A stretch of 64,000 bases of DNA from Candidatus Saccharimonadota bacterium (GTDB lineage: Bacteria; Patescibacteriota; Saccharimonadia; Saccharimonadales; UBA4665). Position 1 is the stretch's first letter. Each line of letters starts with the position of its first letter. The notes below the pieces were generated by a model. That model saw nothing but the letters and a program-made list of their open reading frames with translations, was not told the origin of the DNA and did no database searches. A program made the position numbers and the translations under genes. Below are positions 1-64,000 of this stretch, in pieces. The stretch is from positions 1-64,000 of the forward strand of contig JARIHC010000004.1 in assembly GCA_029288485.1 (NCBI GenBank), in the 5' to 3' direction.

Positions 1-141
1 AACCTAACTGACGTCAGCTACGAAATACGCCATTACAACACCACTGATACTACAGGCGATGTCTCCGGACCTAACGGCGTACCGGATGGCAAAGTAGATA
101 TCTATGACCTGAGTTATATAATTAGGAATTACGGGAATTAG
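1..141 (+). CDS. Partial CDS: C-terminal dockerin-like calcium-binding end of a surface protein
   Basis: The first frame is open from the window edge to a TAG at 139-141, giving the last 46 residues of a protein whose start lies outside. The fragment ends with an acidic Ca-loop-like repeat (G-D-V-S-G-P-N-G-V-P-D-G-K-V-D) followed by I-Y-D-L-S-Y-I-I-R-N-Y-G-N, the pattern of a dockerin type I or related EF-hand-like module. Such modules usually sit at the C-terminus of secreted or cell-surface proteins. The rest of the protein cannot be judged. Its stop codon lies inside the CIRCE operator of the next gene. Confidence 0.6.
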   Translation, partial: NLTDVSYEIRHYNTTDTTGDVSGPNGVPDGKVDIYDLSYIIRNYGN

Positions 142-164
142 CACTCTTGACCTTAGAGTGCTAA
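138..164 (+). promoter_or_regulatory. CIRCE operator (HrcA binding site) of clpC
   Basis: This is a perfect inverted repeat, TTAGCACTC, 9-base spacer, GAGTGCTAA, identical in both arms to the CIRCE consensus bound by the heat-shock repressor HrcA. The spacer begins with TTGACC, which serves as the -35 of the clpC promoter, so HrcA binding would block RNA polymerase directly. hrcA itself is not in the window. A second perfect copy lies before clpP. Confidence 0.95.
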
Positions 165-174
165 CTGCTATAAT
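147..174 (+). promoter_or_regulatory. clpC promoter
   Basis: A -35 TTGACC (147-152) inside the CIRCE spacer is followed after 16 bases by a perfect -10 TATAAT (169-174). Transcription should start near 181, giving a leader of about 40 bases with a Shine-Dalgarno-like AGAAGGGA before the ATG at 222. Confidence 0.85.
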
Positions 175-221
175 GGAAGTTAGCGAATGTAAGTAAGATC
201 TCGCTAGAAGGGAATAAAAAT

Positions 222-2708
222 ATGATGCCAAGTTCCCCTGACTTCCAAGATTTTCTGAACCACTTAACCAACAACGCCTTGCAAAGCTTGAAACATGCCG
301 ATGCTATTGCTCGTAGCTTCGGAAGCGCTTATGTGGGCACAGAACATCTATTGCTTGGCTTGTTGGCACAAGACGGCAGTGTGGGCGCTAAAGTCCTAGA
401 AGGCGCTGGTGTTACTCTGGACAGAGCACGCATGGCGCTTAATATGACTCCAAAAACCTTAGTTATCAACGTAGGCGCTAAAGGGCTCAGCGAAACCGCT
501 AAACTCACCCTTAAAATGGCTTACGATATCGCCCAGGATTATAGTCAGGAATATTGCGGCACGGAACATATTTTATATAGTATTCTCGGTCAAAAGAACG
601 CTCGAGCGACTGTACTGCTGCGCGACATGAATGTCGACGTAGAGGCGTTAATAAACGAACTCGATCAATTTTTTAGTCGCCAGCAATATGAAGAAGGAGA
701 AGCTGGCACGAGTAAAAATAGGCGCGGTGGCAAAAAGGTCAAAAAAACCGCTTTGGATTTCTTTGGTACTGACCTTACTGCTCAGGCCCGCGACAAAAAG
801 CTTGATCCGGTAGTAGGTCGTGATAATCAAATTCGCCGCGTTATAACTATCCTAAATCGGCGCACTAAGAATAATCCGGTTTTAATCGGCGAGCCTGGTG
901 TTGGCAAGACCGCTATAGTAGAAGGCTTAGCTCAGCGCATAGTTGCAGAGGATGTACCGGACAGCTTGCTAGATAAGAGGATCGTTATGCTCGATTTAGC
1001 CGGTATGATTGCCGGCACTAAGTACCGCGGCGAGTTCGAAGAACGGCTTAAGAAAGTTATGTCCGAACTGGAAAAAGATAATCGCACTATCGTTTTTATA
1101 GACGAGCTGCATTTGATAGTTGGTGCTGGGGCTGCTGAGGGTGCTATGGATGCCGGCAATATTCTAAAGCCGGCTCTAGCTCGCGGTAAAATCCAGGTAG
1201 TTGGTGCTACCACTACTGCCGAGTACACTAAGCACATCGAAAAAGATGCTGCCCTAGAGCGACGTTTCCAGCCTATTCAAGTGCCCGAAACTACTCCAAG
1301 CGAAACGCTAGCCATTTTGAAGGGACTTCGGGGCCACTATGAGGATTTTCATGGCGTCAAACTTAGCGATGAAGTTCTAGAAGACGCCGTAAACCTGGCT
1401 AAGCGCTATATAAATGACCGATTTATGCCAGACAAAGCTATTGATCTTATAGACGAAACTGCTGCTCATCTAAGGGTAGATAAGGGTAAAACCAGCCCCG
1501 AAATTCGCCGGTTACAAAAAGAGCTAAAACTGGTCAATACACAAATAGATGAGGCGGTCGACGCTGAAGATTACGAACGGGCCGCCCGCTCTAAGACTAG
1601 AGCGTCGCAAATCAATGACAAGTTAGCCAAAGAGCGCTCCACAGGCAAACAAGCCAGGAAGTTGACAGTGACCAGCGAAGATGTAGCCGATGTAGTATCG
1701 CGCATTACTGGCGTACCGGTAAAAAATGTCATTCGCAGCGAAGCCAAGTATCTGCTTAACCTAGAGAAAGAACTTGGTAAATACATAATTGGCCAGCATG
1801 AAGCCGTTGAAGCGGTAGCGAAGGCAATACGGCGCAACCGCAGCGGTGTCGGTACCGAAAAGCGGCCAATCGGATCATTTATATTTCTTGGGCCTACCGG
1901 TGTAGGCAAGACCGAACTAGCCAGGGTGCTAGCTCGTGAGTTTTTCGGCAGTGAGTCTGCGCTAGTAAAAATTGACATGAGCGAGTTCGGAGAGCATCAT
2001 AATGTGTCCCGTCTGGTGGGGGCGCCAGCCGGCTACGTAGGTTATGATGAAGGTGGCCAGCTGACTGATAAGATTCGCCGCCAACCCTACAGCCTGGTAC
2101 TGTTTGATGAAATTGAAAAAGCTCACCCAGATGTCTTTAATATGCTGCTGCAGCTACTAGAAGACGGCTATATTACCGACGCCAAAGGGCGCCGTATCGA
2201 CTTTACTAATACAATTGTCATCATGACCAGCAATATTGGCGCCGAAAAGTTACAGAAGGAAGCTAACTTTGGCTTCCATGCCACTAAAGCTGATGAGCTT
2301 AAAGACCTAGAAGAGTTGCACGACAGCAATAAAGCGCGTGTCCAGGACGAGCTTAAGAAAATGCTTAGGCCTGAACTATTAAACCGTATTGATAAGACTA
2401 TTGTTTTTCGCGCACTTACCAAGAAAGACATTTACAAAATAATAGATCTGCAAATTAATGAGCTAAAAGATAGGTTGCGCCGCAAAGGTTTAAGTGTCCA
2501 GCTTAATACGGGCGCCAAACAGTACCTGTTAGAGCATGGCTATGATGCTAAAAATGGAGTTCGGCCGCTGAGGCGCCTCATACAGGACACTATTGAGGAC
2601 CATCTAGCATTAGATATGCTTGACGAAAAATACACCAAAGGTGATATTATTCAGGTAGCTCGCAAGGACAGCAAACTGACCTATGCTACCACAAACGAAG
2701 CGCTATAA
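222..2708 (+). CDS. clpC: ATP-dependent Clp protease ATP-binding subunit ClpC
   Basis: HSP100/Clp unfoldase that threads substrates into the ClpP chamber. The 828 residues show the full class I layout: two Clp-N repeats (about 5-150), a first AAA+ domain with Walker A GEPGVGKT at 223-230 and Walker B VFIDELH, a middle region with a UVR-like coiled stretch (about 425-470), and a second AAA+ domain with Walker A GPTGVGKT at 557-564 and the sensor helix [14 protein letters not shown] containing loop (NFGF) in the second domain is the expected ClpP-docking tripeptide. The UVR motif and the CIRCE control point to ClpC rather than ClpA. ATG at 222 or 225 could be the start; both follow the same ribosome-binding site. 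Confidence 0.95.
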
Positions 2709-3690
2709 AACCCAAACAGGCTCACTGAAGACCGCCTTGACTATAGGCGCCACTTTGGCAGCCTGTTTAGTGCTGGTATTGCTAACTATTAATATGCAGC
2801 GAATAACCGATTGGTGGAGGTTGCGCGGTTACCAGCCGCCATCAAGCGTTCAACAGTTGGCAGACCAGGACACCATGACTGATTACACCAGGCACATGTT
2901 TTATTTAAACCGACCGCAGCTCTTGCCATCAGTAAGTAGTTTTAGAAAGCACTGCCCAGAAAACGAAACAACCATAGTTTTGGGATGCTATCATCCGGGC
3001 CAAAATGGTATATTTGTATACCAGGTCAACGACCCGGCGCTTCAAGGCGTCAGCCAAGTTACGGCTGCCCACGAGGTGTTACATGCCATATATGCTAGGT
3101 TAAGCAAGAATGATCGCAACCAGCTCAACAGCCTGCTTAATAATTACTATAAAAACGGTCTGCAGGACGAGCGGGTAAAATCGGAGATTAAGCTTTATCA
3201 ACAAACCGAACCAAAGGACGTATTAGATGAAATGAGTTGTACGTTCGGTACGGAGGTTGCTGATTTACCAGCACCGCTAGAAAATTATTATAGAAAATAT
3301 TTTTCGGATCGGAGTAAGATAGTGGCTTACGAGCAACAATATGAAGCTGCTTTCACGGCTCGCCAGTCTAAGATAAAACAATACGATCAGCAGCTAGCCG
3401 CAATTAAACAACAGATTGATAGTCTCCAGTCTACTCTGACAAGCGAGAAAAGTCAGCTTAATGACGCACAGAACCAATTAAAAGCAATGTTAGCGTCCGG
3501 TCAAACCGAGGAGTACAATGCGACTGTCCCTGCCTATAATAATCGAGTCAACCAGTACAACGACGGTGTAGCTGACTTAAAGCAACGGATAAGCCAATAT
3601 AACCAGTTGGTGCAGACACGCAACGAAGTAGCCAGCGAGCTAACCACACTAGATAAAGCACTAGATACACGTCTATCACCTAGAAATTAA
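2683..3690 (+). CDS. Membrane-anchored HEXXH-motif protein with C-terminal coiled coil
   Basis: Not assigned to a named family. The 335-residue protein has a short basic N-terminus, one transmembrane segment at about 17-37, then an extracytoplasmic domain with H130-E-V-L-H134 in the context TAAHEVLHAIY, the signature of a zinc metallopeptidase helix. A possible third ligand (Glu in GTEV, near residue 191) lies about 57 residues downstream, next to a cysteine. Residues about 215-330 are rich in Q, K, E and S with coiled-coil spacing. The ATG lies inside the end of clpC (26-base overlap), and the membrane helix requires a start close to this point. The two genes are therefore probably translationally coupled, which suggests a role in envelope protein quality control. 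That role is inference. Confidence 0.6.
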   Translation: MLPQTKRYKTQTGSLKTALTIGATLAACLVLVLLTINMQRITDWWRLRGYQPPSSVQQLADQDTMTDYTRHMFYLNRPQLLPSVSSFRKHCPENETTIVLGCYHPGQNGIFVYQVNDPALQGVSQVTAAHEVLHAIYARLSKNDRNQLNSLLNNYYKNGLQDERVKSEIKLYQQTEPKDVLDEMSCTFGTEVADLPAPLENYYRKYFSDRSKIVAYEQQYEAAFTARQSKIKQYDQQLAAIKQQIDSLQSTLTSEKSQLNDAQNQLKAMLASGQTEEYNATVPAYNNRVNQYNDGVADLKQRISQYNQLVQTRNEVASELTTLDKALDTRLSPRN

Positions 3691-3775
3691 AACCTTATTA
3701 AATGCAGGTGTTTTGTGGGCTACTTAGCTTACAAAATGCTACACTTTTAGTAATGGTCAATGAGAACGGAAAAGC

Positions 3776-5125
3776 ATGGCTAAAAAGATAGCCGCGCGTT
3801 ATGTATGCAGTAATTGCGGTGCCGTATCTAGTAGCTGGAGCGGCAAGTGTTTGCAGTGTGGTGAGTGGAATACGGTTCAGGAAGAGTTGAGTGTTGAATC
3901 GGTAGCTGGCAGCGTGGCTACTGGTAAGACGCTAAAACCGCAGTCAGTAGGCAAGTCTGTTAAAAGCGATCACCGACGGCTAGGAAGCGGTATATCCGAC
4001 GTTGACACAGTTTTTGGCGGCGGAATCGTTGCCGGCAGCGTGAATTTGCTAGCTGGGCAGCCGGGGATTGGTAAAAGCACTTTGTTGCTGCAGCTTGCGT
4101 ATGCAGTGGCAGCTAAAGTCCCAGTACTTTACGTTAGCGGTGAAGAGTCGGTGCATCAAGTAGGGTTAAGAGCGAAGCGGCTTGGTGCTGTGCGGCCTGA
4201 GCTACAGCTTGCAACCAGTAATTCTGCAGATGATATAGCAGCTACGATTGCTAGCAGCAAATATCGATTAGTGGTAGTTGACTCCATCCAGACTCTCAGC
4301 TGCGGTGCTGTTAGTTCGGCGGCCGGAAGCGTTTCTCAGATTACCAATAGTACACGGTTGCTGTCGCTTGCAGCTAAACAGTCTAACACTGCTCTGCTAT
4401 TAGTTGGGCATGTTACCAAGGAAGGCTCAATAGCCGGTCCGAAGGTTTTAGAACACGTTGTGGATGTAGTTTTGCAACTGGAGGGCGACAGATACGGCGG
4501 CTTTAAGGTTCTAAGGGCGGTCAAGAATCGCTTTGGGTCAACTGACGAGGCTGGTATTTTTGAGATGGTAGACCAAGGTCTCCAGACAGTAGCTAATCCT
4601 TCAGCTGCATTACTGGCCGAGAGGCAAGTTACCGACGGGTCAGTGGTTTTAGCGACTCTGGAGGGCACCAGACCGGTATTAGTAGAAGTTCAAGCTTTGG
4701 TTAACCGGACTAGCTACGGATACCCCAAGCGTACAGCTAGCGGATTTGACTTAAATCGTCTTAATTTACTAGTTGCCATGCTTGAGCGGCGCACTAAGCT
4801 AAGACTTGCTGAATATGACATTTATATCAACATCGTCGGCGGCATTCAGATCCGCGAGCCAGCTGCGGACTTAGCGGTCTGTATGGCTATTGGTTCTGCC
4901 GCCAAGGGCCTCCAGCTTAAGAAAAACGCCGTTGTTTTTGGCGAAGTTGGCTTATCTGGCGAGGTTCGCCATGTGCCATATATTGAAAAAAGATTAGCCG
5001 AAGCCAAAAAACTTGGCTTTGAGGGCGCAATTGGCCCTACTCAAAAGTCTGGCAAGAAAGCTGCTGGACTATACGGCATCAGCAATGTGCGCAGTGCTCT
5101 AAATCAATTTCTTGAAGAAGACTAG
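3776..5125 (+). CDS. radA: DNA repair protein RadA
   Basis: RecA-like branch-migration helicase acting in recombinational repair. The 449 residues contain the N-terminal C4 zinc ribbon (CSNCG and CLQCG), Walker A GQPGIGKST at 94-102, the RadA-specific KNRFG motif at 250-254, and a C-terminal Lon-protease-like domain without an obvious Ser-Lys catalytic pair. An extended -10 (TG-C-TACACT, 3737-3745) lies 30 bases upstream, with GGAAA before the ATG. This zinc site is intact, in contrast to the zinc-free transcription and ribosomal proteins elsewhere in the window. The gene converges on the penicillin-binding protein gene with 9 bases between stops. Confidence 0.95.
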   Translation: MAKKIAARYVCSNCGAVSSSWSGKCLQCGEWNTVQEELSVESVAGSVATGKTLKPQSVGKSVKSDHRRLGSGISDVDTVFGGGIVAGSVNLLAGQPGIGKSTLLLQLAYAVAAKVPVLYVSGEESVHQVGLRAKRLGAVRPELQLATSNSADDIAATIASSKYRLVVVDSIQTLSCGAVSSAAGSVSQITNSTRLLSLAAKQSNTALLLVGHVTKEGSIAGPKVLEHVVDVVLQLEGDRYGGFKVLRAVKNRFGSTDEAGIFEMVDQGLQTVANPSAALLAERQVTDGSVVLATLEGTRPVLVEVQALVNRTSYGYPKRTASGFDLNRLNLLVAMLERRTKLRLAEYDIYINIVGGIQIREPAADLAVCMAIGSAAKGLQLKKNAVVFGEVGLSGEVRHVPYIEKRLAEAKKLGFEGAIGPTQKSGKKAAGLYGISNVRSALNQFLEED

Positions 5126-5134
5126 GTTTCAATT

Positions 5135-8101
5135 TTAGGGGGTTCCGGCCGCTACGCAGTTAGGCGGCGTTCCGGTTTGCCCGTCGGGGCAAGTTGGAGC
5201 AGTAGCGTAGGCAATTGGCACGCTGCTGCTGCCAGAGTAGAGAACACTATCAGTAACCGTTACGCTTAAAGTTCCGTTCCCGCTAGATGTTGGCGTATAT
5301 GTAAATGAAACCGTGGAGGGCGAACTGGCTACTCGTTGCGTTTTAATTGCGTGTCCGTTCAAGGAGAAGGTCATTGTGCCCGGATATTGAGCATACTGCG
5401 GGTCATTAAGCTGATGAGTGCCCTGTGTGACGGTGGCCGTTATAGTACAGGTTGTTTGACAGGTAATAGCGTTGCCGCCGTTAACTGTAACGGTGGGCGG
5501 ACTGTCGTTGCAATTATGTATGTCGTCGCTAGCTGATGCGCTGTTCGTGCTTTTACTGTTGCTGCCGCCATGACCTATATTGGCTACACCACCCTTAAAG
5601 ATGTCGACATTCCAAGAGGCAACGTTGGCGTTATAAACATACTCTTTGGCAGCCGAAGGTGTGCAGCTAGTGGCTAGCTTCCCGGACACCTTATCAATAG
5701 TGGCCGAAGTGTTCTTGCCGGAACTGCCGCCGCCAACGTACCACGAGGGATATAGATCGGTGGATGGGCTTGGTTCTTGGTCGCCAAAGTGAATATGATT
5801 GCGAACTATAAAGGCCGAAGCTACCTTGATGTCTTTAGGCTGTGTCCAATTCGAGGCTTTAAGGTCTTTGTGGGCATATTCCATCATATTGCGCGTTAAC
5901 GGTTCAGTCAGATATTCCATAGACGTGTTGAGCTCAACGTTACGTGTGTGGTTACCGACCCATGAAACCACCGCATATTTGGTAGACCAACTGGTCATCA
6001 GGCCATCGAAGCCATTGTTAGTGGTACCGGTCTTAACTGCGAAGTTCCATCCGTTATAGCGCTGGAACTTGTATCCGCCGTAACAGGTGTAATTGTTACA
6101 GTTGCCGGGCAAATAGCTAGCTCTTGGGTCGCTGGCCATATTGTTAACGATATAGGCCGAATCTTGTTTAACTACTTGTTTGCCTATCGGCTGTTTCCAT
6201 TGGTAAACGTTTTTGTCGGCAGAATCAGTAATTTTTAGTATATAGGTGCGCGGAATAGCTTTACCTAAACGCCCTAGGGTCGCTAAGCCGTTTACATGAT
6301 CATCTAGGTGTAAGTATGCGCCATCACCTATGGCAGAGGCGCCGTAACACTGGGTTGTCTTAGTAAGGCCGGCATCAGAGTAACAGTTGTAGCTACTCTT
6401 GTGCTTAGACTGGTAGTATTGATTGTCCATCATCGCGGACGCAGTGCTAATTACTTTGTTGACGGATTTAGTGTATGGGCTTTTATCTCCAGGTACCGCT
6501 TCAAGCATAGATTTGACTGCTGGCACGTTGCGGGAACCGCCCAGAGCGTAACGCAGTGTTATCGGTCCAGGATATTGGAAATCGTAATCTTCTAGGCAGT
6601 TACCCTGTCCCTTTGGTGGCGGCAGACCTTTGTTGGTGCATGGGTAGCCGGGTAGAACTGTCTGAGAGTCATATAGCACTGAACCAGCGCCAACATTGTT
6701 ATTGTTATTTATAAAGGTTGTGTAATCATACGGCTTAAAGCTTGATCCCGGCGGTATTAATATGCCTGCACCATAGTTGTTCTGGCCGTGATCCGGGTCG
6801 TTAAAGTTAGTGCCGCCCACTAATGCCATCATTTGGCCGGTTGGCACATCCTCCATAACTAGCGCTTCCTCGTCTGCGCCATAACGTTTAATATTTGAGA
6901 TATTAGATTGCACTAGCTGCTCTGCCTTAGTTTGCATATCCATATTAAGCGTAGTAATAACTTTCCAGCCTCCTCGTTGGACAGTGGCAGCTCCGTAGGT
7001 TTGCTCTAGTTCCTGTTTGGCGGCTAGTACAAAGTAAGGCGCCTGAATACCCTGATACTTAGGTGCTTGCTGGTGTATTTGCGCCAACACATTTACTTGT
7101 TTGGCTTCGTCGGCTTGCTGCTTGGTTATATAGCCCTGCTGAACCATCAGATCTAAAATGTGTTCCTGGCGTCCTATAAGCGCTTGCTCGTTAAAGGTGT
7201 TTTCGGTCACTGAGGGGTTAAACTGGCGGCTTGCGTAAGGTGAATAGTAGCTTGGTGCCTGGGGTATGGCGGCCAGCATAGTGGCCTGGGCCAAAGTAAG
7301 GTCCTTGGCGTCAGTTTGGAAGTAATCGCGGGCGGCGCTTTCCACGCCGTATTCAACACCTCCGTAGGGAGCAATATTCAGGTAACCGGTCAAGATGTCC
7401 TTCTTAGAATATTCGCGCTCTAGTTCCACGGCCAGAATTAGTTCTTTAACTTTTCTAGTAATAGTTCGGTTAGTAGTCCAGTTTTCGTTGAGTTTTACTA
7501 GCTGCTGCGTAATGGTAGAACCACCTTGCACTGTGCCGCCGCCTCCGCCAAAGACGTCATGGGCGCCAGCTCGCATAATACCGCGCACATCGAAAGCGCC
7601 GTGTTTGTAAAAGTCCTTGTCTTCTACGGCCACTGTGGCTTGTTTCATATAAGGAGATATCTGGTCGTCTTGGACAGGAATTCTTTTAACGGCGTCGTAG
7701 TCTTGCCATAGTACAGTTTGGCCGGTGCGATCATAGTAGGTAATGCTGCCGCCTAAGTTGTCGCCGGAGATGTCTTTAATCTTTGGCAAATCCTTGCGGA
7801 AGTAAGCAAATAAACCGATAGTTAAGAAAAAACCCAGAACAATAGACACGCCAACGATCTTAAGAGCCATAATGCCGCCCTCGCGACTAAACCAGTAAGC
7901 GGCCAGGTGTTTAGGCTGTAAACGATAAGCTAGCCGCTTGAGACGGCCTTTGGGCAAAGTGCTTAAATAGGTGGCTCGATCAGCAGCTCGTGCAGCTCTA
8001 GCCGCCTTGACCCGGTCGCTAAGCGAGCGGTTTAAAGGTAGAGTTTTACCACTTCTAGTAGTGATGCTGTTTCGAGACCGTCGGTTACGTCTGGGGCTCA
8101 T
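5135..8101 (-). CDS. Class A penicillin-binding protein (PBP1A-like glycosyltransferase/transpeptidase)
   Basis: Bifunctional peptidoglycan synthase of 988 residues. A basic cytoplasmic N-terminus (1-75) precedes one transmembrane helix at about 79-100, then a GT51 glycosyltransferase domain with the EDKDFYKHGAFD motif (160-171) and GGSTITQQLVK (about 193-203). The transpeptidase domain carries all three penicillin-binding motifs: S453-S-F-K456, S523-R-N525 and K690-T-G692. The last 200 residues form a Ser/Thr/Gly-rich linker and an Ig-like beta-rich tail with paired cysteines, probably exported and wall-associated. The ATG at 8101 has AAGGGAGATC 13 bases upstream. Confidence 0.93.
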   Translation of the reverse strand: MSPRRNRRSRNSITTRSGKTLPLNRSLSDRVKAARAARAADRATYLSTLPKGRLKRLAYRLQPKHLAAYWFSREGGIMALKIVGVSIVLGFFLTIGLFAYFRKDLPKIKDISGDNLGGSITYYDRTGQTVLWQDYDAVKRIPVQDDQISPYMKQATVAVEDKDFYKHGAFDVRGIMRAGAHDVFGGGGGTVQGGSTITQQLVKLNENWTTNRTITRKVKELILAVELEREYSKKDILTGYLNIAPYGGVEYGVESAARDYFQTDAKDLTLAQATMLAAIPQAPSYYSPYASRQFNPSVTENTFNEQALIGRQEHILDLMVQQGYITKQQADEAKQVNVLAQIHQQAPKYQGIQAPYFVLAAKQELEQTYGAATVQRGGWKVITTLNMDMQTKAEQLVQSNISNIKRYGADEEALVMEDVPTGQMMALVGGTNFNDPDHGQNNYGAGILIPPGSSFKPYDYTTFINNNNNVGAGSVLYDSQTVLPGYPCTNKGLPPPKGQGNCLEDYDFQYPGPITLRYALGGSRNVPAVKSMLEAVPGDKSPYTKSVNKVISTASAMMDNQYYQSKHKSSYNCYSDAGLTKTTQCYGASAIGDGAYLHLDDHVNGLATLGRLGKAIPRTYILKITDSADKNVYQWKQPIGKQVVKQDSAYIVNNMASDPRASYLPGNCNNYTCYGGYKFQRYNGWNFAVKTGTTNNGFDGLMTSWSTKYAVVSWVGNHTRNVELNTSMEYLTEPLTRNMMEYAHKDLKASNWTQPKDIKVASAFIVRNHIHFGDQEPSPSTDLYPSWYVGGGSSGKNTSATIDKVSGKLATSCTPSAAKEYVYNANVASWNVDIFKGGVANIGHGGSNSKSTNSASASDDIHNCNDSPPTVTVNGGNAITCQTTCTITATVTQGTHQLNDPQYAQYPGTMTFSLNGHAIKTQRVASSPSTVSFTYTPTSSGNGTLSVTVTDSVLYSGSSSVPIAYATAPTCPDGQTGTPPNCVAAGTP

Positions 8102-8114
8102 GTATTTATTTAAT

Positions 8115-8150
8115 GATCTCCCTTATGGCAAATACTTCCTGCTCATTATA
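8115..8150 (-). promoter_or_regulatory. Promoter -10 and ribosome-binding site of the penicillin-binding protein gene
   Basis: On the minus strand a perfect -10 TATAAT occupies 8150-8145, and the Shine-Dalgarno sequence AAGGGAG lies at 8124-8118 before the ATG at 8101. No good -35 is visible 16-18 bases upstream. This gene therefore has a leader of about 38 bases with a ribosome-binding site, unlike the divergent tyrS. Confidence 0.6.
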
Positions 8151-8209
8151 GCAAAAGCTAACATAAATATATCCACATTTTTATTAAGGTGTTTCAGCTG
8201 ATGCTCAGC

Positions 8210-8239
8210 TTGGTGAACACCTTGGCGGTAAGCTATAAT
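8210..8239 (+). promoter_or_regulatory. tyrS promoter, predicted leaderless
   Basis: TTGGTG (8210-8215), an 18-base spacer and TATAAT (8234-8239). Only six bases separate the -10 from ATG 8246, so the predicted transcription start coincides with the start codon. This decides the start of tyrS at 8246 against an in-frame ATG at 8189, which lies upstream of the promoter. Confidence 0.75.
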
Positions 8240-8245
8240 TGCCCT

Positions 8246-9493
8246 ATGACACTTTCTGAAGAGCTCGACTGGCGAGGTTTTGTAAACCAAACTACGCTAA
8301 CTGATATCAGCCAGCTAAACAATAAGTCTCTCACTTTTTACTGGGGCGTGGACCCAAGCGCCAACTCTATGACTATCGGTAATCTGGCGGCGGCTATGAT
8401 GGTGAAATGTTTTATCAAGCACGGCCAGAAGGCAATATTGCTCGTTGGCGGAGCAACTGGTTTAATTGGCGACCCTGACGGCAAAGCCGATGAACGCAGT
8501 CTAAAATCGCCCGAAGAGATTTCAGCCAACAGCCAAGCTATTGCCGATCAATACCATCAGCTATTTGGCGCACATGATTTTGAGCTAGTCAACAACATAG
8601 ACTGGTTTCAAGGTACTGGGTATTTAGACTTCTTACGTGAGGTAGGCAAGCATGTGCCAATGCGCCAGATGATGGCCCGCGACTTTATTCAAAAGCGCTT
8701 GAGCGAACACGGCGGAGGTATTAGCTATGCCGAATTTAGTTACGTTTTAATTCAGGCTTATGATTTTTTGCACCTCCACCGTGAAAAAGGCGTTTCGCTA
8801 CAGGTTTGCGGTTCTGACCAGTGGGGCAACAGTATAGCTGGCGTAGATTTAGTGCGTCGTAAAACCGGTGACGAGGTACATGTTTTCTCAAGCCCACTGA
8901 TTCTCAATAAGACAACAGGCAAAAAATTTGGCAAGAGCGAAGAAGGTGCAGTGTGGCTGGATGCTAACCGCACTAGCGTTTACCAGTTCTACCAGTTTTG
9001 GCTTAATGCTGATGATGAGGGCGTCGAGAGTTACTTAAAGATTTTTACTGAACTGGATAAACCGCAAATTGACAAAATTATGAGTGACTTTAATGAAAAT
9101 CGCGGCCAGCGAGCAGCTCAAAAAACGCTTGCGTTTGAGGCCACAAAACTAGTTCATGGATTGAATGCAGCAGAAAGCCAGAAAAAGATCGCAAATGTTC
9201 TTTTTGATTCTGAAGATGCGCTAGAGCTAGGTCCGAATGAGTTTGCCAGTTTAAAGGCAGAACTGCCTGTTGCAACTGTTCCTAAAGTGTTGGAAGCGAA
9301 GGATATTATAGAGGCGCTAGTTGAAACAAAGCTTGCGGCATCTAAGACCGAAGCGCGCCACTTTATAGAAAGCGGCTCCATATATATTAATAACGAAAAA
9401 ATGCCTCATAATTTTCATTTTGACGCTGGCTCGCGCAGTGCCGTTATGATCCGCCGAGGCAAAAACAACTTTGCAGTGCTGGAGCTTGGATAA
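8246..9493 (+). CDS. tyrS: Tyrosyl-tRNA synthetase
   Basis: Class I aminoacyl-tRNA synthetase that charges tRNA-Tyr. The 415 residues show the Rossmann catalytic core with a HIGH-type signature around ANSMTIGN, the tyrosine pocket region (SYVLIQAYDF, GSDQWGN), the signature loop K227-F-G-K-S231, and a C-terminal S4 RNA-binding domain (SKTEARHFIESG). The start at 8246 gives MTLSEELDWRG, the usual N-terminus of bacterial TyrRS, and fits the leaderless promoter. The ORF can be extended 19 codons upstream, but that part lies before the promoter. Confidence 0.95.
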   Translation: MTLSEELDWRGFVNQTTLTDISQLNNKSLTFYWGVDPSANSMTIGNLAAAMMVKCFIKHGQKAILLVGGATGLIGDPDGKADERSLKSPEEISANSQAIADQYHQLFGAHDFELVNNIDWFQGTGYLDFLREVGKHVPMRQMMARDFIQKRLSEHGGGISYAEFSYVLIQAYDFLHLHREKGVSLQVCGSDQWGNSIAGVDLVRRKTGDEVHVFSSPLILNKTTGKKFGKSEEGAVWLDANRTSVYQFYQFWLNADDEGVESYLKIFTELDKPQIDKIMSDFNENRGQRAAQKTLAFEATKLVHGLNAAESQKKIANVLFDSEDALELGPNEFASLKAELPVATVPKVLEAKDIIEALVETKLAASKTEARHFIESGSIYINNEKMPHNFHFDAGSRSAVMIRRGKNNFAVLELG

Positions 9494-9526
9494 TTAGTTA
9501 AGGTTGATATACTAAGGAAGAATTTT

Positions 9527-10330
9527 ATGGCCAAAGCAACCAAGAAGTCCTCGCAACAAAATACTCAAAAGCCTCACGCTAAGCGTCGGGCTGACCAGTA
9601 TAATGATCCCAAGCATAACTACCGCAAATACTGGCAAGGGCGCGAGTATGAGCACGCCGCCGAAGAAATTGCTATTCATAAACTACTAAAAGGCAAACAT
9701 TTTAAGCATGCTGTTGATGTGGGTGGCGGTTATGGGCGGCTTTGTTTGCTGCTAGAAAACTACGCCGATAAGGTTACACTAGCCGAGCCGAGTCAACAGC
9801 AGCTTGATCTAGCTAAAGACTTTCTTAAAGGTCACCCAGAAATCGAACGCAAACTAATCCAAGCCGATGACCTTAAATTTGATGACAACAGCATTGATTT
9901 ACTAACTATGATCCGGGTAATGCACCATTTGCCTGACCCCAGCACAGAGTTTGAAGAAATTGCCCGCGTACTAAAACCGGACGGCGTAGCCATAATCGAA
10001 GTTGCTAACTATTTGCATGTGCGTAACCGCATTAAGCATCTGGCTAGGCGCGAGCGTATGCCCGTAAAACCGGTAGACATTCGTTCGGCCAAGAATCGGC
10101 GAGAAGAAGAAATACCATTTGTAAATCATAACCCGTACACCGTGCTTCGACAGCTAGAGCATGCGGGTTTGCGAGCTACGGCCTCGCTGTCGGTTTCAAA
10201 TCTACGCAGCGTGCGCTTAAAACAGATAGTGCCGCGGTCAGTGATGATTGGTGCTGAGCATGTACTGCAGCGACCTCTAGCCCTGGTTTACTTTGGTCCG
10301 AGTGTTTTCTTTATGGTCCGAAAAGTCTAG
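9527..10330 (+). CDS. Class I SAM-dependent methyltransferase
   Basis: 267 residues. After a Lys/His-rich, probably disordered N-terminus (1-45) there is a Rossmann methyltransferase fold of the Methyltransf_11 type: motif I VDVGGGYGRL (about 64-73), an acidic residue ending strand beta2 (AEPS), a motif around DDNSIDLLTMIRVMHHLPDP, and ALKP-like ARVLKPDG. The substrate cannot be told. An extended -10 (TG-A-TATACT, 9505-9513) and AAGGAAG before the ATG support an own promoter just after tyrS. The stop overlaps the stop of the convergent HD-domain gene. Confidence 0.8.
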   Translation: MAKATKKSSQQNTQKPHAKRRADQYNDPKHNYRKYWQGREYEHAAEEIAIHKLLKGKHFKHAVDVGGGYGRLCLLLENYADKVTLAEPSQQQLDLAKDFLKGHPEIERKLIQADDLKFDDNSIDLLTMIRVMHHLPDPSTEFEEIARVLKPDGVAIIEVANYLHVRNRIKHLARRERMPVKPVDIRSAKNRREEEIPFVNHNPYTVLRQLEHAGLRATASLSVSNLRSVRLKQIVPRSVMIGAEHVLQRPLALVYFGPSVFFMVRKV

Positions 10331-11292
10331 CTTCTGTCGTGGCTGCGCTTTAGTAGATCAGCAGCATGCTTCTTAACTTTAGCGAGCTGTTCGGCGCCTG
10401 AGCCGGCAATGTCTTCTACTCCTGAAGTTGCCGAATGAATTATTAGCTCCGGCATCTTTGGAAACCTGAATAAGACTCTAGCGGCACTTACGGCATCTCT
10501 GGTGGTACCTGTAAACTCTTCATCAAATGCCTCTTGTAACATTTGTTTCTCTTTCTCTGTAAAGTAGTAGCTAAGATCTTCGTCTACGGCCGCTAGACGG
10601 TCGCTCAAAAATTGAGCTTGAGTTTGAAAGAAATCCGCAGCACCTGCTGTAGCTCCAGCCGGATTATGCAAAAAGTCTTTTACTGACGTGCCAGAAAATT
10701 CCAAGTAAAGATCGAGTGCGTCGCTGACCATACGTGGAACGCCTTCCATTGCTATGCCGTTAATATCAGCGTTGGCAAGCACCCATACTAGCGGGTGCTG
10801 CAAGCCTTTCCGAAGGTTGTTTTGGACGATGACTCCTTTTTTGTTGCGGGTCACAGCCGTGCCTATAACCATGTCGTAGCCAATTTGAGCTTCTTCTTCG
10901 CTATAGTCTGCTTCGAGCATGTATTGGTAGACGACCTCGGCGCTCTTTTCTTCGTTTTCTCCAGCTGGCGCGCCTGGTTCGTTTATAACATCGTGGCCGC
11001 AGACAGGGGCGATAGATAGATCGTACATCGAGTTGTCGATTTTGTCGGGCAAAATAGACTGTATTATAGACATTAGTTTCCAGTGACGTCTCAGTACGTT
11101 TAGCGGATGATCGGCGTTATGGTAAGGGTTTTCGCTGTAGCGTTCATGAGTAAGCTGCAATAAGTTTGCGCCTACCTCTATGCCTTTGCCAAGAGTTACT
11201 CCTTCGGGAAGCATTTCGGAGGCAATGTCTTCTATACGGCTTGCAAAGTAGGTCGTGTCGTATTCTGGTGAGGGGTTTCTGATCGGCTCCAT
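10327..11292 (-). CDS. HD-domain phosphohydrolase resembling class I cyclic nucleotide phosphodiesterases
   Basis: 321 residues. The N-terminal half carries Y57-H58-N-x2-H62, G-H100-D101 and A-D176-I-N, which is the metal-ligand order H...HD...D of the HD superfamily. The YHNxxH form is the hallmark of class I 3',5'-cyclic nucleotide phosphodiesterases. The C-terminal half has no recognised motif, so the substrate is open; a nucleotide or cyclic nucleotide is a reasonable inference. The minus-strand TATAAA lies 9 bases before the ATG at 11292. The gene is convergent with the methyltransferase (overlapping stops) and divergent from recG. Confidence 0.6.
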   Translation of the reverse strand: MEPIRNPSPEYDTTYFASRIEDIASEMLPEGVTLGKGIEVGANLLQLTHERYSENPYHNADHPLNVLRRHWKLMSIIQSILPDKIDNSMYDLSIAPVCGHDVINEPGAPAGENEEKSAEVVYQYMLEADYSEEEAQIGYDMVIGTAVTRNKKGVIVQNNLRKGLQHPLVWVLANADINGIAMEGVPRMVSDALDLYLEFSGTSVKDFLHNPAGATAGAADFFQTQAQFLSDRLAAVDEDLSYYFTEKEKQMLQEAFDEEFTGTTRDAVSAARVLFRFPKMPELIIHSATSGVEDIAGSGAEQLAKVKKHAADLLKRSHDRS

Positions 11293-11378
11293 AACAATCT
11301 ATTTATATAGTACGCCACTAGTTCGAGGATTTGCAAATATTAACTTAAAGCGCACAGCTATTTCGTATACTAGATAGT

Positions 11379-13424
11379 ATGCCACTTGCTAGGAGCAGTT
11401 CGGTGACGGAGCTAAAAGGAGTTGGCGAAGCGCAAGCTAAGCGGTTTGCTGTGCTGGGCGTCAAAACAGTAGACGACTTAATAAATTACTATCCGCGCCG
11501 CTACGATGATTTTTCTGCACTAAATCCTGTAAATAAAATACAGCCGGGCCCCGTGACGATTCGTGCTGTAGTGAAGCAGGCTAAAGGCAGACACCTAAGG
11601 CGCGGCTTACATATAACAGAAGCAGTTGCTAGCGACGACACTGGCAGCGTGCGCTTAGTATGGTTTAACCAGCCGTATCGAGCAGACGCCATTAAAAGCG
11701 GTCAGGAATATTTTATATCAGGAGAATACAAGCTTAGTTATCGACGCCTGACTATTATGAACCCGCGAGTCGAGGCTGTCAGCGAATTTCCAGTGAATAC
11801 GGCACGTATTTTATCGGTATACCCCGAAACCAAGGACCTGACCTCGCGGCAAATCCGGTTAGCTGCGCGGCAAGTACTGCCGATTATCGAAAAGCTGCCA
11901 GAGACGCTGCCGCTAGCAGTCATCAAAAAGCACGAACTGATGAGCCGGGCCGAAGCGCTTAATGCCTTACATTTCCCAGATTCTGCCAAACAGCTAGAGG
12001 CCGCTCGGCATCGTTTAGGCTTTGAAGAAATTTTTCAGTTAAGCCTGGCAAGTTTGCTGAATAAACAAGAAAACCAGTCCGAGCAGTCTTTTAAGATACC
12101 TTTCAAAGAGAAGCTGGCTCAAGATTTTGTAAAGCACTTGCCGTTTAAATTGACTGATGCTCAGCGCAAAGCCGTATGGCAAATTTATTTGGATATGCAA
12201 AAAGAGGAACCAATGAACCGTTTACTGGAAGGTGACGTTGGTTCCGGCAAAACAGTTGTCGCTGTTATGGCTGCTCTGATGGCTATAGCTCAGGGCTGGC
12301 AGGTGGCTTTTATGGCGCCCACTGAACTCCTGGCCAGACAGCATAGCGAGACCATTCATAGTCTGCTTGAATCGCTAGGATACGGGCAAACAGTAGATTT
12401 GCTAGTAGGCAGTTTAAAGCCCGACCAAAAAGCTAGGGCCCGTGAGTCTATTGCGGCCGGCCGGGCTCAGTTGATTGTAGGTACGCAGGCGCTTATCCAG
12501 GAGCAGGTTGACATGCATAAGCTGGCGTTAATCATTGTTGACGAGCAGCACCGTTTTGGCGTAGAGCAGCGCAAGACTCTTATGGCTAAGGCCGGCCGCA
12601 TGCCGCATGTTCTAAGTCTTACGGCTACGCCAATACCGCGTTCTTTGGCGTTAACCCTTTATGGCGAATTAGATATATCTCTGCTGGCTAGCAAGCCTCA
12701 GGGTCGTCATCCAATTGTTACTGAGCTCGTGTCGCCTAACTCTCGGGCTCAACTTTATAAAAAGATTGACGAAAAGCTTGCTGCTGGCCAGCAAATGTTT
12801 GTAGTTTGCCCGGTCATAGAGGATTCCGAAGTGCTCGATGTTCGCTCAGCAGAACAAGTGTACAAAAAACTTAGTACCAAAGACTTTAAGCATCGCCGTA
12901 TAGGCTTATTGCATGGCCGGCAAAGTGCGGCTGACAAGCAAAAAACAATGCTAAAATTTATCAACCACGAGCTGGATATCTTAGTTTCGACGACTGTTAT
13001 TGAGGTGGGCGTAGATGTGCCTAATGCATCTATCATGCTTATAGAAAGCCCCGAGCGATTCGGTTTAGCACAGCTGCATCAGCTGCGCGGCAGGGTTGGT
13101 CGCGGGAAACAGCAGGCCTATTGTTACCTTGTTTTGAGCGATTCGCAGGCGCCAACAAAACGACTTAGAGCCTTGGCTAGCTCGACCGACGGTTTTAGGC
13201 TGGCTCAGATGGATCTTGACCTGAGAGGCCCTGGAGCTATTTACGGCACAGCCCAACACGGTCACGATATAGACCTAAGAGTTGCCCAATTAAGTGATAC
13301 GCACTTGATCGCCGATGCCCGAGCAGCAGCTGAAACAGTTCTGGCTCAAAGTGAAAGTCTGCTAAAATATAAAGAGTTAATGAAACAAGTAACACGGCTC
13401 AGAGCCGTCACCAACCTCAACTAA
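11379..13424 (+). CDS. recG: ATP-dependent DNA helicase RecG
   Basis: Helicase that regresses stalled forks and processes Holliday junctions. The 681 residues have an N-terminal OB-fold wedge domain (about 60-150), Walker A GDVGSGKT at 285-292, the DEQH box at 388-391, the TATPIPR motif III, and the C-terminal helicase motifs including VGRGKQQAYCYL and the TRG region (FRLAQMDLDLRGPG). A -10 TATACT (11366-11371) ends seven bases before the ATG, again predicting a leaderless mRNA. The following gene starts three bases after its stop. Confidence 0.95.
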   Translation: MPLARSSSVTELKGVGEAQAKRFAVLGVKTVDDLINYYPRRYDDFSALNPVNKIQPGPVTIRAVVKQAKGRHLRRGLHITEAVASDDTGSVRLVWFNQPYRADAIKSGQEYFISGEYKLSYRRLTIMNPRVEAVSEFPVNTARILSVYPETKDLTSRQIRLAARQVLPIIEKLPETLPLAVIKKHELMSRAEALNALHFPDSAKQLEAARHRLGFEEIFQLSLASLLNKQENQSEQSFKIPFKEKLAQDFVKHLPFKLTDAQRKAVWQIYLDMQKEEPMNRLLEGDVGSGKTVVAVMAALMAIAQGWQVAFMAPTELLARQHSETIHSLLESLGYGQTVDLLVGSLKPDQKARARESIAAGRAQLIVGTQALIQEQVDMHKLALIIVDEQHRFGVEQRKTLMAKAGRMPHVLSLTATPIPRSLALTLYGELDISLLASKPQGRHPIVTELVSPNSRAQLYKKIDEKLAAGQQMFVVCPVIEDSEVLDVRSAEQVYKKLSTKDFKHRRIGLLHGRQSAADKQKTMLKFINHELDILVSTTVIEVGVDVPNASIMLIESPERFGLAQLHQLRGRVGRGKQQAYCYLVLSDSQAPTKRLRALASSTDGFRLAQMDLDLRGPGAIYGTAQHGHDIDLRVAQLSDTHLIADARAAAETVLAQSESLLKYKELMKQVTRLRAVTNLN

Positions 13425-13427
13425 ATC

Positions 13428-14246
13428 ATGTATTCCGGCTCGACTATGACTGCTTTTTCAGGACGTCTTATAGGAGCGCACCAGAAAATCGACCGTCTGG
13501 CCAGACGTAACTTGGAGCGCTTGGTACCCCATAGCCATTTCCCTAAGTCCCGAGCAATTTTACAGTTTGAGGGCCGACGCGGTCCTGACGCTATTAAGCG
13601 CAAAAGTCCTGCTAAGGATGAACCCTGGCACTATTTACAGCCGTTTGACCCAGAGGACACACAATTAATTAGACTGGTAGAGCGCCATTATAAAAAGCTG
13701 GTCAAAGCTCTCAAAATTGACGATGATGTCCGAGCCGCTTTTGAAGCGGCCTGGTTAGCGCACGCTATAGTCGATGGCTTAACACCGGCCCATCACTACC
13801 CGTATGAAGAAAAACTGACGGAACTGCGCAGCGGTAAAGGTATTGAAGGACGAACAACCATTAGTAAAAAACTGATTATGCCGGGGGCTACAGCTAGCCA
13901 CAGAGTGCGCAACAACTGGAAAATGTGGGGGCCCAAAGGCCTGTTTACTACGCACGCTGCTTTTGAAATGGGCATCGCTTATCTGATAGCACCAATTAAA
14001 AGTAAACGACTACGGGTTACGCCGGATAAAATTCAGGAATTTCAAGCCCAGTCGCTAGCGGAGTGGTTTAGGGGCACAGCTCAAGAAGTAGCCAGGCTGG
14101 AGCTTTATGATACCTTTTATAAAACTGGCTGGACGATAGCGCTGGCGCGCCGGGTACGCAGACAACTGACACCTATCTTAGTCCAGGCTGTAGAGTTAGT
14201 GTGGTACGGTGCGCTCCAAGAGGCTCGGACCGGAAAGACTGGCTGA
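13428..14246 (+). CDS. Zinc-dependent phospholipase C-like protein
   Basis: 272 residues, not firmly assigned. The central sequence AHAIVDGLTPAHH has the H-x3-D-x5-H spacing of the metal ligands of bacterial zinc phospholipase C and S1/P1-type enzymes (H118, D122 and H128 in the Bacillus cereus enzyme). A later THAAFE supplies the H-x3-E pair expected from the same fold (H142/E146), and an early GAHQKID could be the first ligand. No signal peptide is visible, so an intracellular role is likely, which is unusual for this family. The ATG at 13428 follows the recG stop by three bases; an in-frame ATG at 13446 is an alternative. Confidence 0.5.
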   Translation: MYSGSTMTAFSGRLIGAHQKIDRLARRNLERLVPHSHFPKSRAILQFEGRRGPDAIKRKSPAKDEPWHYLQPFDPEDTQLIRLVERHYKKLVKALKIDDDVRAAFEAAWLAHAIVDGLTPAHHYPYEEKLTELRSGKGIEGRTTISKKLIMPGATASHRVRNNWKMWGPKGLFTTHAAFEMGIAYLIAPIKSKRLRVTPDKIQEFQAQSLAEWFRGTAQEVARLELYDTFYKTGWTIALARRVRRQLTPILVQAVELVWYGALQEARTGKTG

Positions 14247-14247
14247 C

Positions 14248-14778
14248 GTGCGGATAATTGCCGGGCGCCTCGGCGGCCGAAACTTTAACAGTCCGCGCGG
14301 ACATCGCACTCATCCCATGAGCGATAAGCTGCGTGGTGCTTTGTTTAATGCTCTAGGCGACATAACAGGCCTAAGCGTTTTGGATGCCTTTGCCGGCAGC
14401 GGTGCCTTAAGTTTTGAAGCCGTTAGCCGAGGCGCCAGCGATGTAGTAGCTATAGATTCGGACCGGTCTGCCCAGCAAGCTATAAAGCAAAACATTAAAT
14501 TACTAGATCTTGGCAATGTTAAGTTAATTAGCGCCTCGGCTAATTCCTGGCTATCTACGTCTGATCAGATTTTCGATATAGTACTTTGCGACCCGCCATA
14601 TGACGCGGTTCAGCCAGCGCTGTTGGCGCGCCTAGCAGGGCGCGTTAAGCCCGGTGGCGTGATCGTTGTCTCGCTGCCTCCAAACAGTAGTTTTGAACTC
14701 CCAGACTCTTATAAAGTGCTTGCCAAAAAAACCTATGGCGATGCTACTCTTACTTTTCACCGGCATCCGGCTAAATAA
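14248..14778 (+). CDS. rsmD: 16S rRNA (guanine-N2-)-methyltransferase RsmD
   Basis: Methylates G966 of 16S rRNA. The 177-residue protein has the RsmD N-terminus (RIIAGRLGGRNF), motif I DAFAGSGALSFEA and the catalytic-site motif DPPY. GTG at 14248 is chosen because it gives the family's usual N-terminus and lies one base after the upstream TGA; the ORF is open 13 codons further upstream inside the previous gene. Translation is probably coupled to the phospholipase-like gene. Confidence 0.92.
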   Translation: MRIIAGRLGGRNFNSPRGHRTHPMSDKLRGALFNALGDITGLSVLDAFAGSGALSFEAVSRGASDVVAIDSDRSAQQAIKQNIKLLDLGNVKLISASANSWLSTSDQIFDIVLCDPPYDAVQPALLARLAGRVKPGGVIVVSLPPNSSFELPDSYKVLAKKTYGDATLTFHRHPAK

Positions 14779-14821
14779 TGTGAGCCTTTCCAGGCGTACA
14801 TCTTGTATAATGGTGCGTTAC

Positions 14822-14907
14822 GGGGATGTGGTGGAATTGGTAGACACGCTAGTTTTAGGAACTAGTGCCCTTGCGGCGTGAAGGTTCAAGTCCTTTCATC
14901 CCCACCA
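14822..14907 (+). tRNA. tRNA-Leu (anticodon TAG)
   Basis: Acceptor arms GGGGATG and CATCCCC pair fully, followed by A and an encoded CCA. The D arm (TGGTAGACACG), the anticodon stem-loop with loop TTTAGGA (anticodon TAG), a long class II variable arm and the T arm GGTTCAAGTCC are all present. A -10 TATAAT at 14806-14811 places the start about four bases before the tRNA. A protein gene begins only five T residues after the CCA. Confidence 0.95.
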
Positions 14908-14912
14908 TTTTT

Positions 14913-15503
14913 ATGAAGCAACACCATGTCATTTATGTGCCTGGACTAGGAGACCCAAGATACGGCAAGCAGGGTTGGGCTCTAAGACTATGGAGTGTGT
15001 ACGGTGTGTATGCCCATTACTTTCCGCTTATATGGGGCGATGGTGAATTATTCGAGCCTAAATTTAAGCGGCTGATCAATAAAATTGACGAGGTTTATGA
15101 CCAAGGCCATATCGTTTCTTTGGTTGGCGTGAGTGCCGGAGCCAGCGCAGTTGTTAACGCCTATGCTCAGAGAAAAGACAAGATTAACGGGGTAGTGTGC
15201 ATTTGCGGTAAGTTAAATAATCCTCAAACTATGTATCCTCATATTTTTATTAAAAATCCGGCTTTTAAGGGGTCGATGGAAAAGTTGCCATCCAGTCTGC
15301 GGAAGTTAAGCTCAGCCAAGCGTCGGCGCATCTTATCTATCCATCCGCTGTCAGATCACAGTGTGCCGCCGGCAGACACAATAATTCCCGGCGCTCAAGA
15401 AAAACGAGTTATAAGTATGGGCCACGTGTTTACGATAGCTACCCAAATTACTTTGGGCGCGCCGGCATTTATTAGTTACTTAAAGCGCCTGGCCAAGATA
15501 TAG
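14913..15503 (+). CDS. Alpha/beta hydrolase-fold protein
   Basis: 197 residues. The strand VIYVPGLGDP near the start is the oxyanion-hole region. GVSAG is a nucleophile elbow with Ser in G-x-S-x-G context, HPLSDHSVPP supplies the likely acid, and GHVFTI the likely catalytic His. The substrate is unknown; an esterase or acyl hydrolase is possible. The ATG at 14913 is chosen because the longer ORF reaches into tRNA-Leu. With tRNA maturation the message would keep only a five-base leader. Confidence 0.7.
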   Translation: MKQHHVIYVPGLGDPRYGKQGWALRLWSVYGVYAHYFPLIWGDGELFEPKFKRLINKIDEVYDQGHIVSLVGVSAGASAVVNAYAQRKDKINGVVCICGKLNNPQTMYPHIFIKNPAFKGSMEKLPSSLRKLSSAKRRRILSIHPLSDHSVPPADTIIPGAQEKRVISMGHVFTIATQITLGAPAFISYLKRLAKI

Positions 15504-15543
15504 TCATCTCGGGTCGGGCTTTAAGCAAGACGCAAATACCGGG

Positions 15544-15572
15544 TTACTGAATAAGATTAACTGAGATATAAT
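15544..15572 (+). promoter_or_regulatory. hisS promoter
   Basis: TTACTG (15544-15549), 17 bases, TATAAT (15567-15572). The start is predicted near 15579, giving a leader of about eight bases (GAGAAATT) that contains only part of the upstream AGGGGAG purine tract. Confidence 0.7.
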
Positions 15573-15586
15573 CTAGGGGAGAAATT

Positions 15587-16888
15587 ATGGCACTAGCAAA
15601 ACAACCCTATAAAGGCGCACGCGACTTTTATCCTTCTGATAAGCGTGTGCAGAAATATATGTTCGGTATTTGGCGCCAGGTTTGCGAGCGCTTTGGCTAC
15701 GAAGAATATGACGCGCCCATCCTTGAACCTTTAGAAATATACCTGGCTAAGACAGGTGAAGAAATTGTCAACGAGCAGACCTACGTATTTGAGGACCGTG
15801 GCAAGCGCAAAGTGGTTATTCGCCCGGAAATGACTCCTACGGTCAGCCGAATGGTGGCTGCCCGCCGTCAGGAACTGGCTTATCCAGTGCGTTGGTATAG
15901 TATTCCTAATCTGTGGCGTTACGAACGGCCGCAGCGCGGGCGCTTACGTGAGCACTGGCAACTAAATGTTGATGTGTTCGGCATTGACGGCATAGAAGCC
16001 GAGCTAGAGATGATATCGCTGGTTGATGCGATGTTCGTGGCCTTTGGCGCTAAGCACGATATGTACGAAATCCGCCTCAATAGCCGTAAGTTAGTTGACG
16101 AAGCGTTAAGCAGCTACATTGGTCTTAATAAACAGGAAGCCCACGACGTTTCAAAGTTAATAGACCGCATGCATAAGATGGAGCGGGGCAAATTCGTAGC
16201 GTCTATCGACGAAGTTTTAACGCCTAAATCACGCAAAGCCGGCGCGGCCGAAAAACTACTGACTCTATTAGATGCTAAAGATCTTAAGAGTTTACCGCCA
16301 GAACTAATTGAAAATACTTCTGTAACCGAACTCAAGCAAATACTTAACATGTTAAGTGTGGGTGGAATTAAAAACGCCCGTTTTGACGTCACACTGATGC
16401 GGGGTTTTGATTATTACACCGACATAGTATTTGAAGTTTTTGATACGCACCCAGATAATAACCGCTCGATGCTTGGCGGCGGCCGCTATGATGGTTTAGT
16501 CGGCCTGTTTGGCGTAGAGCCGGTGCCGACAGTCGGTTTTGGCTGGGGCGACGTAACGCTAGCAAATTTTCTAGAACTGCACAGACTAGTGCCTGAACTC
16601 AAGCCGGAGACTGACGTGTATGTGGCTCTGGTTGGCGACACAGCAAGCGAGGCGCAAAAGCCCATTGCCGAACTGCGCAGAGCAGGGGTTAACGTAGCTG
16701 TTAACTTTTCTGGCCGTAAGCTTGGCGACCAGTTTAAAGCCGCCGACAAGCAAGGAGTCGAAAATGTTGTAATCATCGGCGAAACAGAGGTAAAAGAAAA
16801 TCGTTTTCAACTTAAAAACCTGCGTACCGGCAAAGAAAAGACCCTAGATATAAAAGCTATCGTTAAGTCGCTTAAAGGGCAGCAGTGA
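15587..16888 (+). CDS. hisS: Histidyl-tRNA synthetase
   Basis: Class II synthetase that charges tRNA-His. The 433 residues show motif 1 (RPEMTPTVSRM), motif 2 with the HisRS signature around LWRYERPQRGRLREHWQ, the histidine-binding segment (MRGFDYYTDIVFEV), motif 3 (GGGRYDGL), and a C-terminal anticodon-binding domain (about 340-430). The stop overlaps the GTG start of the next gene by four bases. Confidence 0.95.
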   Translation: MALAKQPYKGARDFYPSDKRVQKYMFGIWRQVCERFGYEEYDAPILEPLEIYLAKTGEEIVNEQTYVFEDRGKRKVVIRPEMTPTVSRMVAARRQELAYPVRWYSIPNLWRYERPQRGRLREHWQLNVDVFGIDGIEAELEMISLVDAMFVAFGAKHDMYEIRLNSRKLVDEALSSYIGLNKQEAHDVSKLIDRMHKMERGKFVASIDEVLTPKSRKAGAAEKLLTLLDAKDLKSLPPELIENTSVTELKQILNMLSVGGIKNARFDVTLMRGFDYYTDIVFEVFDTHPDNNRSMLGGGRYDGLVGLFGVEPVPTVGFGWGDVTLANFLELHRLVPELKPETDVYVALVGDTASEAQKPIAELRRAGVNVAVNFSGRKLGDQFKAADKQGVENVVIIGETEVKENRFQLKNLRTGKEKTLDIKAIVKSLKGQQ

Positions 16889-17340
16889 CCGCCACAAACC
16901 ATGCCTTAACTGGGGCTGTGATTGGTCTGGTTGTAGGCCAACCGCTTGTGGCGGTTCCTGCTGCTATAGCCTCGCATTTTGTCTGCGATGCTATCCCGCA
17001 TTTCGGACGATCACTGCCAAATAACGGGTACCTTAAAACCAAAGAATTCGAACGGTATCTGGTTATAACTGGCGGTTTATGCGTGGTGCTAGTTGCGGGT
17101 TTAGCAACTTTTAGACCACAACACTGGGTGCTAGCCTCTATTTGCGCCTTCGCCGCCGCGTCGCCTGATCTGCTATCGCTAAACCGATACATAAAAGTTA
17201 GACAGGGAAAACCTTGGCGAGGCGGGCTATATTCTAAATTTGCTAATAGGATTCAATGGTTCGAGAGGCCAGTTGGCATAATCGTTGAAGTCGCTTGGGC
17301 GATCATTGCCATCTTTTTGATCCTGCCGTTTATGCGTTAG
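16885..17340 (+). CDS. YdjM/DUF457-like integral membrane metal-dependent hydrolase
   Basis: 151 residues, mainly hydrophobic, with about four membrane segments. The N-terminus TNHALTGAVIG and the following HFVCDAIPHFG reproduce the conserved His and D-x-I-P-H motifs of the YdjM/DUF457 family, which is annotated as a membrane-bound metal-dependent hydrolase of unknown substrate. The GTG at 16885 overlaps the hisS stop (GTGA), so translation is coupled to hisS. A functional link to histidine is not implied. Confidence 0.7.
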   Translation: MTATNHALTGAVIGLVVGQPLVAVPAAIASHFVCDAIPHFGRSLPNNGYLKTKEFERYLVITGGLCVVLVAGLATFRPQHWVLASICAFAAASPDLLSLNRYIKVRQGKPWRGGLYSKFANRIQWFERPVGIIVEVAWAIIAIFLILPFMR

Positions 17341-17396
17341 CAACGAGTGCCGTCTACTCTAGCCAAAAAATAAGCTATCTGTTAAGATGAGACACT

Positions 17397-18698
17397 ATGC
17401 AAGTCAAGCGGGAACAAATTAACCCTACTAAAGTCAAGCTAACAGTCAGCGCCGAATCGGCCTTGATTGATAGCATTAAAGAAGAAGTTGTCAATCAATT
17501 AGGACAAGACGCCAAAATTCAAGGTTTTCGGTCCGGTAAAGCACCGGCTAATCTAGTTGAAAAGCAAGTTGACCAGTCGCTATTGCAAGGACAAGTGCTA
17601 GAACAGGCTGTCAACAAACTATATGTCGATGCCGTTCAGCAAGAAAAAATCCGCCCGGCCTCTCAGCCGCAGATTAATATCACCAAGTTCGTGCCGTTTA
17701 CTACACTTGAGTTTACTGCCGAAGTGGAGGCTGTAGGCGACATAAAACTAGCTGATTACAAGAAAGTTAAGCTGGCGCCGAAGACTACCAGCGTGACCGC
17801 GCAAGATGTAAATCAGGTGCTAGATAATTTGAGCAGCCGTTCAGCCGATAAAAAGGAAGTCAAGCGTGCTGCTAAACTCGGCGACGAGTTGATCATTAAC
17901 TTTAAAGGTGTTGACGCTGCAACCAAAGAATCTATTCAGGGCGCAGCTGGCAATGAATACTCTCTGGCGCTCGGCAGTAAAACTTTTATACCTGGCTTTG
18001 AGGAAAAGCTAGTAGGAGTAAAACCGGGCGATACTAAAACATTTGACCTAACTTTCCCTAAAGATTACGGCGTATCGGCATTGCAAAGCAAAAAAGTATC
18101 CTTTAGCGTTGAAACCTTAAAGATTCAGGAATTAGTAAAGCCAAAGCTAGATGATAAGTTTGCTAGCACTGTCGGCCCGTTTAAGACATTGGCCGAGTTA
18201 AAAGCTGATATCAAAAAACAGCTAAAAGCTGAACGTGAACGCGAAAACCAGCAAGTTTATGATAATCAGCTGCTTGAGAAAATAGCCGAAAAAAGCACTG
18301 TTACTCTCCCTGAGAGCATGATTGACGATGAAATCAGCCGCATGGAAGACGAAGAAAAGCGCAATCTGGCTTACCGCGGTCAAACCTGGCAAGAGCATCT
18401 TAAAGAAGAAGGTGTAGATGAGGCAGGACACCGCGAACGCAAGCGCTCTGGTGCTGAACTAAGGGTTAAGATTGGTCTGCTGCTCGGCGAAATCGCTAAT
18501 CAAGAAAACATTACTGTTACTCCGGAAGAACTAGAGATACGTATGCAGCTGCTAAAAGGCCAGTACCCAGATGCAGCTATGCAAGCTGAGCTAGACAAAC
18601 CGGAAGCCCGCCGTGATATTCAGACCCGCATGATGACCGAGAAGACTATCGAAAAACTACGCGGTTACGCCGCTAAGCAGACGTCAGCTGCGGCCTAA
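17397..18698 (+). CDS. tig: Trigger factor (ribosome-associated chaperone)
   Basis: Peptidyl-prolyl isomerase/chaperone at the ribosomal exit tunnel. The 433 residues have the N-terminal ribosome-binding domain with the signature G43-F-R-S-G-K-A-P50, an FKBP-type isomerase domain starting near GDELIINFKG (about residue 161), and the C-terminal helical chaperone arms. A -10 TAAGAT (17383-17388) ends eight bases before the ATG, predicting a leaderless transcript. Its position upstream of clpP is the order known from many bacteria (tig-clpP). Confidence 0.95.
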   Translation: MQVKREQINPTKVKLTVSAESALIDSIKEEVVNQLGQDAKIQGFRSGKAPANLVEKQVDQSLLQGQVLEQAVNKLYVDAVQQEKIRPASQPQINITKFVPFTTLEFTAEVEAVGDIKLADYKKVKLAPKTTSVTAQDVNQVLDNLSSRSADKKEVKRAAKLGDELIINFKGVDAATKESIQGAAGNEYSLALGSKTFIPGFEEKLVGVKPGDTKTFDLTFPKDYGVSALQSKKVSFSVETLKIQELVKPKLDDKFASTVGPFKTLAELKADIKKQLKAERERENQQVYDNQLLEKIAEKSTVTLPESMIDDEISRMEDEEKRNLAYRGQTWQEHLKEEGVDEAGHRERKRSGAELRVKIGLLLGEIANQENITVTPEELEIRMQLLKGQYPDAAMQAELDKPEARRDIQTRMMTEKTIEKLRGYAAKQTSAAA

Positions 18699-18733
18699 AC
18701 TATTATTTAATTTAAGGAGACTATTTATAAGCT

Positions 18734-19009
18734 ATGCCAGAAACATTTGTTAAATCATCTGAACCAAAAAGAGTATTACCTATGAACGTCAATATTCTTA
18801 ACCAGATTGTGGTCGAGGCAGGCTCAGAGACAAAACGACTTATACCAGCGAAGCCTGGCGCAGTAGAGGCTTATGGCGCGGAAGGGCTTTATGTATCTGG
18901 ACTAGAGCGAATTGCTAGTTTGCCACCGGGCAGCGACTACAGTGGCGTAACTCAAGAACTGGCTGAAGAATTATTGGACGATCACTACAGATTCCTAAGC
19001 TGCGACTAA
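18734..19009 (+). CDS. Small protein of unknown function between tig and clpP
   Basis: 91 residues, acidic C-terminus, no recognised motif and no membrane segment. AAGGAG lies rather far (about 15 bases) before the ATG at 18734; ATG 18782 is an alternative start. The gene ends 26 bases before the CIRCE operator of clpP and is therefore outside the HrcA-controlled unit, probably read from tig. Confidence 0.5.
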   Translation: MPETFVKSSEPKRVLPMNVNILNQIVVEAGSETKRLIPAKPGAVEAYGAEGLYVSGLERIASLPPGSDYSGVTQELAEELLDDHYRFLSCD

Positions 19010-19035
19010 CAAGCAGTTTTGCCCACTTGCTATAA

Positions 19036-19062
19036 TTAGCACTCTTGACTACCGAGTGCTAA
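19036..19062 (+). promoter_or_regulatory. CIRCE operator (HrcA binding site) of clpP
   Basis: Perfect TTAGCACTC, 9-base spacer, GAGTGCTAA, the same arms as the element before clpC. As there, the spacer starts with TTGAC, so the operator covers the -35 of the promoter. This places clpP and clpC, which encode two halves of one protease, in one HrcA regulon. Confidence 0.95.
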
Positions 19063-19073
19063 TTTCATATACT
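19045..19073 (+). promoter_or_regulatory. clpP promoter, predicted leaderless
   Basis: TTGACT (19045-19050), 17 bases, TATACT (19068-19073). The start codon of clpP is at 19081, seven bases after the -10, so the predicted transcript begins at or next to the A of ATG. No Shine-Dalgarno sequence is present. Confidence 0.85.
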
Positions 19074-19080
19074 GTTACGT

Positions 19081-19689
19081 ATGAGTAATCCTAAAAGTCA
19101 GGTGTTAATACCGACGGTTATAGAGAACGAGGGCCGCTATGAGCGGGCTTATGATATTTATTCGCGGCTCTTAAAAGACCGCATTATTTTTCTAGGCAGC
19201 GATGTTAACGAAGCTACCGCAAATCTTATTGTTGCTCAGCTGCTGTTTTTGCAAGCTGAAGACCCTAAGAAAGACATTTTCTTTTACATTAATAGCCCAG
19301 GCGGCAGCGTTTATGACGCGCTGGCTATCTACGACACCATGCAGTATGTGACCAACGACATCCAGACTGTCGGTATTGGCGTGCAAGCGTCTGCAGCGGC
19401 TTTCTTATTGAGTTCTGGTACTAAAGGCAAGCGTTTTATGCTGACTAACGCCACCGCCATGATTCACCAGCCGTCGTCCGGTACCAGAGGGCGCGTAACC
19501 GATCAGGAAATTGATCTACGAGAGTCTTTGCGTATCAAAAAACTATTAGAAGAGATCATGGCTAAAAACACCGGTCAAACCAGCAAAAAGATTCATGAGG
19601 ACATGGAGCGCGACAAGTGGCTAACTGCTGCTGAGGCCAAAAAATATGGCATCGTTGACGATGTTATTAAAAGCCCGCCTAAATCTTAG
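19081..19689 (+). CDS. clpP: ATP-dependent Clp protease proteolytic subunit ClpP
   Basis: Serine protease that forms the tetradecameric degradation chamber for ClpC and other unfoldases. The 202 residues contain the catalytic triad S104, H129 (in MIHQP) and D178, with the family's exact spacing of 25 and 49 residues. The Ser lies in the variant context GVQASAAAF instead of the common GxAASMGAF. The stop codon overlaps that of the convergent gene. Confidence 0.95.
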
Positions 19690-20165
19690 TTTTCGCGACG
19701 ATCGATGGTGTGAATAGGGTGGCTGCGGCGCAGTTTGCCTTCACCGTCACGCAGCGCTACCTTATCTTTTTCTTGTATATCTTCTACCAAGCCGTAATGA
19801 TACTGAAAGGGGCGCAAGAAACTTAATCGGCCGCTTGGAGGACTATAGATGCCACCATATTCTAGGCCGTCGATTCTGGCTGTGCCGTGGGCTTTCATCG
19901 GTACCATCATGCCGTCATCGGTGCGCCCATACTGTTTCGTGTCGGCCAGCCCACTCCACCACATCGTTACGCCGCCAGTTTCGGGATGTATTGCCAAGTG
20001 TTGTCGGCTTAATATATTAGCCGGGTCGCTATGCATAGTAATACAACCAGCGGCACGGGCCACTTCTAGATCGAATTCATATTCAGCCTCAGTGACGACG
20101 GTGATCTCTAAGGCGCGGGTATCTCCGTAAGCGGGGACATATAAACCCATGCGATCCATTAACAT
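19686..20165 (-). CDS. Protein of unknown function with strong leaderless promoter
   Basis: 159 residues, no recognised family; no membrane segment. It contains several Gly/Tyr-rich turns and two His-rich stretches ([16 protein letters not shown]). The gene has one of the best promoters in the window and a start codon eight bases after the -10, so it is very probably real and well expressed. It runs divergently from rpoB and its TAA overlaps the clpP stop. Confidence 0.6.
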
Positions 20166-20173
20166 ATTTAATA

Positions 20174-20202
20174 ATTATAATGTTTATCCTTAATTTTGTC
20201 AA
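20174..20202 (-). promoter_or_regulatory. Promoter of the 159-residue gene, predicted leaderless
   Basis: On the minus strand TTGACA (20202-20197), 17 bases, TATAAT (20179-20174): both hexamers match consensus. Eight bases separate the -10 from the ATG at 20165. The promoter is divergent from the rpoB promoter, with seven bases between their -35 boxes. Confidence 0.85.
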
Positions 20203-20209
20203 TAAAGTG

Positions 20210-20238
20210 TTGACAAGTGGGCAGCGATACTGCAGAAT
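20210..20238 (+). promoter_or_regulatory. rpoBC promoter
   Basis: TTGACA (20210-20215), 17 bases, CAGAAT (20233-20238). This predicts a start near 20245 and an untranslated leader of about 186 bases before rpoB. rpoB is not preceded by rplJ-rplL as in most bacteria, so it needs its own promoter. Confidence 0.65.
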
Positions 20239-20244
20239 GAAAGA

Positions 20245-20430
20245 CAAGAAGTAGAGTAAGTCGGCTAGCTATTTGTCTCAAAAAGCCCCAAAATGCTGAC
20301 TTAGAAACCTTCGGCGCCAATCAAAAGCAATACAAAAACACCTCTAAAATCACTACTGCTAGCAATCTTTGGGCTTCGGCTTTGGTTGCCGGCTTATCAA
20401 TAACTTATTAATAGGGAGCAGCATATACGC
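20245..20430 (+). other. Long 5' leader of rpoB
   Basis: A gene-free stretch of about 186 bases. It can form a long-range stem between CAATC-A-AAAG (20318-20327) and CTTTGGTTG (20380-20388). A local GC-rich segment, GGGCTTCGGC (20371-20380), follows the first arm and overlaps the second. AGGGAG (20413-20418) lies 12 bases before the ATG. A role in autoregulation of RNA polymerase synthesis is possible but not shown by the sequence. Confidence 0.35.
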
Positions 20431-23400
20431 ATGGCGAAGGCATCTAAGACCAAACCCCAGCGCGTGTACTTTACTAGTACCGATGACGCGCTTAATTTAC
20501 CAAGTTTAGTTGACCATCAAAACCGCTCTTTCGAGTGGTTTATTAAAGAAGGTCTAGGAGAACTATTAACTGAAATTAGCCCGATTGACGACTATACTGG
20601 CGGCAAATTATCTCTATCATTTAAAGACTATCATTTTGGCAAGCCGAAGTTGACTGAAGCTGCAGCGCGCGAAAATAACGTCAGCTTTGAAGCGCCGCTT
20701 ATGGCTAATGTAGAGCTTACCAACAAAGTTACCGGCGAGGTTAAGAATCAAGAGATTTACCTTGGCGACTACCCATGGATGACTACTCGTGGCACTTTCG
20801 TAATCAATGGCGCCGAAAGAGTGGTCGTTAGCCAGCTTATCCGCTCGGCCGGTGTTTTCTTTACTGGCGATCTGCACGGCACTACAAGCCTTTACGGCGC
20901 CAAAGTTATCCCTGGCCGCGGTGCATGGCTAGAGTTTGAAACAGCAGCCAACGGCGCGCTGTTCGTAAAGATTGACCGTAAGCGTAAGATCGCTGTTACT
21001 ACGCTGCTGCGTGCGCTGGGCGTTTCTGAAACCCGCATGCGAGAGGCCTTTAAACACGTTGATACCGGCGCGATAAACTATCTGGACGCTACGCTTGAAA
21101 AAGATCCAACCCGCGGTCAGAACGATGCCTTGATTGAGGTTTACCGCCGCTTGCGGCCTGGCGACTTAGCTACAGTAGACAATGCCAAATCGCTAATCGA
21201 AAACATGTTCTATAACTACAAGCGCTTCGATTTCAGTAAAGTAGGCCGCTATAAGCTCAATAAGCGTTTGGATCTTGATGTTCCTAACACTATCAAGAAC
21301 CGAGTGATGCGTTTAGAAGATATCGAAGCTATAATCGCTGAGATAATTCGCCTTAACAATACTCAAGAGCCGGCTGATGACATAGATAGCTTGAGCAACC
21401 GCCGCGTTAAACTCGTCGGCGAGTTGGTTCAACGTCAGTTCCGGATTGGTCTGCTGCGCATGGAGCGTAATACCAAAGACCGAATGAGCATGAGCGAGAT
21501 AGAAACTGTCACGCCTGGTCAGCTAATCAATGCCCGGCCAGTGGTGGCAGCTGTGCGTGAGTTCTTTGCTTCTAGTCAGTTGAGCCAGTTTATGGATCAG
21601 ATCAACCCTCTTTCTGAGCTAGCTCACAAACGCCGCCTAAGTTCTATGGGGCCTGGCGGCCTTAGCCGCGAACGTGCTGGTTTTGAAGTCCGCGACGCCC
21701 ACGCCACCCATTACGGTCGCATCTGTGCTGTCGAGACACCAGAAGGTGCTAACATCGGTTTGGTGCTAAACCTAGCTAACTTTGCAAGGGTAAATGACTA
21801 CGGATTTATTGAAACCCCCTACCGTAAGGTAGTTAACGCCGCGACATCCAAGCAGATCGTTGGCCACATCGCCCGCGAAGACCTGGCAAACGAACGAGGC
21901 ACAGTGATTGTTAAGGCTGGTGCTAAAGTTACGGCTCCAGCGGCCGCAAAGCTCGCTAAAGTTAAAGATCGCGCTACCTGGCCCGTTAAAGCTCAGGTTA
22001 CCAACGAAGTTGTTTACCTTGACGCTCACGAAGAGGCTGCTGCTGTTATCGCTGGCGGCGGTAGCGAAATCAGTGACGAGGGCTATTTCGTACAAGAACG
22101 CGTTAGTGCTCGCTCACATTTGAATTCCGGCGAAGTCGACGCTGACGAAGTAACCCATATGGACGCTTCTCGCAACCAGATTATTGGTTCGAGTGCCGGC
22201 TTGATTCCGTTTATTGAGAAGAACTACGTGTACCGTTCGCTAATGGGTTCCAACCAGCAGCGCCAAGCTGTGCCACTTATCCAGCCAACCGCTCCAATTG
22301 TTGGCACGGGCCTAGAAACCTCCGCTGCTCGCAATACCGGGCAGCTGATTCTAGCCGAAGGTCCGGGTACTGTTACCAAGGCATCAGCTCAAGAAATAGT
22401 AGTTAAGTACGCTAAAGGTTCTGTTACCTACAACCCTCAACGGTTCGTGCGCAGCAACGAAGGTACATCTATCAACCAAAAGGTTGTTGTTGATACTGGC
22501 GACAAGGTAAAGGCCGGTGATGTGCTTTGCGAAGGCATGTCGATCGAAAATGGCGAACTGGCTTTAGGCAAAGACCTTATTGTTGCGTTCATGCCTTGGG
22601 CAGGCTACAACTTTGAAGATGCTATCATTGTCAGCCGCAAACTAGTAGAAGACGACACGTTAACTAGTGTTCATATTGTAGATTTCATGATTGAGGTCCG
22701 TGAAACCAAATTAGGTCCGGAAATCATCACCGCTGATATTCCAAATGTCTCCGAAGAAACTCTCCGGCACCTGGACGAAGAAGGTATCGTTCGGATTGGC
22801 GCCGAAGTCCACCCCGGCGACATCTTAGTTGGTAAGATCACACCGAAAGGCGAACAAGAACTAAGCAGCGAAGAGCGCTTGCTGCGTGCTATCTTTGGCG
22901 AGAAAGCCAAAGAAGTGCGCGATACCTCGCAGCGCATGAGTAACGGCAAACACGGTAAGGTCGTGGGCGTAAAGGTCTTTAGTCGTGAAAACGGCCATGA
23001 GCTTAAAGCCGGCGTTATTAAGCAAATCCAAGTTTTTGTGGCTCAGATGCGCAAGATTGCTGTTGGCGACAAGCTAGGCGGCCGCCACGGTAACAAGGGT
23101 GTTATAGCCCGTATTCTGCCGGTCGAAGATATGCCCTTCATGCCAGACGGAACCCCTGTAGACATCATTCTTAACCCGCTCGGCGTGCCATCGAGAATGA
23201 ACGTCGGCCAGCTGTTCGAAACCCACTTGGGTATGGCTGCGCGGGCTCTCGGAATGCGTGTTGCCAGCCCGTCCTTCAACGGCGTATCTTCTGGCAAGAT
23301 CCAAGACCTGCTAAAAGAAGCTGGTTTACCGGAAGATGGCAAGCAAGTTCTATATGATGGCCGGACTGGCGAAGCCTTCAAGGAGCGCGTCACTACTGGT

Positions 23401-23961
23401 TGCATGTACATGATTAAGCTCAACCACATGGTGGCCGACAAGATCCACGCCCGCTCAACTGGTCCATATACTATGGTCACTCAGCAGCCGCTGGGTGGTA
23501 AGGCGCAGAACGGCGGCCAGCGCTTCGGTGAAATGGAAGTATGGGCGCTAGAAGCCTACGGCGCGGCCAACACTTTGCAGGAAATGCTTACCATTAAGTC
23601 CGATGACGTCTACGGACGCTCTAAGGCTTACGAGTCAATCATTAAAAAGACACCGATTGTCGGCCCTAAAGTGCCGGAGAGTTTCAACGTGCTAGTTAAA
23701 GAGTTACAGGGCTTGAGTCTGAAAGTCGACCTCATACAATCCGACCAATTGGTTGACGCCGAAGACGTACTGGCCAGCAACATTCATGATGAAGCTACAC
23801 ATCCAGCAGAAGTCGATATACCTTCAAATACAGTCTCGGAAATTGACGTTACAGAAGAAACGATCGGCGACGAATTTGAAATCGAGAATGCCGAAGAAAG
23901 TGCGGAGGAAACAGAGGTAGTTTCAGTCGCTGACACTGAAAAGAAAGAGGAGGAAGCCTAG
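20431..23961 (+). CDS. rpoB: DNA-directed RNA polymerase subunit beta
   Basis: 1176 residues, the catalytic beta subunit. Recognisable conserved segments include the lobe region (DLGYDYPWMT-type start around YLGDYPWMTTRGTF), the rifampicin-pocket region (SSQLSQFMDQINPLSELAHKRR), the conserved GANIG motif, KLGGRHGNKGV and the C-terminal NVLVKELQGL. About 75 residues after that conserved end form an Asp/Glu-rich tail not found in the well-studied enzymes. The start at 20431 gives MAKASKTKPQRVYF. The stop is one base before the rpoC start. Confidence 0.97.
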   Translation: MAKASKTKPQRVYFTSTDDALNLPSLVDHQNRSFEWFIKEGLGELLTEISPIDDYTGGKLSLSFKDYHFGKPKLTEAAARENNVSFEAPLMANVELTNKVTGEVKNQEIYLGDYPWMTTRGTFVINGAERVVVSQLIRSAGVFFTGDLHGTTSLYGAKVIPGRGAWLEFETAANGALFVKIDRKRKIAVTTLLRALGVSETRMREAFKHVDTGAINYLDATLEKDPTRGQNDALIEVYRRLRPGDLATVDNAKSLIENMFYNYKRFDFSKVGRYKLNKRLDLDVPNTIKNRVMRLEDIEAIIAEIIRLNNTQEPADDIDSLSNRRVKLVGELVQRQFRIGLLRMERNTKDRMSMSEIETVTPGQLINARPVVAAVREFFASSQLSQFMDQINPLSELAHKRRLSSMGPGGLSRERAGFEVRDAHATHYGRICAVETPEGANIGLVLNLANFARVNDYGFIETPYRKVVNAATSKQIVGHIAREDLANERGTVIVKAGAKVTAPAAAKLAKVKDRATWPVKAQVTNEVVYLDAHEEAAAVIAGGGSEISDEGYFVQERVSARSHLNSGEVDADEVTHMDASRNQIIGSSAGLIPFIEKNYVYRSLMGSNQQRQAVPLIQPTAPIVGTGLETSAARNTGQLILAEGPGTVTKASAQEIVVKYAKGSVTYNPQRFVRSNEGTSINQKVVVDTGDKVKAGDVLCEGMSIENGELALGKDLIVAFMPWAGYNFEDAIIVSRKLVEDDTLTSVHIVDFMIEVRETKLGPEIITADIPNVSEETLRHLDEEGIVRIGAEVHPGDILVGKITPKGEQELSSEERLLRAIFGEKAKEVRDTSQRMSNGKHGKVVGVKVFSRENGHELKAGVIKQIQVFVAQMRKIAVGDKLGGRHGNKGVIARILPVEDMPFMPDGTPVDIILNPLGVPSRMNVGQLFETHLGMAARALGMRVASPSFNGVSSGKIQDLLKEAGLPEDGKQVLYDGRTGEAFKERVTTGCMYMIKLNHMVADKIHARSTGPYTMVTQQPLGGKAQNGGQRFGEMEVWALEAYGAANTLQEMLTIKSDDVYGRSKAYESIIKKTPIVGPKVPESFNVLVKELQGLSLKVDLIQSDQLVDAEDVLASNIHDEATHPAEVDIPSNTVSEIDVTEETIGDEFEIENAEESAEETEVVSVADTEKKEEEA

Positions 23962-23962
23962 A

Positions 23963-26900
23963 ATGACCCCGCAACGATACAGCAACAATGGCACCGACAT
24001 AGCCGACTTTGACGCCGTTCGCTTGGCTATCGCCAGCCCTGACGACATCATGGACTGGAGCTACGGTGAAGTTACAAAGCCAGAAACGATTAATTACCGC
24101 ACCCAAAAACCAGAGCGTGACGGACTGTTCTGCGAGCGTATTTTTGGTCCGGTCAAAGATATAAATCCGCATGATGCTAAATATAAAGGCGTTCGCAGCC
24201 GCGAAGCTGCCGTCGATAAAAAAGGCGAGTTAGTTACCCGCAGCATTGTTCGACGCGAACGTATGGGCCATATTAAATTGGCTGTGCCAGTTTCGCACAT
24301 TTGGTTTTTGCGCGGCACGCCTAGCGCAATGGGCTTACTGCTTGGCATGACTGTTAAGAGTCTAGAACGCGTAGCATACTTTGCCAGCTACATAATTAAA
24401 AGTGTTGACATTAAGAAACGCGACCAGCTACTAGCCGACAAAGAGGCTGAATTTGCTGCTGCTAAAGACGCTATCAAGCTGCGCTACGAAAAAGAAGCCA
24501 AAGAGGAAAATGCCAACGTTAAGGCGTTGGCCGAAGCCCAGACCAAAGAAATAGAAGAAGTTACTAAAGATTTCGAAACTTACCGCGAGCAGCTGCTTGG
24601 CTTAGAACGCTACAATTTAATTAACGAAACTGATTACCGTAACCTGCCAGATGAGCTGCGCAAACTAATTAGCGTAGGCATGGGCGGAGCTGCCCTGCAG
24701 GAACTGCTTAATGAAATTGACCTTAAACAGTTGATTAAAGATCTGACCGCAGAAGCCGAAGATGCTAAAGGCCAGCGTAAGAAGAAGTTGATGAAGCGCT
24801 TGCGTCTCTTGGAGTCCATGGATCTTGCCGGCATCAAACCTTCAAGCATGTGCGTCAGCGTTTTGCCGGTTATTCCTCCGGATCTGCGTCCTATGGTTCA
24901 GCTTACCGGCGGCCGTTTTGCCACCAGCGACTTAAATGATCTATACCGCCGTGTCATCAACCGTAATAATCGTCTTAAAAAGCTGATGGATTTGAACGCT
25001 CCAGAAGTTATTCGCCGCAACGAACAGCGTATGTTGCAAGAGGCTGTTGATGCTTTGATTGACAATAACAGTGCCCGCAGCGGTCGCGCTGTAGCTGCTA
25101 CCGGCCAACGCCGGCGTCTAAAATCGCTTAGTGACATGCTCAAAGGCAAGCAAGGCCGTTTCCGCCAGAACTTACTTGGTAAGCGCGTGGATTACTCCGG
25201 ACGGTCTGTGATTGTTTCCGGTCCTGAGCTAAAGATTAATCAATGCGGTTTGCCAAAGATGATGGCTCTCGAACTGTTTAAGCCGTTTGTTATCGGTGAG
25301 CTCATTTTACGTGAACAAGCCCATAATATCCGTAGTGCGTCGCGCTTGATTGAAATGGGTGAAACCGTCGTCTGGGATGCTCTTGATGAAGTCATCAAAG
25401 GTAAGTATGTGCTATTAAACCGAGCGCCGTCCTTGCACCGCTTGAGTATCCAGGCCTTCCAGCCTGTGCTAGTAGAAGGACGGGCGATTCAGATCCATCC
25501 GTTAGTTTGTAAAGGATTCAACGCTGACTTCGACGGCGACCAAATGGCTGTCCACTTGCCGCTTTCTGTTAAATCTCAGGCTGAGGCCCGCGAGATCATG
25601 GCTGCTAATCGCAATCTACTTAAGCCGGCAGACGGGTCGCCAATCTTGCATATCGAGCAGGATATCGTATTGGGTTGTTACTACTTGACCTACCAGCCGC
25701 CTGTCAGTGACACAGACAAACCGGCTAAGCCGCAAGCCTTTGCCGACTTGGAAGAGGCTCTTATGTCGCTTGATGCGGGCGGGTTGACTCTGCAAAGCGC
25801 AGTTCGTTTGCCTTACCGCGGCGAAGTTCGCGAAACCACTCTAGGCCGCTTGCTGTTCAACGAGATTCTGCCCGAAGACTTTCCGCTGCAGGATGAGACT
25901 ATGACCAAGAAGCGCTTGCAGCAAGTAATGGCTGAGGTCTACACCCGCTACGGCCAGGAGGAAACAGCTGCTATTGCTGACGACCTAAAAGATCTCGGTT
26001 TCCACTACGCAACAGCTTCTGGCTTGAGTATTGGTATGGGCGACTTTGAGCCTATCAACGGCATGCAGCAACTGCTGGATGACGGCGAAGAGCGCGCGAC
26101 AGCTATTTCGCGCCAGTACGAAGAAGGTTTCATTACCGACGATGAACGACATCGCTTAATCGTGGATAACTGGACTAAGATAGAAACTAAAGTTCAAGAC
26201 CTTTTGAGCCAACAGATGGTTGGTCAGAACTCCTCTATGGCGATCGCTATTAACTCTGGTGCTCGCGGTAACATATCGCAGCTGAACAACGCCGTTGGCA
26301 TGCTTGGCGTACTTCAAGATGCTGCCGGTAACGTCATTGAGCTGCCTATTAAATCAGGCTATATCGAAGGCCTTAGTCCTTTGGAATACTTCACTGGTAC
26401 CCGCGGCACACGTAAAGCTCTGATTGATATTGCCCTTAAAACGGCTGATGCAGGTTACTTGACTCGTCGCCTAGTAGACGTTTCTCAAGACGTGTTTACC
26501 GTCGAAGATGACTCCAGTGATCCCGGATTCGCTATGACGCGCGCTGACGCCGAAGAAATCGGCACCACTTACGGATCGCGCTTGGTTGGCCGCTTTGCAG
26601 CTGAAACTGTCAAAGGCTACCTCAAAAAAGGTCAGCTGATCACGGGCGAAATCGCAAGCCAGATCGAAGATGATAAAGATATTGACAACATAAAGATAAT
26701 GAGCGCTCTTAGCTGCGGCAATGTTCGCGGTGTAGCCCGTAAATCTTACGGTCTTGATCCAGCAACCGGCGAATTGGTAGCTGAACACCATCCGACTGGC
26801 GTTATTGCTGCGCAGAGTATTGGCGAGCTTGGCACGCAGCTTTCGCTGGACTCCAAGCACCGTTCCGGTAGCGTGGTAGCAGACGACGCTGCACAAGGTC

Positions 26901-27829
26901 TATCGCGTGTTGAAGAGTTGTTTGAAGTCCGTACGCCAAAGGGCCAAGCCTACCTGACCGAAATTGCCGGTACAGTCAACACATGGGAAGAAGGCGACCA
27001 TTACGTAGTTCAAGTAGCTGCCGACGACAAAGAGAAAGTTACACTGAGTCTTGGCGAACGTAAAGCTGCTATCAAAAGTGGTAGCGATGTCTCCGCTGGC
27101 GATGTAGTAGCCGCCCTAGAAGACGCTTCTGAACCGCTAACTGCCCCCATGGCAGGACGTGCTCAAGTGACTAATAAAGCCGTGGTCATCACGCCTACTA
27201 AACAAAGCGTAGTGCGTTACGAGATACCTGGCTTTAAGCAGCTGCAAGTTAAAGACGGAGATAAAGTTGTAGCAGGCCAACGTCTAACTAACGGCTCCAT
27301 CAACCTGCAAGACCTGATGCGCTTACAAGGCGTAGAAGCGACGCAGCGCTACATCATGAATGAGATTTTGAAGATCTTTGCCGGCCAGGGTCAAAATGTG
27401 GCTGACAAGCACTTGGAAATCATAGTTCGCCAGATGTTTAGCCGTGTTCAGATCGAAGATGCTGGCGACAGCGAATTTGTAACCGGCGATATCGTCAGCA
27501 AGCTAGCTGTCGTAGAAGCCAACGAAGCTCTGGTGGCTGCCAAAAAACAGCCAGCTAAAGTTGTTCAGCTGCTTCTTGGTATCACCAAGGCCAGCCTGAG
27601 CACGGATTCCTTCCTAAGCGCCGCATCCTTCCAGGACACCACACGTGTACTGATAGCAGCCGCTACTTCCGGCAAGGTTGATAAACTCTATGGTTTGAAA
27701 GAAAATGTCATTCTAGGCCGCATGATACCCGTCGGTACCGGCGCCGGAGAAGACGAAGAAGAGAGCGAAGAAGAAACCGCTCGCGCCGAAGCCGAGCAAA
27801 TCATCGGCGCAGCATCTGCCGAGAAGTAG
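23963..27829 (+). CDS. rpoC: DNA-directed RNA polymerase subunit beta' with both zinc sites lost
   Basis: 1288 residues. The catalytic Mg-binding loop N-A-D-F-D-G-D is at 520-526, and the bridge helix/trigger loop region is recognisable. Aligned on [12 protein letters not shown], the N-terminal zinc ribbon of Escherichia coli (C70, C72, C85, C88) reads P69, D71, V84 and K87 here. The second site (C814, C888, C895, C898) reads S851, C918, A925 and S928. Seven of eight zinc ligands are therefore replaced while the flanking sequence is conserved. A short acidic tail ends the protein. The ATG is preceded by AGAGGAGG inside the end of rpoB. Confidence 0.97.
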
Positions 27830-27839
27830 AGCTTAAGTA

Positions 27840-27868
27840 TTGTCAACAGATGACGTATCTGTTACAAT
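27840..27868 (+). promoter_or_regulatory. rpsL promoter
   Basis: TTGTCA (27840-27845), 17 bases, TACAAT (27863-27868), just after the rpoC stop. It gives a leader of about 94 bases ending in AAGGAG before the rpsL ATG at 27969. The leader contains a small hairpin, GGGGC-GTTGGCATAAC-CCCC (27916-27934). Confidence 0.65.
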
Positions 27869-27968
27869 GAATTCAAATCAATATAAGCAATTAATCTATA
27901 AGCTAATCCGAGCCAGGGGCGTTGGCATAACCCCCGCAGCAGCAGATTGGACCAAATAAGGAGAATTA

Positions 27969-28382
27969 ATGCCGACAATTAACCAGTTAGTACGCAAACC
28001 GCGCTCCAAGTCTGGCGCCAAGAGTAAGTCGCCGGCTCTGCAGCGCGTCACTAACAACCTCAAGACTAAGAACTACGAAAAACCAGCGCCTTTTAAGCGC
28101 GGGGTTTGCGTGCGTGTAACTACCAAGACACCTAAAAAGCCGAACTCGGCCTTACGTAAGGTTGCCCGCGTCCGCCTCAGTAATGGCCACGAAGTTTGGG
28201 CCTACATCGGCGGCGAAGGCCATAACCTACAAGAGCACGCTGTCGTTTTGGTCCGCGGCGGCCGCGTTAAAGACCTTCCAGGCGTGAGATACCACATTGT
28301 CCGTGGTTCATTAGACTTACAAGGTGTTAATGACCGCAAGAACGGCCGCTCCAAGTATGGCACCAAGAAAGGCGGCAAATAA
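27969..28382 (+). CDS. rpsL: Ribosomal protein S12
   Basis: Decoding-centre protein of the 30S subunit, 137 residues. The conserved loops KKPNSALRK and EGHNLQEH, where streptomycin-resistance changes occur in other bacteria, are present; the second is IGGEGHNLQ rather than the usual PGEGHNLQ. About 13 extra residues lie between SPALQ and KRGVC. The stop overlaps the next start as TAATG. Confidence 0.97.
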
Positions 28383-28606
28383 TGTCAGTTGAAATAATTC
28401 ACCGTGATGAGGATGGCTCAGTGAGAGTAGAAACTTACGATGGCCGCTATGGTCTAATGGGCGTAGAAACTTACGATACAGACACGGATTACTATCTGGC
28501 TGACTGTGGTGACGGCAGAACTTCTGAAATGACAGCGCCTACCGAGGCAGCCACGCCAACGACAGCCAATGTCAAGCATATGGGCGGAGGGGTGGATATA
28601 CTGTAA
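28382..28606 (+). CDS. Small acidic protein of unknown function inserted between rpsL and rpsG
   Basis: 74 residues, strongly acidic, with an imperfect internal repeat around VETYDGRYGLMG and VETYDTDTDYYL. No family is recognised. Both ends overlap neighbouring genes by one base (TAATG at 28380-28384 and 28604-28608), so translation is coupled to rpsL and rpsG. This makes a chance ORF unlikely. A structural or assembly partner of the ribosome is only a guess. Confidence 0.65.
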   Translation: MSVEIIHRDEDGSVRVETYDGRYGLMGVETYDTDTDYYLADCGDGRTSEMTAPTEAATPTTANVKHMGGGVDIL

Positions 28607-29085
28607 TGCCTAGAAAAAAGACCAAATCCTTAGTCCGCGATATACCGGGCGATCGTATTTACCAGAATGTAGATGTGCAGAGGCTAATTAACCGCGTTAT
28701 GCTAAACGGCAAAAAACAACTAGCCGAAAGGCTAGTTTACGGCGGCATGGAAAAGGCTGCCAAAAAGCTAAAGGTAGATAATCCGCTCGACGTTTTTGAG
28801 CAGGCAATGAAAAACGTTCAGCCGCATCTCGAGACTCGCTCTCGCCGTGTTGGCGGCGCCAACTACCAGATCCCATTCGAGGTTAAAGGTCAACGCCAGC
28901 GCCACCTTACTATGATGTGGTTTGTGGCTGCAGCCCGTGCTCGCAAAGGCATAAGCATGCAAGACCGCATCGCAGCCGAATTAGTAGATGCTTACAACAA
29001 CCAAGGTGCAGCTGTTAAGAAGCGAGAAGATTCGCATAAGATGGCCGAGGCCAACCGCGCCTTTGCCCATTTCGCAAGGGGCTAA
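28606..29085 (+). CDS. rpsG: Ribosomal protein S7
   Basis: Primary 16S rRNA-binding protein that nucleates 30S head assembly; 159 residues, the normal length. The N-terminus has the family pattern (IYQNVDVQRLINRVM) and the C-terminal helix HKMAEANRAFAHF is conserved. Its ATG overlaps the stop of the small acidic gene. Confidence 0.97.
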   Translation: MPRKKTKSLVRDIPGDRIYQNVDVQRLINRVMLNGKKQLAERLVYGGMEKAAKKLKVDNPLDVFEQAMKNVQPHLETRSRRVGGANYQIPFEVKGQRQRHLTMMWFVAAARARKGISMQDRIAAELVDAYNNQGAAVKKREDSHKMAEANRAFAHFARG

Positions 29086-29092
29086 CGAGAGT

Positions 29093-29389
29093 ATGGGGTC
29101 TAACCTTGCTGGGTATGAATCTGTGGTGCTGGAATCGGATAACGTGTCAGTTGTGGCCTTCGTAGAAACGTTTCTATCTGAGCCAGGGGTTGCGGCATTC
29201 ATTCAGCCGCCACTCGAAAGTGACCAGTCTGAAGGCGTGAAGGTTCCGGGAGCATACCGCATGGAAAACCGGAAAGGTTTGTTAACAGGCTTCTTTATGA
29301 TCGAAAGATGGCTGCCGGATTGTATTGGTGAGCAAGCTCATGATAGGCCGGTAGAGGCGTTCGGTGAAAAAGTTTTAGCAATGATATAA
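29093..29389 (+). CDS. Small protein of unknown function between rpsG and fusA
   Basis: 98 residues, no recognised family. The ATG at 29093, seven bases after the rpsG stop, is preferred; the frame is open upstream only because it runs through rpsG out of frame. The product is mildly acidic with a central RMENRKGLLTGFFMIERW segment. It is read with the str operon. Confidence 0.5.
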   Translation: MGSNLAGYESVVLESDNVSVVAFVETFLSEPGVAAFIQPPLESDQSEGVKVPGAYRMENRKGLLTGFFMIERWLPDCIGEQAHDRPVEAFGEKVLAMI

Positions 29390-29413
29390 AGATTAATGGA
29401 CAGGACATAGAAT

Positions 29414-31501
29414 ATGGCAGCTAAGAAAACAGCAATGGATAAGATTCGCAACATCGGCATTATCGCCCATATCGATGCCGGTAAGACGACTACCACTGAA
29501 GGTATTCTGTATCGCACTGGGCTGAAGCATAAAATCGGTGCTGTACACGAAGGCGAAACTACTACTGACTGGATGGCTCAGGAGCGCGAGCGCGGTATTA
29601 CTATCGTTAGCGCCGCTGTTACCTGTTACTGGAAAGACCATCAGATTAATATTATCGATACCCCGGGCCACATCGACTTTACCGTTGAAGTGGAGCGCTC
29701 TTTGCGCGTTCTTGACGGGGCCGTGGTTGTCTTTGACGGCAAGATGGGCGTTGAATCGCAATCTGAAACTGTCTGGCGCCAGGCTGACAAATACGGTGTA
29801 CCGCGCATCTGTTTCATCAACAAGATCAACCAAACCGGCGGCGACTTTTACAAGTCGCTGGATACAATCCACGCCCGGCTTTCCAAGCACGCTTTCCCGA
29901 TCCATCTGCCAATCGGCTTCGAGCAGCAAGTTAATGGCGTTGTTGACCTCGTTAGCATGAAGGCCTATACCTACAAAGAATTCACCGACCATGAGCTTAC
30001 AGAGGGCGACATCCCTGAAGACATGCAAGATAAGGTTAAAAAATACCGCTCGTTACTGATTGAAAACGCTGTAGCTGAAGACGAAAAGATGCTGGAGAAG
30101 TACTTTGAAGTTGGTGAAGAAGGTATGAGCGAAGAAGAAATCAAGCACGCTATCCGCCAGGCTACTCTGACAGGTAAGTTCTTCCCAGTTACCGGCGGTG
30201 ACGGTCGCGGTGTGATTGTTGAAAAAGTACTGGATTTGGTTAATAGCCTGTTGCCTAGCCCAAGCGACCGCGGCAGTACGTGGGGTACGCATCCCAAGAG
30301 CGGCGACGAAATCGAGCGCAAGCCAGAAGAGTCTCAACCATTTGCGGGCTTAGCTTTCAAGATTGCTACTGATCCTTTTGTTGGCAAGCTAGCCTATTTC
30401 CGTGTGTACTCCGGCGTTATCAAGTCAGGCAGCTATATCATGAATAGCTCGACCGGCGAGAAAGAACGCGTTGGTCGGGTCGTCCGTATGCAGGCCGATA
30501 AGCGCGAAGACGTCGATGAGGTTGGCGCCGGAGACATTGCCGCCATCGTTGGACTGAAAGGCACCACTACCGGCAACACGCTCTGCGACCAGAACAACCC
30601 GATCGTTCTAGAAAGCATCAGCTTCCCTGAGCCCCCCGTCAGCATCGCTATCGAGCCGAAGACCAAAGCCGATCAAGAAAAGATGAGCCTGGCTTTGCAG
30701 CGGTTAGCAGAAGAAGACCCGACTTTCCGGGTGCACGTAGATGACGAAACTGGCCAGACTATCATCAGCGGCATGGGTGAGCTCCACCTGGAAATCCTAG
30801 TCGATCGCATGAAGCGCGAGTTCAAGGTTGAGGCCAACATCGGCCAGCCACAAGTAGCTTACCGCGAGACTATTCGCAAAGATAACGTAGAAGTCCAGGG
30901 TAAATTTATCCGGCAATCAGGTGGCCGTGGCCAATACGGCGACGTATGGCTGCGCATTAGTCAGAATGAAGCTGGCAAAGGTTTTGAATTCATAAATTCC
31001 ATCAAAGGCGGCGTGGTTCCGGCAGAGTACATTAAGCCCGTTCAACAAGGCATAGAAGAGGCCATGAGTAACGGCGTTGTTGCCGGTTATCCGGTAGTTG
31101 ATATCAAGGCTGAACTTTATGATGGCTCTTACCACGAAGTCGATTCATCTGAAATGGCCTTTAAGATTGCCGGTTCAATGGCGCTCCAAGAAGGCGTTAA
31201 AAAAGCTAGCCCAGTCTTACTTGAGCCAATCATGAAAGTCGTTGTTGTAACACCCGAAGAATTCATGGGCGATGTAATTGGCGACCTGAACAGCAAGCGC
31301 GGACGAATTGAGAGCATGGAAGACCTTACGCCCGGCGTTAAAGAGATTACTGCTTTCGTCCCGTTGGGTGAAATGTTTGGATATACCACTAATCTGCGTT
31401 CTACTACTCAAGGTCGGGCTAGCTCCAGCATGGAACTTGACCACTATGCCGACGTTCCGCCAAATGTGGCTCAGGATATAATTGCCAAAAACTCCAAATA
31501 A
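29414..31501 (+). CDS. fusA: Elongation factor G
   Basis: Translocase GTPase of 695 residues. The G1 motif is AHIDAGKTT (18-26), followed by the switch I RGITI and G3 DTPGH, and [10 protein letters not shown] carries the G4 region (NKI in place of the usual NKMD). Domains II-V are complete, ending with the conserved [14 protein letters not shown] segment. AGGA precedes the ATG. It follows the small orphan at 29093 by 24 bases. Confidence 0.97.
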
Positions 31502-31510
31502 GACAATAAA

Positions 31511-31539
31511 TTGACGATATAGCTAATAAGTGATAGAAT
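31511..31539 (+). promoter_or_regulatory. Promoter of the 205-residue orphan, predicted leaderless
   Basis: TTGACG (31511-31516), 17 bases, TAGAAT (31534-31539), with seven bases to the ATG at 31547. It begins right after fusA, so the orphan can be expressed apart from the str operon. Confidence 0.75.
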
Positions 31540-31546
31540 TTGCGAT

Positions 31547-32164
31547 ATGAGCGAGCTTGATCGTCCAACTTTTGAAACCTGTGGCTTCTTCGAAGGTGCC
31601 TACGACTTCCATCCATATCTTCGCGAAGAAGTAAGAGGTGAAAGACTCGCAAATTATATCGGACACTTTAGCAGATGGGACTTAAGCCATGCTCGCCCCG
31701 AAATATATGGTTTTTCGGAGGAAGTTGATGCGGTCTTGCCTAAAATCCATCTTCCATATCGGACTACCAACACTGTTAAGCAAGTAGGTCTACAATTCCG
31801 GCATAACGGAAGAGAAAATTCTTCTGTTCCGGACGCATATTCTGTGAGGTATGCTCGGTGTGGTAGCACATCTAGTAGGGGCCATGACATTACTAAAAGT
31901 CTATATGTTGATATCCTACGGAGAGATTTAGCCCCAGCATTAGCAGAAGACACTGCTTCTGATGACACAATAAGAAAGTGGCAGCGTGTTGCAAGGATAG
32001 GTCAGGCATTTGGAAATGCTGTGCTGGCTTTTTCTGTAGATTCACAGTCGTACAAGCCATTTCTTAGCACTCAAGGTTCAAAGTATAAGAGAGGCCAACT
32101 TGAACCCCTCAAGTCAGAAGCTTTAGCGCAGGCTGTGTTTGATACAGTCTACTTCTGGGAGTAG
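31547..32164 (+). CDS. Protein of unknown function, first of three orphans between fusA and tuf
   Basis: 205 residues, soluble, no recognised motif. Charged throughout, with an aromatic-rich N-terminus (GFFEGAYDFHPYL) and a conserved-looking HGRENSSVP-type central segment. The good promoter placed seven bases before the ATG supports a real, independently transcribed gene. Codon use here is less GC-rich than in the flanking elongation-factor genes, which may mean lower expression or later acquisition. Confidence 0.55.
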   Translation: MSELDRPTFETCGFFEGAYDFHPYLREEVRGERLANYIGHFSRWDLSHARPEIYGFSEEVDAVLPKIHLPYRTTNTVKQVGLQFRHNGRENSSVPDAYSVRYARCGSTSSRGHDITKSLYVDILRRDLAPALAEDTASDDTIRKWQRVARIGQAFGNAVLAFSVDSQSYKPFLSTQGSKYKRGQLEPLKSEALAQAVFDTVYFWE

Positions 32165-32202
32165 ATATCTTAATGCTGTTATAGTTGTTGTCTGAGCGAC
32201 GA

Positions 32203-32231
32203 TTGCGCATAAGCTCTTAATAGGGCATAAT
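32203..32231 (+). promoter_or_regulatory. Promoter of the second orphan
   Basis: TTGCGC (32203-32208), 17 bases, CATAAT (32226-32231). The ATG at 32242 is ten bases downstream, leaving a leader of three or four bases at most. Confidence 0.55.
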
Positions 32232-32241
32232 TGAATCAAAT

Positions 32242-32616
32242 ATGAGCGAAAACAGAGTATTAATGCTAGACGACTCAACCAAGCTAGCTCTTTGGGAGTT
32301 TGGCCAAATGGGCGAGCCTGGGCCAACTATCGAAGAGGTGCAGGAAATGATTCCGGGTAGTCTGAGCCTCACAGAGATAAACACTCTCGGATTGCAGATC
32401 TCCTGTTTCGTCGAGAGAGTTAATCCTAGCCGTAATGCACTTTCTCATGGCCGTAAAGCCGAAGACGAGACCGTTTTTAATATCGGTGCAGCCGCTATAC
32501 TAACTGGAGACCGTAAAACTGCCGAGAGCGCGATTGCCCATATGAAACGCGACAAACTTGCCCCGATGAGATTCTTAGGCGGAATGATGCTAAGCCGCAA
32601 ACTTAAAAATTTGTAA
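32242..32616 (+). CDS. Protein of unknown function, second of three orphans between fusA and tuf
   Basis: 124 residues, helical in appearance, no recognised family and no membrane segment. The N-terminus MSEN resembles that of other orphans in this region (MSEL, MSEQ) only in the first three residues. It has its own promoter and ends just before the promoter of the next orphan. Confidence 0.5.
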   Translation: MSENRVLMLDDSTKLALWEFGQMGEPGPTIEEVQEMIPGSLSLTEINTLGLQISCFVERVNPSRNALSHGRKAEDETVFNIGAAAILTGDRKTAESAIAHMKRDKLAPMRFLGGMMLSRKLKNL

Positions 32617-32639
32617 TAAGTTGACATGAGTGGTATAAT
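32611..32639 (+). promoter_or_regulatory. Promoter of the third orphan, predicted leaderless
   Basis: TTGTAA (32611-32616), 17 bases, perfect TATAAT (32634-32639), six bases before the ATG at 32646. The nearby TTGACA at 32621 is too close to the -10 to act as its -35. Confidence 0.7.
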
Positions 32640-32645
32640 TACCCT

Positions 32646-33020
32646 ATGTCAAAGCTTGAGAGACAGCATGAAGCTCCCCGCGCTCCACATGCGCGGTTAG
32701 CCTGGTTTACCGGCTTAATAGGTGTTATTGATTCAGCGTTAAGAGGTCGTCGCGATGACTCGTCGCTCAAAGGCGACGGAGAGCCTCAGCTGGCCGGTCT
32801 GCCGATGAGCGAAATTGTTGCAGGGCTTGATAGCAGTCTGGTGGCGCATGTCGCCGACGAACGAGGCGTAGATTTGCATCGGGTTTCCGACGAAGTATAT
32901 GTCACTATCCCTAAACAGACCATGACGGTTGATGATTTTATAAAAGCAGAGGGCGGCGACCCACAGGATGCTGAACTGCGGGCAGACATACAGAACTTTA
33001 TTGCCGGCCAAAGCGAATAA
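32646..33020 (+). CDS. Protein of unknown function, third of three orphans between fusA and tuf
   Basis: 124 residues. A basic N-terminal part with a short hydrophobic stretch (ARLAWFTGLIGVID) is followed by an acidic C-terminal half. The hydrophobic stretch is too weak to call a membrane anchor. No family is recognised. The gene lies just upstream of the tuf promoter. Confidence 0.5.
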   Translation: MSKLERQHEAPRAPHARLAWFTGLIGVIDSALRGRRDDSSLKGDGEPQLAGLPMSEIVAGLDSSLVAHVADERGVDLHRVSDEVYVTIPKQTMTVDDFIKAEGGDPQDAELRADIQNFIAGQSE

Positions 33021-33044
33021 ACACCACCGGTGTATCGTTAACTC

Positions 33045-33073
33045 TTTACAAACCTGTTAATATCAGCTAACAT
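33045..33073 (+). promoter_or_regulatory. tuf promoter
   Basis: TTTACA (33045-33050), 17 bases, TAACAT (33068-33073). The predicted leader of about 65 bases ends with AAGGAG (33129-33134) before the ATG at 33145. Unlike the orphans, tuf uses a leader with a Shine-Dalgarno sequence. Confidence 0.6.
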
Positions 33074-33144
33074 TATTCGGTAAGATGCGTGGGTTATCTA
33101 TTGCTCGCGCAAAAATTAGTAATAACTAAGGAGTAATTCAAGAA

Positions 33145-34329
33145 ATGGCAGAGAATTTTGACCGCAGCAAGCCGCACGTCAACGTAGGTACCATGGGTCA
33201 CGTTGACCACGGTAAGACTACTTTGACCGCAGCAATCACCGCTGTGCTGGCTAAGAAGTTGCCCAGCAACGTTAACAAACCCATCAAATATGACGAAATC
33301 GACAACGCGCCCGAAGAAAAGCAGCGCGGCATCACTATCGCTACTTCGCACCAAGAGTATGAAAGCGAAAAGCGCCATTATGCTCACGTTGACATGCCTG
33401 GCCACGCCGACTACGTCAAAAACATGATTACTGGCGCCGCTCAGGTAGACGGTGCAATTTTGGTAGTTTCAGCTGCCGATGGTCCTATGCCGCAGACTCG
33501 CGAGCACGTGCTGCTGGCTAAGCAAGTCGGCGTCCCGTATATCTTGGTCTTCTTGAACAAGATGGACCTCGCTGACGCTGACTTGGTTGACCTGGTGGAA
33601 GAAGAAGTTCGCGAATTGCTCGAGAAGAATGGCTTCGACAAGAACGCTCCGATTATCCGCGGCAGCGCCACCAAAGCTTTGGAGGGCGACGCTGAGAATG
33701 AAGACAAGATTATGGAGCTTGTTAAGGCTATGGACGAAAACATCCCTGAGCCGAAGCGCGAGCTTGATAAGCCTTTCTTGATGCCTATAGAAGACGTCTT
33801 CTCTATCAAGGGCCGCGGCACTGTTGCTACGGGTCGTATTGAGCAGGGTATCGTTAAGGTTAATGAAGAAGTTGAAATCGTTGGCATCAAAGACACTCAA
33901 AAGAGTACTGTTACAGGTGTTGAAATGTTCAAGAAAAATCTTGATCAAGGCCAAGCTGGCGACAATGTAGGCATTCTGCTGCGCGGTATTGAACGCGACG
34001 ACATTGAACGCGGCCAGGTTCTGGCTAAGACTGGCACCATTACTCCGCACACTGAGTTCGATAGCGAAGTCTACATTTTGACTAAAGAAGAAGGCGGTCG
34101 TCACACCCCGTTCTTCAAGGGTTACAAGCCTCAGTTCTATTTCCGAACTACCGATGTTACCGGTGAAGTTGAGCTGCCGGCCGACAAAGAAATGGTTATG
34201 CCGGGCGACACCGTAACCTTCAAGGTTAAGTTGCTGGCTCCGATTGCTATGGAGCAGGGTCTGCGCTTTGCTATCCGTGAAGGCGGCCGCACCGTAGGTG
34301 CCGGCGTCGTCACTAAGATAGTCAAGTAA
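33145..34329 (+). CDS. tuf: Elongation factor Tu
   Basis: GTPase that delivers aminoacyl-tRNA to the ribosome; 394 residues, the standard length. G1 is GHVDHGKT (18-25), followed by [13 protein letters not shown] and the G4 NKMD. The C-terminal beta barrels ([19 protein letters not shown]) are complete. The gene is a single unit ended by a strong terminator. Confidence 0.98.
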
Positions 34330-34347
34330 GTGGCTTGACGATAAACA

Positions 34348-34377
34348 AGAAAGAGCCCGTTAGGGCTCTTTCTTTTT
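34348..34377 (+). terminator. Intrinsic terminator after tuf
   Basis: A perfect 11-base-pair stem, AGAAAGAGCCC / GGGCTCTTTCT, with GTTA loop, followed by TTTT. It separates tuf from the rpsJ transcription unit and is one of only two clear intrinsic terminators in the window. Confidence 0.95.
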
Positions 34378-34400
34378 ACTGGCCCGACAAACGTAACCAC

Positions 34401-34428
34401 TTTCCCTGGTGGAATTATCTGGTAGAAT
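34401..34428 (+). promoter_or_regulatory. Probable rpsJ promoter
   Basis: TTTCCC (34401-34406), 16 bases, TAGAAT (34423-34428), between the tuf terminator and rpsJ. The leader of about 90 bases ends with a small hairpin, GGAC-AAAC-GTCC (34496-34507), directly before the purine-rich GGAAAGGA ribosome-binding site. Confidence 0.5.
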
Positions 34429-34524
34429 AGGCCAGTAAACTAAAACTGCTGATTAAAAGTCACTTTTGAAAAACAGAGGGATGTTACAGCAGGCTGGACA
34501 AACGTCCGGAAAGGAACACCACCT

Positions 34525-34872
34525 ATGGCAGACGCCAAAACTACTACAAAATCAACTACAGCCGACGGAAAGCAGCGAATCCGCATTCGCTTGAAAGCTT
34601 ACGATCATAAAGTTATAGATCAGGCCGCTAAGCAGATTGTGGATACGGTGCTCAGAAACGGCTCTACGCTGGCTGGCCCGATACCGTTACCGACCAGAAA
34701 AAGTACTTTTACGGTTGTTAAGAGTCCGCATGTATATAAAAAAGGCCGGGAGCAGTTTGAGATGCGCGTCCATAAACGTCTGATAGACGTGTTTGAGCCA
34801 ACGCCCAAGACAATTGACAGCCTGATGAACCTCAGCTTGCCTGCAGGCTGTGATGTAGAAATTAAGATGTAA
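34525..34872 (+). CDS. rpsJ: Ribosomal protein S10
   Basis: 30S head protein and NusB partner in antitermination. 115 residues; the core from [12 protein letters not shown] onward matches the family, with about 13 additional Lys/Thr-rich residues at the N-terminus. Normally rpsJ is followed directly by rplC. Here two unrelated genes of 118 and 669 residues intervene. Confidence 0.96.
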
Positions 34873-34892
34873 CGGAGTATAGATACACGAAT

Positions 34893-35249
34893 ATGAGCGA
34901 ACTCGCCACAATTACTAGGTCCGTATGTATGAGAGAGACAGACGATAATCTATATATCGCCGTCAGTAAGCCCTATCAGCCGTACGACCCTACTTACGAG
35001 GAATTAATGTCTATCACGGAGCACGGTCAAGTTAAGACGCTCAAAAACGAGGGTAGTCAAGTATTTGTGCATCCTATAGACGAGGTTCCAAGAGAAAAAG
35101 GCAGTAAAGCTAATAGTCAAGATCAACTAAGTGCTTACGTTATATTCTCGTTATCTAAAGTAATACGTAACTCTAATCCGATCCTTATTGATCCGATTAT
35201 ATATAGAGTGGAAGATAAACTTCCTCCTATGCCATACATAAAGTTCTAA
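34893..35249 (+). CDS. Protein of unknown function between rpsJ and rplC
   Basis: 118 residues, no recognised family. The start [10 protein letters not shown] at 34893 lies 21 bases after the rpsJ stop. The sequence TATAGATA (34878-34885) just upstream may be a -10 that places the start codon at the transcript start, but no convincing -35 accompanies it. Base composition is AT-richer than in the adjacent ribosomal genes. Confidence 0.5.
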
Positions 35250-35259
35250 TTACATAAGT

Positions 35260-35288
35260 TTGCTTTTATATGGCTAATATAATATAAT
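35260..35288 (+). promoter_or_regulatory. Promoter of the 669-residue winged-helix gene
   Basis: TTGCTT (35260-35265), 17 bases, perfect TATAAT (35283-35288); the ATG at 35299 follows after ten bases. The gene can therefore be transcribed separately from rpsJ, with almost no leader. Confidence 0.7.
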
Positions 35289-35298
35289 AGTAGATTGT

Positions 35299-37308
35299 AT
35301 GAGTGAGCAGGAATATAGTTTTTTAGCGGACTGTCAACAGTACCGTGAGTTATCAGAGTTACAAGCCCAGGAGGCCGATCTTAATGCCGGCTTAGCTGCT
35401 GATGACTTTGCAACTGACAGTATCAAAACAGCTTATGAAGCAGCATTGCAAGAAGTTTCTGGCCAGGCAGCTGACTTAGCAGCCAACCCTGAGCTCCAAC
35501 AAAAAGTTCTGTCAGCGGGCGCCCAAGCCGTTAAAGTGCTCGAGCAGCTTGGTCCGCTGCGCGGCATATTATCAGCTGAGGAAATCGCCGATATGGAGGC
35601 TGGCGCCCGCGGAGATGCCTCTAGCGTAGCCGACTATTATCGTCGCTACGGCGCTAACACCGAAGAAGCTCGAGAATTATTGGCATCTTTGGCAAAAGTA
35701 GGTAACTTTGCGGTTGCAGGCGCAACTGCGGTAGCGCCGCGTATGCCTCGACCTACACCGAGGCCATCTAGTCATCCACAACCACCCGAGCCTGTCTCTG
35801 CAGCTTCCGAGCCTAGACCGCCTGCCCCTTCTCCTGAAAAAAATCAGGCCAAGCCCAAAGAAATTACGCTTATTTTTAACGATGATGGAGTTAGGGTTGG
35901 TAATAAGGGCAAAGTAAATCCATATGTAATTAAGGCTCCTGCTGAGTTTAGGTCCAGATTAACTCATGCCCGGCGCAGCATGTTATTTCATATGGCTAAG
36001 CACCCTGGTCAAATGTTCTCATCGCCTGAATTGTGGGAAGTGGCGTTTGGTTCCGAGAGCGAATATGACAAAGGATCAATGACCACTATAAGAGACTGGT
36101 TCCACAAACTGACTCACCGTCGCGAGCCTTTACTTGCTTCCACCGGTGGTAGCATGGGCTACCGAATAGGCATTTCCCCATCTTTCCATACGAAGGTCGT
36201 TGAAGCTGACAAAAAGACTGAAGGTGCGCCAACTGCAAAACCTGAAGAGCGCGAGCTTGGCGGCGTGCGTCTGAGCAGTCTTTACGTGGCGGTTCAGCGG
36301 CTAATTAGTCATAACCATGTTTTAGAAGGCCACGGTATGCCAGCTGTCAGCCAGGAACTAAAAGAGTCTTTAGATGCATACCGGCCCGATATGTCAGAGT
36401 TTATAACCGATGCCGACAAAATAGCTTACAGGGATGGTTGCGTTCACGAAGTCCAGTACGTATTTAATAGCAATAAACTGTTTGTGCAATTCCTTGAGTC
36501 TCTCGGCGAGGAGAACACTCTTATGGGGCTTGCCGAGTACTTTATAGAATTACTGGATCAGCCGAAGCAAAGAAAATTTGTTAGCCGGCTCATGATGGCG
36601 CGGTTGCAGAACAAAGGCGTGGCTGGTCAGGATGGTGGTATAGATGGTTTAGAAAGCGAACTGGTAGATGAAGATGGAGTGGTACTATGGCCAATCAAGA
36701 CTGAGGCTGAGAATGCCGGCGAAGCTACGCCGACTGCCGCTCGCGAGGAACCAGCTAGCTCGTCTTCGCGCCGTCGTCGTCGAGACCGTCGCTTGCCGCC
36801 AGTAGAAACTGAGCTACCATCTGAATCGGAAGCCAAGGCCGACCAAAATGGTAATGGTGCCGATGAGAGCCAAGATCAGCCGGCTAAAGGCGAGTTCCGC
36901 AGAATCGTTAATGATCAAGAGGTTTGGGCTCACGATGAACGTGCTAACGGTGATAAACGAGCCAAGATCCAAGAGCTCGAGGACTACGTCTATGATCTCA
37001 GTGTTAAGTTCTTCAAGAACTTTGATCCGACTAAAAGTTATTCTAGACCGCAGCTGCAAAGTGTCTTCACGGAATTTACGCCTCGTATGGGAGTTGATGC
37101 CCGCGAGAACAAAGTTGGCCCTAAGGAGCGCCACAATCCAGTCTACTCGTTAGATGATATGCTCCATGTCTTGATATACAGCCACTCACAATTCCAGCCT
37201 TTATCGGCTCATAAACGAAAAGCCACTCAGAACTTGGTCAAACGTGTGGTTAACCAGGGTATCAAACGCGCCCAGGTCGAAGTTGGCGCAATCACGACCG
37301 CTGCCTAG
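35299..37308 (+). CDS. Large protein with OmpR/PhoB-like winged-helix domain, inserted in the S10 operon
   Basis: 669 residues, not a known ribosomal protein. Residues 1-150 are helical and acidic. A Pro/Ser-rich linker (about 153-190) leads to a domain at about 205-290 with the layout of a winged helix-turn-helix of the OmpR/PhoB C-terminal type: RRSMLFHMAKHPGQMFSS (recognition start), then WEVAFG, a helix around TTIRDWFHKL and a wing ending GSMGYRIG. A helical middle region, a disordered Arg-rich segment (SSSRRRRRDRR near 490) and a conserved-looking C-terminal domain (about 555-660) follow. DNA or RNA binding is inferred. There is no receiver domain. Its place between rpsJ and rplC and its own promoter suggest a regulator of, or partner to, translation genes. 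Confidence 0.55.
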   Translation: MSEQEYSFLADCQQYRELSELQAQEADLNAGLAADDFATDSIKTAYEAALQEVSGQAADLAANPELQQKVLSAGAQAVKVLEQLGPLRGILSAEEIADMEAGARGDASSVADYYRRYGANTEEARELLASLAKVGNFAVAGATAVAPRMPRPTPRPSSHPQPPEPVSAASEPRPPAPSPEKNQAKPKEITLIFNDDGVRVGNKGKVNPYVIKAPAEFRSRLTHARRSMLFHMAKHPGQMFSSPELWEVAFGSESEYDKGSMTTIRDWFHKLTHRREPLLASTGGSMGYRIGISPSFHTKVVEADKKTEGAPTAKPEERELGGVRLSSLYVAVQRLISHNHVLEGHGMPAVSQELKESLDAYRPDMSEFITDADKIAYRDGCVHEVQYVFNSNKLFVQFLESLGEENTLMGLAEYFIELLDQPKQRKFVSRLMMARLQNKGVAGQDGGIDGLESELVDEDGVVLWPIKTEAENAGEATPTAAREEPASSSSRRRRRDRRLPPVETELPSESEAKADQNGNGADESQDQPAKGEFRRIVNDQEVWAHDERANGDKRAKIQELEDYVYDLSVKFFKNFDPTKSYSRPQLQSVFTEFTPRMGVDARENKVGPKERHNPVYSLDDMLHVLIYSHSQFQPLSAHKRKATQNLVKRVVNQGIKRAQVEVGAITTAA

Positions 37309-37349
37309 GATTGAAGGCAGCCAATCACTCTTGTAGAATTTGCAACACG

Positions 37350-37377
37350 TTGACAGGGGTAAGTGTATCATGATACT
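37350..37377 (+). promoter_or_regulatory. rplC operon promoter
   Basis: TTGACA (37350-37355), 16 bases, GATACT (37372-37377), start predicted near 37384. This makes rplC, rather than rpsJ, the first gene of the main ribosomal protein transcription unit. Confidence 0.75.
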
Positions 37378-37383
37378 CTGTTA

Positions 37384-37497
37384 GGGAATCTCGACAAGAT
37401 TTTTACTTGGCTTGCGCCCGCAGGTCTGCCAAAAACAGAGGTAGAAACCGCCGCAGCCAAGAATTTTTATGTCTTGTTTGAATTCAGAAAGGTCCAA
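37384..37497 (+). promoter_or_regulatory. Structured 5' leader of rplC, candidate ribosomal-protein autoregulatory RNA
   Basis: The leader of about 114 bases can fold into a stem CTTGGCT (37406-37412) / AGCCAAG (37455-37461), extended by GCG (37414-37416) / CGC (37452-37454), which encloses a small TCTG/CAGA hairpin. A T-rich stretch and AGAAAGG before the GTG start follow. It sits where the S10 leader, the target of L4 autoregulation, sits in many bacteria. It does not obviously match the Escherichia coli version. Confidence 0.4.
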
Positions 37498-38115
37498 GTG
37501 AAAGCACTAATTACTAGAAAAGTCGGTATGACATCTGCCATCAACGAAGACGGCAGCGTACAGGCTATTACTTTGCTTTCAGTTGGAGAACACACGGTGG
37601 TTAGCCACAAGACTGCTGAAAAAGACGGTTACACTGCTGTTCAGGTGGGCACAGAAAAGGCTAAGAAACTTAGTAAAAGCGTAGCTGGCCACGTGAAGAA
37701 ATCTAAGGTGATGCCGAAACTCATCCGTGAATTTCGCATTACCGAGGAAATTCCTGAAGAGCTTAGCGTCGGCAGCAAAATCAGCGCCGACGTTTTTAAT
37801 GTTGGCGACAGCGTGCAGGCTACTGGAACCAGCAAAGGTAAAGGGTTCGCTGGTGCTATCAAGCGGCATAACTTCCATCGTCAACGTCAGACTCACGGTG
37901 CCAAGGGCGCTACCCGTAAAGTAGGCTCCATTGGCTCTATGTATCCTCAAAAGATTTTCAAGGGCAAGAAGATGGCCGGTCAGCTTGGCGGCGGCCAGGT
38001 CACAGTCCGTAATTTAAAGATTGCATTAGTTGATACTGAGCAAGGCGTAATCGGCGTCGCAGGTGCTGTCCCCGGCCCCCGCAAAAGCGTGGTTATATTG
38101 AAAGGGACTGAATAA
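37498..38115 (+). CDS. rplC: Ribosomal protein L3
   Basis: Early-assembling 50S protein, 205 residues. GTG at 37498 is chosen because translation then begins MKALITRKVGMT, the standard L3 N-terminus, with AGAAAGG six bases upstream. The frame is open for 45 more codons, but that part is the RNA leader and begins before the transcription start. The conserved GTSKGKGFAG and QRQTHGAKG segments are present. It overlaps rplD as TAATG. Confidence 0.96.
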   Translation: MKALITRKVGMTSAINEDGSVQAITLLSVGEHTVVSHKTAEKDGYTAVQVGTEKAKKLSKSVAGHVKKSKVMPKLIREFRITEEIPEELSVGSKISADVFNVGDSVQATGTSKGKGFAGAIKRHNFHRQRQTHGAKGATRKVGSIGSMYPQKIFKGKKMAGQLGGGQVTVRNLKIALVDTEQGVIGVAGAVPGPRKSVVILKGTE

Positions 38116-38780
38116 TGGCGGTAGCTACTTATACTAAAAGCGGTGCCAAAGCTACTACCCCGGCCAAACTGGATAAAGCTGTTTTTGGCGTAGAAGCTAA
38201 GAACCACGAACTAATAAAAGCTGCATACGAAGCTTACCTTGCCAACGGCCGACCAAACTTAGCTTTCGCTAAGACCCGTGGTCTGGTGCGTGGCAGCACG
38301 CGAAAACCACATCCCCAAAAAGGCACTGGCCGCGCCCGTGCCGGCTCCATTCGCAGCCCGCTGTGGCGCAGCGGCGGCACTATCTTCGGTCCAACAGGAC
38401 AAGAAAACTATTCTAAGCGCCTAAACGTTAAAGCCAAGAGGTTAGCTACTCGCCAAGCGCTGAGCATTGCTAGCAGCGAGAATAAGATTATTGTTATAGA
38501 AGACGTAGTTTCTAAAGAAGGCAAAACCGCCGAAATAGCTAAGTTGCTTGCTAAAATTGGTGCTACTCGGAATGTTTTGATCGTTGTAGACAACAAAACT
38601 CCGGAACTAGCCAGAGCTACCCGCAATTTACCGAACGTTAAAGTAGTGAGCGCCATGTATGTGAACGTCTACGACTCTCTTAACGCCGATTGTATTGTGA
38701 TGAGCCAAAAGGCGCTCGCCGTCGTGAACGAGTGGCTAGGCGATAAGCCGGCAGCTCGCCCGAGCAAGGAGGCCAAATAA
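38115..38780 (+). CDS. rplD: Ribosomal protein L4
   Basis: 50S protein lining the exit tunnel and, in other bacteria, the autorepressor of the S10 operon. 221 residues with the conserved loop RGSTRKPHPQKGTGRARAG. Start and stop overlap rplC and rplW by one base each (TAATG). Confidence 0.96.
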   Translation: MAVATYTKSGAKATTPAKLDKAVFGVEAKNHELIKAAYEAYLANGRPNLAFAKTRGLVRGSTRKPHPQKGTGRARAGSIRSPLWRSGGTIFGPTGQENYSKRLNVKAKRLATRQALSIASSENKIIVIEDVVSKEGKTAEIAKLLAKIGATRNVLIVVDNKTPELARATRNLPNVKVVSAMYVNVYDSLNADCIVMSQKALAVVNEWLGDKPAARPSKEAK

Positions 38781-39307
38781 TGAGTAAAAGCCTTATTTTG
38801 CGCCCTCGCTTGAGCGAAAAGACTTATAACCTGAGCGAAAATCGGGTTTATGTTGTTGACGTTCCTGGCAATGCCAATAAGCACAGCATAGCCCGTGCTA
38901 TTGAAAGCCAGTTCGAGGTCAAGGTAGACAAAGTTAATACAACTGTTATTAAGGGTAAGTCCAAGCGTATTATTAGCGCCAGCGGTAAACGTGTTAAGAA
39001 CACTCAAGGCCGCCGTTCTGACATCAAGAAGGCTTACGTAACCTTATCTGAAGGCCATAGCTTACCATTCTTTGCTGCTATTGAAGAAGAAGAGCAGAAA
39101 GAACAAGCTGCCCAGGAGAAGATTGACAAAGCTGTAGCTAAGCAAACCGCTAAAGAAGCTAAGAAGGCGCCTAAGGCAAGCGAAAAGACTGTTAGTAAGC
39201 AGCCCAAAAAGGCGAATAAGGCTGAAGAGACTGAAGCTGAGGAGCAGCCCAAGCCGCAACGACGTCGGTTCTTCTTGCGTGGGCGTAAAGGAAAGGCGGA
39301 CGAGTAA
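38780..39307 (+). CDS. rplW: Ribosomal protein L23 with long charged C-terminal extension
   Basis: 50S protein at the tunnel exit that docks trigger factor and the signal recognition particle. The L23 core occupies the first 95 or so of 175 residues. The remaining about 80 residues are Lys/Glu/Ala-rich and end in a cluster of Arg (PQRRRFFLRGRKGK). The extension would project near the exit site. It overlaps rplB by one base. Confidence 0.95.
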   Translation: MSKSLILRPRLSEKTYNLSENRVYVVDVPGNANKHSIARAIESQFEVKVDKVNTTVIKGKSKRIISASGKRVKNTQGRRSDIKKAYVTLSEGHSLPFFAAIEEEEQKEQAAQEKIDKAVAKQTAKEAKKAPKASEKTVSKQPKKANKAEETEAEEQPKPQRRRFFLRGRKGKADE

Positions 39308-40161
39308 TGGCTATCAAGCAATACAAGCCGACCACGCCTGCCCGCCGCGGCATGACTACTCAGGACTTTGGCGCTATCACTACCAAAAAACCGCTGAAAT
39401 CTCTGCTAGCGCCTAAGCGCCGCGGTAACGGCCGGAATAACCAAGGCCGTATAACTACTCGCCACAAAGGCGGCGGCGCCAAGAAGTTTTACCGGATTGT
39501 TAACTTTAAGCTAGCTGACGGCGTAAGTGCAACTATTGAACACATCGAATATGATCCCAATCGCAGCGCCCGAATCGCCCGCGTTAAAGAATCGAATGGT
39601 ACGTATCATTATATTTTGGCGGCCCAAGGCATGAAAGTTGGGCAAAAGATTAGTAGTGGCGAAGAAGTTAATATTGAATCTGGTAACCGCCTACCGCTTA
39701 AAAGTATTCCTATTGGTAGCACTGTACATGCTATCGAGTTGAAAGTTGGTGGCGGCGCTCAGCTGGTGCGCAGCGCCGGCAATAGCGCTCAGCTTATGGG
39801 TCGGGATAATGGCTATGCTCAAGTACGTTTGCCTAGCGGCGAAGTGCGCTTGGTAAACGAAAACTGCGCAGCTTCTATAGGGGTAATCGGTAATGAGCAG
39901 CACCAGAATATTAAGATTGGCAAAGCTGGTCGCAACCGCCACAAGGGCAAACGACCAACAGTCCGCGGTGTAGTTATGAACGCTGCTGACCACCCGCATG
40001 GTGGTGGTGATGGCGGCCGCCATGGTATCGGCGGCGGTAAAAATCACGGCGCAGCACCTAAGACGCCTTGGGGGCAAAAGACCCTTGGCTATAAGACGCG
40101 CCGTCGTAAAAGTACTGATAAATTTATTGTAAGAAGTCGACATCAAGGGAAGAGGAGATAG
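39307..40161 (+). CDS. rplB: Ribosomal protein L2
   Basis: Essential 50S protein near the peptidyl-transferase centre, 284 residues. Conserved segments include RNNQGRITTRHKGGG and the C-terminal DHPHGGGDG with the functionally important His. The next gene is not rpsS but an unrelated small gene two bases downstream. Confidence 0.97.
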   Translation: MAIKQYKPTTPARRGMTTQDFGAITTKKPLKSLLAPKRRGNGRNNQGRITTRHKGGGAKKFYRIVNFKLADGVSATIEHIEYDPNRSARIARVKESNGTYHYILAAQGMKVGQKISSGEEVNIESGNRLPLKSIPIGSTVHAIELKVGGGAQLVRSAGNSAQLMGRDNGYAQVRLPSGEVRLVNENCAASIGVIGNEQHQNIKIGKAGRNRHKGKRPTVRGVVMNAADHPHGGGDGGRHGIGGGKNHGAAPKTPWGQKTLGYKTRRRKSTDKFIVRSRHQGKRR

Positions 40162-40163
40162 CT

Positions 40164-40493
40164 ATGACTACTGCAGAGAGCCGCCAAGACCAGGTAGAAC
40201 ATCCAATTACTAAGTTTGGTGAACAAGTTTCGAACCGGCTAGCGGCTGGCGAGATGTTCAGTTTGCTACCCGGCTTTGAGGCGGGCGTGGCCCTAGCTGA
40301 AGGCCCAGATCAAGACAAACCTCTAGAAGATATAATCCATGAGGTTGCAGAGCAACATAAGGATAAGTTTGTTGATCCATATCCATCATTTGATGCAGTT
40401 GTGCTCGGGGTTTGCATGGGTTTTTATATGACCAAATATCGTGACGAAGAAGGCAATTGTGTTCTTCCTGGTCAGGCTGGAGAGGGAGCATGA
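40164..40493 (+). CDS. Small acidic protein of unknown function inserted between rplB and rpsS
   Basis: 109 residues, acidic, no recognised family. AGGAGATAG precedes the ATG, two bases after the rplB stop, and the TGA overlaps the rpsS ATG (ATGA). The gene is thus embedded and translationally coupled in a stretch (rplB-rpsS) that is uninterrupted in most bacteria. One Cys-containing hydrophobic segment ([12 protein letters not shown]) could pack a helix but is short for a membrane anchor. Confidence 0.65.
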
Positions 40494-40762
40494 GCCGATC
40501 ACTTAAAAAAGGACCATTTATAGACTTTAAGCTAACCAAGAAGGTTAATGCTCTTGGCGACAATGACCGCACTATCATTAAGACCTGGGCGCGGGCTAGT
40601 ACTATTGCGCCGGAGTTTGTCGGCAAAACAATTGCTGTTCACAACGGCAAGGTCCACGTGCCAGTATTCATAACTGAAAATATGGTTGGTCATAAACTGG
40701 GCGAGTTTGCCCCGACTCGTAAGTTCCGCAGGCACGGCGGTAAGTTAGCGAAAGGCGATTAA
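40490..40762 (+). CDS. rpsS: Ribosomal protein S19
   Basis: 30S head protein, 90 residues, normal length. ATG at 40490 gives [10 protein letters not shown], the family's N-terminus; the 11-codon upstream extension is rejected. GAGGGAG precedes the start. The conserved [16 protein letters not shown] segment is present. Confidence 0.97.
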
Positions 40763-40770
40763 GGAGTAAT

Positions 40771-41181
40771 ATGGCAGTTCAAGCAACCGCAAAAGGAATC
40801 AGTATTAGCCCTCGCAAAGTAAGCGTGGTAGCTGCTCTAGTGCGCGGCCGCACCGTAGAAGACGCGCTGACTATTTTGGAGCACACGCCGCGTCGTTCAG
40901 CTCTAGCTGTCAGCAAAGTTATTAAAAGTGCTAAGGCTAACGCTGATCACAATCATGGTTACAAGCCGGCTTCGCTGCAGATTACTGAAATTTCCGTTAC
41001 CCCTGGTCCGCGCTTAAGGCGCTTCCGGCCAATGGCTCGCGGCCGGGCCAATCCGTTCCAGTACAAATCTTCACACATTCGAGTAGTTGTAGACGGTGAA
41101 AAACGCGAGGCTAAAAAGCCTGCTGCCGCCAAAAAGGCTGAAGTCGCTAAATCTGAAGCCAAGAAAGAGGGGGCCAAGTAA
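40771..41181 (+). CDS. rplV: Ribosomal protein L22
   Basis: Exit-tunnel protein of the 50S subunit. 136 residues: a core of about 110 with the tip loop region GPRLRRFRPMARGRA, then an Ala/Lys/Glu tail of about 25 residues. AAGGAG lies seven bases upstream. It overlaps rpsC as TAATG. Confidence 0.96.
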   Translation: MAVQATAKGISISPRKVSVVAALVRGRTVEDALTILEHTPRRSALAVSKVIKSAKANADHNHGYKPASLQITEISVTPGPRLRRFRPMARGRANPFQYKSSHIRVVVDGEKREAKKPAAAKKAEVAKSEAKKEGAK

Positions 41182-41810
41182 TGGGTCAAAAAGTTAATCC
41201 TATTAGTATGCGCCTTCAAGTTAATAAAGATTGGCGCAGCAAGTGGTTTGCTAGCAAGCGCGATTACGCTAAGTTCTTGCAGGATGACCTTAAAGTGCGC
41301 AAATTAATTTCCGATAAAATGGGTAGCCGCGCTTCTATTAATAAGGTAGAAATTAACCGCACGCCTAATCTAGTAACAGTTACTATATCTACGGCTAAAG
41401 CAGGTGTGGTTATTGGTCGCGGCGGTTCTAGCGCAGCCGAGCTTAAAACGGCTATAGAAAAAATCTATAGCGTGCCTACTAGAGTTAATATCGAAGAGAT
41501 CAAAAAAGCTGATCTTTATGCTAAGTTAGTAGCCGAAAATATTGCACATCAGTTAGAGCGCCGGATGAGCTTCCGACGCGCCATCAAGTCCACTGCTGCT
41601 GCTACAATGCGCGCCGGCGCCAAAGGTGTTCGTATAGAGGTATCAGGCCGCTTAAATGGTGCTGAAATGTCGCGCCGCGAGAAAGAAGTTGCCGGTTCTG
41701 TGCCGCTGCATACTCTACGGGCTGACATCGATTACGCTCAGGTAAACGCTCAGACTCCAGCTGGAATCATAGGCGTGAAAGTCTGGATTTATAAGGGAGA
41801 GAGCCAGTAA
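41181..41810 (+). CDS. rpsC: Ribosomal protein S3
   Basis: 30S protein at the mRNA entry, 209 residues. It has the N-terminal KH domain with the [14 protein letters not shown] loop and the C-terminal S3 domain ([23 protein letters not shown]). It overlaps rplP as TAATG. Confidence 0.97.
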
Positions 41811-42223
41811 TGTTGATGCCTAAACGCCAAAAGCACCGCAAGGTGCGAAAAGGCAAGATCCGCGGTGTTGCTACGTCTGGCAACTACGTGGCGTTTGGCG
41901 ATTATGCGTTGCAAGCTCAAGGCCAAGAACGCATTACCGCTCGCCAGATTGAGGCTGCTCGCCAAGCTATGACGCGCTATATTAAGCGTGGTGGTAAAAT
42001 CTGGATCCGCGTATTTCCACATACTCCTGTAACGCGTAAGCCACAAGACGTTAAAATGGGCAGCGGTAAAGGTAATCCTGAATTTTTTGTTGCTAAAGTC
42101 CGCCCCGGTACTATTCTGTTTGAAATGCAGGGCGTACCAGAAGAGGCTGCTCGTGAAGCTATGCGCTTGGCTGCTCATAAGTTGCCGGTCAAAACACGCT
42201 TTTTAGTTCGGGAGGAGTCATAA
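41810..42223 (+). CDS. rplP: Ribosomal protein L16
   Basis: 50S protein near the A-site tRNA elbow, 137 residues, normal length. [15 protein letters not shown] is the standard N-terminus, which supports the ATG at 41810. The arginine-bearing loop seen in other L16 proteins ([15 protein letters not shown]) is present. Confidence 0.97.
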
Positions 42224-42224
42224 C

Positions 42225-42425
42225 ATGAAGATTGCTGAAATCCGCAAGTTATCCACCAAAGAATTGACTAGCGAAAGCACTAAGCTGCGTGAAGAAATTG
42301 CTGAAATGAGACGGCGTATCCACACTGGCGAAGCTCAGAATGTCCGCGTTATTCGCACTAAACGTAAAGATCTAGCGCGAATGCTCACCGTGCTCAGTGA
42401 AGCCCTGATAAAGGAGGCTAAGTAA
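42225..42425 (+). CDS. rpmC: Ribosomal protein L29
   Basis: Small helical 50S protein near the exit tunnel, 66 residues. The two-helix pattern with LREEIAEMRRRIHTGE and the C-terminal IRTKRKDLARMLTVL is typical. GGGAGGAG lies before the ATG, one base after rplP; it overlaps rpsQ as TAATG. Confidence 0.95.
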   Translation: MKIAEIRKLSTKELTSESTKLREEIAEMRRRIHTGEAQNVRVIRTKRKDLARMLTVLSEALIKEAK

Positions 42426-42811
42426 TGGCTAAGACCATCATAGGTGTCGTAACCTCGAATAAGACTGATAAGACAATAGTAGTTACTACACATACCCATA
42501 AGACACATCCTTTGTATCGCAAGCAGTACACTATTACGAGCAAATTTATGGCTCATGACGAAAATAACGAATGTCAGCCTGGCGATAAAGTATCTATAGT
42601 GGAAACACGCCCATTAAGCGCACGTAAACGGTTTACGTTAGAAAAAATCATTGAGAAGCCTAAGCTGCGTGCAGATTCGCTGGCTATCACGAAAGCAGAA
42701 GATGAGGGCACAGGCCGCCGCGACAGCAAAGCTTCTAAGGATGAAGAATCTGAGGAAAAGAGCAGCAACAAGACCGAAAAGACCGAGAAGTCCGAGAAGG
42801 AGACCGCATGA
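42425..42811 (+). CDS. rpsQ: Ribosomal protein S17 with charged C-terminal extension
   Basis: Primary 16S rRNA-binding protein. The S17 core ([14 protein letters not shown] through [12 protein letters not shown]) covers about 80 residues. A further 45 residues are Lys/Glu/Ser-rich and low in complexity, making 128 in all. The TGA overlaps the rplN ATG (ATGA). Confidence 0.95.
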
Positions 42812-43176
42812 TCCAGCAGGAATCTCGTTTGAACGTCTGCGATAACAGCGGCGCCAAAGAAATCCTGTGTATCCGCGTGCTTGGCGGCAGCCGCCGGCGT
42901 TACGCCCGGGTCGGCGACGTCATTGTTGCGACTGTTAAGCAGGCTGCCCCAAATGGCAATGTTGCTAAAAAGTCTGTTGTTAAGGCTGTAGTAGTACGTA
43001 GCCGCGATCAGATCAAGCGAAAAGATGGCTCCACTCTTAAGTTTGATGACAATGCTGCCGTGATAGTAGACGACGAAAAACAGCCGCGAGCGACTCGTAT
43101 TTTTGGCCCCGTACCACGCGAACTGCGTGACCAGGGCTACGCTAAAATCGTGTCGTTAGCACCGGAGGTACTGTAA
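42808..43176 (+). CDS. rplN: Ribosomal protein L14
   Basis: 50S protein of the inter-subunit face, 122 residues, exactly the usual length. The start [18 protein letters not shown] and the middle segment [11 protein letters not shown] are family-typical. It overlaps rpsQ and rplX. Confidence 0.97.
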
Positions 43177-43493
43177 TGAAGATCAAGCTTAAAAAAGGCG
43201 ATAAAGTGATTGTCCGTTCCGGAAAGTACAGGGGTCAGACTGGCAAAGTTACAGCAACTCACCCTAGTGAGAACAAAGTAACCGTGGAAGGCATTAACGT
43301 AGTTAAAAAGCACGTCAAGCCTAATCGTGAGCATCCTCAAGGCGCGATTTTAGAGTTAACTAAGCCCATTTGGGTTTCAAAAGTCAGCGTTGTTGAGCCA
43401 ACCTCTAAGAAGCCCACGCGCATTGGCTACAAGTTAGACGCTGCCGGTAAGAAAACTCGTATATATAAAAGAACTGGAAAGGAGATCAAGTAA
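43176..43493 (+). CDS. rplX: Ribosomal protein L24
   Basis: Assembly-initiator protein of the 50S subunit with a KOW motif (KGDKVIVRSGKYRGQTGKV). 105 residues, normal length. One-base overlaps join it to rplN and rplE. Confidence 0.97.
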   Translation: MKIKLKKGDKVIVRSGKYRGQTGKVTATHPSENKVTVEGINVVKKHVKPNREHPQGAILELTKPIWVSKVSVVEPTSKKPTRIGYKLDAAGKKTRIYKRTGKEIK

Positions 43494-44068
43494 TGGCTAA
43501 TTCTACAGCTAGCACCACTAATGCTCGTCTCCGGGTCCAGTACAATAGTGAAATCGCTAAAGACTTACAGAAGGAACTGGGGCTTAAAAATCCGCACGAA
43601 GTTCCAAAACTGGAGAAGATTGTTGTGAACTGCGGCTTAGGTAAGGCCAAAGACGACAAACGAGTGATGGAAACAGCCACCAACACGCTGCGCAAAATTA
43701 CCGGCCAGCAGCCGATTCAAACTACTGCTAAGCAATCCATAGCTAGCTTCAAGCTGCGCGAAGGTAATAAGATCGGCCTAAAGGTGACGCTGCGGGGCGA
43801 GTATATGTATGAATTCATGGATAGGGTTATTAGCACTGTTTTGCCGCGCTTGCGTGACTTCCACGGCGTTAGTAACAAGGCGTTTGACGCTCAGGGCAAC
43901 TACGCTATAGGTTTTACCGATCAGTCAGTATTTCCTGAATTAAGTTTTGAAGAAACGACTCCGGCGCACGGTTTGCAAGTAATATTCGTCATTAAATGTA
44001 AAGAGAAAGCACATGCCAAAGCTTTGCTTGAAAAGTTTGGTATGCCCTTTCAGAAAGGAGCTAAATAA
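43493..44068 (+). CDS. rplE: Ribosomal protein L5
   Basis: 5S rRNA-binding 50S protein, 191 residues, with about ten extra N-terminal Ser/Thr/Ala residues. The conserved [12 protein letters not shown]-like loop, GLKVTLRG and [13 protein letters not shown] segments are present. AAGGAG precedes the ATG. Confidence 0.97.
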
Positions 44069-44337
44069 TGGCTAAAAAATCAATTGTTGCCCGCGACGCT
44101 AAAAGGGCTAAGATGATCGACAAATATGCCGCTAAGCGTAAACAGCTCAAAGAGCTTGGGGATCAGGAAGGCTTGGCTAAATTACCGCGCAACTCTAGTC
44201 CTACTCGTCGCACGAACCGATGCGCTGAAACTGGCCGCCCCAGGGCTTACATGCGTCAGTTTGGTCTAAGCCGTATTAGTTTCCGAGAACATGCAAGTAA
44301 AGGCGAAGTGCCTGGTGTAACGAAGTCGAGCTGGTAG
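44068..44337 (+). CDS. rpsN: Ribosomal protein S14, zinc-free long form
   Basis: 30S head protein, 89 residues. It is the long form without the two CxxC zinc pairs of the short form; only one Cys remains ([11 protein letters not shown]). The C-terminus [19 protein letters not shown] is conserved. GAAAGGAG precedes the ATG, which overlaps rplE. Confidence 0.96.
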
Positions 44338-44353
44338 GAGAACAAGGAAATAT

Positions 44354-44755
44354 ATGAGTATTACTACAACGGATCCAATCGCTGACATGTTCACCCGCAT
44401 CCGCAACGCTATTGCCGTGCGCAAGCATGAGATTAGTCTGCCGCATTCCAACATTAAAGAGTCGGTCGCCAAGCTACTTAAAGACAGTAACTTTATTGAC
44501 GACGTAAAAGTAGACAAAGCGCCGGTTGGTAAAACCCTGACTATCAAGATCAACGGCGGCGACAGCAATGCTCGCATTACTGAAATTGTGCGTCTCAGCA
44601 AACCGGGTCGCCGGTACTATGTGAATGCCAAGGATATACCGGTAGTCAAGCGCGGCCGCGGTGTAGTTATTCTGTCGACTAGCAAAGGTCTTATGACTGG
44701 CGACCAAGCCAAGACCGAGCATGTTGGCGGCGAATTAATCTGTAAGGTGTATTAA
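44354..44755 (+). CDS. rpsH: Ribosomal protein S8
   Basis: 16S rRNA central-domain binder, 133 residues. The N-terminal DPIADMFTRIRNA and the C-terminal GVVILSTSKGLMTG with A-x-x-x-x-VGGELICKVY are family-typical. Sixteen bases separate it from rpsN. In other bacteria S8 represses the spc operon; no matching mRNA structure was identified here. Confidence 0.97.
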   Translation: MSITTTDPIADMFTRIRNAIAVRKHEISLPHSNIKESVAKLLKDSNFIDDVKVDKAPVGKTLTIKINGGDSNARITEIVRLSKPGRRYYVNAKDIPVVKRGRGVVILSTSKGLMTGDQAKTEHVGGELICKVY

Positions 44756-44757
44756 AG

Positions 44758-45300
44758 ATGAGCCGAGTAGGAAAACAGCCAATCAAGATTCCGAGCGGTG
44801 TGACAATCGTGATCGGCTCTGACGAAATTACTATTAACGGAAGCAAAGGTGAGCTTAAACAGTTCACTATGCCAGGCGTTAACATAAAACAAGAAGGCGA
44901 CGAACTAATCGTAACTCGTATAAATGACGAGCCTGAAAATCGCGCTAAGCACGGTCTCATGCGGGCACTGTTATATAATATGGTTAAAGGGGTAAGCGAA
45001 GGCTTTAGCCGTAAACTAGAAATTAACGGGGTTGGTTACCGAGTTGCTCAACAAGGGCAAGACCTTAAACTAAACCTGGGTTTCTCGCATGATGTTATTT
45101 ATAAAGTTCCACAAGGCGTAGCAACTGCCGTCGAGCAAAATGCTATAACAGTCAGCGGTATAAGCAAGCAGCAGGTGGGTCAAGTAGCTGCCGAAATCCG
45201 CGCCCTTAAGAAACCTGAACCGTATAAGGGCAAGGGTATAAAGTACGAAGGTGAGCGTATACTGCGTAAGAGCGGTAAGAGCGGCAAGGAAGGCGCATAA
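44758..45300 (+). CDS. rplF: Ribosomal protein L6
   Basis: 50S stalk-base protein, 180 residues, two repeated domains. MSRVGKQPIKIPSGV and the C-terminal EPYKGKGIKYEGE are standard. It overlaps rplR as TAATG. Confidence 0.97.
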   Translation: MSRVGKQPIKIPSGVTIVIGSDEITINGSKGELKQFTMPGVNIKQEGDELIVTRINDEPENRAKHGLMRALLYNMVKGVSEGFSRKLEINGVGYRVAQQGQDLKLNLGFSHDVIYKVPQGVATAVEQNAITVSGISKQQVGQVAAEIRALKKPEPYKGKGIKYEGERILRKSGKSGKEGA

Positions 45301-45659
45301 TGAGTAATCAATTAGCACATAAGTTACATAACAAGAGTCAGCGCAAGCGCCGTATCCGTTCGGTTGTTGTCGGCACAGACAAGCGTCCGCGCCTTAGTGT
45401 TTACGTTAGCAATACTAACGTTACTGCTCAGCTCATTGATGACACTAGCGGTAAAACACTTAGTTATGTTACAACCGTGGGGCAGAAGTCACTAAAGGGC
45501 TCAATGGGCGAAAAAGCTGAGTGGGTTGGCGCAGAAATTGCCAATCAAGCTAAAGCGTCTAAAGTTAAAAAAGTCGTTTTCGATAGAGGCGGTAATTTAT
45601 ACCATGGCCGAATTGCGGCATTGGCTGATGCGGCTCGTAAAGCAGGATTGGAGTTTTAA
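45300..45659 (+). CDS. rplR: Ribosomal protein L18
   Basis: 5S rRNA-binding protein, 119 residues. The C-terminal VVFDRGGNLYHGRIAALADA is the family signature. The stop is directly followed by the rpsE ATG with no gap. Confidence 0.96.
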   Translation: MSNQLAHKLHNKSQRKRRIRSVVVGTDKRPRLSVYVSNTNVTAQLIDDTSGKTLSYVTTVGQKSLKGSMGEKAEWVGAEIANQAKASKVKKVVFDRGGNLYHGRIAALADAARKAGLEF

Positions 45660-46214
45660 ATGGCAGATACAGCAACAACCCCAACACCACCCAAAACTAC
45701 TCAGCAGCGAAATCGTAGGCCTGACGACATACAGGAAGAAAAGCAGTTTGATGAGCGCACTTTACATATTGATCGTGTGGCGCGCGTAGTTAAAGGCGGC
45801 CGGCGCTTTCGTTTCCGCGCACTAGTTGTGGTCGGCGATCGCAAGCACAAGGTAGGTATTGGTCTAGCGAAAGGCGCTGATGTTACTACGGCTGTCAACA
45901 AGGCTACTGACGTAGCCAAGAAAAATATGGTAGCAGTGTCCCTATACAAAGACACATTGCCTCATGAAGTAGAAGCTCAGGTTAGCGGTGCGCACATAAT
46001 GTTGAAACCGGCTAGCCCTGGTACCGGCTTGATTGCTGGCGGCGTGGTCCGCTCTGTTCTTGAGGTGGCTGGGGTCCACAACGCACTTAGCAAATCGCTT
46101 GGTTCGTCTAATAAAGCCAATATTGCCTACGCTACTATTGACGCCCTTCGCAGCTTAGTGCCGGCTAAGGACTGGGTGACCTCGAGCGGTAAAAAAGCAA
46201 AGAAGGCTAAATAA
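45660..46214 (+). CDS. rpsE: Ribosomal protein S5
   Basis: 30S protein at the mRNA entry that guards decoding accuracy. 184 residues; about 30 Thr/Pro/Arg-rich N-terminal residues precede the core starting near RVVKGGRRFRFRALVVVGD. It overlaps rplO directly (TAATG). rpmD, which encodes L30 and lies at this junction in most bacteria, is absent. Confidence 0.97.
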   Translation: MADTATTPTPPKTTQQRNRRPDDIQEEKQFDERTLHIDRVARVVKGGRRFRFRALVVVGDRKHKVGIGLAKGADVTTAVNKATDVAKKNMVAVSLYKDTLPHEVEAQVSGAHIMLKPASPGTGLIAGGVVRSVLEVAGVHNALSKSLGSSNKANIAYATIDALRSLVPAKDWVTSSGKKAKKAK

Positions 46215-46687
46215 TGAAATATCATAAATTGACAACCGCATCTAAGCAGAGCTCACGGCGTGTTGGGCGGGGTATCGCTGCTGGCCGAGGAAAAACTGCT
46301 GGGCGGGGCACCAAAGGACAGAAATCTCGCGCTGGTTCTAGCGCCAAGCCAGGATTCGCTGGCGGCTCTAATCCTTTAATGAAAAAATTACCTAAACTAC
46401 CTGGTTTTCGCAGTCATCGAGTTGCCGCAGAGACCGTTTATACTGGGCAATTACAAGACCTCAAAAACGCTACCGTAGACGCCCGATCTCTAGCTGAAGC
46501 CGGTCTAATAAGCAACGCCTATGTAGATGTAAAGTTGCTTGTTAAGGGAGATCTTAAGAAAAAGGTAGCAGTTAAGTTGCCGCTCGCTAGCACTAGCGCC
46601 ATAGATATGGTTCAAAAAAATGGTGGCAGTTTTGAAAAAACGGCGCGTTTGTCTCGTCCAAAAACTAAAACAGAAGCCAAAAAGTAA
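46214..46687 (+). CDS. rplO: Ribosomal protein L15
   Basis: Late-assembling 50S protein, 157 residues. The Gly/Lys/Arg-rich N-terminal part (RRVGRGIAAGRGKTAGRG) and the GFAGGSNPLMKKLPKL segment are typical. It follows rpsE without the rpmD gene. Its stop is 49 bases before secY. Confidence 0.96.
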   Translation: MKYHKLTTASKQSSRRVGRGIAAGRGKTAGRGTKGQKSRAGSSAKPGFAGGSNPLMKKLPKLPGFRSHRVAAETVYTGQLQDLKNATVDARSLAEAGLISNAYVDVKLLVKGDLKKKVAVKLPLASTSAIDMVQKNGGSFEKTARLSRPKTKTEAKK

Positions 46688-46736
46688 AAGTGTGAAATAA
46701 TAAGCGGGGGCATTTAGAGAGGGTAGCTAGCAACAC

Positions 46737-48245
46737 ATGAACTGGAAAATTATCGCCAAGTCACTGACGCACAAAGATATGCGCGGTCGCATTCTGGCAG
46801 TTCTTGGTATCATCCTCGTATTCCGCATTTTGGCTCATGTGCCAGTACCTCTGGGCAACCCGCAAACCTTGCACCAAGTGCTTCAAAACCTCTTTAATTC
46901 TCAGAACACGCCTCAGCTGTTAAATATTATCAATGTCTTATCCGGCGGAGCGCTAGCAAACTTTTCTATTATGATCGCCGGCCTGGGGCCGTATATCAAC
47001 GCCTCAATTATTATGCAGCTGCTGACTAAAGCTATACCGCAGTTGGAGGCTTTGCAAAAAGAAGGCGAATTCGGCCAAAAGAAAATTAATCAATATACCC
47101 GCATTTTGACGTTGCCGCTTGCTATTATTCAAGCTGTCGGATCTATTTACCTAATTCGTCAAGCTGCTCAGAGCATAGGTGGAGTTGGCGATATTACTGC
47201 TAATGCGCATTTAGCTCAGTGGATATTGATGGTAGCCGCACTGACGGGTGGTTCAATGCTTTTAATGTGGCTCGGTGAACTTGTTACAGAGCAGAGTGTT
47301 GGCAATGGTATATCGCTCCTCATTACAGTAGGCATTGTGAGCCGCTTGCCCGCCGACATTGCTCAAATATTCAGCACAGTTGTTAAGAAAGGGCATAACT
47401 TTGTGTTGTCTGGCCATACGTTGCCATTTAACAAAAGCGGGTTAATAGCTGGCTTAGCTATATTTGTCTCTGTAGTCGGGGTAACTTGGTTAGTGGTGAT
47501 GCTCAATGAAGCGGCGCGTAACTTGACCGTTAATTATGCTAAACGCGTGCAAGGCAATCGCACGTATGGCGGCATAACTACTATTCTGCCAGTTAAGTTG
47601 ATTACGGCGGGCGTGGTGCCGATTATATTTGCTGTAGCATTCTTAAGCGTACCTAGTTTTGCTGGGCAGCTACTGAGCGGTAGCAGCAACGCTCACTGGG
47701 CGCAGCTCGGCCAGAATTTAGTGACGTGGTTCCAAACACCGTCAGCTCAGACTTTCGCTACCGAGGGCCTTAAAGCCTATATTTATCCAGTTACTTACTT
47801 TTTACTAGTATTCGTCTTTACTTTCTTCTACACCAGCATTACCTTTAATTCTAAAGAAATAGCCGAAAACCTACACAAACAAGGCGGCTTTATAGAAGGC
47901 GTTCGTTCTGGTAATCAGACCGAAAAGTATTTAGGGAAAATCGTTAACCGTTTGACGCTATTTGGTGCATTAAGTCTTGGGCTTCTAGCAGTCATGCCAG
48001 TGATCGCGCAAGTATTTATATCCGCTAATATTACTATCGGTGGCACCAGCGTGCTAATCTTGGTCTCCGTAGCCTTGCAGACATTACGTGCTGTAGAGTC
48101 GCGAGCCCTAATGGTAACTTATGATCAATACTCTCAACCGGATTTCTTTTATGAGCCGGAAGCGCCCGCTGATGCGGCCACTGGAGGCCGCCGCCTGAAG
48201 TTTGGACCGCGTTTACTGAAGCGCGGCAAATCTTCAAAAGACTAG
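46737..48245 (+). CDS. secY: Protein translocase subunit SecY
   Basis: Channel-forming subunit of the Sec translocon, 502 residues, about ten membrane helices. Family markers are the plug-side motif GLGPYINASIIMQLLT and the cytoplasmic loop EQSVGNGISLLI. The C-terminal cytoplasmic tail is longer than usual and Arg/Lys-rich (about 50 residues). No adk or map gene follows, although both often lie between secY and infA. Confidence 0.97.
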   Translation: MNWKIIAKSLTHKDMRGRILAVLGIILVFRILAHVPVPLGNPQTLHQVLQNLFNSQNTPQLLNIINVLSGGALANFSIMIAGLGPYINASIIMQLLTKAIPQLEALQKEGEFGQKKINQYTRILTLPLAIIQAVGSIYLIRQAAQSIGGVGDITANAHLAQWILMVAALTGGSMLLMWLGELVTEQSVGNGISLLITVGIVSRLPADIAQIFSTVVKKGHNFVLSGHTLPFNKSGLIAGLAIFVSVVGVTWLVVMLNEAARNLTVNYAKRVQGNRTYGGITTILPVKLITAGVVPIIFAVAFLSVPSFAGQLLSGSSNAHWAQLGQNLVTWFQTPSAQTFATEGLKAYIYPVTYFLLVFVFTFFYTSITFNSKEIAENLHKQGGFIEGVRSGNQTEKYLGKIVNRLTLFGALSLGLLAVMPVIAQVFISANITIGGTSVLILVSVALQTLRAVESRALMVTYDQYSQPDFFYEPEAPADAATGGRRLKFGPRLLKRGKSSKD

Positions 48246-48313
48246 CCAATCGTGTTATTATAGGGGTGATAGATCGCCCTAGAGCGGCGGGATTATTAAA
48301 GTGGATAAAACAC

Positions 48314-48343
48314 TTTACAAGTCGCTAGGGGAACTGCTATAAT
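48314..48343 (+). promoter_or_regulatory. infA promoter
   Basis: TTTACA (48314-48319), 18 bases, TATAAT (48338-48343). The ATG at 48359 lies 15 bases after the -10, so the leader would be about eight or nine bases, without a Shine-Dalgarno sequence. It starts the infA-rpmJ-rpsM-rpsK-rpsD-rpoA-rplQ group. Confidence 0.7.
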
Positions 48344-48358
48344 TGACAAGTTATATTT

Positions 48359-48580
48359 ATGGCAGCCAACAAGGAAGTTATCGAGCTGACGGGAACAATC
48401 GTCGAAACGCTGCCCGGGACCCAGTTTCGGGTAGAGCTTGAGAACGGTCATAAAATTATAGCTCATGTTGCAGGTAAGATGCGGAAACATTTTATCCGAA
48501 TCGTTCCCGGTGACAGCGTTACGGTCGAGTTGACCCCTTACGATCTTACGAAGGGAAGAATCACCTATCGCAAAGGTTAA
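48359..48580 (+). CDS. infA: Translation initiation factor IF-1
   Basis: OB-fold initiation factor that occupies the 30S A site, 73 residues, normal length. The family pattern [20 protein letters not shown] and the C-terminal [10 protein letters not shown]-like [13 protein letters not shown] are present. If mRNAs here are often leaderless, IF-1 acts in an initiation mode that depends little on the Shine-Dalgarno interaction. That last point is inference. Confidence 0.96.
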
Positions 48581-48630
48581 TACCGCCTATAAGGCAGTGA
48601 GTCAATGCTAGAAAAGGAGCAAAGATCCGC

Positions 48631-48747
48631 ATGAAAGTGCGTGCCAGTGTCAAGAAGATCAGTCCAGACGACAAGATAGTCCGCCGAAAAGGGCGGCTTT
48701 ATGTCATTAACAAGAGCAAACCTAAGCACAAGCAAAGGCAGGGTTAA
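48631..48747 (+). CDS. rpmJ: Ribosomal protein L36, zinc-free form
   Basis: 38 residues, ATG 48631 to TAA 48747, preceded by AAAAGGAGC. The start MKVRASVKK and the end KPKHKQRQG are those of L36. The three zinc-binding cysteines of the common form (C11, C14, C27) are S11, D14 and N27 here; only the His remains. L36 is the smallest ribosomal protein and stabilises the 50S central protuberance base. Confidence 0.95.
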
Positions 48748-48749
48748 TA

Positions 48750-49136
48750 GTGGCTAGAATTTCCGGTGTAACCATTCCAGACGACAAACAAACGTGGGTA
48801 GCTCTTACTTATGTTCACGGTATTGGTCAAAAGAGTGCCTACGACATTTTAAATAAGGCCGGTATTGAGGCTACGACTCGGGTTAAAGATTTGACTGACG
48901 CCGAAATTGGTAAAATTCAAGACATAATTGGTGCTGATTATGTCGTAGAAGGCGAATTACAGCGACTAGTTAGCGGTAATATCAAGCGTCTTAAGGACAT
49001 TAAATCTTATCGCGGCCAGCGCCACGCCATGCACTTACCGTCTCGCGGCCAGCGCACTAAGACTAATGCTCGCACTCGGCGCGGTAAGAAAGTAACGGTT
49101 GGCGGCACAGCCAAGAAAGCGCCGTCTAAGACTTAG
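48750..49136 (+). CDS. rpsM: Ribosomal protein S13
   Basis: 30S head protein that contacts the P-site tRNA and the 50S subunit, 128 residues. It starts at GTG 48750, two bases after rpmJ, giving MARISGVTIPDDK. The C-terminal RGQRTKTNARTRRG is conserved. Confidence 0.96.
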   Translation: MARISGVTIPDDKQTWVALTYVHGIGQKSAYDILNKAGIEATTRVKDLTDAEIGKIQDIIGADYVVEGELQRLVSGNIKRLKDIKSYRGQRHAMHLPSRGQRTKTNARTRRGKKVTVGGTAKKAPSKT

Positions 49137-49145
49137 GACTATATT

Positions 49146-49631
49146 ATGGCAGATGAAGACGTAAAGACTACCAATAAAGACGAAGAAAAGCCGGAAGTTC
49201 CGGCAACTGATAGTGCTGCAGAATCTAAAGAAGCATCAGCTAAGAAGCCAGCGGCTCGCCGTGGCAAAAAGGCTAAACGCTCGGTGCCGCATGGTCAGAT
49301 GCATGTTTTAGCAACCTTTAATAACACCATAGTTACTTTTACTGACGCTAAAGGTAATGCACTGACTTATTCAAGCGCTGGCGCCTGCGGTTTTCGAGGC
49401 TCTAAAAAGGGCACTGCTTACGCTGCTCAGGTAGCTGCCGAGCGAGCTGCTACTGCAGTCAAGCAACAATTTGGTTTAAGCAAGGCTGACGTATTTATAA
49501 AAGGTATTGGGTTAGGGCGCGACGCAGCTGTACGTACTCTAAGCGGTATGGATATAACAGTTGAGAGCATTCATGATGTAACCGGTGTGCCGCATGGCGG
49601 CGTACGGCCGAGAAAGGCGCGGAGAGTATAG
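49146..49631 (+). CDS. rpsK: Ribosomal protein S11 with acidic N-terminal extension
   Basis: 30S platform protein. 161 residues: about 40 acidic, then Lys-rich residues precede the core starting near GQMHVLATFNNTIVT. The core ends with the invariant GVRPRKARRV. S11 in most bacteria is about 129 residues. Confidence 0.96.
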   Translation: MADEDVKTTNKDEEKPEVPATDSAAESKEASAKKPAARRGKKAKRSVPHGQMHVLATFNNTIVTFTDAKGNALTYSSAGACGFRGSKKGTAYAAQVAAERAATAVKQQFGLSKADVFIKGIGLGRDAAVRTLSGMDITVESIHDVTGVPHGGVRPRKARRV

Positions 49632-49634
49632 ACC

Positions 49635-50255
49635 ATGGCTAGAGATCGCCAATCGATAGTAAAGATGAGCCGCCGCGAGGGTTATGCGCTACATCCTAAA
49701 GCCCACAAAGCTCTAGTTAAACGAACTTCGGCTCCTGGCAAAAGCCCTCAAGCTCGCGGTCCCCGCGGACGAGCTAGCCAATATGCTTTACAGCTACGTG
49801 AAAAACAGAAGGTTAAGCGCTTATATGGATTGCTTGAAAGGCAGTTTAGCAACTTAATGAAAGAGGCCAGCCGAAGCCGCGGGCAATCCGGCCAGGTGCT
49901 ATTGCAACTTTTAGAGCGCCGCGCTGATAACGCAATTTATCGTGCAGGTTTTGCGCCGAGCCGCCGAGCCGCTCGTCAGTTAGTTACTCACGGACACTTT
50001 CTGCTGAATGGTCGCCGCGTAGATGTTCCGTCTATTCGCCTGAAGCCTGGCGATACATTAGCTGCCCGACCTCATGCCCTCAAGACCGAATACTTCAAGC
50101 ACATTGACGATAACAGCCCTGCACCCAGCGAAATCCCTGCCTGGCTGAAAGTTAATCGTAAGAAACTCGAGCTGTCAGTTGCGGCCTTGCCGTCTCGCGA
50201 TGACGCCGAACTTGATATCAATGAACAGTTAATTGTCGAGTATTACTCGCGATAA
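49635..50255 (+). CDS. rpsD: Ribosomal protein S4
   Basis: Primary 16S rRNA-binding protein with an S4 domain (RRADNAIYRAGFAPSRRAAR), 206 residues. The N-terminal part has no cysteines, so this is the zinc-free form. It is followed by rpoA after 19 bases containing AAGGAG. Confidence 0.97.
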   Translation: MARDRQSIVKMSRREGYALHPKAHKALVKRTSAPGKSPQARGPRGRASQYALQLREKQKVKRLYGLLERQFSNLMKEASRSRGQSGQVLLQLLERRADNAIYRAGFAPSRRAARQLVTHGHFLLNGRRVDVPSIRLKPGDTLAARPHALKTEYFKHIDDNSPAPSEIPAWLKVNRKKLELSVAALPSRDDAELDINEQLIVEYYSR

Positions 50256-50274
50256 AAGAAGGAGATATACGCCT

Positions 50275-51225
50275 ATGTCAAACAACATTCACACGCCCGG
50301 CCTGGTAAAGGTAGACGAGCACTCAGCTACCAGCGCCACACTGGCTATTGAGCCTTTGCACAGCGGCTACGGCATGACTCTCGGCAACAGCTTGCGCCGG
50401 GTACTTTTATCTAGCATCTCCGGTGCTGCCGTTACGGCGTTCAAAATAGAGGGAGTTACGCACGAATTTACTGCTGTTAAAGGTGTTAAGGAAGACGTTG
50501 TTGACATTATGCTGAGGCTTAAAGGCGTGCGTTTCCGCGTATACGGTAGCGAAGCTCAAGAACTGCGCATTACCAAATCAGGCAAGGGTGTTGTGACGGC
50601 TAAAGACATTCAAACTAATGCTGATGTAGAAGTTGTTAACCCAGATCACGTAATCGCTACAATTGACGACGCTAAAGGTAAACTGGTGGTTGACTTGCGT
50701 GTCGAGGTTGGCCGCGGCTACCGAACTATCGAAGAGGGATCTGCGAAAAAGTCTAGCGACATGATTGCTTTAGACGCAGTCTTCAGCCCGGTGCTTAGGG
50801 TTCGTTACAAAGTGCAGAACACACGCGTTGGCCAAATTACAGACCTAGACAAGCTATTGATTACTATCGATACTGATGGTTCTATCTCCCCGCAAGATGC
50901 ATTTGAGGAGGCTTCAGCTATTCTCATTAACCAATACACCGCTCTAGCTGGCAAGACGCGCGTAGAGAACGAAGAGCCGGTAAGTAGCGAAGGCAGCGAC
51001 TCTCAGTTCGGCAGCGATGTAATCGGCGACGAGCCAACCGCTCTAGACACTTCAATCGAAGATCTGAATTTGTCCGCCCGTACTACAAACGCGTTAATTA
51101 ATAACGACATCCATACTATTCGCGACCTTTTTGCCTTAAACGATGTTGAGTTGCGCGATCTAAAGGGTTTTGGCAGCAAAGCTCTGGACGAAGTTAAAGA
51201 AAAACTAGCGGAGTTGGAGCTCTAA
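50275..51225 (+). CDS. rpoA: DNA-directed RNA polymerase subunit alpha
   Basis: 316 residues. The N-terminal dimerisation domain has the EPLHSGYGMTLGNSLRRVLLSS signature split over residues about 20-45; the C-terminal domain (about 255-316, LNLSARTTNALINNDI onward) has the helix-hairpin-helix that contacts UP elements and activators. ATG 50275 is chosen because AAGGAGATATA lies eight bases upstream; an in-frame ATG 14 codons earlier is within rpsD. Confidence 0.97.
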   Translation: MSNNIHTPGLVKVDEHSATSATLAIEPLHSGYGMTLGNSLRRVLLSSISGAAVTAFKIEGVTHEFTAVKGVKEDVVDIMLRLKGVRFRVYGSEAQELRITKSGKGVVTAKDIQTNADVEVVNPDHVIATIDDAKGKLVVDLRVEVGRGYRTIEEGSAKKSSDMIALDAVFSPVLRVRYKVQNTRVGQITDLDKLLITIDTDGSISPQDAFEEASAILINQYTALAGKTRVENEEPVSSEGSDSQFGSDVIGDEPTALDTSIEDLNLSARTTNALINNDIHTIRDLFALNDVELRDLKGFGSKALDEVKEKLAELEL

Positions 51226-51696
51226 ATGCATCGCCACGGCTACCAGGGTCGTAAACTGCACCGCGAGCGCGATCAGCGTCGGGCGTTGATTAAAGGCTTG
51301 GCTGATTCGCTAGTTAAATATGAATCTATAGAGACTACTTTGCCGAAGGCCAAAGAAGTCGTACCATACGTAGAAAAGCTCATTACCAAAGCTAAAAAAG
51401 GCGGTTTGCATAATAGACGTCAAGTTCTAAGCGGTTTGCAGACAGTTGCTAGCGCACACAAGCTAGTTGATGAAATTGCGCCTAAACTAAAGGGGCGTGT
51501 TAGCGGCCACTTACGTATCGAAAAGACTCGTTCTCGCCGCGGTGACAACGCTCAATTGGCTCGTATCAGTTTTGTGGATGATCTAAAGGCTGCGCCAGTT
51601 GCTAAAAAAGCCGAAGCGGTCGCAGAAGAGCCTACACGGCAAGCTGTTAAGAAGCCGCTAGTCAAGAAGGCGGCCGCCAAGAAGGGGGCTAAATAG
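51226..51696 (+). CDS. rplQ: Ribosomal protein L17 with C-terminal extension
   Basis: 50S protein at the exit side. The core (MHRHGYQGRKLHRERDQRRAL onward, split by the conserved LVKYESIETT) covers about 115 residues; about 40 Ala/Lys/Glu-rich residues follow. The ATG directly follows the rpoA stop and the TAG overlaps the rplM GTG. Confidence 0.96.
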   Translation: MHRHGYQGRKLHRERDQRRALIKGLADSLVKYESIETTLPKAKEVVPYVEKLITKAKKGGLHNRRQVLSGLQTVASAHKLVDEIAPKLKGRVSGHLRIEKTRSRRGDNAQLARISFVDDLKAAPVAKKAEAVAEEPTRQAVKKPLVKKAAAKKGAK

Positions 51697-52136
51697 TGAA
51701 GACTTATAGCGCCAAACCAGCAGATATAGACCGCAAATGGTACATAGTAGATGCTTCTGAAGCGCCGCTAGGCCGCTTAGCTACTCAAATAGCGTTGTTA
51801 TTAACTGGTAAAGGCAAGCCGCAGTTTACTAAACATATTGATTGCGGCGACTACGTAGTGGTTATCAATGCTGCTAATCTAGTTGTGACCGGCGGTAAAG
51901 AAGAAAAGAAGCTTTATCATCATCATTCGGGATACCCCGGCGGCATCAAACAAGCTACACTGGCTGATAAGCAAGCTAAAGATCCGGCGTTTGCGATTAC
52001 TCATGCCGTCCGCGGCATGCTGCCTGTTAATAAATTACGCGCCGAGCGTTTAAAGCGGCTTAAAGTATATGCTGGCAACGAGCATCAGCACGAGGCTCAA
52101 AAGCCGGAAGCTATATCTGTAAAGGATGGTAAATAA
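51696..52136 (+). CDS. rplM: Ribosomal protein L13
   Basis: Early 50S assembly protein, 146 residues. It starts at GTG 51696 overlapping the rplQ stop. Family markers are WYIVDASEAPLGRLA and YHHHSGYPGG. It forms the usual pair with rpsI. Confidence 0.96.
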   Translation: MKTYSAKPADIDRKWYIVDASEAPLGRLATQIALLLTGKGKPQFTKHIDCGDYVVVINAANLVVTGGKEEKKLYHHHSGYPGGIKQATLADKQAKDPAFAITHAVRGMLPVNKLRAERLKRLKVYAGNEHQHEAQKPEAISVKDGK

Positions 52137-52138
52137 GC

Positions 52139-52537
52139 ATGGCTAAAAATTCATATTTTTACGCTTTAGGGCGTCGTAAAAGCGCTACTGCGCGTGTTCG
52201 TTTGCAAGGTGGCAAGGGCGCCATTACTATTAACGCTAAACCAGCAGAAGAATACCTGGCCGATAGCAAACACTTGCTTAATAAACTGCAGCAACCGTTT
52301 ACTGTGCTCGATCAGGCTAATAAATTCGACATCACTGTAGTAGTTTCCGGCGGCGGCCACGATGGCCAGGTAGAAGCTATTCGCTTAGGCATAGCTAAGG
52401 CGTTAGTCCAAATGAATGAAGATTTCAAGAGTACGCTTAAGCGTGCCGACTTGCTCAGCCGCGACTCGCGCGAGAAAGAGCGTAAAAAGTTCGGACTCAA
52501 AGGCGCTCGCAAGCAACGTCAGTTTACCAAACGCTAA
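52139..52537 (+). CDS. rpsI: Ribosomal protein S9
   Basis: 30S protein whose C-terminal tail contacts the P-site tRNA; 132 residues. YALGRRKSATARVRL and the invariant C-terminal KKFGLKGARKQRQFTKR are present. It is the last ribosomal protein gene of the supercluster. Confidence 0.97.
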   Translation: MAKNSYFYALGRRKSATARVRLQGGKGAITINAKPAEEYLADSKHLLNKLQQPFTVLDQANKFDITVVVSGGGHDGQVEAIRLGIAKALVQMNEDFKSTLKRADLLSRDSREKERKKFGLKGARKQRQFTKR

Positions 52538-52549
52538 GAGGACGCCGCT

Positions 52550-52984
52550 ATGGCATCTAAAGAACTTCTCGTCGCTACGGCCTACCAATCTCACGTTAGC
52601 CGATCCACTAACAAACTCCACGCAAGCTATATCGACTGGTTGAACAAAATGCTCGAGGGACTTGAAGGCCAAGGCTACAGCGTATCTAATGCCCTGCGCG
52701 ACAACAACTTTCGGATTGAAAACAATCCTGTGGCTGCTCACGAATATGATATTTCCCGTGTCCGTATTTGCGATGCGTTTATCGGCGTCTTAGACGAAAT
52801 AGGGTCGCGAGGTGTTCAAACTGGCATCGGTAGGGCGGAAATGCTGGGTAAGCCTATTATGCTGGCTCATACTGGAGTAGTAGGACTCGATACTTTTAAT
52901 CGTTCTTTAGTTGAGGCCGGTGCGGCGCACGAAATATCAATGCCTATAGATTATGATCAACTGGCCAATATAATTGGCGGCTAG
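52550..52984 (+). CDS. Nucleoside 2-deoxyribosyltransferase-like protein
   Basis: 144 residues. The layout resembles the nucleoside 2-deoxyribosyltransferase/TIR-like fold: a first strand LLVATAYQS, then a central D-I-S-R-V-R-I-C-D-A-F-I-G-V-L-D and G-R-A-E-M-L-G-K-P-I-M-L, corresponding to the family's aspartate strand and E-x-G-x-A-x4-K-P helix. The catalytic Glu is uncertain, since the usual GxEIGYA reads GIGRAEM. It begins 12 bases after rpsI, so it is read with rplM-rpsI. It may act in nucleotide salvage, which is inference. Confidence 0.45.
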   Translation: MASKELLVATAYQSHVSRSTNKLHASYIDWLNKMLEGLEGQGYSVSNALRDNNFRIENNPVAAHEYDISRVRICDAFIGVLDEIGSRGVQTGIGRAEMLGKPIMLAHTGVVGLDTFNRSLVEAGAAHEISMPIDYDQLANIIGG

Positions 52985-53013
52985 TTGACAAAGAATTATT
53001 TAGGGTGTACATT
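52985..53013 (+). promoter_or_regulatory. Promoter of the aromatic attenuator-DAHP synthase-trpS unit
   Basis: Perfect TTGACA (52985-52990), 17 bases, TACATT (53008-53013). The leader peptide ATG is at 53021, seven bases after the -10, so the leader peptide would be translated from the very 5' end of the RNA. Confidence 0.8.
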
Positions 53014-53020
53014 AGCTCTC

Positions 53021-53095
53021 ATGTCAACACAGCGCTATAACCATTTTTGGTTTGCCGTCCCCTTACGAGGCGGTAGTTTCTCTGTGTCTGCATAA
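53021..53095 (+). CDS. Aromatic-rich leader peptide of an attenuator
   Basis: A 24-codon ORF, ATG 53021 to TAA 53093-53095, product MSTQRYNHFWFAVPLRGGSF followed by SVSA. Codons 6, 9, 10 and 11 are Tyr, Phe, Trp and Phe. Codon 12 is the first base triplet of attenuator arm 1, the position expected for ribosome-stalling control. There is no ribosome-binding site; the start coincides with the predicted transcript start, as for other leaderless genes in this window. Confidence 0.75.
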   Translation: MSTQRYNHFWFAVPLRGGSFSVSA

Positions 53096-53140
53096 ATAAG
53101 TTAAGCATCCAGGAATCAACCGCCGTCCAGGCGGTTTTTT
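53054..53140 (+). promoter_or_regulatory. Four-arm transcription attenuator with intrinsic terminator
   Basis: Arm 1 GCCGTCC (53054-53060) pairs with arm 2 GGCGGT (53069-53074) through CCGTC/GGCGG. Arm 2 pairs perfectly over six bases with arm 3 ACCGCC (53119-53124), forming the antiterminator. Arm 3, as AACCGCC (53118-53124), pairs with arm 4 GGCGGTT (53130-53136) around loop GTCCA, and the stem runs into TTTTTT (53135-53140), an intrinsic terminator. A ribosome stalled at the Phe-Trp-Phe codons would mask arm 1 and let 2:3 form. Confidence 0.8.
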
Positions 53141-53161
53141 AATACATTTAAGAAGGAAATT

Positions 53162-54241
53162 ATGACAGAAGCGCCCGCTAGCCCAAACACTGCTGAACTC
53201 AGAGATGAATATGGTATTGAACTAAGCACGCAGTTAGCTGTGCTTGAGACAGCTGATGCCGTCAGTTTGAAACTTAAAGGTCCTGATGGCGGTTTGGTGG
53301 CAATTATTGGTGGCTGCGCTATGACAGGAGATAAGTTTGCCGTTGAATACGAAGGCCGCCGAATTGCCAACTTTAGCGCCGAATACGTAGAACATGGACC
53401 TACAGTGTTGCATCGTACCCCGCCATGGAAACCACGCACCAATCCCGATAGCTGGCATGGTGAAGAGACTAGTAATCCTGCCGGTGCATACCAAACACTC
53501 GCTCGCTTAGCAACCGATAACGCTAACGTGGCTATCGAACTTGCCAGTCAAGCTCACATAGCTCGTTACGGTCCTATGGTTTCATTTGGCTGGATAGGTA
53601 GCCGTAAGGTAGAAGATAATCGGCTGGTGCGAATGCTAGCTATCCGAGATCCTAAGCTGCCGCTTGGCATCAAGAACGGCATAGACGGGAAGATTGAAAC
53701 AGCCCTAGAGAGCGTCAGCATGGTGAATGAGATACGAAGCAACGTTTCCGACGCCGCGCCAGCTATATTAATTTACCGTGGTGGACAGAACGCCGTGACA
53801 CCCGAAGATTGGCAAGCAATGTATCGGCGTGCGTTAGATATGACAGAGGGCAGGCTGATAGTTGATGTTGCTCATGGAAGCGAAATGGCTCACGATCCAG
53901 CTCGTCAATTTAATAAGTCTATGGCAGGTCAAATGCTGGCCATGGAAGCCGTGATTAATGTAGCCGACCGAGGAGAGTTGCCGGCCGGGATCATGATTGA
54001 AGCAAGTGACATTCAGATTGATGACCCTCGTCATATAACCGACCCCAACATCCCGCTTAGTGTTGCATTTGACGGCATCGATCAGCTTAACAGTAGAAAA
54101 ATAGGTCGAGTTAAAATTAATTCCGAGGAAAAGGTTTCGCGAGAAGATTTTACAGATAAAGTGGTCCGAGTGTCTGCGTTAATTGAGAATGCGCAAAATA
54201 CCGCCCGTAGGATGCTGCACCCTCAAAATGCGCTATACTAA
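53162..54241 (+). CDS. aroF: DAHP synthase-like protein (class I AroF/G family)
   Basis: 3-deoxy-D-arabino-heptulosonate-7-phosphate synthase family, which joins phosphoenolpyruvate and erythrose 4-phosphate in the first step of aromatic synthesis. In 359 residues it keeps the metal-ligand Cys (C52 in IGGCAMTGD), the substrate loop KPRT, GIKNGIDG, YRGG, the ligand His (H238 in VDVAHGS) and the ligand Glu (E280 in IMIEAS). The fourth ligand region, T-D-A-C-x-G in Escherichia coli, reads SVAFDG, so the Asp is shifted or lost. AAGAAGGAAA precedes the ATG. No other shikimate gene is in the window. The attenuator supports a role tied to aromatic amino acids. Confidence 0.75.
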   Translation: MTEAPASPNTAELRDEYGIELSTQLAVLETADAVSLKLKGPDGGLVAIIGGCAMTGDKFAVEYEGRRIANFSAEYVEHGPTVLHRTPPWKPRTNPDSWHGEETSNPAGAYQTLARLATDNANVAIELASQAHIARYGPMVSFGWIGSRKVEDNRLVRMLAIRDPKLPLGIKNGIDGKIETALESVSMVNEIRSNVSDAAPAILIYRGGQNAVTPEDWQAMYRRALDMTEGRLIVDVAHGSEMAHDPARQFNKSMAGQMLAMEAVINVADRGELPAGIMIEASDIQIDDPRHITDPNIPLSVAFDGIDQLNSRKIGRVKINSEEKVSREDFTDKVVRVSALIENAQNTARRMLHPQNALY

Positions 54242-54256
54242 GTGCTAGAGAACAAT

Positions 54257-55276
54257 ATGACAAAACCGGTAATTTTAACTGGTCTTAGGGCAAATAATGA
54301 TTTGCATATAGGCAATTACTTGGGGGCTTTATTGCCTCTGGTAGATATGGCGCGCCAAAAATCCAGCGAATACCAGGTCAATCTATTCGTACCGGACTTG
54401 CATAGTTTTACTACACCGATTGATCACAGCCAGTTGCAGGCGTCTATCATGCAAAACATACGCGTATTCACGGCTGCTGGGCTGCCGCTCGATAACCCCG
54501 ATGTTAACATCTATCGTCAAAGCTACATTCCAGCCCATTCTGAATTAACTTGGATATTAGATTGCTTTACTGGTGCTGGCGAAATGCGACGAATGACGCA
54601 GTTTAAGGATAAGTCTGAAGGTCTGGGCGATGAACGGGTTAGCGTAGGGCTGTTTAACTATCCGGTGTTGATGGCAGCAGACATACTGTTGTACGGCGCC
54701 CGCTTCGTACCTGTTGGCGATGATCAGACTCAACACTTAGAATTTGCCCGCGATATAGCCGAAAGACTGAACAATAAGTTCGGTGATCTCTTTGTGGTGC
54801 CAGAACCAGTCAAAAAACAGCATGAATTTTTTGGCAAAGACCAAGGACTGCGCATCCGTGATCTTCAGAATCCTCTTAAAAAGATGAGCAAAAGTGACGA
54901 ATCTGGCAAAGGCGTAATATTTCTAACTGATTCACCGAAGGCGGCTAGGAAAAAAATTATGAGTGCCGAAACAGATAGTATAGGCAAAGTTAACTACGAC
55001 TATGAGCGCCAGCCTGGGGTTAGCAATTTGCTCGACATCTATCGCTTTCTTGGCGGTGAACCGCGTGAATTTATAGGTGAAGCCCAGTATGGACTGCTTA
55101 AAAAAGCTGTGGCTGATAAGGTCGAAGGTTTTTTGATAGATTTTCAAGCTAGGTTGAAAAAAGTTGATAACGCTCAGATTTTCAATAAGTTAGAGTCTGA
55201 TGAGGCAAAAATGCGGAAAATTGCAGATTCTCAGTTATTGAAAGTCCAGAAAGCTGTGGGCTTGAGGCCGCAATGA
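54257..55276 (+). CDS. trpS: Tryptophanyl-tRNA synthetase
   Basis: Class I synthetase that charges tRNA-Trp; 339 residues. HIGH-type HIGN near the start and KMSKS in PLKKMSKSDES are intact. The ATG at 54257 gives MTKPVILTG, the usual N-terminus; a GTG at 54242, directly after the upstream stop, is an alternative start. It is 15 bases from the DAHP synthase-like gene and so probably shares its attenuator. The TGA overlaps the next ATG. Confidence 0.94.
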   Translation: MTKPVILTGLRANNDLHIGNYLGALLPLVDMARQKSSEYQVNLFVPDLHSFTTPIDHSQLQASIMQNIRVFTAAGLPLDNPDVNIYRQSYIPAHSELTWILDCFTGAGEMRRMTQFKDKSEGLGDERVSVGLFNYPVLMAADILLYGARFVPVGDDQTQHLEFARDIAERLNNKFGDLFVVPEPVKKQHEFFGKDQGLRIRDLQNPLKKMSKSDESGKGVIFLTDSPKAARKKIMSAETDSIGKVNYDYERQPGVSNLLDIYRFLGGEPREFIGEAQYGLLKKAVADKVEGFLIDFQARLKKVDNAQIFNKLESDEAKMRKIADSQLLKVQKAVGLRPQ

Positions 55277-56130
55277 GCGAGCCCGAACCTGCTCAAGCAG
55301 AACGCTTGGATCAACACGTAGTCCGTAAACTCCTAAAGCTCAGCCGTTCAGCTGCAACTCAGCTGATAGCCGAGGGTAAAGTGTCCATAAACGGGAAAAA
55401 GGCTACTAAGTCTAGCCAAAAAGTTCATCCAGGTGACGTAGTTGTAGTTGACCGCGACTATTCTAAGCCGCCTCAAATACCCATAATAAATTTGCCAGTA
55501 ATCTATGAAGATAAAAACTGCGTGGTTATCAATAAACCTGCGGGTGTGCTAACTCACAGCAAGGGCGAATTTAACCCTGAACCAACCGTAGCCACTTGGC
55601 TTGAGAGCCGAGCCAAAGGCATGAGCGGCGAGCGAGCGGGTATAGTTCACCGGCTGGACCGGGCAACTTCCGGAGTGATGATTTGCGCTAAAACACCGGA
55701 AGCGCTTCAGTGGCTGCAAAAACAGTTCTCTGAGCGAAGAGTAAAAAAAACATATGTAGCAATAGTGAAAGGGTTACCAGGCAAGACTGAGGCAGTAATT
55801 GATATGCCAATTGAACGTAATCCTAGAAAACCGCAGACATTTCGGGTGGGCGTTAATGGCAAGTCTGCAGAAACAGCCTATAAAGTGCTTAAAAGCGGCA
55901 ACGGTTACAGTTTGTTAGAGCTCAAACCGACTACAGGCCGCACACACCAGCTGCGGGTTCACTTGCATAAAATAGGCTATCCGATTATTGGTGATACATT
56001 ATATGATGGTCTTCCAGCCGCAAGACTATTTTTGCATGCTACACGCTTAGAGCTGACGTTACCAAATAAAGTTAGAGAGACTTTCAAAGCACCTGTGCCT
56101 AACGAATTTCAAGATATAATATTGAAGTGA
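55273..56130 (+). CDS. RluD-family pseudouridine synthase
   Basis: 285 residues: an N-terminal S4 RNA-binding domain (RKLLKLSRSAATQLIAEGKV) and a catalytic domain with the signature HRLDRATSG, in which D129 is the catalytic Asp. The later motif GRTHQLRVHL is also typical. RluA, RluC and RluD types modify 23S rRNA or tRNA; the exact site cannot be assigned. The ATG overlaps trpS (ATGA) and the stop overlaps the next gene. Confidence 0.88.
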   Translation: MSEPEPAQAERLDQHVVRKLLKLSRSAATQLIAEGKVSINGKKATKSSQKVHPGDVVVVDRDYSKPPQIPIINLPVIYEDKNCVVINKPAGVLTHSKGEFNPEPTVATWLESRAKGMSGERAGIVHRLDRATSGVMICAKTPEALQWLQKQFSERRVKKTYVAIVKGLPGKTEAVIDMPIERNPRKPQTFRVGVNGKSAETAYKVLKSGNGYSLLELKPTTGRTHQLRVHLHKIGYPIIGDTLYDGLPAARLFLHATRLELTLPNKVRETFKAPVPNEFQDIILK

Positions 56131-56984
56131 AAGATTTGTTAACCCATCCTATTACGGATCAGCAATTACAAGGTTTTATCGCTGAACCAGGGCAGGTCTT
56201 GCTTTTGGTCGGGCCAACTGGCACAGGTAAACGCACTCTTGCAGAGCGCTTGGCGGAAGATATTTTAGAACTGCCATCCAATAGTTTTTCTAGCTATGAG
56301 CACGCGCTTGTTATTAGGCCGGTAGACGCTAAAAGTATTGGTATAGAAGCTGCCCGTCAAATAGAACAATTTTTGCGGTTAAGAGTACCGAGCCAAAAAA
56401 AGTATAACCGGGCGATAATCATAGAAAACGGCCACTTAATGACCATTGAAGCTCAAAACGCTTTACTAAAAACACTGGAAGAGCCGCCAACTGGCACAAT
56501 AATAATAATTACCGTAGCACACCGGTTGGCATTACTGCCAACAGTTCGCTCACGTACACAGGCTATTAATATTCATCATCCAAAGCGTGAAATTGTCGAA
56601 GACTTTTTTGCTAAACAAGGACACGATAAACAAGCAACTAGCCGGGCTTATGCCTTGAGCGGCGGTCTGGTTGGTTTAACGTACGCTCTACTTGAAGACC
56701 AAACGCATCCTTTAGCGTTGGCTACAGAACAAGCTAAAAAACTACTTAGTCAACCTGTGTATGAGCGGTTGATTAGCATAGACAGCCTAGCTAAAGATAA
56801 AGATTTGGCAATAGATACAGTAGATGTGCTGCAGCGTATGGCTCGCTTGAGTCTGCAAACAGCTAGCGGTCAGACCGCTAGAAAATGGCAAGCAATTTTA
56901 GAAGCAAGTTATTATGCAGCAGAAGCATTAGCTGCTAATGGCCAGCCTAAGCTTGTGCTTACCAAGCTAGTATTGCAGTTTTAA
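56127..56984 (+). CDS. holB: DNA polymerase III delta'-like clamp-loader subunit
   Basis: AAA+ protein of 285 residues: Walker A GPTGTGKRT near the N-terminus, a segment RAIIIENGHLMTIEAQNALL at the Walker B position, then KTLEEPP and the SRT form of the SRC arginine-finger motif (TVRSRTQAI). These place it in the DnaX/HolB clamp-loader family. The intact Walker A is more like DnaX than Escherichia coli delta'. The zinc cysteines of DnaX/HolB are missing. It starts at GTG 56127 overlapping the pseudouridine synthase stop (GTGA). Confidence 0.8.
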   Translation: MKDLLTHPITDQQLQGFIAEPGQVLLLVGPTGTGKRTLAERLAEDILELPSNSFSSYEHALVIRPVDAKSIGIEAARQIEQFLRLRVPSQKKYNRAIIIENGHLMTIEAQNALLKTLEEPPTGTIIIITVAHRLALLPTVRSRTQAINIHHPKREIVEDFFAKQGHDKQATSRAYALSGGLVGLTYALLEDQTHPLALATEQAKKLLSQPVYERLISIDSLAKDKDLAIDTVDVLQRMARLSLQTASGQTARKWQAILEASYYAAEALAANGQPKLVLTKLVLQF

Positions 56985-57011
56985 CTTACATGAAGTAGTC
57001 TAGAGTCACTG

Positions 57012-57662
57012 ATGTATGAACTTTTAATAATTGTGGTTTTTGGCGCATTTGCGTACCGTAACGCTACTGTTCACGATGATGAATTTGCAAATGTGTCGCG
57101 GCGCGTTGGTGATCGTTTGGGAAAGCTTTGGGACATTGCTCACCAAGGCATGCGCGAAAACCGTTTTTTGCGAGCCGAAAAAGCACTCTTAACTATTTTA
57201 AAAATTGATGAAAAAAACGCTGCTGCATACAATCGTTTAGGGATACTCTATGCTAAGCAAAAAGAGTTTAGGGACGCTATCGACTGTTTTGAAATTGCTT
57301 CTAGCATAGAGTCCACACCATCCAGTCTGCACAACCTAGGCTTAATTTATTATGAAACGGAAAATTATGAAAAAGCCGCCGTAGCTTTTGAGCAAGCCAT
57401 TAAACTTGACGACAAGTCAGCTGCTCGGCACGTAGCCTACGCTAAAATACAAGATAAGCTTGGCAATGAAAAGATGGTATTCCAAGAGTTAGAAAAAGCT
57501 GCCGAGTTAGAACCAAATCGAGAAACGTTCACTTTACTTCATAAGGCATATGCCGACCATGGCATGGCAGCCGAGGCAGACATTATTGCTGATAAACTCA
57601 AGAATCTGAAACCGGCGGCCAAACGCCGACGTATTCTCCGCCACCGGCGCGTCGTTGTTTAG
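57012..57662 (+). CDS. Membrane-anchored TPR-repeat protein
   Basis: 216 residues. A short N-terminal hydrophobic segment (YELLIIVVFGAFAY) may anchor it in the membrane. About four tetratricopeptide repeats span residues 55-185 (for example AAYNRLGILYAKQKEFRDAI, and SLHNLGLIYYETENYEKAA). The C-terminus is a cluster of Arg and Lys. TPR proteins act as protein-binding scaffolds; the partner is unknown. The gene converges on yjjX with one base between the stop codons. Confidence 0.75.
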   Translation: MYELLIIVVFGAFAYRNATVHDDEFANVSRRVGDRLGKLWDIAHQGMRENRFLRAEKALLTILKIDEKNAAAYNRLGILYAKQKEFRDAIDCFEIASSIESTPSSLHNLGLIYYETENYEKAAVAFEQAIKLDDKSAARHVAYAKIQDKLGNEKMVFQELEKAAELEPNRETFTLLHKAYADHGMAAEADIIADKLKNLKPAAKRRRILRHRRVVV

Positions 57663-57663
57663 T

Positions 57664-58188
57664 TTAGTGTAAATTAGGGTGCACAAAGTAAGATAAAGCA
57701 GCAATCACGCCATCTTTATAGCCACTGGTGCGTGTAATCTGATTTTTGGTCATTAAGCCAAAGTGGCCGACGCCTTGTTTAGCGTCTGTCATGTCAAAAA
57801 TTATGTCGCAGGCAATGCCAAGCTCTTGGCCATCATGGATGAGCTTCATCATTTTTTCTGGCACAATCATTTTAACAGTTGAGCCTACGCCCTCGTTGCC
57901 TTGCTTATCAACAACTACTATCCAGCCAGAGTCCAGCCAATGCTCGCCAGTCTTTTGCAAGCCGCCCTCTGCTCCTACACCGTAATCAGCATTTATTTCT
58001 TTAATAGCTTTTCTGGCACGATTTCCGGCGCCTTTAATACTCTCTTCATCGCTCATTGGCTGATCGGACACACCAGAACTTACATCAACACCTTCGACTT
58101 GCCATTTTTTGTCCGGCCACAGTGCTTCAAAAGCGTTTTTAACGGCTTCGATTTTAACTTTGTTCTTAGACCCGACAGCTACCTTCAT
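57664..58188 (-). CDS. yjjX: Inosine/xanthosine triphosphatase, YjjX family
   Basis: 174 residues. The N-terminal VGSKNKVKIEAVKNAF and the later GAEGGLQ and GYKDGVIAAL segments match the YjjX/DUF84 family, which removes deaminated purine nucleotides (ITP, XTP) from the nucleotide pool. The start ATG at 58188 has no clear ribosome-binding site. A role in nucleotide sanitising is inferred from the family. Confidence 0.88.
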   Translation of the reverse strand: MKVAVGSKNKVKIEAVKNAFEALWPDKKWQVEGVDVSSGVSDQPMSDEESIKGAGNRARKAIKEINADYGVGAEGGLQKTGEHWLDSGWIVVVDKQGNEGVGSTVKMIVPEKMMKLIHDGQELGIACDIIFDMTDAKQGVGHFGLMTKNQITRTSGYKDGVIAALSYFVHPNLH

Positions 58189-58232
58189 TGCGGATATTAT
58201 AACTTACGTTTTAATTAGCTAATACAGAGCTT

Positions 58233-58925
58233 CTAAGTTAGCAAAGGTTCTGCAAAGCTATCGACGATAGCGTCAGCGCCTGCGACAACTTTATCGCGGG
58301 ATTGATGGCGAGTGTATGCAATAAATATGTCGGCGCAGCCTAATTCTTTAATGCGCAGATCATTGTGTCCGTCGCCGATAACTACCTTTAGACCCTCCAA
58401 ACACAACGCTTCTACCTGCGCTGCTTTGCCGTCGTCTTTAGCAGTTAGTCGGTCTGGGTTGGCTCCAATCACGTAGTCATATTCGTCGTACATAAACTGG
58501 TTGGCGTGCACATGGTCGCGTTTAATCCCAAGCATGGATAAAGATGGCATGATTAGTTCCTCAAAACCGCCGGATACCACGTGAATACGGTCTTGATTTT
58601 TTTCTATACAGCTGCGTCTAGCAAGAGCTGTAGGGTCAAGCTGTTTGGCAAGTAGCTTTCCGGCTTCATCAACTTGTGCGCGGGAAACTCGCAACATAGT
58701 AAATCGTTTTGCTAATGATTCCGAGAAGGGAACGTCTCCGCCCATTCCTTGGTCTGTAAAAGCTTGAAACTTTTCTAGTTCTGGACCGCTTAAGACCAGT
58801 TCGGCCATAAAGTCCAGGGTTTCTTTTTGGCATAGGGTGCTATCCCAATCGATGATGTAATGCGGTTTACAATCGGCTGCCCACAAACCCGATAAATCGC
58901 TGCCTATAGAGCTCTCAGTTGTCAT
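58233..58925 (-). CDS. HAD-superfamily phosphatase, phosphoserine phosphatase-like
   Basis: 230 residues. Motif I is D-W-D-S-T in HYIIDWDSTLCQKE, motif II is VVSGGF, and motif IV is GDGHNDLRIKELG, the arrangement of the SerB branch of HAD phosphatases. The substrate may be phosphoserine or another small phosphate ester. ATG 58925 is used because the longer ORF runs through tRNA-Tyr. The gene lies directly downstream of tRNA-Tyr on the same strand. Confidence 0.75.
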   Translation of the reverse strand: MTTESSIGSDLSGLWAADCKPHYIIDWDSTLCQKETLDFMAELVLSGPELEKFQAFTDQGMGGDVPFSESLAKRFTMLRVSRAQVDEAGKLLAKQLDPTALARRSCIEKNQDRIHVVSGGFEELIMPSLSMLGIKRDHVHANQFMYDEYDYVIGANPDRLTAKDDGKAAQVEALCLEGLKVVIGDGHNDLRIKELGCADIFIAYTRHQSRDKVVAGADAIVDSFAEPLLT

Positions 58926-58947
58926 ATAATTCCAAACTGTTAATAAA

Positions 58948-59033
58948 TGGTGCAGGGTGTAGGATTCGAACCTACGAAGGCATATGCCATCAGATTTACA
59001 GTCTGACGTGTTTGACCGCTTCACTAACCCTGC
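58948..59033 (-). tRNA. tRNA-Tyr (anticodon GTA)
   Basis: On the minus strand GCAGGGT pairs with ACCCTGC, followed by A and encoded CCA. The anticodon stem CAGAC is closed by loop TGTAA-type sequence CTGTAAA with GTA, there is a long class II variable arm, and the T arm is TAGGTTCGAATCCTA. Length 86 bases. Confidence 0.95.
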
Positions 59034-59044
59034 TTGTTAAGCCG

Positions 59045-59119
<75 letters not shown>

Positions 59120-59192
59120 ATGAAATACCAGACAATAGTAGCAAATTATCCCTGTTTTTGCTACACTTTATATCTGTAAATGTCTAATACGC

Positions 59193-59269
59193 GCCACCTT
59201 AGCTCAGTTGGTTAGAGCATCGGTTTTGTAAACCGAGGGTCGTCGGTTCGAATCCGACAGGTGGCTCCA
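59193..59269 (+). tRNA. tRNA-Thr (anticodon TGT)
   Basis: GCCACCT pairs with AGGTGGC, followed by T and encoded CCA. The anticodon stem TCGGT/ACCGA encloses loop TTTGTAA (anticodon TGT). The T arm is GTCGGTTCGAATCCGAC. It is divergent from the tRNA-Thr(GGT)/tRNA-Tyr pair. Confidence 0.95.
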
Positions 59270-59296
59270 CACTATATTTAACGTATAATATTGGGA

Positions 59297-59617
59297 ATGA
59301 GCAGACTAAAAGAACTTAAAGATTTCTACGACCGGCAGTTTGAGTTACGCCAAGAATGGAGAGAACCTTACCGAAGCCGAGCAGAGAAGTGTTTGAACAC
59401 GGCGCGGAAGACAGGATATATAGCGCTTGGGCTTGGGGTTGCCCTCTGGCTCGGTGAACCGATTCTGAACGTCGCTGGCGCACACGAGGCTGCTGGTGTT
59501 GCCAACGATGCACTCGTTGGTGATGTTGCCGCTTATATGGTTTTGAACCTCGGATGTGTAGCTCGTCTCGGATTTCTGGAGCGACAAAATGCTCACCATG
59601 AGCAACAGGTTGCTTAG
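59297..59617 (+). CDS. Small membrane protein of unknown function
   Basis: 106 residues: a charged N-terminal helix (about 1-38), then a hydrophobic hairpin with segments at about 40-58 and 76-93. No family is recognised. A TATAAT at 59284-59289 ends seven bases before ATG 59297, so this ATG is chosen over a TTG at 59291, and the message would be leaderless. Confidence 0.55.
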   Translation: MSRLKELKDFYDRQFELRQEWREPYRSRAEKCLNTARKTGYIALGLGVALWLGEPILNVAGAHEAAGVANDALVGDVAAYMVLNLGCVARLGFLERQNAHHEQQVA

Positions 59618-59647
59618 GTCAGCGTAATCTGTTAATATAGAGAACCT

Positions 59648-59848
59648 ATGGCAAAGAAAGGCGACAAGCGTAAGATTATTGGACTCGTTAGCGAGGAAAG
59701 CGGCGAGCGCTTATACTACACGACCAAAAATACAATGAATACGCCGGATAAATTGAGCCTGCGCAAATACAGTCCTAAATTGCGCAAACACGTCACCTTT
59801 ACCGAAACCAAAAAGAATCTTGGCCGCAACGAAGCGCCAAAACGTTAA
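59648..59848 (+). CDS. rpmG: Ribosomal protein L33, zinc-free form
   Basis: 66 residues. The sequence from [20 protein letters not shown] through [15 protein letters not shown] is L33, without the four cysteines of the zinc-binding form. About 12 residues longer than usual at the C-terminus. A -10-like TATAGA (59636-59641) lies six bases before the ATG. The TAA overlaps the stop of the convergent GH15 gene. Confidence 0.93.
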
Positions 59849-61770
59849 GATTTCTCAGATAAGTCAAGAATAGTGTTTACTAATTCGGCGTGACTCCAAA
59901 CTAATGGTGTGACTCCAAGATTAGTGCCTGTTTCCGGGTCAAATTGTTCGCTTAGGGCGCCGCTTGGCAGCTCTCTTGCTAGGGCCCAGTCCATTAAATC
60001 TTTAGCTTTGGAAGTCTCGCCCACACTTACATAATATTGGGCCAGCCACAAGGTGGTGACTACCCAAGGGTTGCCAGTGTACTGGTGCTTGGTCAAAAAG
60101 TAATTGTCGTGCTCGTAGCGCACTACACCGCCGCTAGGAGAGGAGTTAAGTAAATGCTGCTCGACGTGCTTGGCAGTGCTTGCTAGGCGTTGATCGGTAA
60201 ATGGTAGCTTGGCGTACATGAACGGTCCGTATAAGTTAGAGATATCCAGCGTGTTGTCGTAGCGGAGAGTGCCGTCTTCTAGCATCAGATAGCCTTTTAC
60301 GAAATATCCATCTTTGTGATAAAGCTTGTCTAGGTTTTTGCGAATACCAGCAGCAGCACGCTCCCAGCGAATAGCATCGTCTGGCTGCTCCACTAAATTG
60401 GCAATCTTCGAAGCTGTTTCAAGACCGGCGATTACTGTGCAAACGGTATAGGTGGAGGTCAAGAACTTTTCTTCCCAAAGATCGTAGCTAGCATGCGGCA
60501 AGCCGGTTTGTTCATCTATAAACTTAGCCATAAAAGCGGCGCATGGCGCCACAAAAGTGCGGTAGAGGTTTTCTACAAATACTTTGTCTCGACTAGCTTC
60601 ATAAAACTCGCCGATCATAAAGATTACGCAAGCTGTTTCGTCTTCTTGGATGGCTAGTTCTTTATGTCTTCCATGAACCAGAGGGTGCCAAGTGCTGCCA
60701 ATGGAACGGTCTGGCTGGTATTTGTGCATCAAGTAGCCATCTTTATGCATGGTGTCTCGGGCGAACTCGAAAAAGCGCTTGGCTTCTTCGAAATGGCCTA
60801 GTCGGATCAGCGGCCAAAGGGCGTAAGCGGCATCGCGCGGCCAGCAATAGCAATAGTAATCGCGGCCATAATTAAATATGCTGGAGTCGCCGCTAGCCAG
60901 TACGCTACCACGTTCGTCGCAGTGGGCTTTTATGATCAACATGCTATGTTCCAGATCTTGACGGCACAAACTCGGTATTTCTACGGAGCCGCCGCCAAGC
61001 CAAGCACGCCAGTGCTGACGAACATGACCGAGGCGATTTTCCATAGGGGTTTCGTTAAAGTGCTGGTGCACAGCTTGAGCATCGTTTTGGCTGCCGGCTG
61101 CAACTATCCAATAATCAATAATGGTGGTTTCGTTACCGCTAAGCGTTCGGCGAAAACGAATAACGCTGTCGACGCCGCCGTGCTCAACGGCATTATTAGA
61201 TAGTTCGCCGTCCTCGGCGTCTAAATATGTACCTGCTTTGCCTTCAATACCGTAATTGCCAACAGCGTACTGGTCAAAAGTTTCGCCGTCAGCGAATTTG
61301 CCGCCGATCAGCAGCGAATAGCGGCCTTTGTAATCTAATACGTAGTGGTCGTCTGGCACGTAAATAGCAGTGTCAGCTCGGCCAGCCCGCGATATTTGAA
61401 ATACCTGGTGCATAAACAAGCGGACGTCTCGCTCCTCCGGTCGTTCGTTTGTGAGCGCTATATGGCGGACCAGAGAATTAGTTTCTATGTCTACATAATC
61501 GTGCAGCTCGAGTGTTATCGCTAGCTCATTAGAGTGCAGCTTAATGTTGCTGACCATGGCGTCATCTTCGTATTTTACTAGCACATCCCAGCTGCCATCA
61601 TCGGTCCATTTGAATTGATCGTTAACCCAGACACCTATTTTATGCTGGCTGGCACGGGCCGTGGCCAAGTTCTCCAAGCCTACATATGGGTAGTAAAAAT
61701 CATGGACTAAGCCATTTTCATCTAGACCGACAAAAGTTTGTCCATTACTTAGAACGACTGAACGGCCCAC
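59845..61770 (-). CDS. Glycoside hydrolase family 15 protein (glucoamylase/trehalase type)
   Basis: 641 residues: an N-terminal beta-rich domain (1-about 260) and a C-terminal (alpha/alpha)6 barrel. The barrel carries [14 protein letters not shown], the catalytic-acid region DLWEEKF (about residue 431) and the second catalytic Glu region [10 protein letters not shown] (about 608), with [14 protein letters not shown] between. It would release glucose from alpha-glucans or trehalose. No signal peptide is seen, so it is probably cytoplasmic. GTG 61770 follows GGAGG; the next gene upstream is GH57. Confidence 0.88.
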
Positions 61771-61817
61771 CGCTATGCCTCCAATAATTCATTAAATCTA
61801 GCAATTCTCCCATATTT

Positions 61818-63026
61818 TTAAACTGTAGCACCTTTCTCGGCCAAGCGGTACTCGAGGTCGCGAAAAACGTTCATGAAGTTAATGTAGGCCTCGTACGGTG
61901 TGTTGTATGGACTAAAGTAGGCATGGATGTCGCCATCGTTAAACCATTTGGTGCACATATAGTAAAAGTGATCAGAAGTTTGCAGGCGGCGCCAATCTTC
62001 TATCAGCGCCCAGTCGCCAGTATCAATAATTCGTTGTCTCAGCTCATATAGTGCCTCAATCGATGATCTTTGCATAGCATTGCCTATCCATGCTGATAGA
62101 TCTCGCTCTGTGTCGGCCCAAGTAATAATGTGCGGGATGTCTACTTCACCAACAGGCTCAAAGCTCTCAGCGGCCTCGCTAACGTTCATAAAGGTGTTAC
62201 CAGGTGTCTTCAGCCATTCGCGCGGTAAATGTTCTAGAAAATCAAAAACGCCCGAATCTTCCCACTGGTGTTCACCGAACGTTTCATAATCCATAAATAA
62301 GTTAAAATTAGTAGCGTCTTTATCTTCGCTCATCCAGTGAGCGAACTTGTCTGCCGTGAGCGGCCATTCCTTCCAGTCTCGGTCGCCGAAACGGAAGGCG
62401 ATGTCGTCGCTAAGACGGTAGTTCTTCATTAATAAGCGAATCTGACCAGTGTTGGTTGGCTGGTATACATAATTGGGGCTGCGCCATTCTAGTACCGGGT
62501 CCCAACCTTCGGTAAGTATAGTTTTGTACCCGGTGCTATCAGCCCACTGGGCAAGCTCGTTATTGTAAGCTAGCTCGGTGTTTCGAAAGGCTGTTGGTGT
62601 CTGGCCAAACACTTCTTGAATTTTTTGCCGGTGCATTTCGACTTGTATTTCAAACTCTTCACGGGAATAAAAAAAGGCCAGACTGTGATGATAGGTCTCC
62701 CCAACTATTTCCACCCGGCCGGTTGCAACCAGTTCCTGGAAGGATTTTAAGGCTTTTGGAGACCAGCGCTCCATTTGCTCTATAACCACTCCCGACAGCG
62801 AAAGGCTGAGCTTAAACTCCGGATTATCTTTGAGGAGTTGGAGTAAGCGCGCGTTAGTTGGCAAATATGATTTTTCAGCTACTTTTTCGAGGATGCGCTG
62901 GTTGTTGCCTTGGCTGTCTTGGTGGCTATCGAAATAATCATGACTGACACCACTATCGAACACCGTATAATGCCTAATCCTATAAGGTTGGTGGACGTGC
63001 AAATACAGAACGATAGATTTGCTCAT
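61818..63026 (-). CDS. Glycoside hydrolase family 57 protein (alpha-amylase/branching type)
   Basis: 402 residues. The N-terminal HQPYR motif is at 12-16, a nucleophile-region TELAYNNE follows, and DYETFGEHQW carries the catalytic-acid region, all typical of GH57. Family members include alpha-amylases, amylopullulanases and branching enzymes; this length fits a single-domain amylase. The start overlaps the stop of the upstream glycosyltransferase (ATGA). Confidence 0.88.
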   Translation of the reverse strand: MSKSIVLYLHVHQPYRIRHYTVFDSGVSHDYFDSHQDSQGNNQRILEKVAEKSYLPTNARLLQLLKDNPEFKLSLSLSGVVIEQMERWSPKALKSFQELVATGRVEIVGETYHHSLAFFYSREEFEIQVEMHRQKIQEVFGQTPTAFRNTELAYNNELAQWADSTGYKTILTEGWDPVLEWRSPNYVYQPTNTGQIRLLMKNYRLSDDIAFRFGDRDWKEWPLTADKFAHWMSEDKDATNFNLFMDYETFGEHQWEDSGVFDFLEHLPREWLKTPGNTFMNVSEAAESFEPVGEVDIPHIITWADTERDLSAWIGNAMQRSSIEALYELRQRIIDTGDWALIEDWRRLQTSDHFYYMCTKWFNDGDIHAYFSPYNTPYEAYINFMNVFRDLEYRLAEKGATV

Positions 63027-64000
63027 GCCGGAGCTCCCTGGGTGTGGGCTTTATAAAGCCTGGCAATTTTGTCGCTAGCGGCGCCCCAAGATAATTGTTT
63101 GTATTCTTGGGAGGCATTAGATATCAACTCTTGACGTAGCGCATTGTTTCTTAATGCGCCAGTAATTTGGTTGGCCATTTCGTTTATGTCCCAGAAATCA
63201 ACCCTAAGACAACTGTGTAGCACTTCACTGACGCCAGATTGTTTGCTAATGAGCGAAGGCGTGCCGTAACCGATGGCTTCTAGCGGCGTCAGGCCAAACG
63301 GCTCAGATATTGAGGGCATAACAAACAAGTCGCCAACTGCGAAAGCGTCACGCCAGCGTTTGCCGCGCTGAAAGTCGGCGAATAGCACATTAGGACCTAT
63401 GCCTAACTCTGCTGACAGCTCTACCAGCTCGCGGTATTGCTCGCCGTTGCCAACGATTAGCAGCAGGGACCTAGGCTCTTGGGCTACTACATCTTTCATA
63501 GCTCTTAGCAGGTTAGGCAGGCCTTTTTGGATAGTCAGCCGGCCGACGTTGACTACAACCTTGTAGCCGAGCTGTTTCATAAGTGTGATATAGCGGTAAG
63601 CGTTTTCTGATTGCTCAAGCTCTAGTTCACCGGGGTTAATGCTGTTATGTACTACGGTTATCTTATCTGCCGGAATGCCATAATCACGGACAATACACAT
63701 TTTAGTATGCTCGCTTACAGCAATAATTTGATCAGCTAGCTGCATGGATAAGCCCTCTACCTCTTTAACTAGCGGATTGCCGTGCGGGCTGCCGCAGCGG
63801 TCTGATTCGACAGAATGAACATGCAGTATGAGCGGACAACCTTTAAGTTCTTTTACGCGCAAAGCAGCACGGAAGGTGAGCCAGTCGTGAGCATGAACTA
63901 TATCAATTTCCTTGCTCTCGGCCATGCGCATGACATTACGTTCATAAAGACGCTGCTGATCATGGAGAGTCAGATGCTGCTCGCTGCCGTCGGGTAAGAT
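63023..64000 (-). CDS. Partial CDS: GT4 glycosyltransferase, glycogen/starch synthase-like
   Basis: The frame is open to the window edge, so the N-terminus is missing; 325 residues are visible. IVHAHDWLT is the conserved N-domain segment, VGRLTIQKGLPNLLRA and the EX7E motif SEPFGLTPLEAIG define the GT4 C-domain. It could be a glycogen synthase or a related alpha-glucan transferase. It heads the run GT4-GH57-GH15 and overlaps GH57 by four bases. Confidence 0.85.
   Translation of the reverse strand: MLPDGSEQHLTLHDQQRLYERNVMRMAESKEIDIVHAHDWLTFRAALRVKELKGCPLILHVHSVESDRCGSPHGNPLVKEVEGLSMQLADQIIAVSEHTKMCIVRDYGIPADKITVVHNSINPGELELEQSENAYRYITLMKQLGYKVVVNVGRLTIQKGLPNLLRAMKDVVAQEPRSLLLIVGNGEQYRELVELSAELGIGPNVLFADFQRGKRWRDAFAVGDLFVMPSISEPFGLTPLEAIGYGTPSLISKQSGVSEVLHSCLRVDFWDINEMANQITGALRNNALRQELISNASQEYKQLSWGAASDKIARLYKAHTQGAPA

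Follow-up and report, generated by a model that had tools for sequence, protein, structure and literature searches.

The window analyzed here is a 64,000-nucleotide stretch of the genome of a Candidatus Saccharimonadota bacterium (assembly GCA_029288485.1, contig JARIHC010000004.1, positions 1 to 64,000 of the forward strand), in which the element of interest occupies positions 52985-53161 of the plus strand and precedes two genes on the same strand. The first of these, at 53162-54241, codes for a protein resembling class I DAHP synthases (PF00793 above cut-off, E 2.7e-11), and the second, at 54257-55276, is trpS, coding for the tryptophanyl-tRNA synthetase (TIGR00233 above cut-off, E 1.8e-83). 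The element opens with a -35 box, TTGACA (52985-52990), followed after a 17-nt spacer by a -10 box, TACATT (53008-53013), both on the plus strand. Only 7 nt past the -10 box lies the ATG (53021) of a 24-codon plus-strand ORF, MSTQRYNHFWFAVPLRGGSFSVSA, which runs to a TAA stop at 53093-53095 (ORF 53021-53095) and has no Shine-Dalgarno sequence, i.e., it displays a leaderless geometry. In contrast, the first structural gene is preceded by a Shine-Dalgarno sequence, AAGGA, at 53153-53157 on the plus strand. The short ORF features a cluster of aromatic codons within 53036-53053 (plus strand), namely Tyr6 (53036), Phe9 (53045), Trp10 (53048) and Phe11 (53051). On the upstream side, a 144-residue ORF without a Pfam match (52550-52984) separates rpsI from the leader in the window, and its stop codon directly adjoins the -35 box.

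Four complementary arms, all on the plus strand, follow the aromatic codons. Arm 1, GCCGTCC (53054-53060), begins at codon 12 and can form six pairs, including two G-U, with arm 2. Arm 2, GGCGGT (53069-53074), lies within the leader ORF and can pair with either arm 1 or arm 3. Arm 3, AACCGCC (53118-53124), is correspondingly shared between an antiterminator with arm 2, perfect over 6 bp, and an intrinsic terminator with arm 4, GGCGGTT (53130-53136), which forms 7 bp at about -12 kcal/mol and is completed by a U-tract (arm and tract together 53130-53140). In the window sequence the 3:4 pairing, at -12.2 kcal/mol, is more stable than the 2:3 pairing at -8.4; thus, antitermination requires that 2:3 form first during transcription, as in known attenuators. 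The leader RNA as a whole folds with a z-score of -2.5 against dinucleotide shuffles. A sequence-only reading of the DNA had proposed this promoter, the ORF with Tyr6, Phe9, Trp10 and Phe11, and the four arms with six perfect 2:3 pairs and seven 3:4 pairs, and all of these hold base for base. Its further statement that arm 4 is followed by six T holds only in part: the six T occupy 53135-53140, the first two of them being the 3′ end of arm 4, so that four T residues lie past the 7-bp stem.

Searches with the DAHP synthase-like protein recovered, on either strand, homologous loci in which rpsI is followed in turn by the leader, the DAHP synthase-like gene and trpS, and the carriers of this gene in the named collection are mostly Candidatus Saccharibacteria/Saccharimonadia. 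The leader peptide is too short to serve as a query, finding just 3 of 60 genomes with the source genome among them, and a covariance model (R1) was therefore needed. R1 was built from ten leaders, all from family members, for which RNAalifold picked the 2:3 antiterminator as the consensus structure. It matches 43 of 93 genomes and 29 of 41 genera of the family, and 108 of 393 genomes and 84 of 156 genera of the order (Candidatus Saccharibacteria); under the strict filters used, the element was not detected by R1 in about 73% of the 393 order genomes. Minus-strand matches were discarded, the terminator being palindromic. Matches in genomes outside the seed reach E = 5.8e-18, and this recurrence, together with the folding z-score, indicates that the element is not a chance arrangement. 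No Rfam family, including T-box, known riboswitches and Trp_leader, matched the region at E up to 1, the sole Rfam score being to an unrelated snoRNA elsewhere. In seven genomes (G050, G041, G171, G195, G048, G172 and G032) two attenuator-like elements stand close in tandem on one strand before a single operon.

The arms co-vary across these elements. For the 2:3 pairing (77 elements, 12 possible pairs), 78.8% of cells hold standard pairs as compared to 32-48% when the arms are slid by 1-3 bases, and changes on both sides occur in 10 of the 12 pairs. Double-change cells number 58 as against 33.1 +- 4.3 after shuffling, with none of 500 shuffles as high and no more than 28 when slid. The 3:4 pairing is standard in 95.7% of cells (21 double-change cells versus 5.0 shuffled), and the 1:2 pairing, scored in 71 elements, in 71.0% (26 versus 12.6 shuffled). 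Individual lineages illustrate how a change in one arm is met in its partners. Thus, in G286, G344 and G252 the GTGG of arm 2 has become CTGG (GTGGCGGT to CTGGCGGT), and arm 1 and arm 3 each have CAG in place of CAC. In G183, G242 and G366a the GGCGGT of arm 2 has become GACGGT, arm 3 reads ACCGTC and arm 4 reads GACGGT (GTGACGGT accompanied by ACCGTCAC and GACGGT), and in G106 all four arms are altered, to TCGCCT, AGGCGAT, ATCGTC and GGCGAT. Two qualifications apply to the counts: R1 itself contained eight pairs of 2:3, hence the elements it found lean somewhat towards that pairing, and the pair counts were not corrected for relatedness.

The leader ORF is present in 79 of the 82 collected elements and contains Trp in 75 of these 79, nearly always as Tyr/Phe-Trp-Phe, within a Y/F-W-F-T core that is strongly conserved at the amino-acid level. 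On the 3′ side of the aromatic codons it is the RNA, GTGGCGGTTTGTTC, that is conserved. Across 71 elements the arm-2 RNA is read in three frames, as RGG.. (26), SWR.. (8) and VAVCSV.. (37), and therefore the peptide there is free while the RNA is constrained. Arm 2 is accordingly conserved as RNA, and Y/F-W-F as codons. The two are held in register: the Trp codon lies 20-21 nt upstream of arm 2 in most elements (55 of 71), the full range being 19-27 nt, and arm 1 starts 6 nt past the start of the Trp codon. From known ribosome footprints we infer that a ribosome that has Trp in its A site would sit on arm 1, with arm 2 remaining accessible. The leaderless geometry likewise recurs among the 79 leaders, with a perfect TTGACA in 35, a 17-nt spacer in 54, a start codon 7-9 nt past the -10 box in 64, and a Shine-Dalgarno-like sequence in just 6, the transcription start itself being unmapped. 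Promoter scores of at least 9 of 12 matches were obtained for 60 of the 79 leaders versus 6 of 243 internal ATGs of the same DNA.

Downstream, trpS is found in 65 of the 82 elements, and many of the remainder are cut by the available DNA or have a related gene. It is hence the constant target of the attenuator, combined with a variable first gene. The latter is DAHP synthase-like in the window and about a dozen other elements; elsewhere it is a chorismate mutase (G358), a LysE transporter together with a prephenate dehydratase (G178), a prephenate dehydratase (G040), Asp/Glu racemase-like ORFs, unidentified small ORFs, or nothing at all. The small first ORFs at two such loci (L002 and L003) matched no Pfam family. 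The leader codons change together with the downstream gene, pairing Trp with trpS, Phe with pheA, and Tyr with prephenate dehydrogenase. The Phe case is a second element in G286, whose leader MHYIVSNFFAFTNPS (FFAF) precedes a chorismate mutase/prephenate dehydratase (pheA) gene identified by sequence. Tyr codons occupy the leader before the prephenate dehydrogenase in G155b, and also before a biopterin-dependent aromatic amino-acid hydroxylase in G366b.

The DAHP synthase-like protein aligns with DAHP synthases in the PDB (E 3e-7) and with E. coli AroF at the Cys, the Arg/Lys and the metal ligands, retaining the metal- and substrate-binding residues, but its NCBIfam scores fall well short of the equivalog cut-offs. 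The source genome lacks chorismate synthase, as do 91 of 92 family genomes, the enzyme being present in 14 of 14 control genomes. Searches of the source genome with E. coli queries did not find aroBDE or trp genes, and returned just a prephenate dehydratase and a shikimate kinase-like protein from the aromatic route. With no detectable chorismate synthase or trp genes, the DAHP synthase-like enzyme cannot feed a complete pathway in the source genome. The family is thus orphaned, with its catalytic residues kept, in genomes lacking chorismate synthase, and its role is unexplained. The attenuator also occurs in the family member G019, where it (MLIASTYWFTETPYGGLLDV) precedes the DAHP synthase gene. 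As read from its sequences (L206, G019:C10:1-14000), G019 is a rare Saccharibacterial relative with aroK-aroE-aroD-aroC and trpE-G-D-F clusters, which adjoin transketolase- and transaldolase-like genes. We infer that the element once headed an aromatic pathway and has been retained for trpS and the remnants as that pathway was lost. Plasmid and phage searches with DAHP synthases yielded ordinary relatives only. A Saccharibacterial DAHP synthase-like protein (46% identical) was also seen in CAJCIR010000052.1 (L184), labelled 'Chlamydiae bacterium', which is likely a mislabelled bin.

We posit that 52985-53161 is a cis-acting, ribosome-mediated transcription attenuator of the trp/phe type with a leaderless leader, a reading that we consider very likely (probability of roughly 0.93). 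The parts themselves, their conservation and co-variation, the fixed distance from Trp to arm 2 and the match between codons and genes are shown. It is inferred, there being no RNA or protein data for the organism, where transcription starts, that the leader is translated, that ribosomes stall on it and that the element responds when aminoacyl-tRNA runs short. In the proposed mechanism, RNA polymerase would start at the leader ATG or immediately beside it, and a ribosome would load on the leaderless 5′ end and translate the Tyr-N-H-Phe-Trp-Phe leader close behind the polymerase. With charged aromatic tRNAs plentiful, chiefly tRNA-Trp, the ribosome would clear the aromatic codons, complete the ORF and leave, upon which 1:2 and 3:4 would form and the terminator at 53118-53140 would end transcription. 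With these tRNAs scarce, the ribosome would stall at codons 9-11 and mask arm 1; arm 2, about 20 nt downstream of the stall, would then be free to form 2:3, no terminator would arise, and the DAHP synthase-like gene and trpS would be transcribed. The sequence-only reading had likewise proposed trp/phe-type attenuation and an alignment of related genomes as a check on it. That alignment was run, and the ORF, the aromatic codons and compensatory arm changes are all kept, which supports the proposal. Its claim that the element controls the first enzyme of aromatic synthesis along with TrpRS held for TrpRS and only partly for the first enzyme, as many different genes can occupy the first position, the DAHP synthase-like gene being just one of them, and no full pathway is present.

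One rival explanation holds that selection acts on a functional small aromatic peptide or a trans-acting small protein, with the terminator being incidental. The strong conservation of the Y/F-W-F-T core as amino acids fits this idea, and trans-acting leader peptides do exist (peTrpL, PMC7298713). However, the C-terminal half is read in three frames (RGG.., VAVCSV.. and SWR..), such that the RNA and not the peptide is conserved there, and Trp gives way to Phe or Tyr in leaders whose downstream gene serves the synthesis of that amino acid; we regard this alternative as very unlikely. Also very unlikely is a protein- or ligand-binding leader, such as a T-box, a riboswitch or a TRAP-like system, in which the ORF would be fortuitous. 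In outline, a T-box would likewise place a terminator/antiterminator ahead of a gene for a tRNA synthetase, but the region has no Rfam match at E up to 1, the ORF and its aromatic codons sit at a fixed distance from arm 2, and the position of the promoter leaves no space for a T-box stem I. Finally, an ordinary intergenic promoter and terminator with arms complementary by chance in one genome is all but excluded: short regions often contain complementarities of six or seven bases, but the element, with compensatory changes, is retained in over 100 related genomes, a comparison that refutes it.

The same architecture is not confined to aromatic codons. A scan of the whole source genome for a promoter, a leaderless ORF, a terminator and a gene, using no arm sequence, returned exactly three places: the attenuator in the window, an Ile leader and a Val leader. 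The Ile element, outside the window at G000:C2:76017-76220 (L025), has a leaderless leader with four Ile codons, MCKQLMIESIIIIPPSGG, and a terminator, and precedes a threonine-dehydratase-like (IlvA-like) gene, i.e., the first step of isoleucine synthesis. The Val element, on the minus strand at G000:C8:36387 (L054), has a leaderless leader with four Val codons, MTSAFNLVVVVESR, and a terminator before a 104-residue ORF of unidentified family. Controls with displaced promoters gave 0-3 candidates and no codon runs except the true Ile element. The homologous gene is headed by an Ile leader in three other genomes as well, namely G023 (MANYRIIEGMIIIPAAG), G100 and G035 (MSNSIIMSEMIMTPRRGCL in these two). 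Outside the order, a weaker match (L159) has an NWW leader, MQISFNWWTTSLWR, before trpB. Similar leader-terminator elements with other codons were observed in this and further Patescibacteria (L159, L163, L167, L161, L155, L157, L158 and L165), including the NWW leader before trpB, Ile-rich leaders, long Phe/Tyr/Trp runs, and an HH leader whose element is followed by a 301-residue ORF and then hisS. Some of these lie near the chance threshold of R1, for which about 4 chance matches are expected outside the order at E above ~0.001. Several out-of-order matches in this range (L156, L166) had no sensible leader, and such matches are not all real.

The mechanism itself is already known. In Streptomyces lividans, leaderless leaders precede synthetase and biosynthetic genes (trpL2 before trpS, leuL2 before leuS and trpL1 before trpE; PMC8079986), and the trpL2-trpS and leuL2-leuS pairs resemble the element in the window, whose own leader is leaderless by its geometry, in placing a short leader with the cognate codon before an aminoacyl-tRNA synthetase gene. 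The sequence-only reading had held that a leader peptide without a 5′ leader is unusual; this failed, as leaderless trpL, leuL and ilvL have been described in Streptomyces and leaderless leaders are usual in Actinobacteria (PMC8079986). The S. lividans trpL2, MMTRTCTQLWRAA, differs in having a single Trp and no U-tract, whereas the element in the window combines Tyr, Trp and Phe codons with a clear U-tract terminator; moreover, the Saccharibacterial element, unlike trpL2-trpS, has a variable first gene between leader and trpS. In Corynebacterium glutamicum, aroR is an aromatic leader before aroF (Neshat 2014 via PMC11802643; PMC4046766), and shares with the element in the window an aromatic leader (Phe-Tyr-Phe in aroR) before a DAHP synthase gene and stalling at aromatic codons, the last being inferred for the window. 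However, aroR responds to Phe and not to Tyr and its reported motif, Phe-Tyr-Phe, lacks Trp (PMC11802643; PMC4046766), whereas the Saccharibacterial leaders almost always contain Trp and have trpS as their constant target. With trpL and pheL of the E. coli trp and pheA operons the element has in common the four-arm logic of 1:2 and 3:4 versus 2:3. The E. coli leaders have a Shine-Dalgarno sequence, a longer 5′ end and an arm 2 past the leader stop codon; in the window, by contrast, the ORF contains both arm 1 and arm 2 and has its stop about 20 nt past arm 2. In the open-access literature searched (subscription journals were mostly outside it) we found no description of attenuation leader peptides in Saccharibacteria or Patescibacteria, and within that scope the corresponding statement of the sequence-only reading held. 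As far as we could find, then, the novelty lies in the phylum, in the RNA family and in a leader that combines codons for three amino acids ahead of trpS.

These observations extend attenuation to a deep bacterial branch and add an RNA family absent from Rfam. A bolder reading is that leaderless attenuators with Trp/Tyr/Phe, Ile, Val and probably His codons constitute a general amino-acid-starvation response of Patescibacteria, which was retained after pathway loss and now tunes tRNA synthetases along with leftover or salvage enzymes to host supply; we consider this as apt to fail as to hold. Patescibacteria are viewed as dependent cells with little regulation, and most are hard to study genetically. 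The codons of a cis-element of this type name the amino acid that is sensed, offering a way to read from sequence alone which amino acids limit these epibionts, and the element also hints at the possible function of an orphan gene at the head of the operon. Host-dependent, reduced bacteria would thus keep a codon-specific sensing of amino-acid supply, its response to starvation being inferred.
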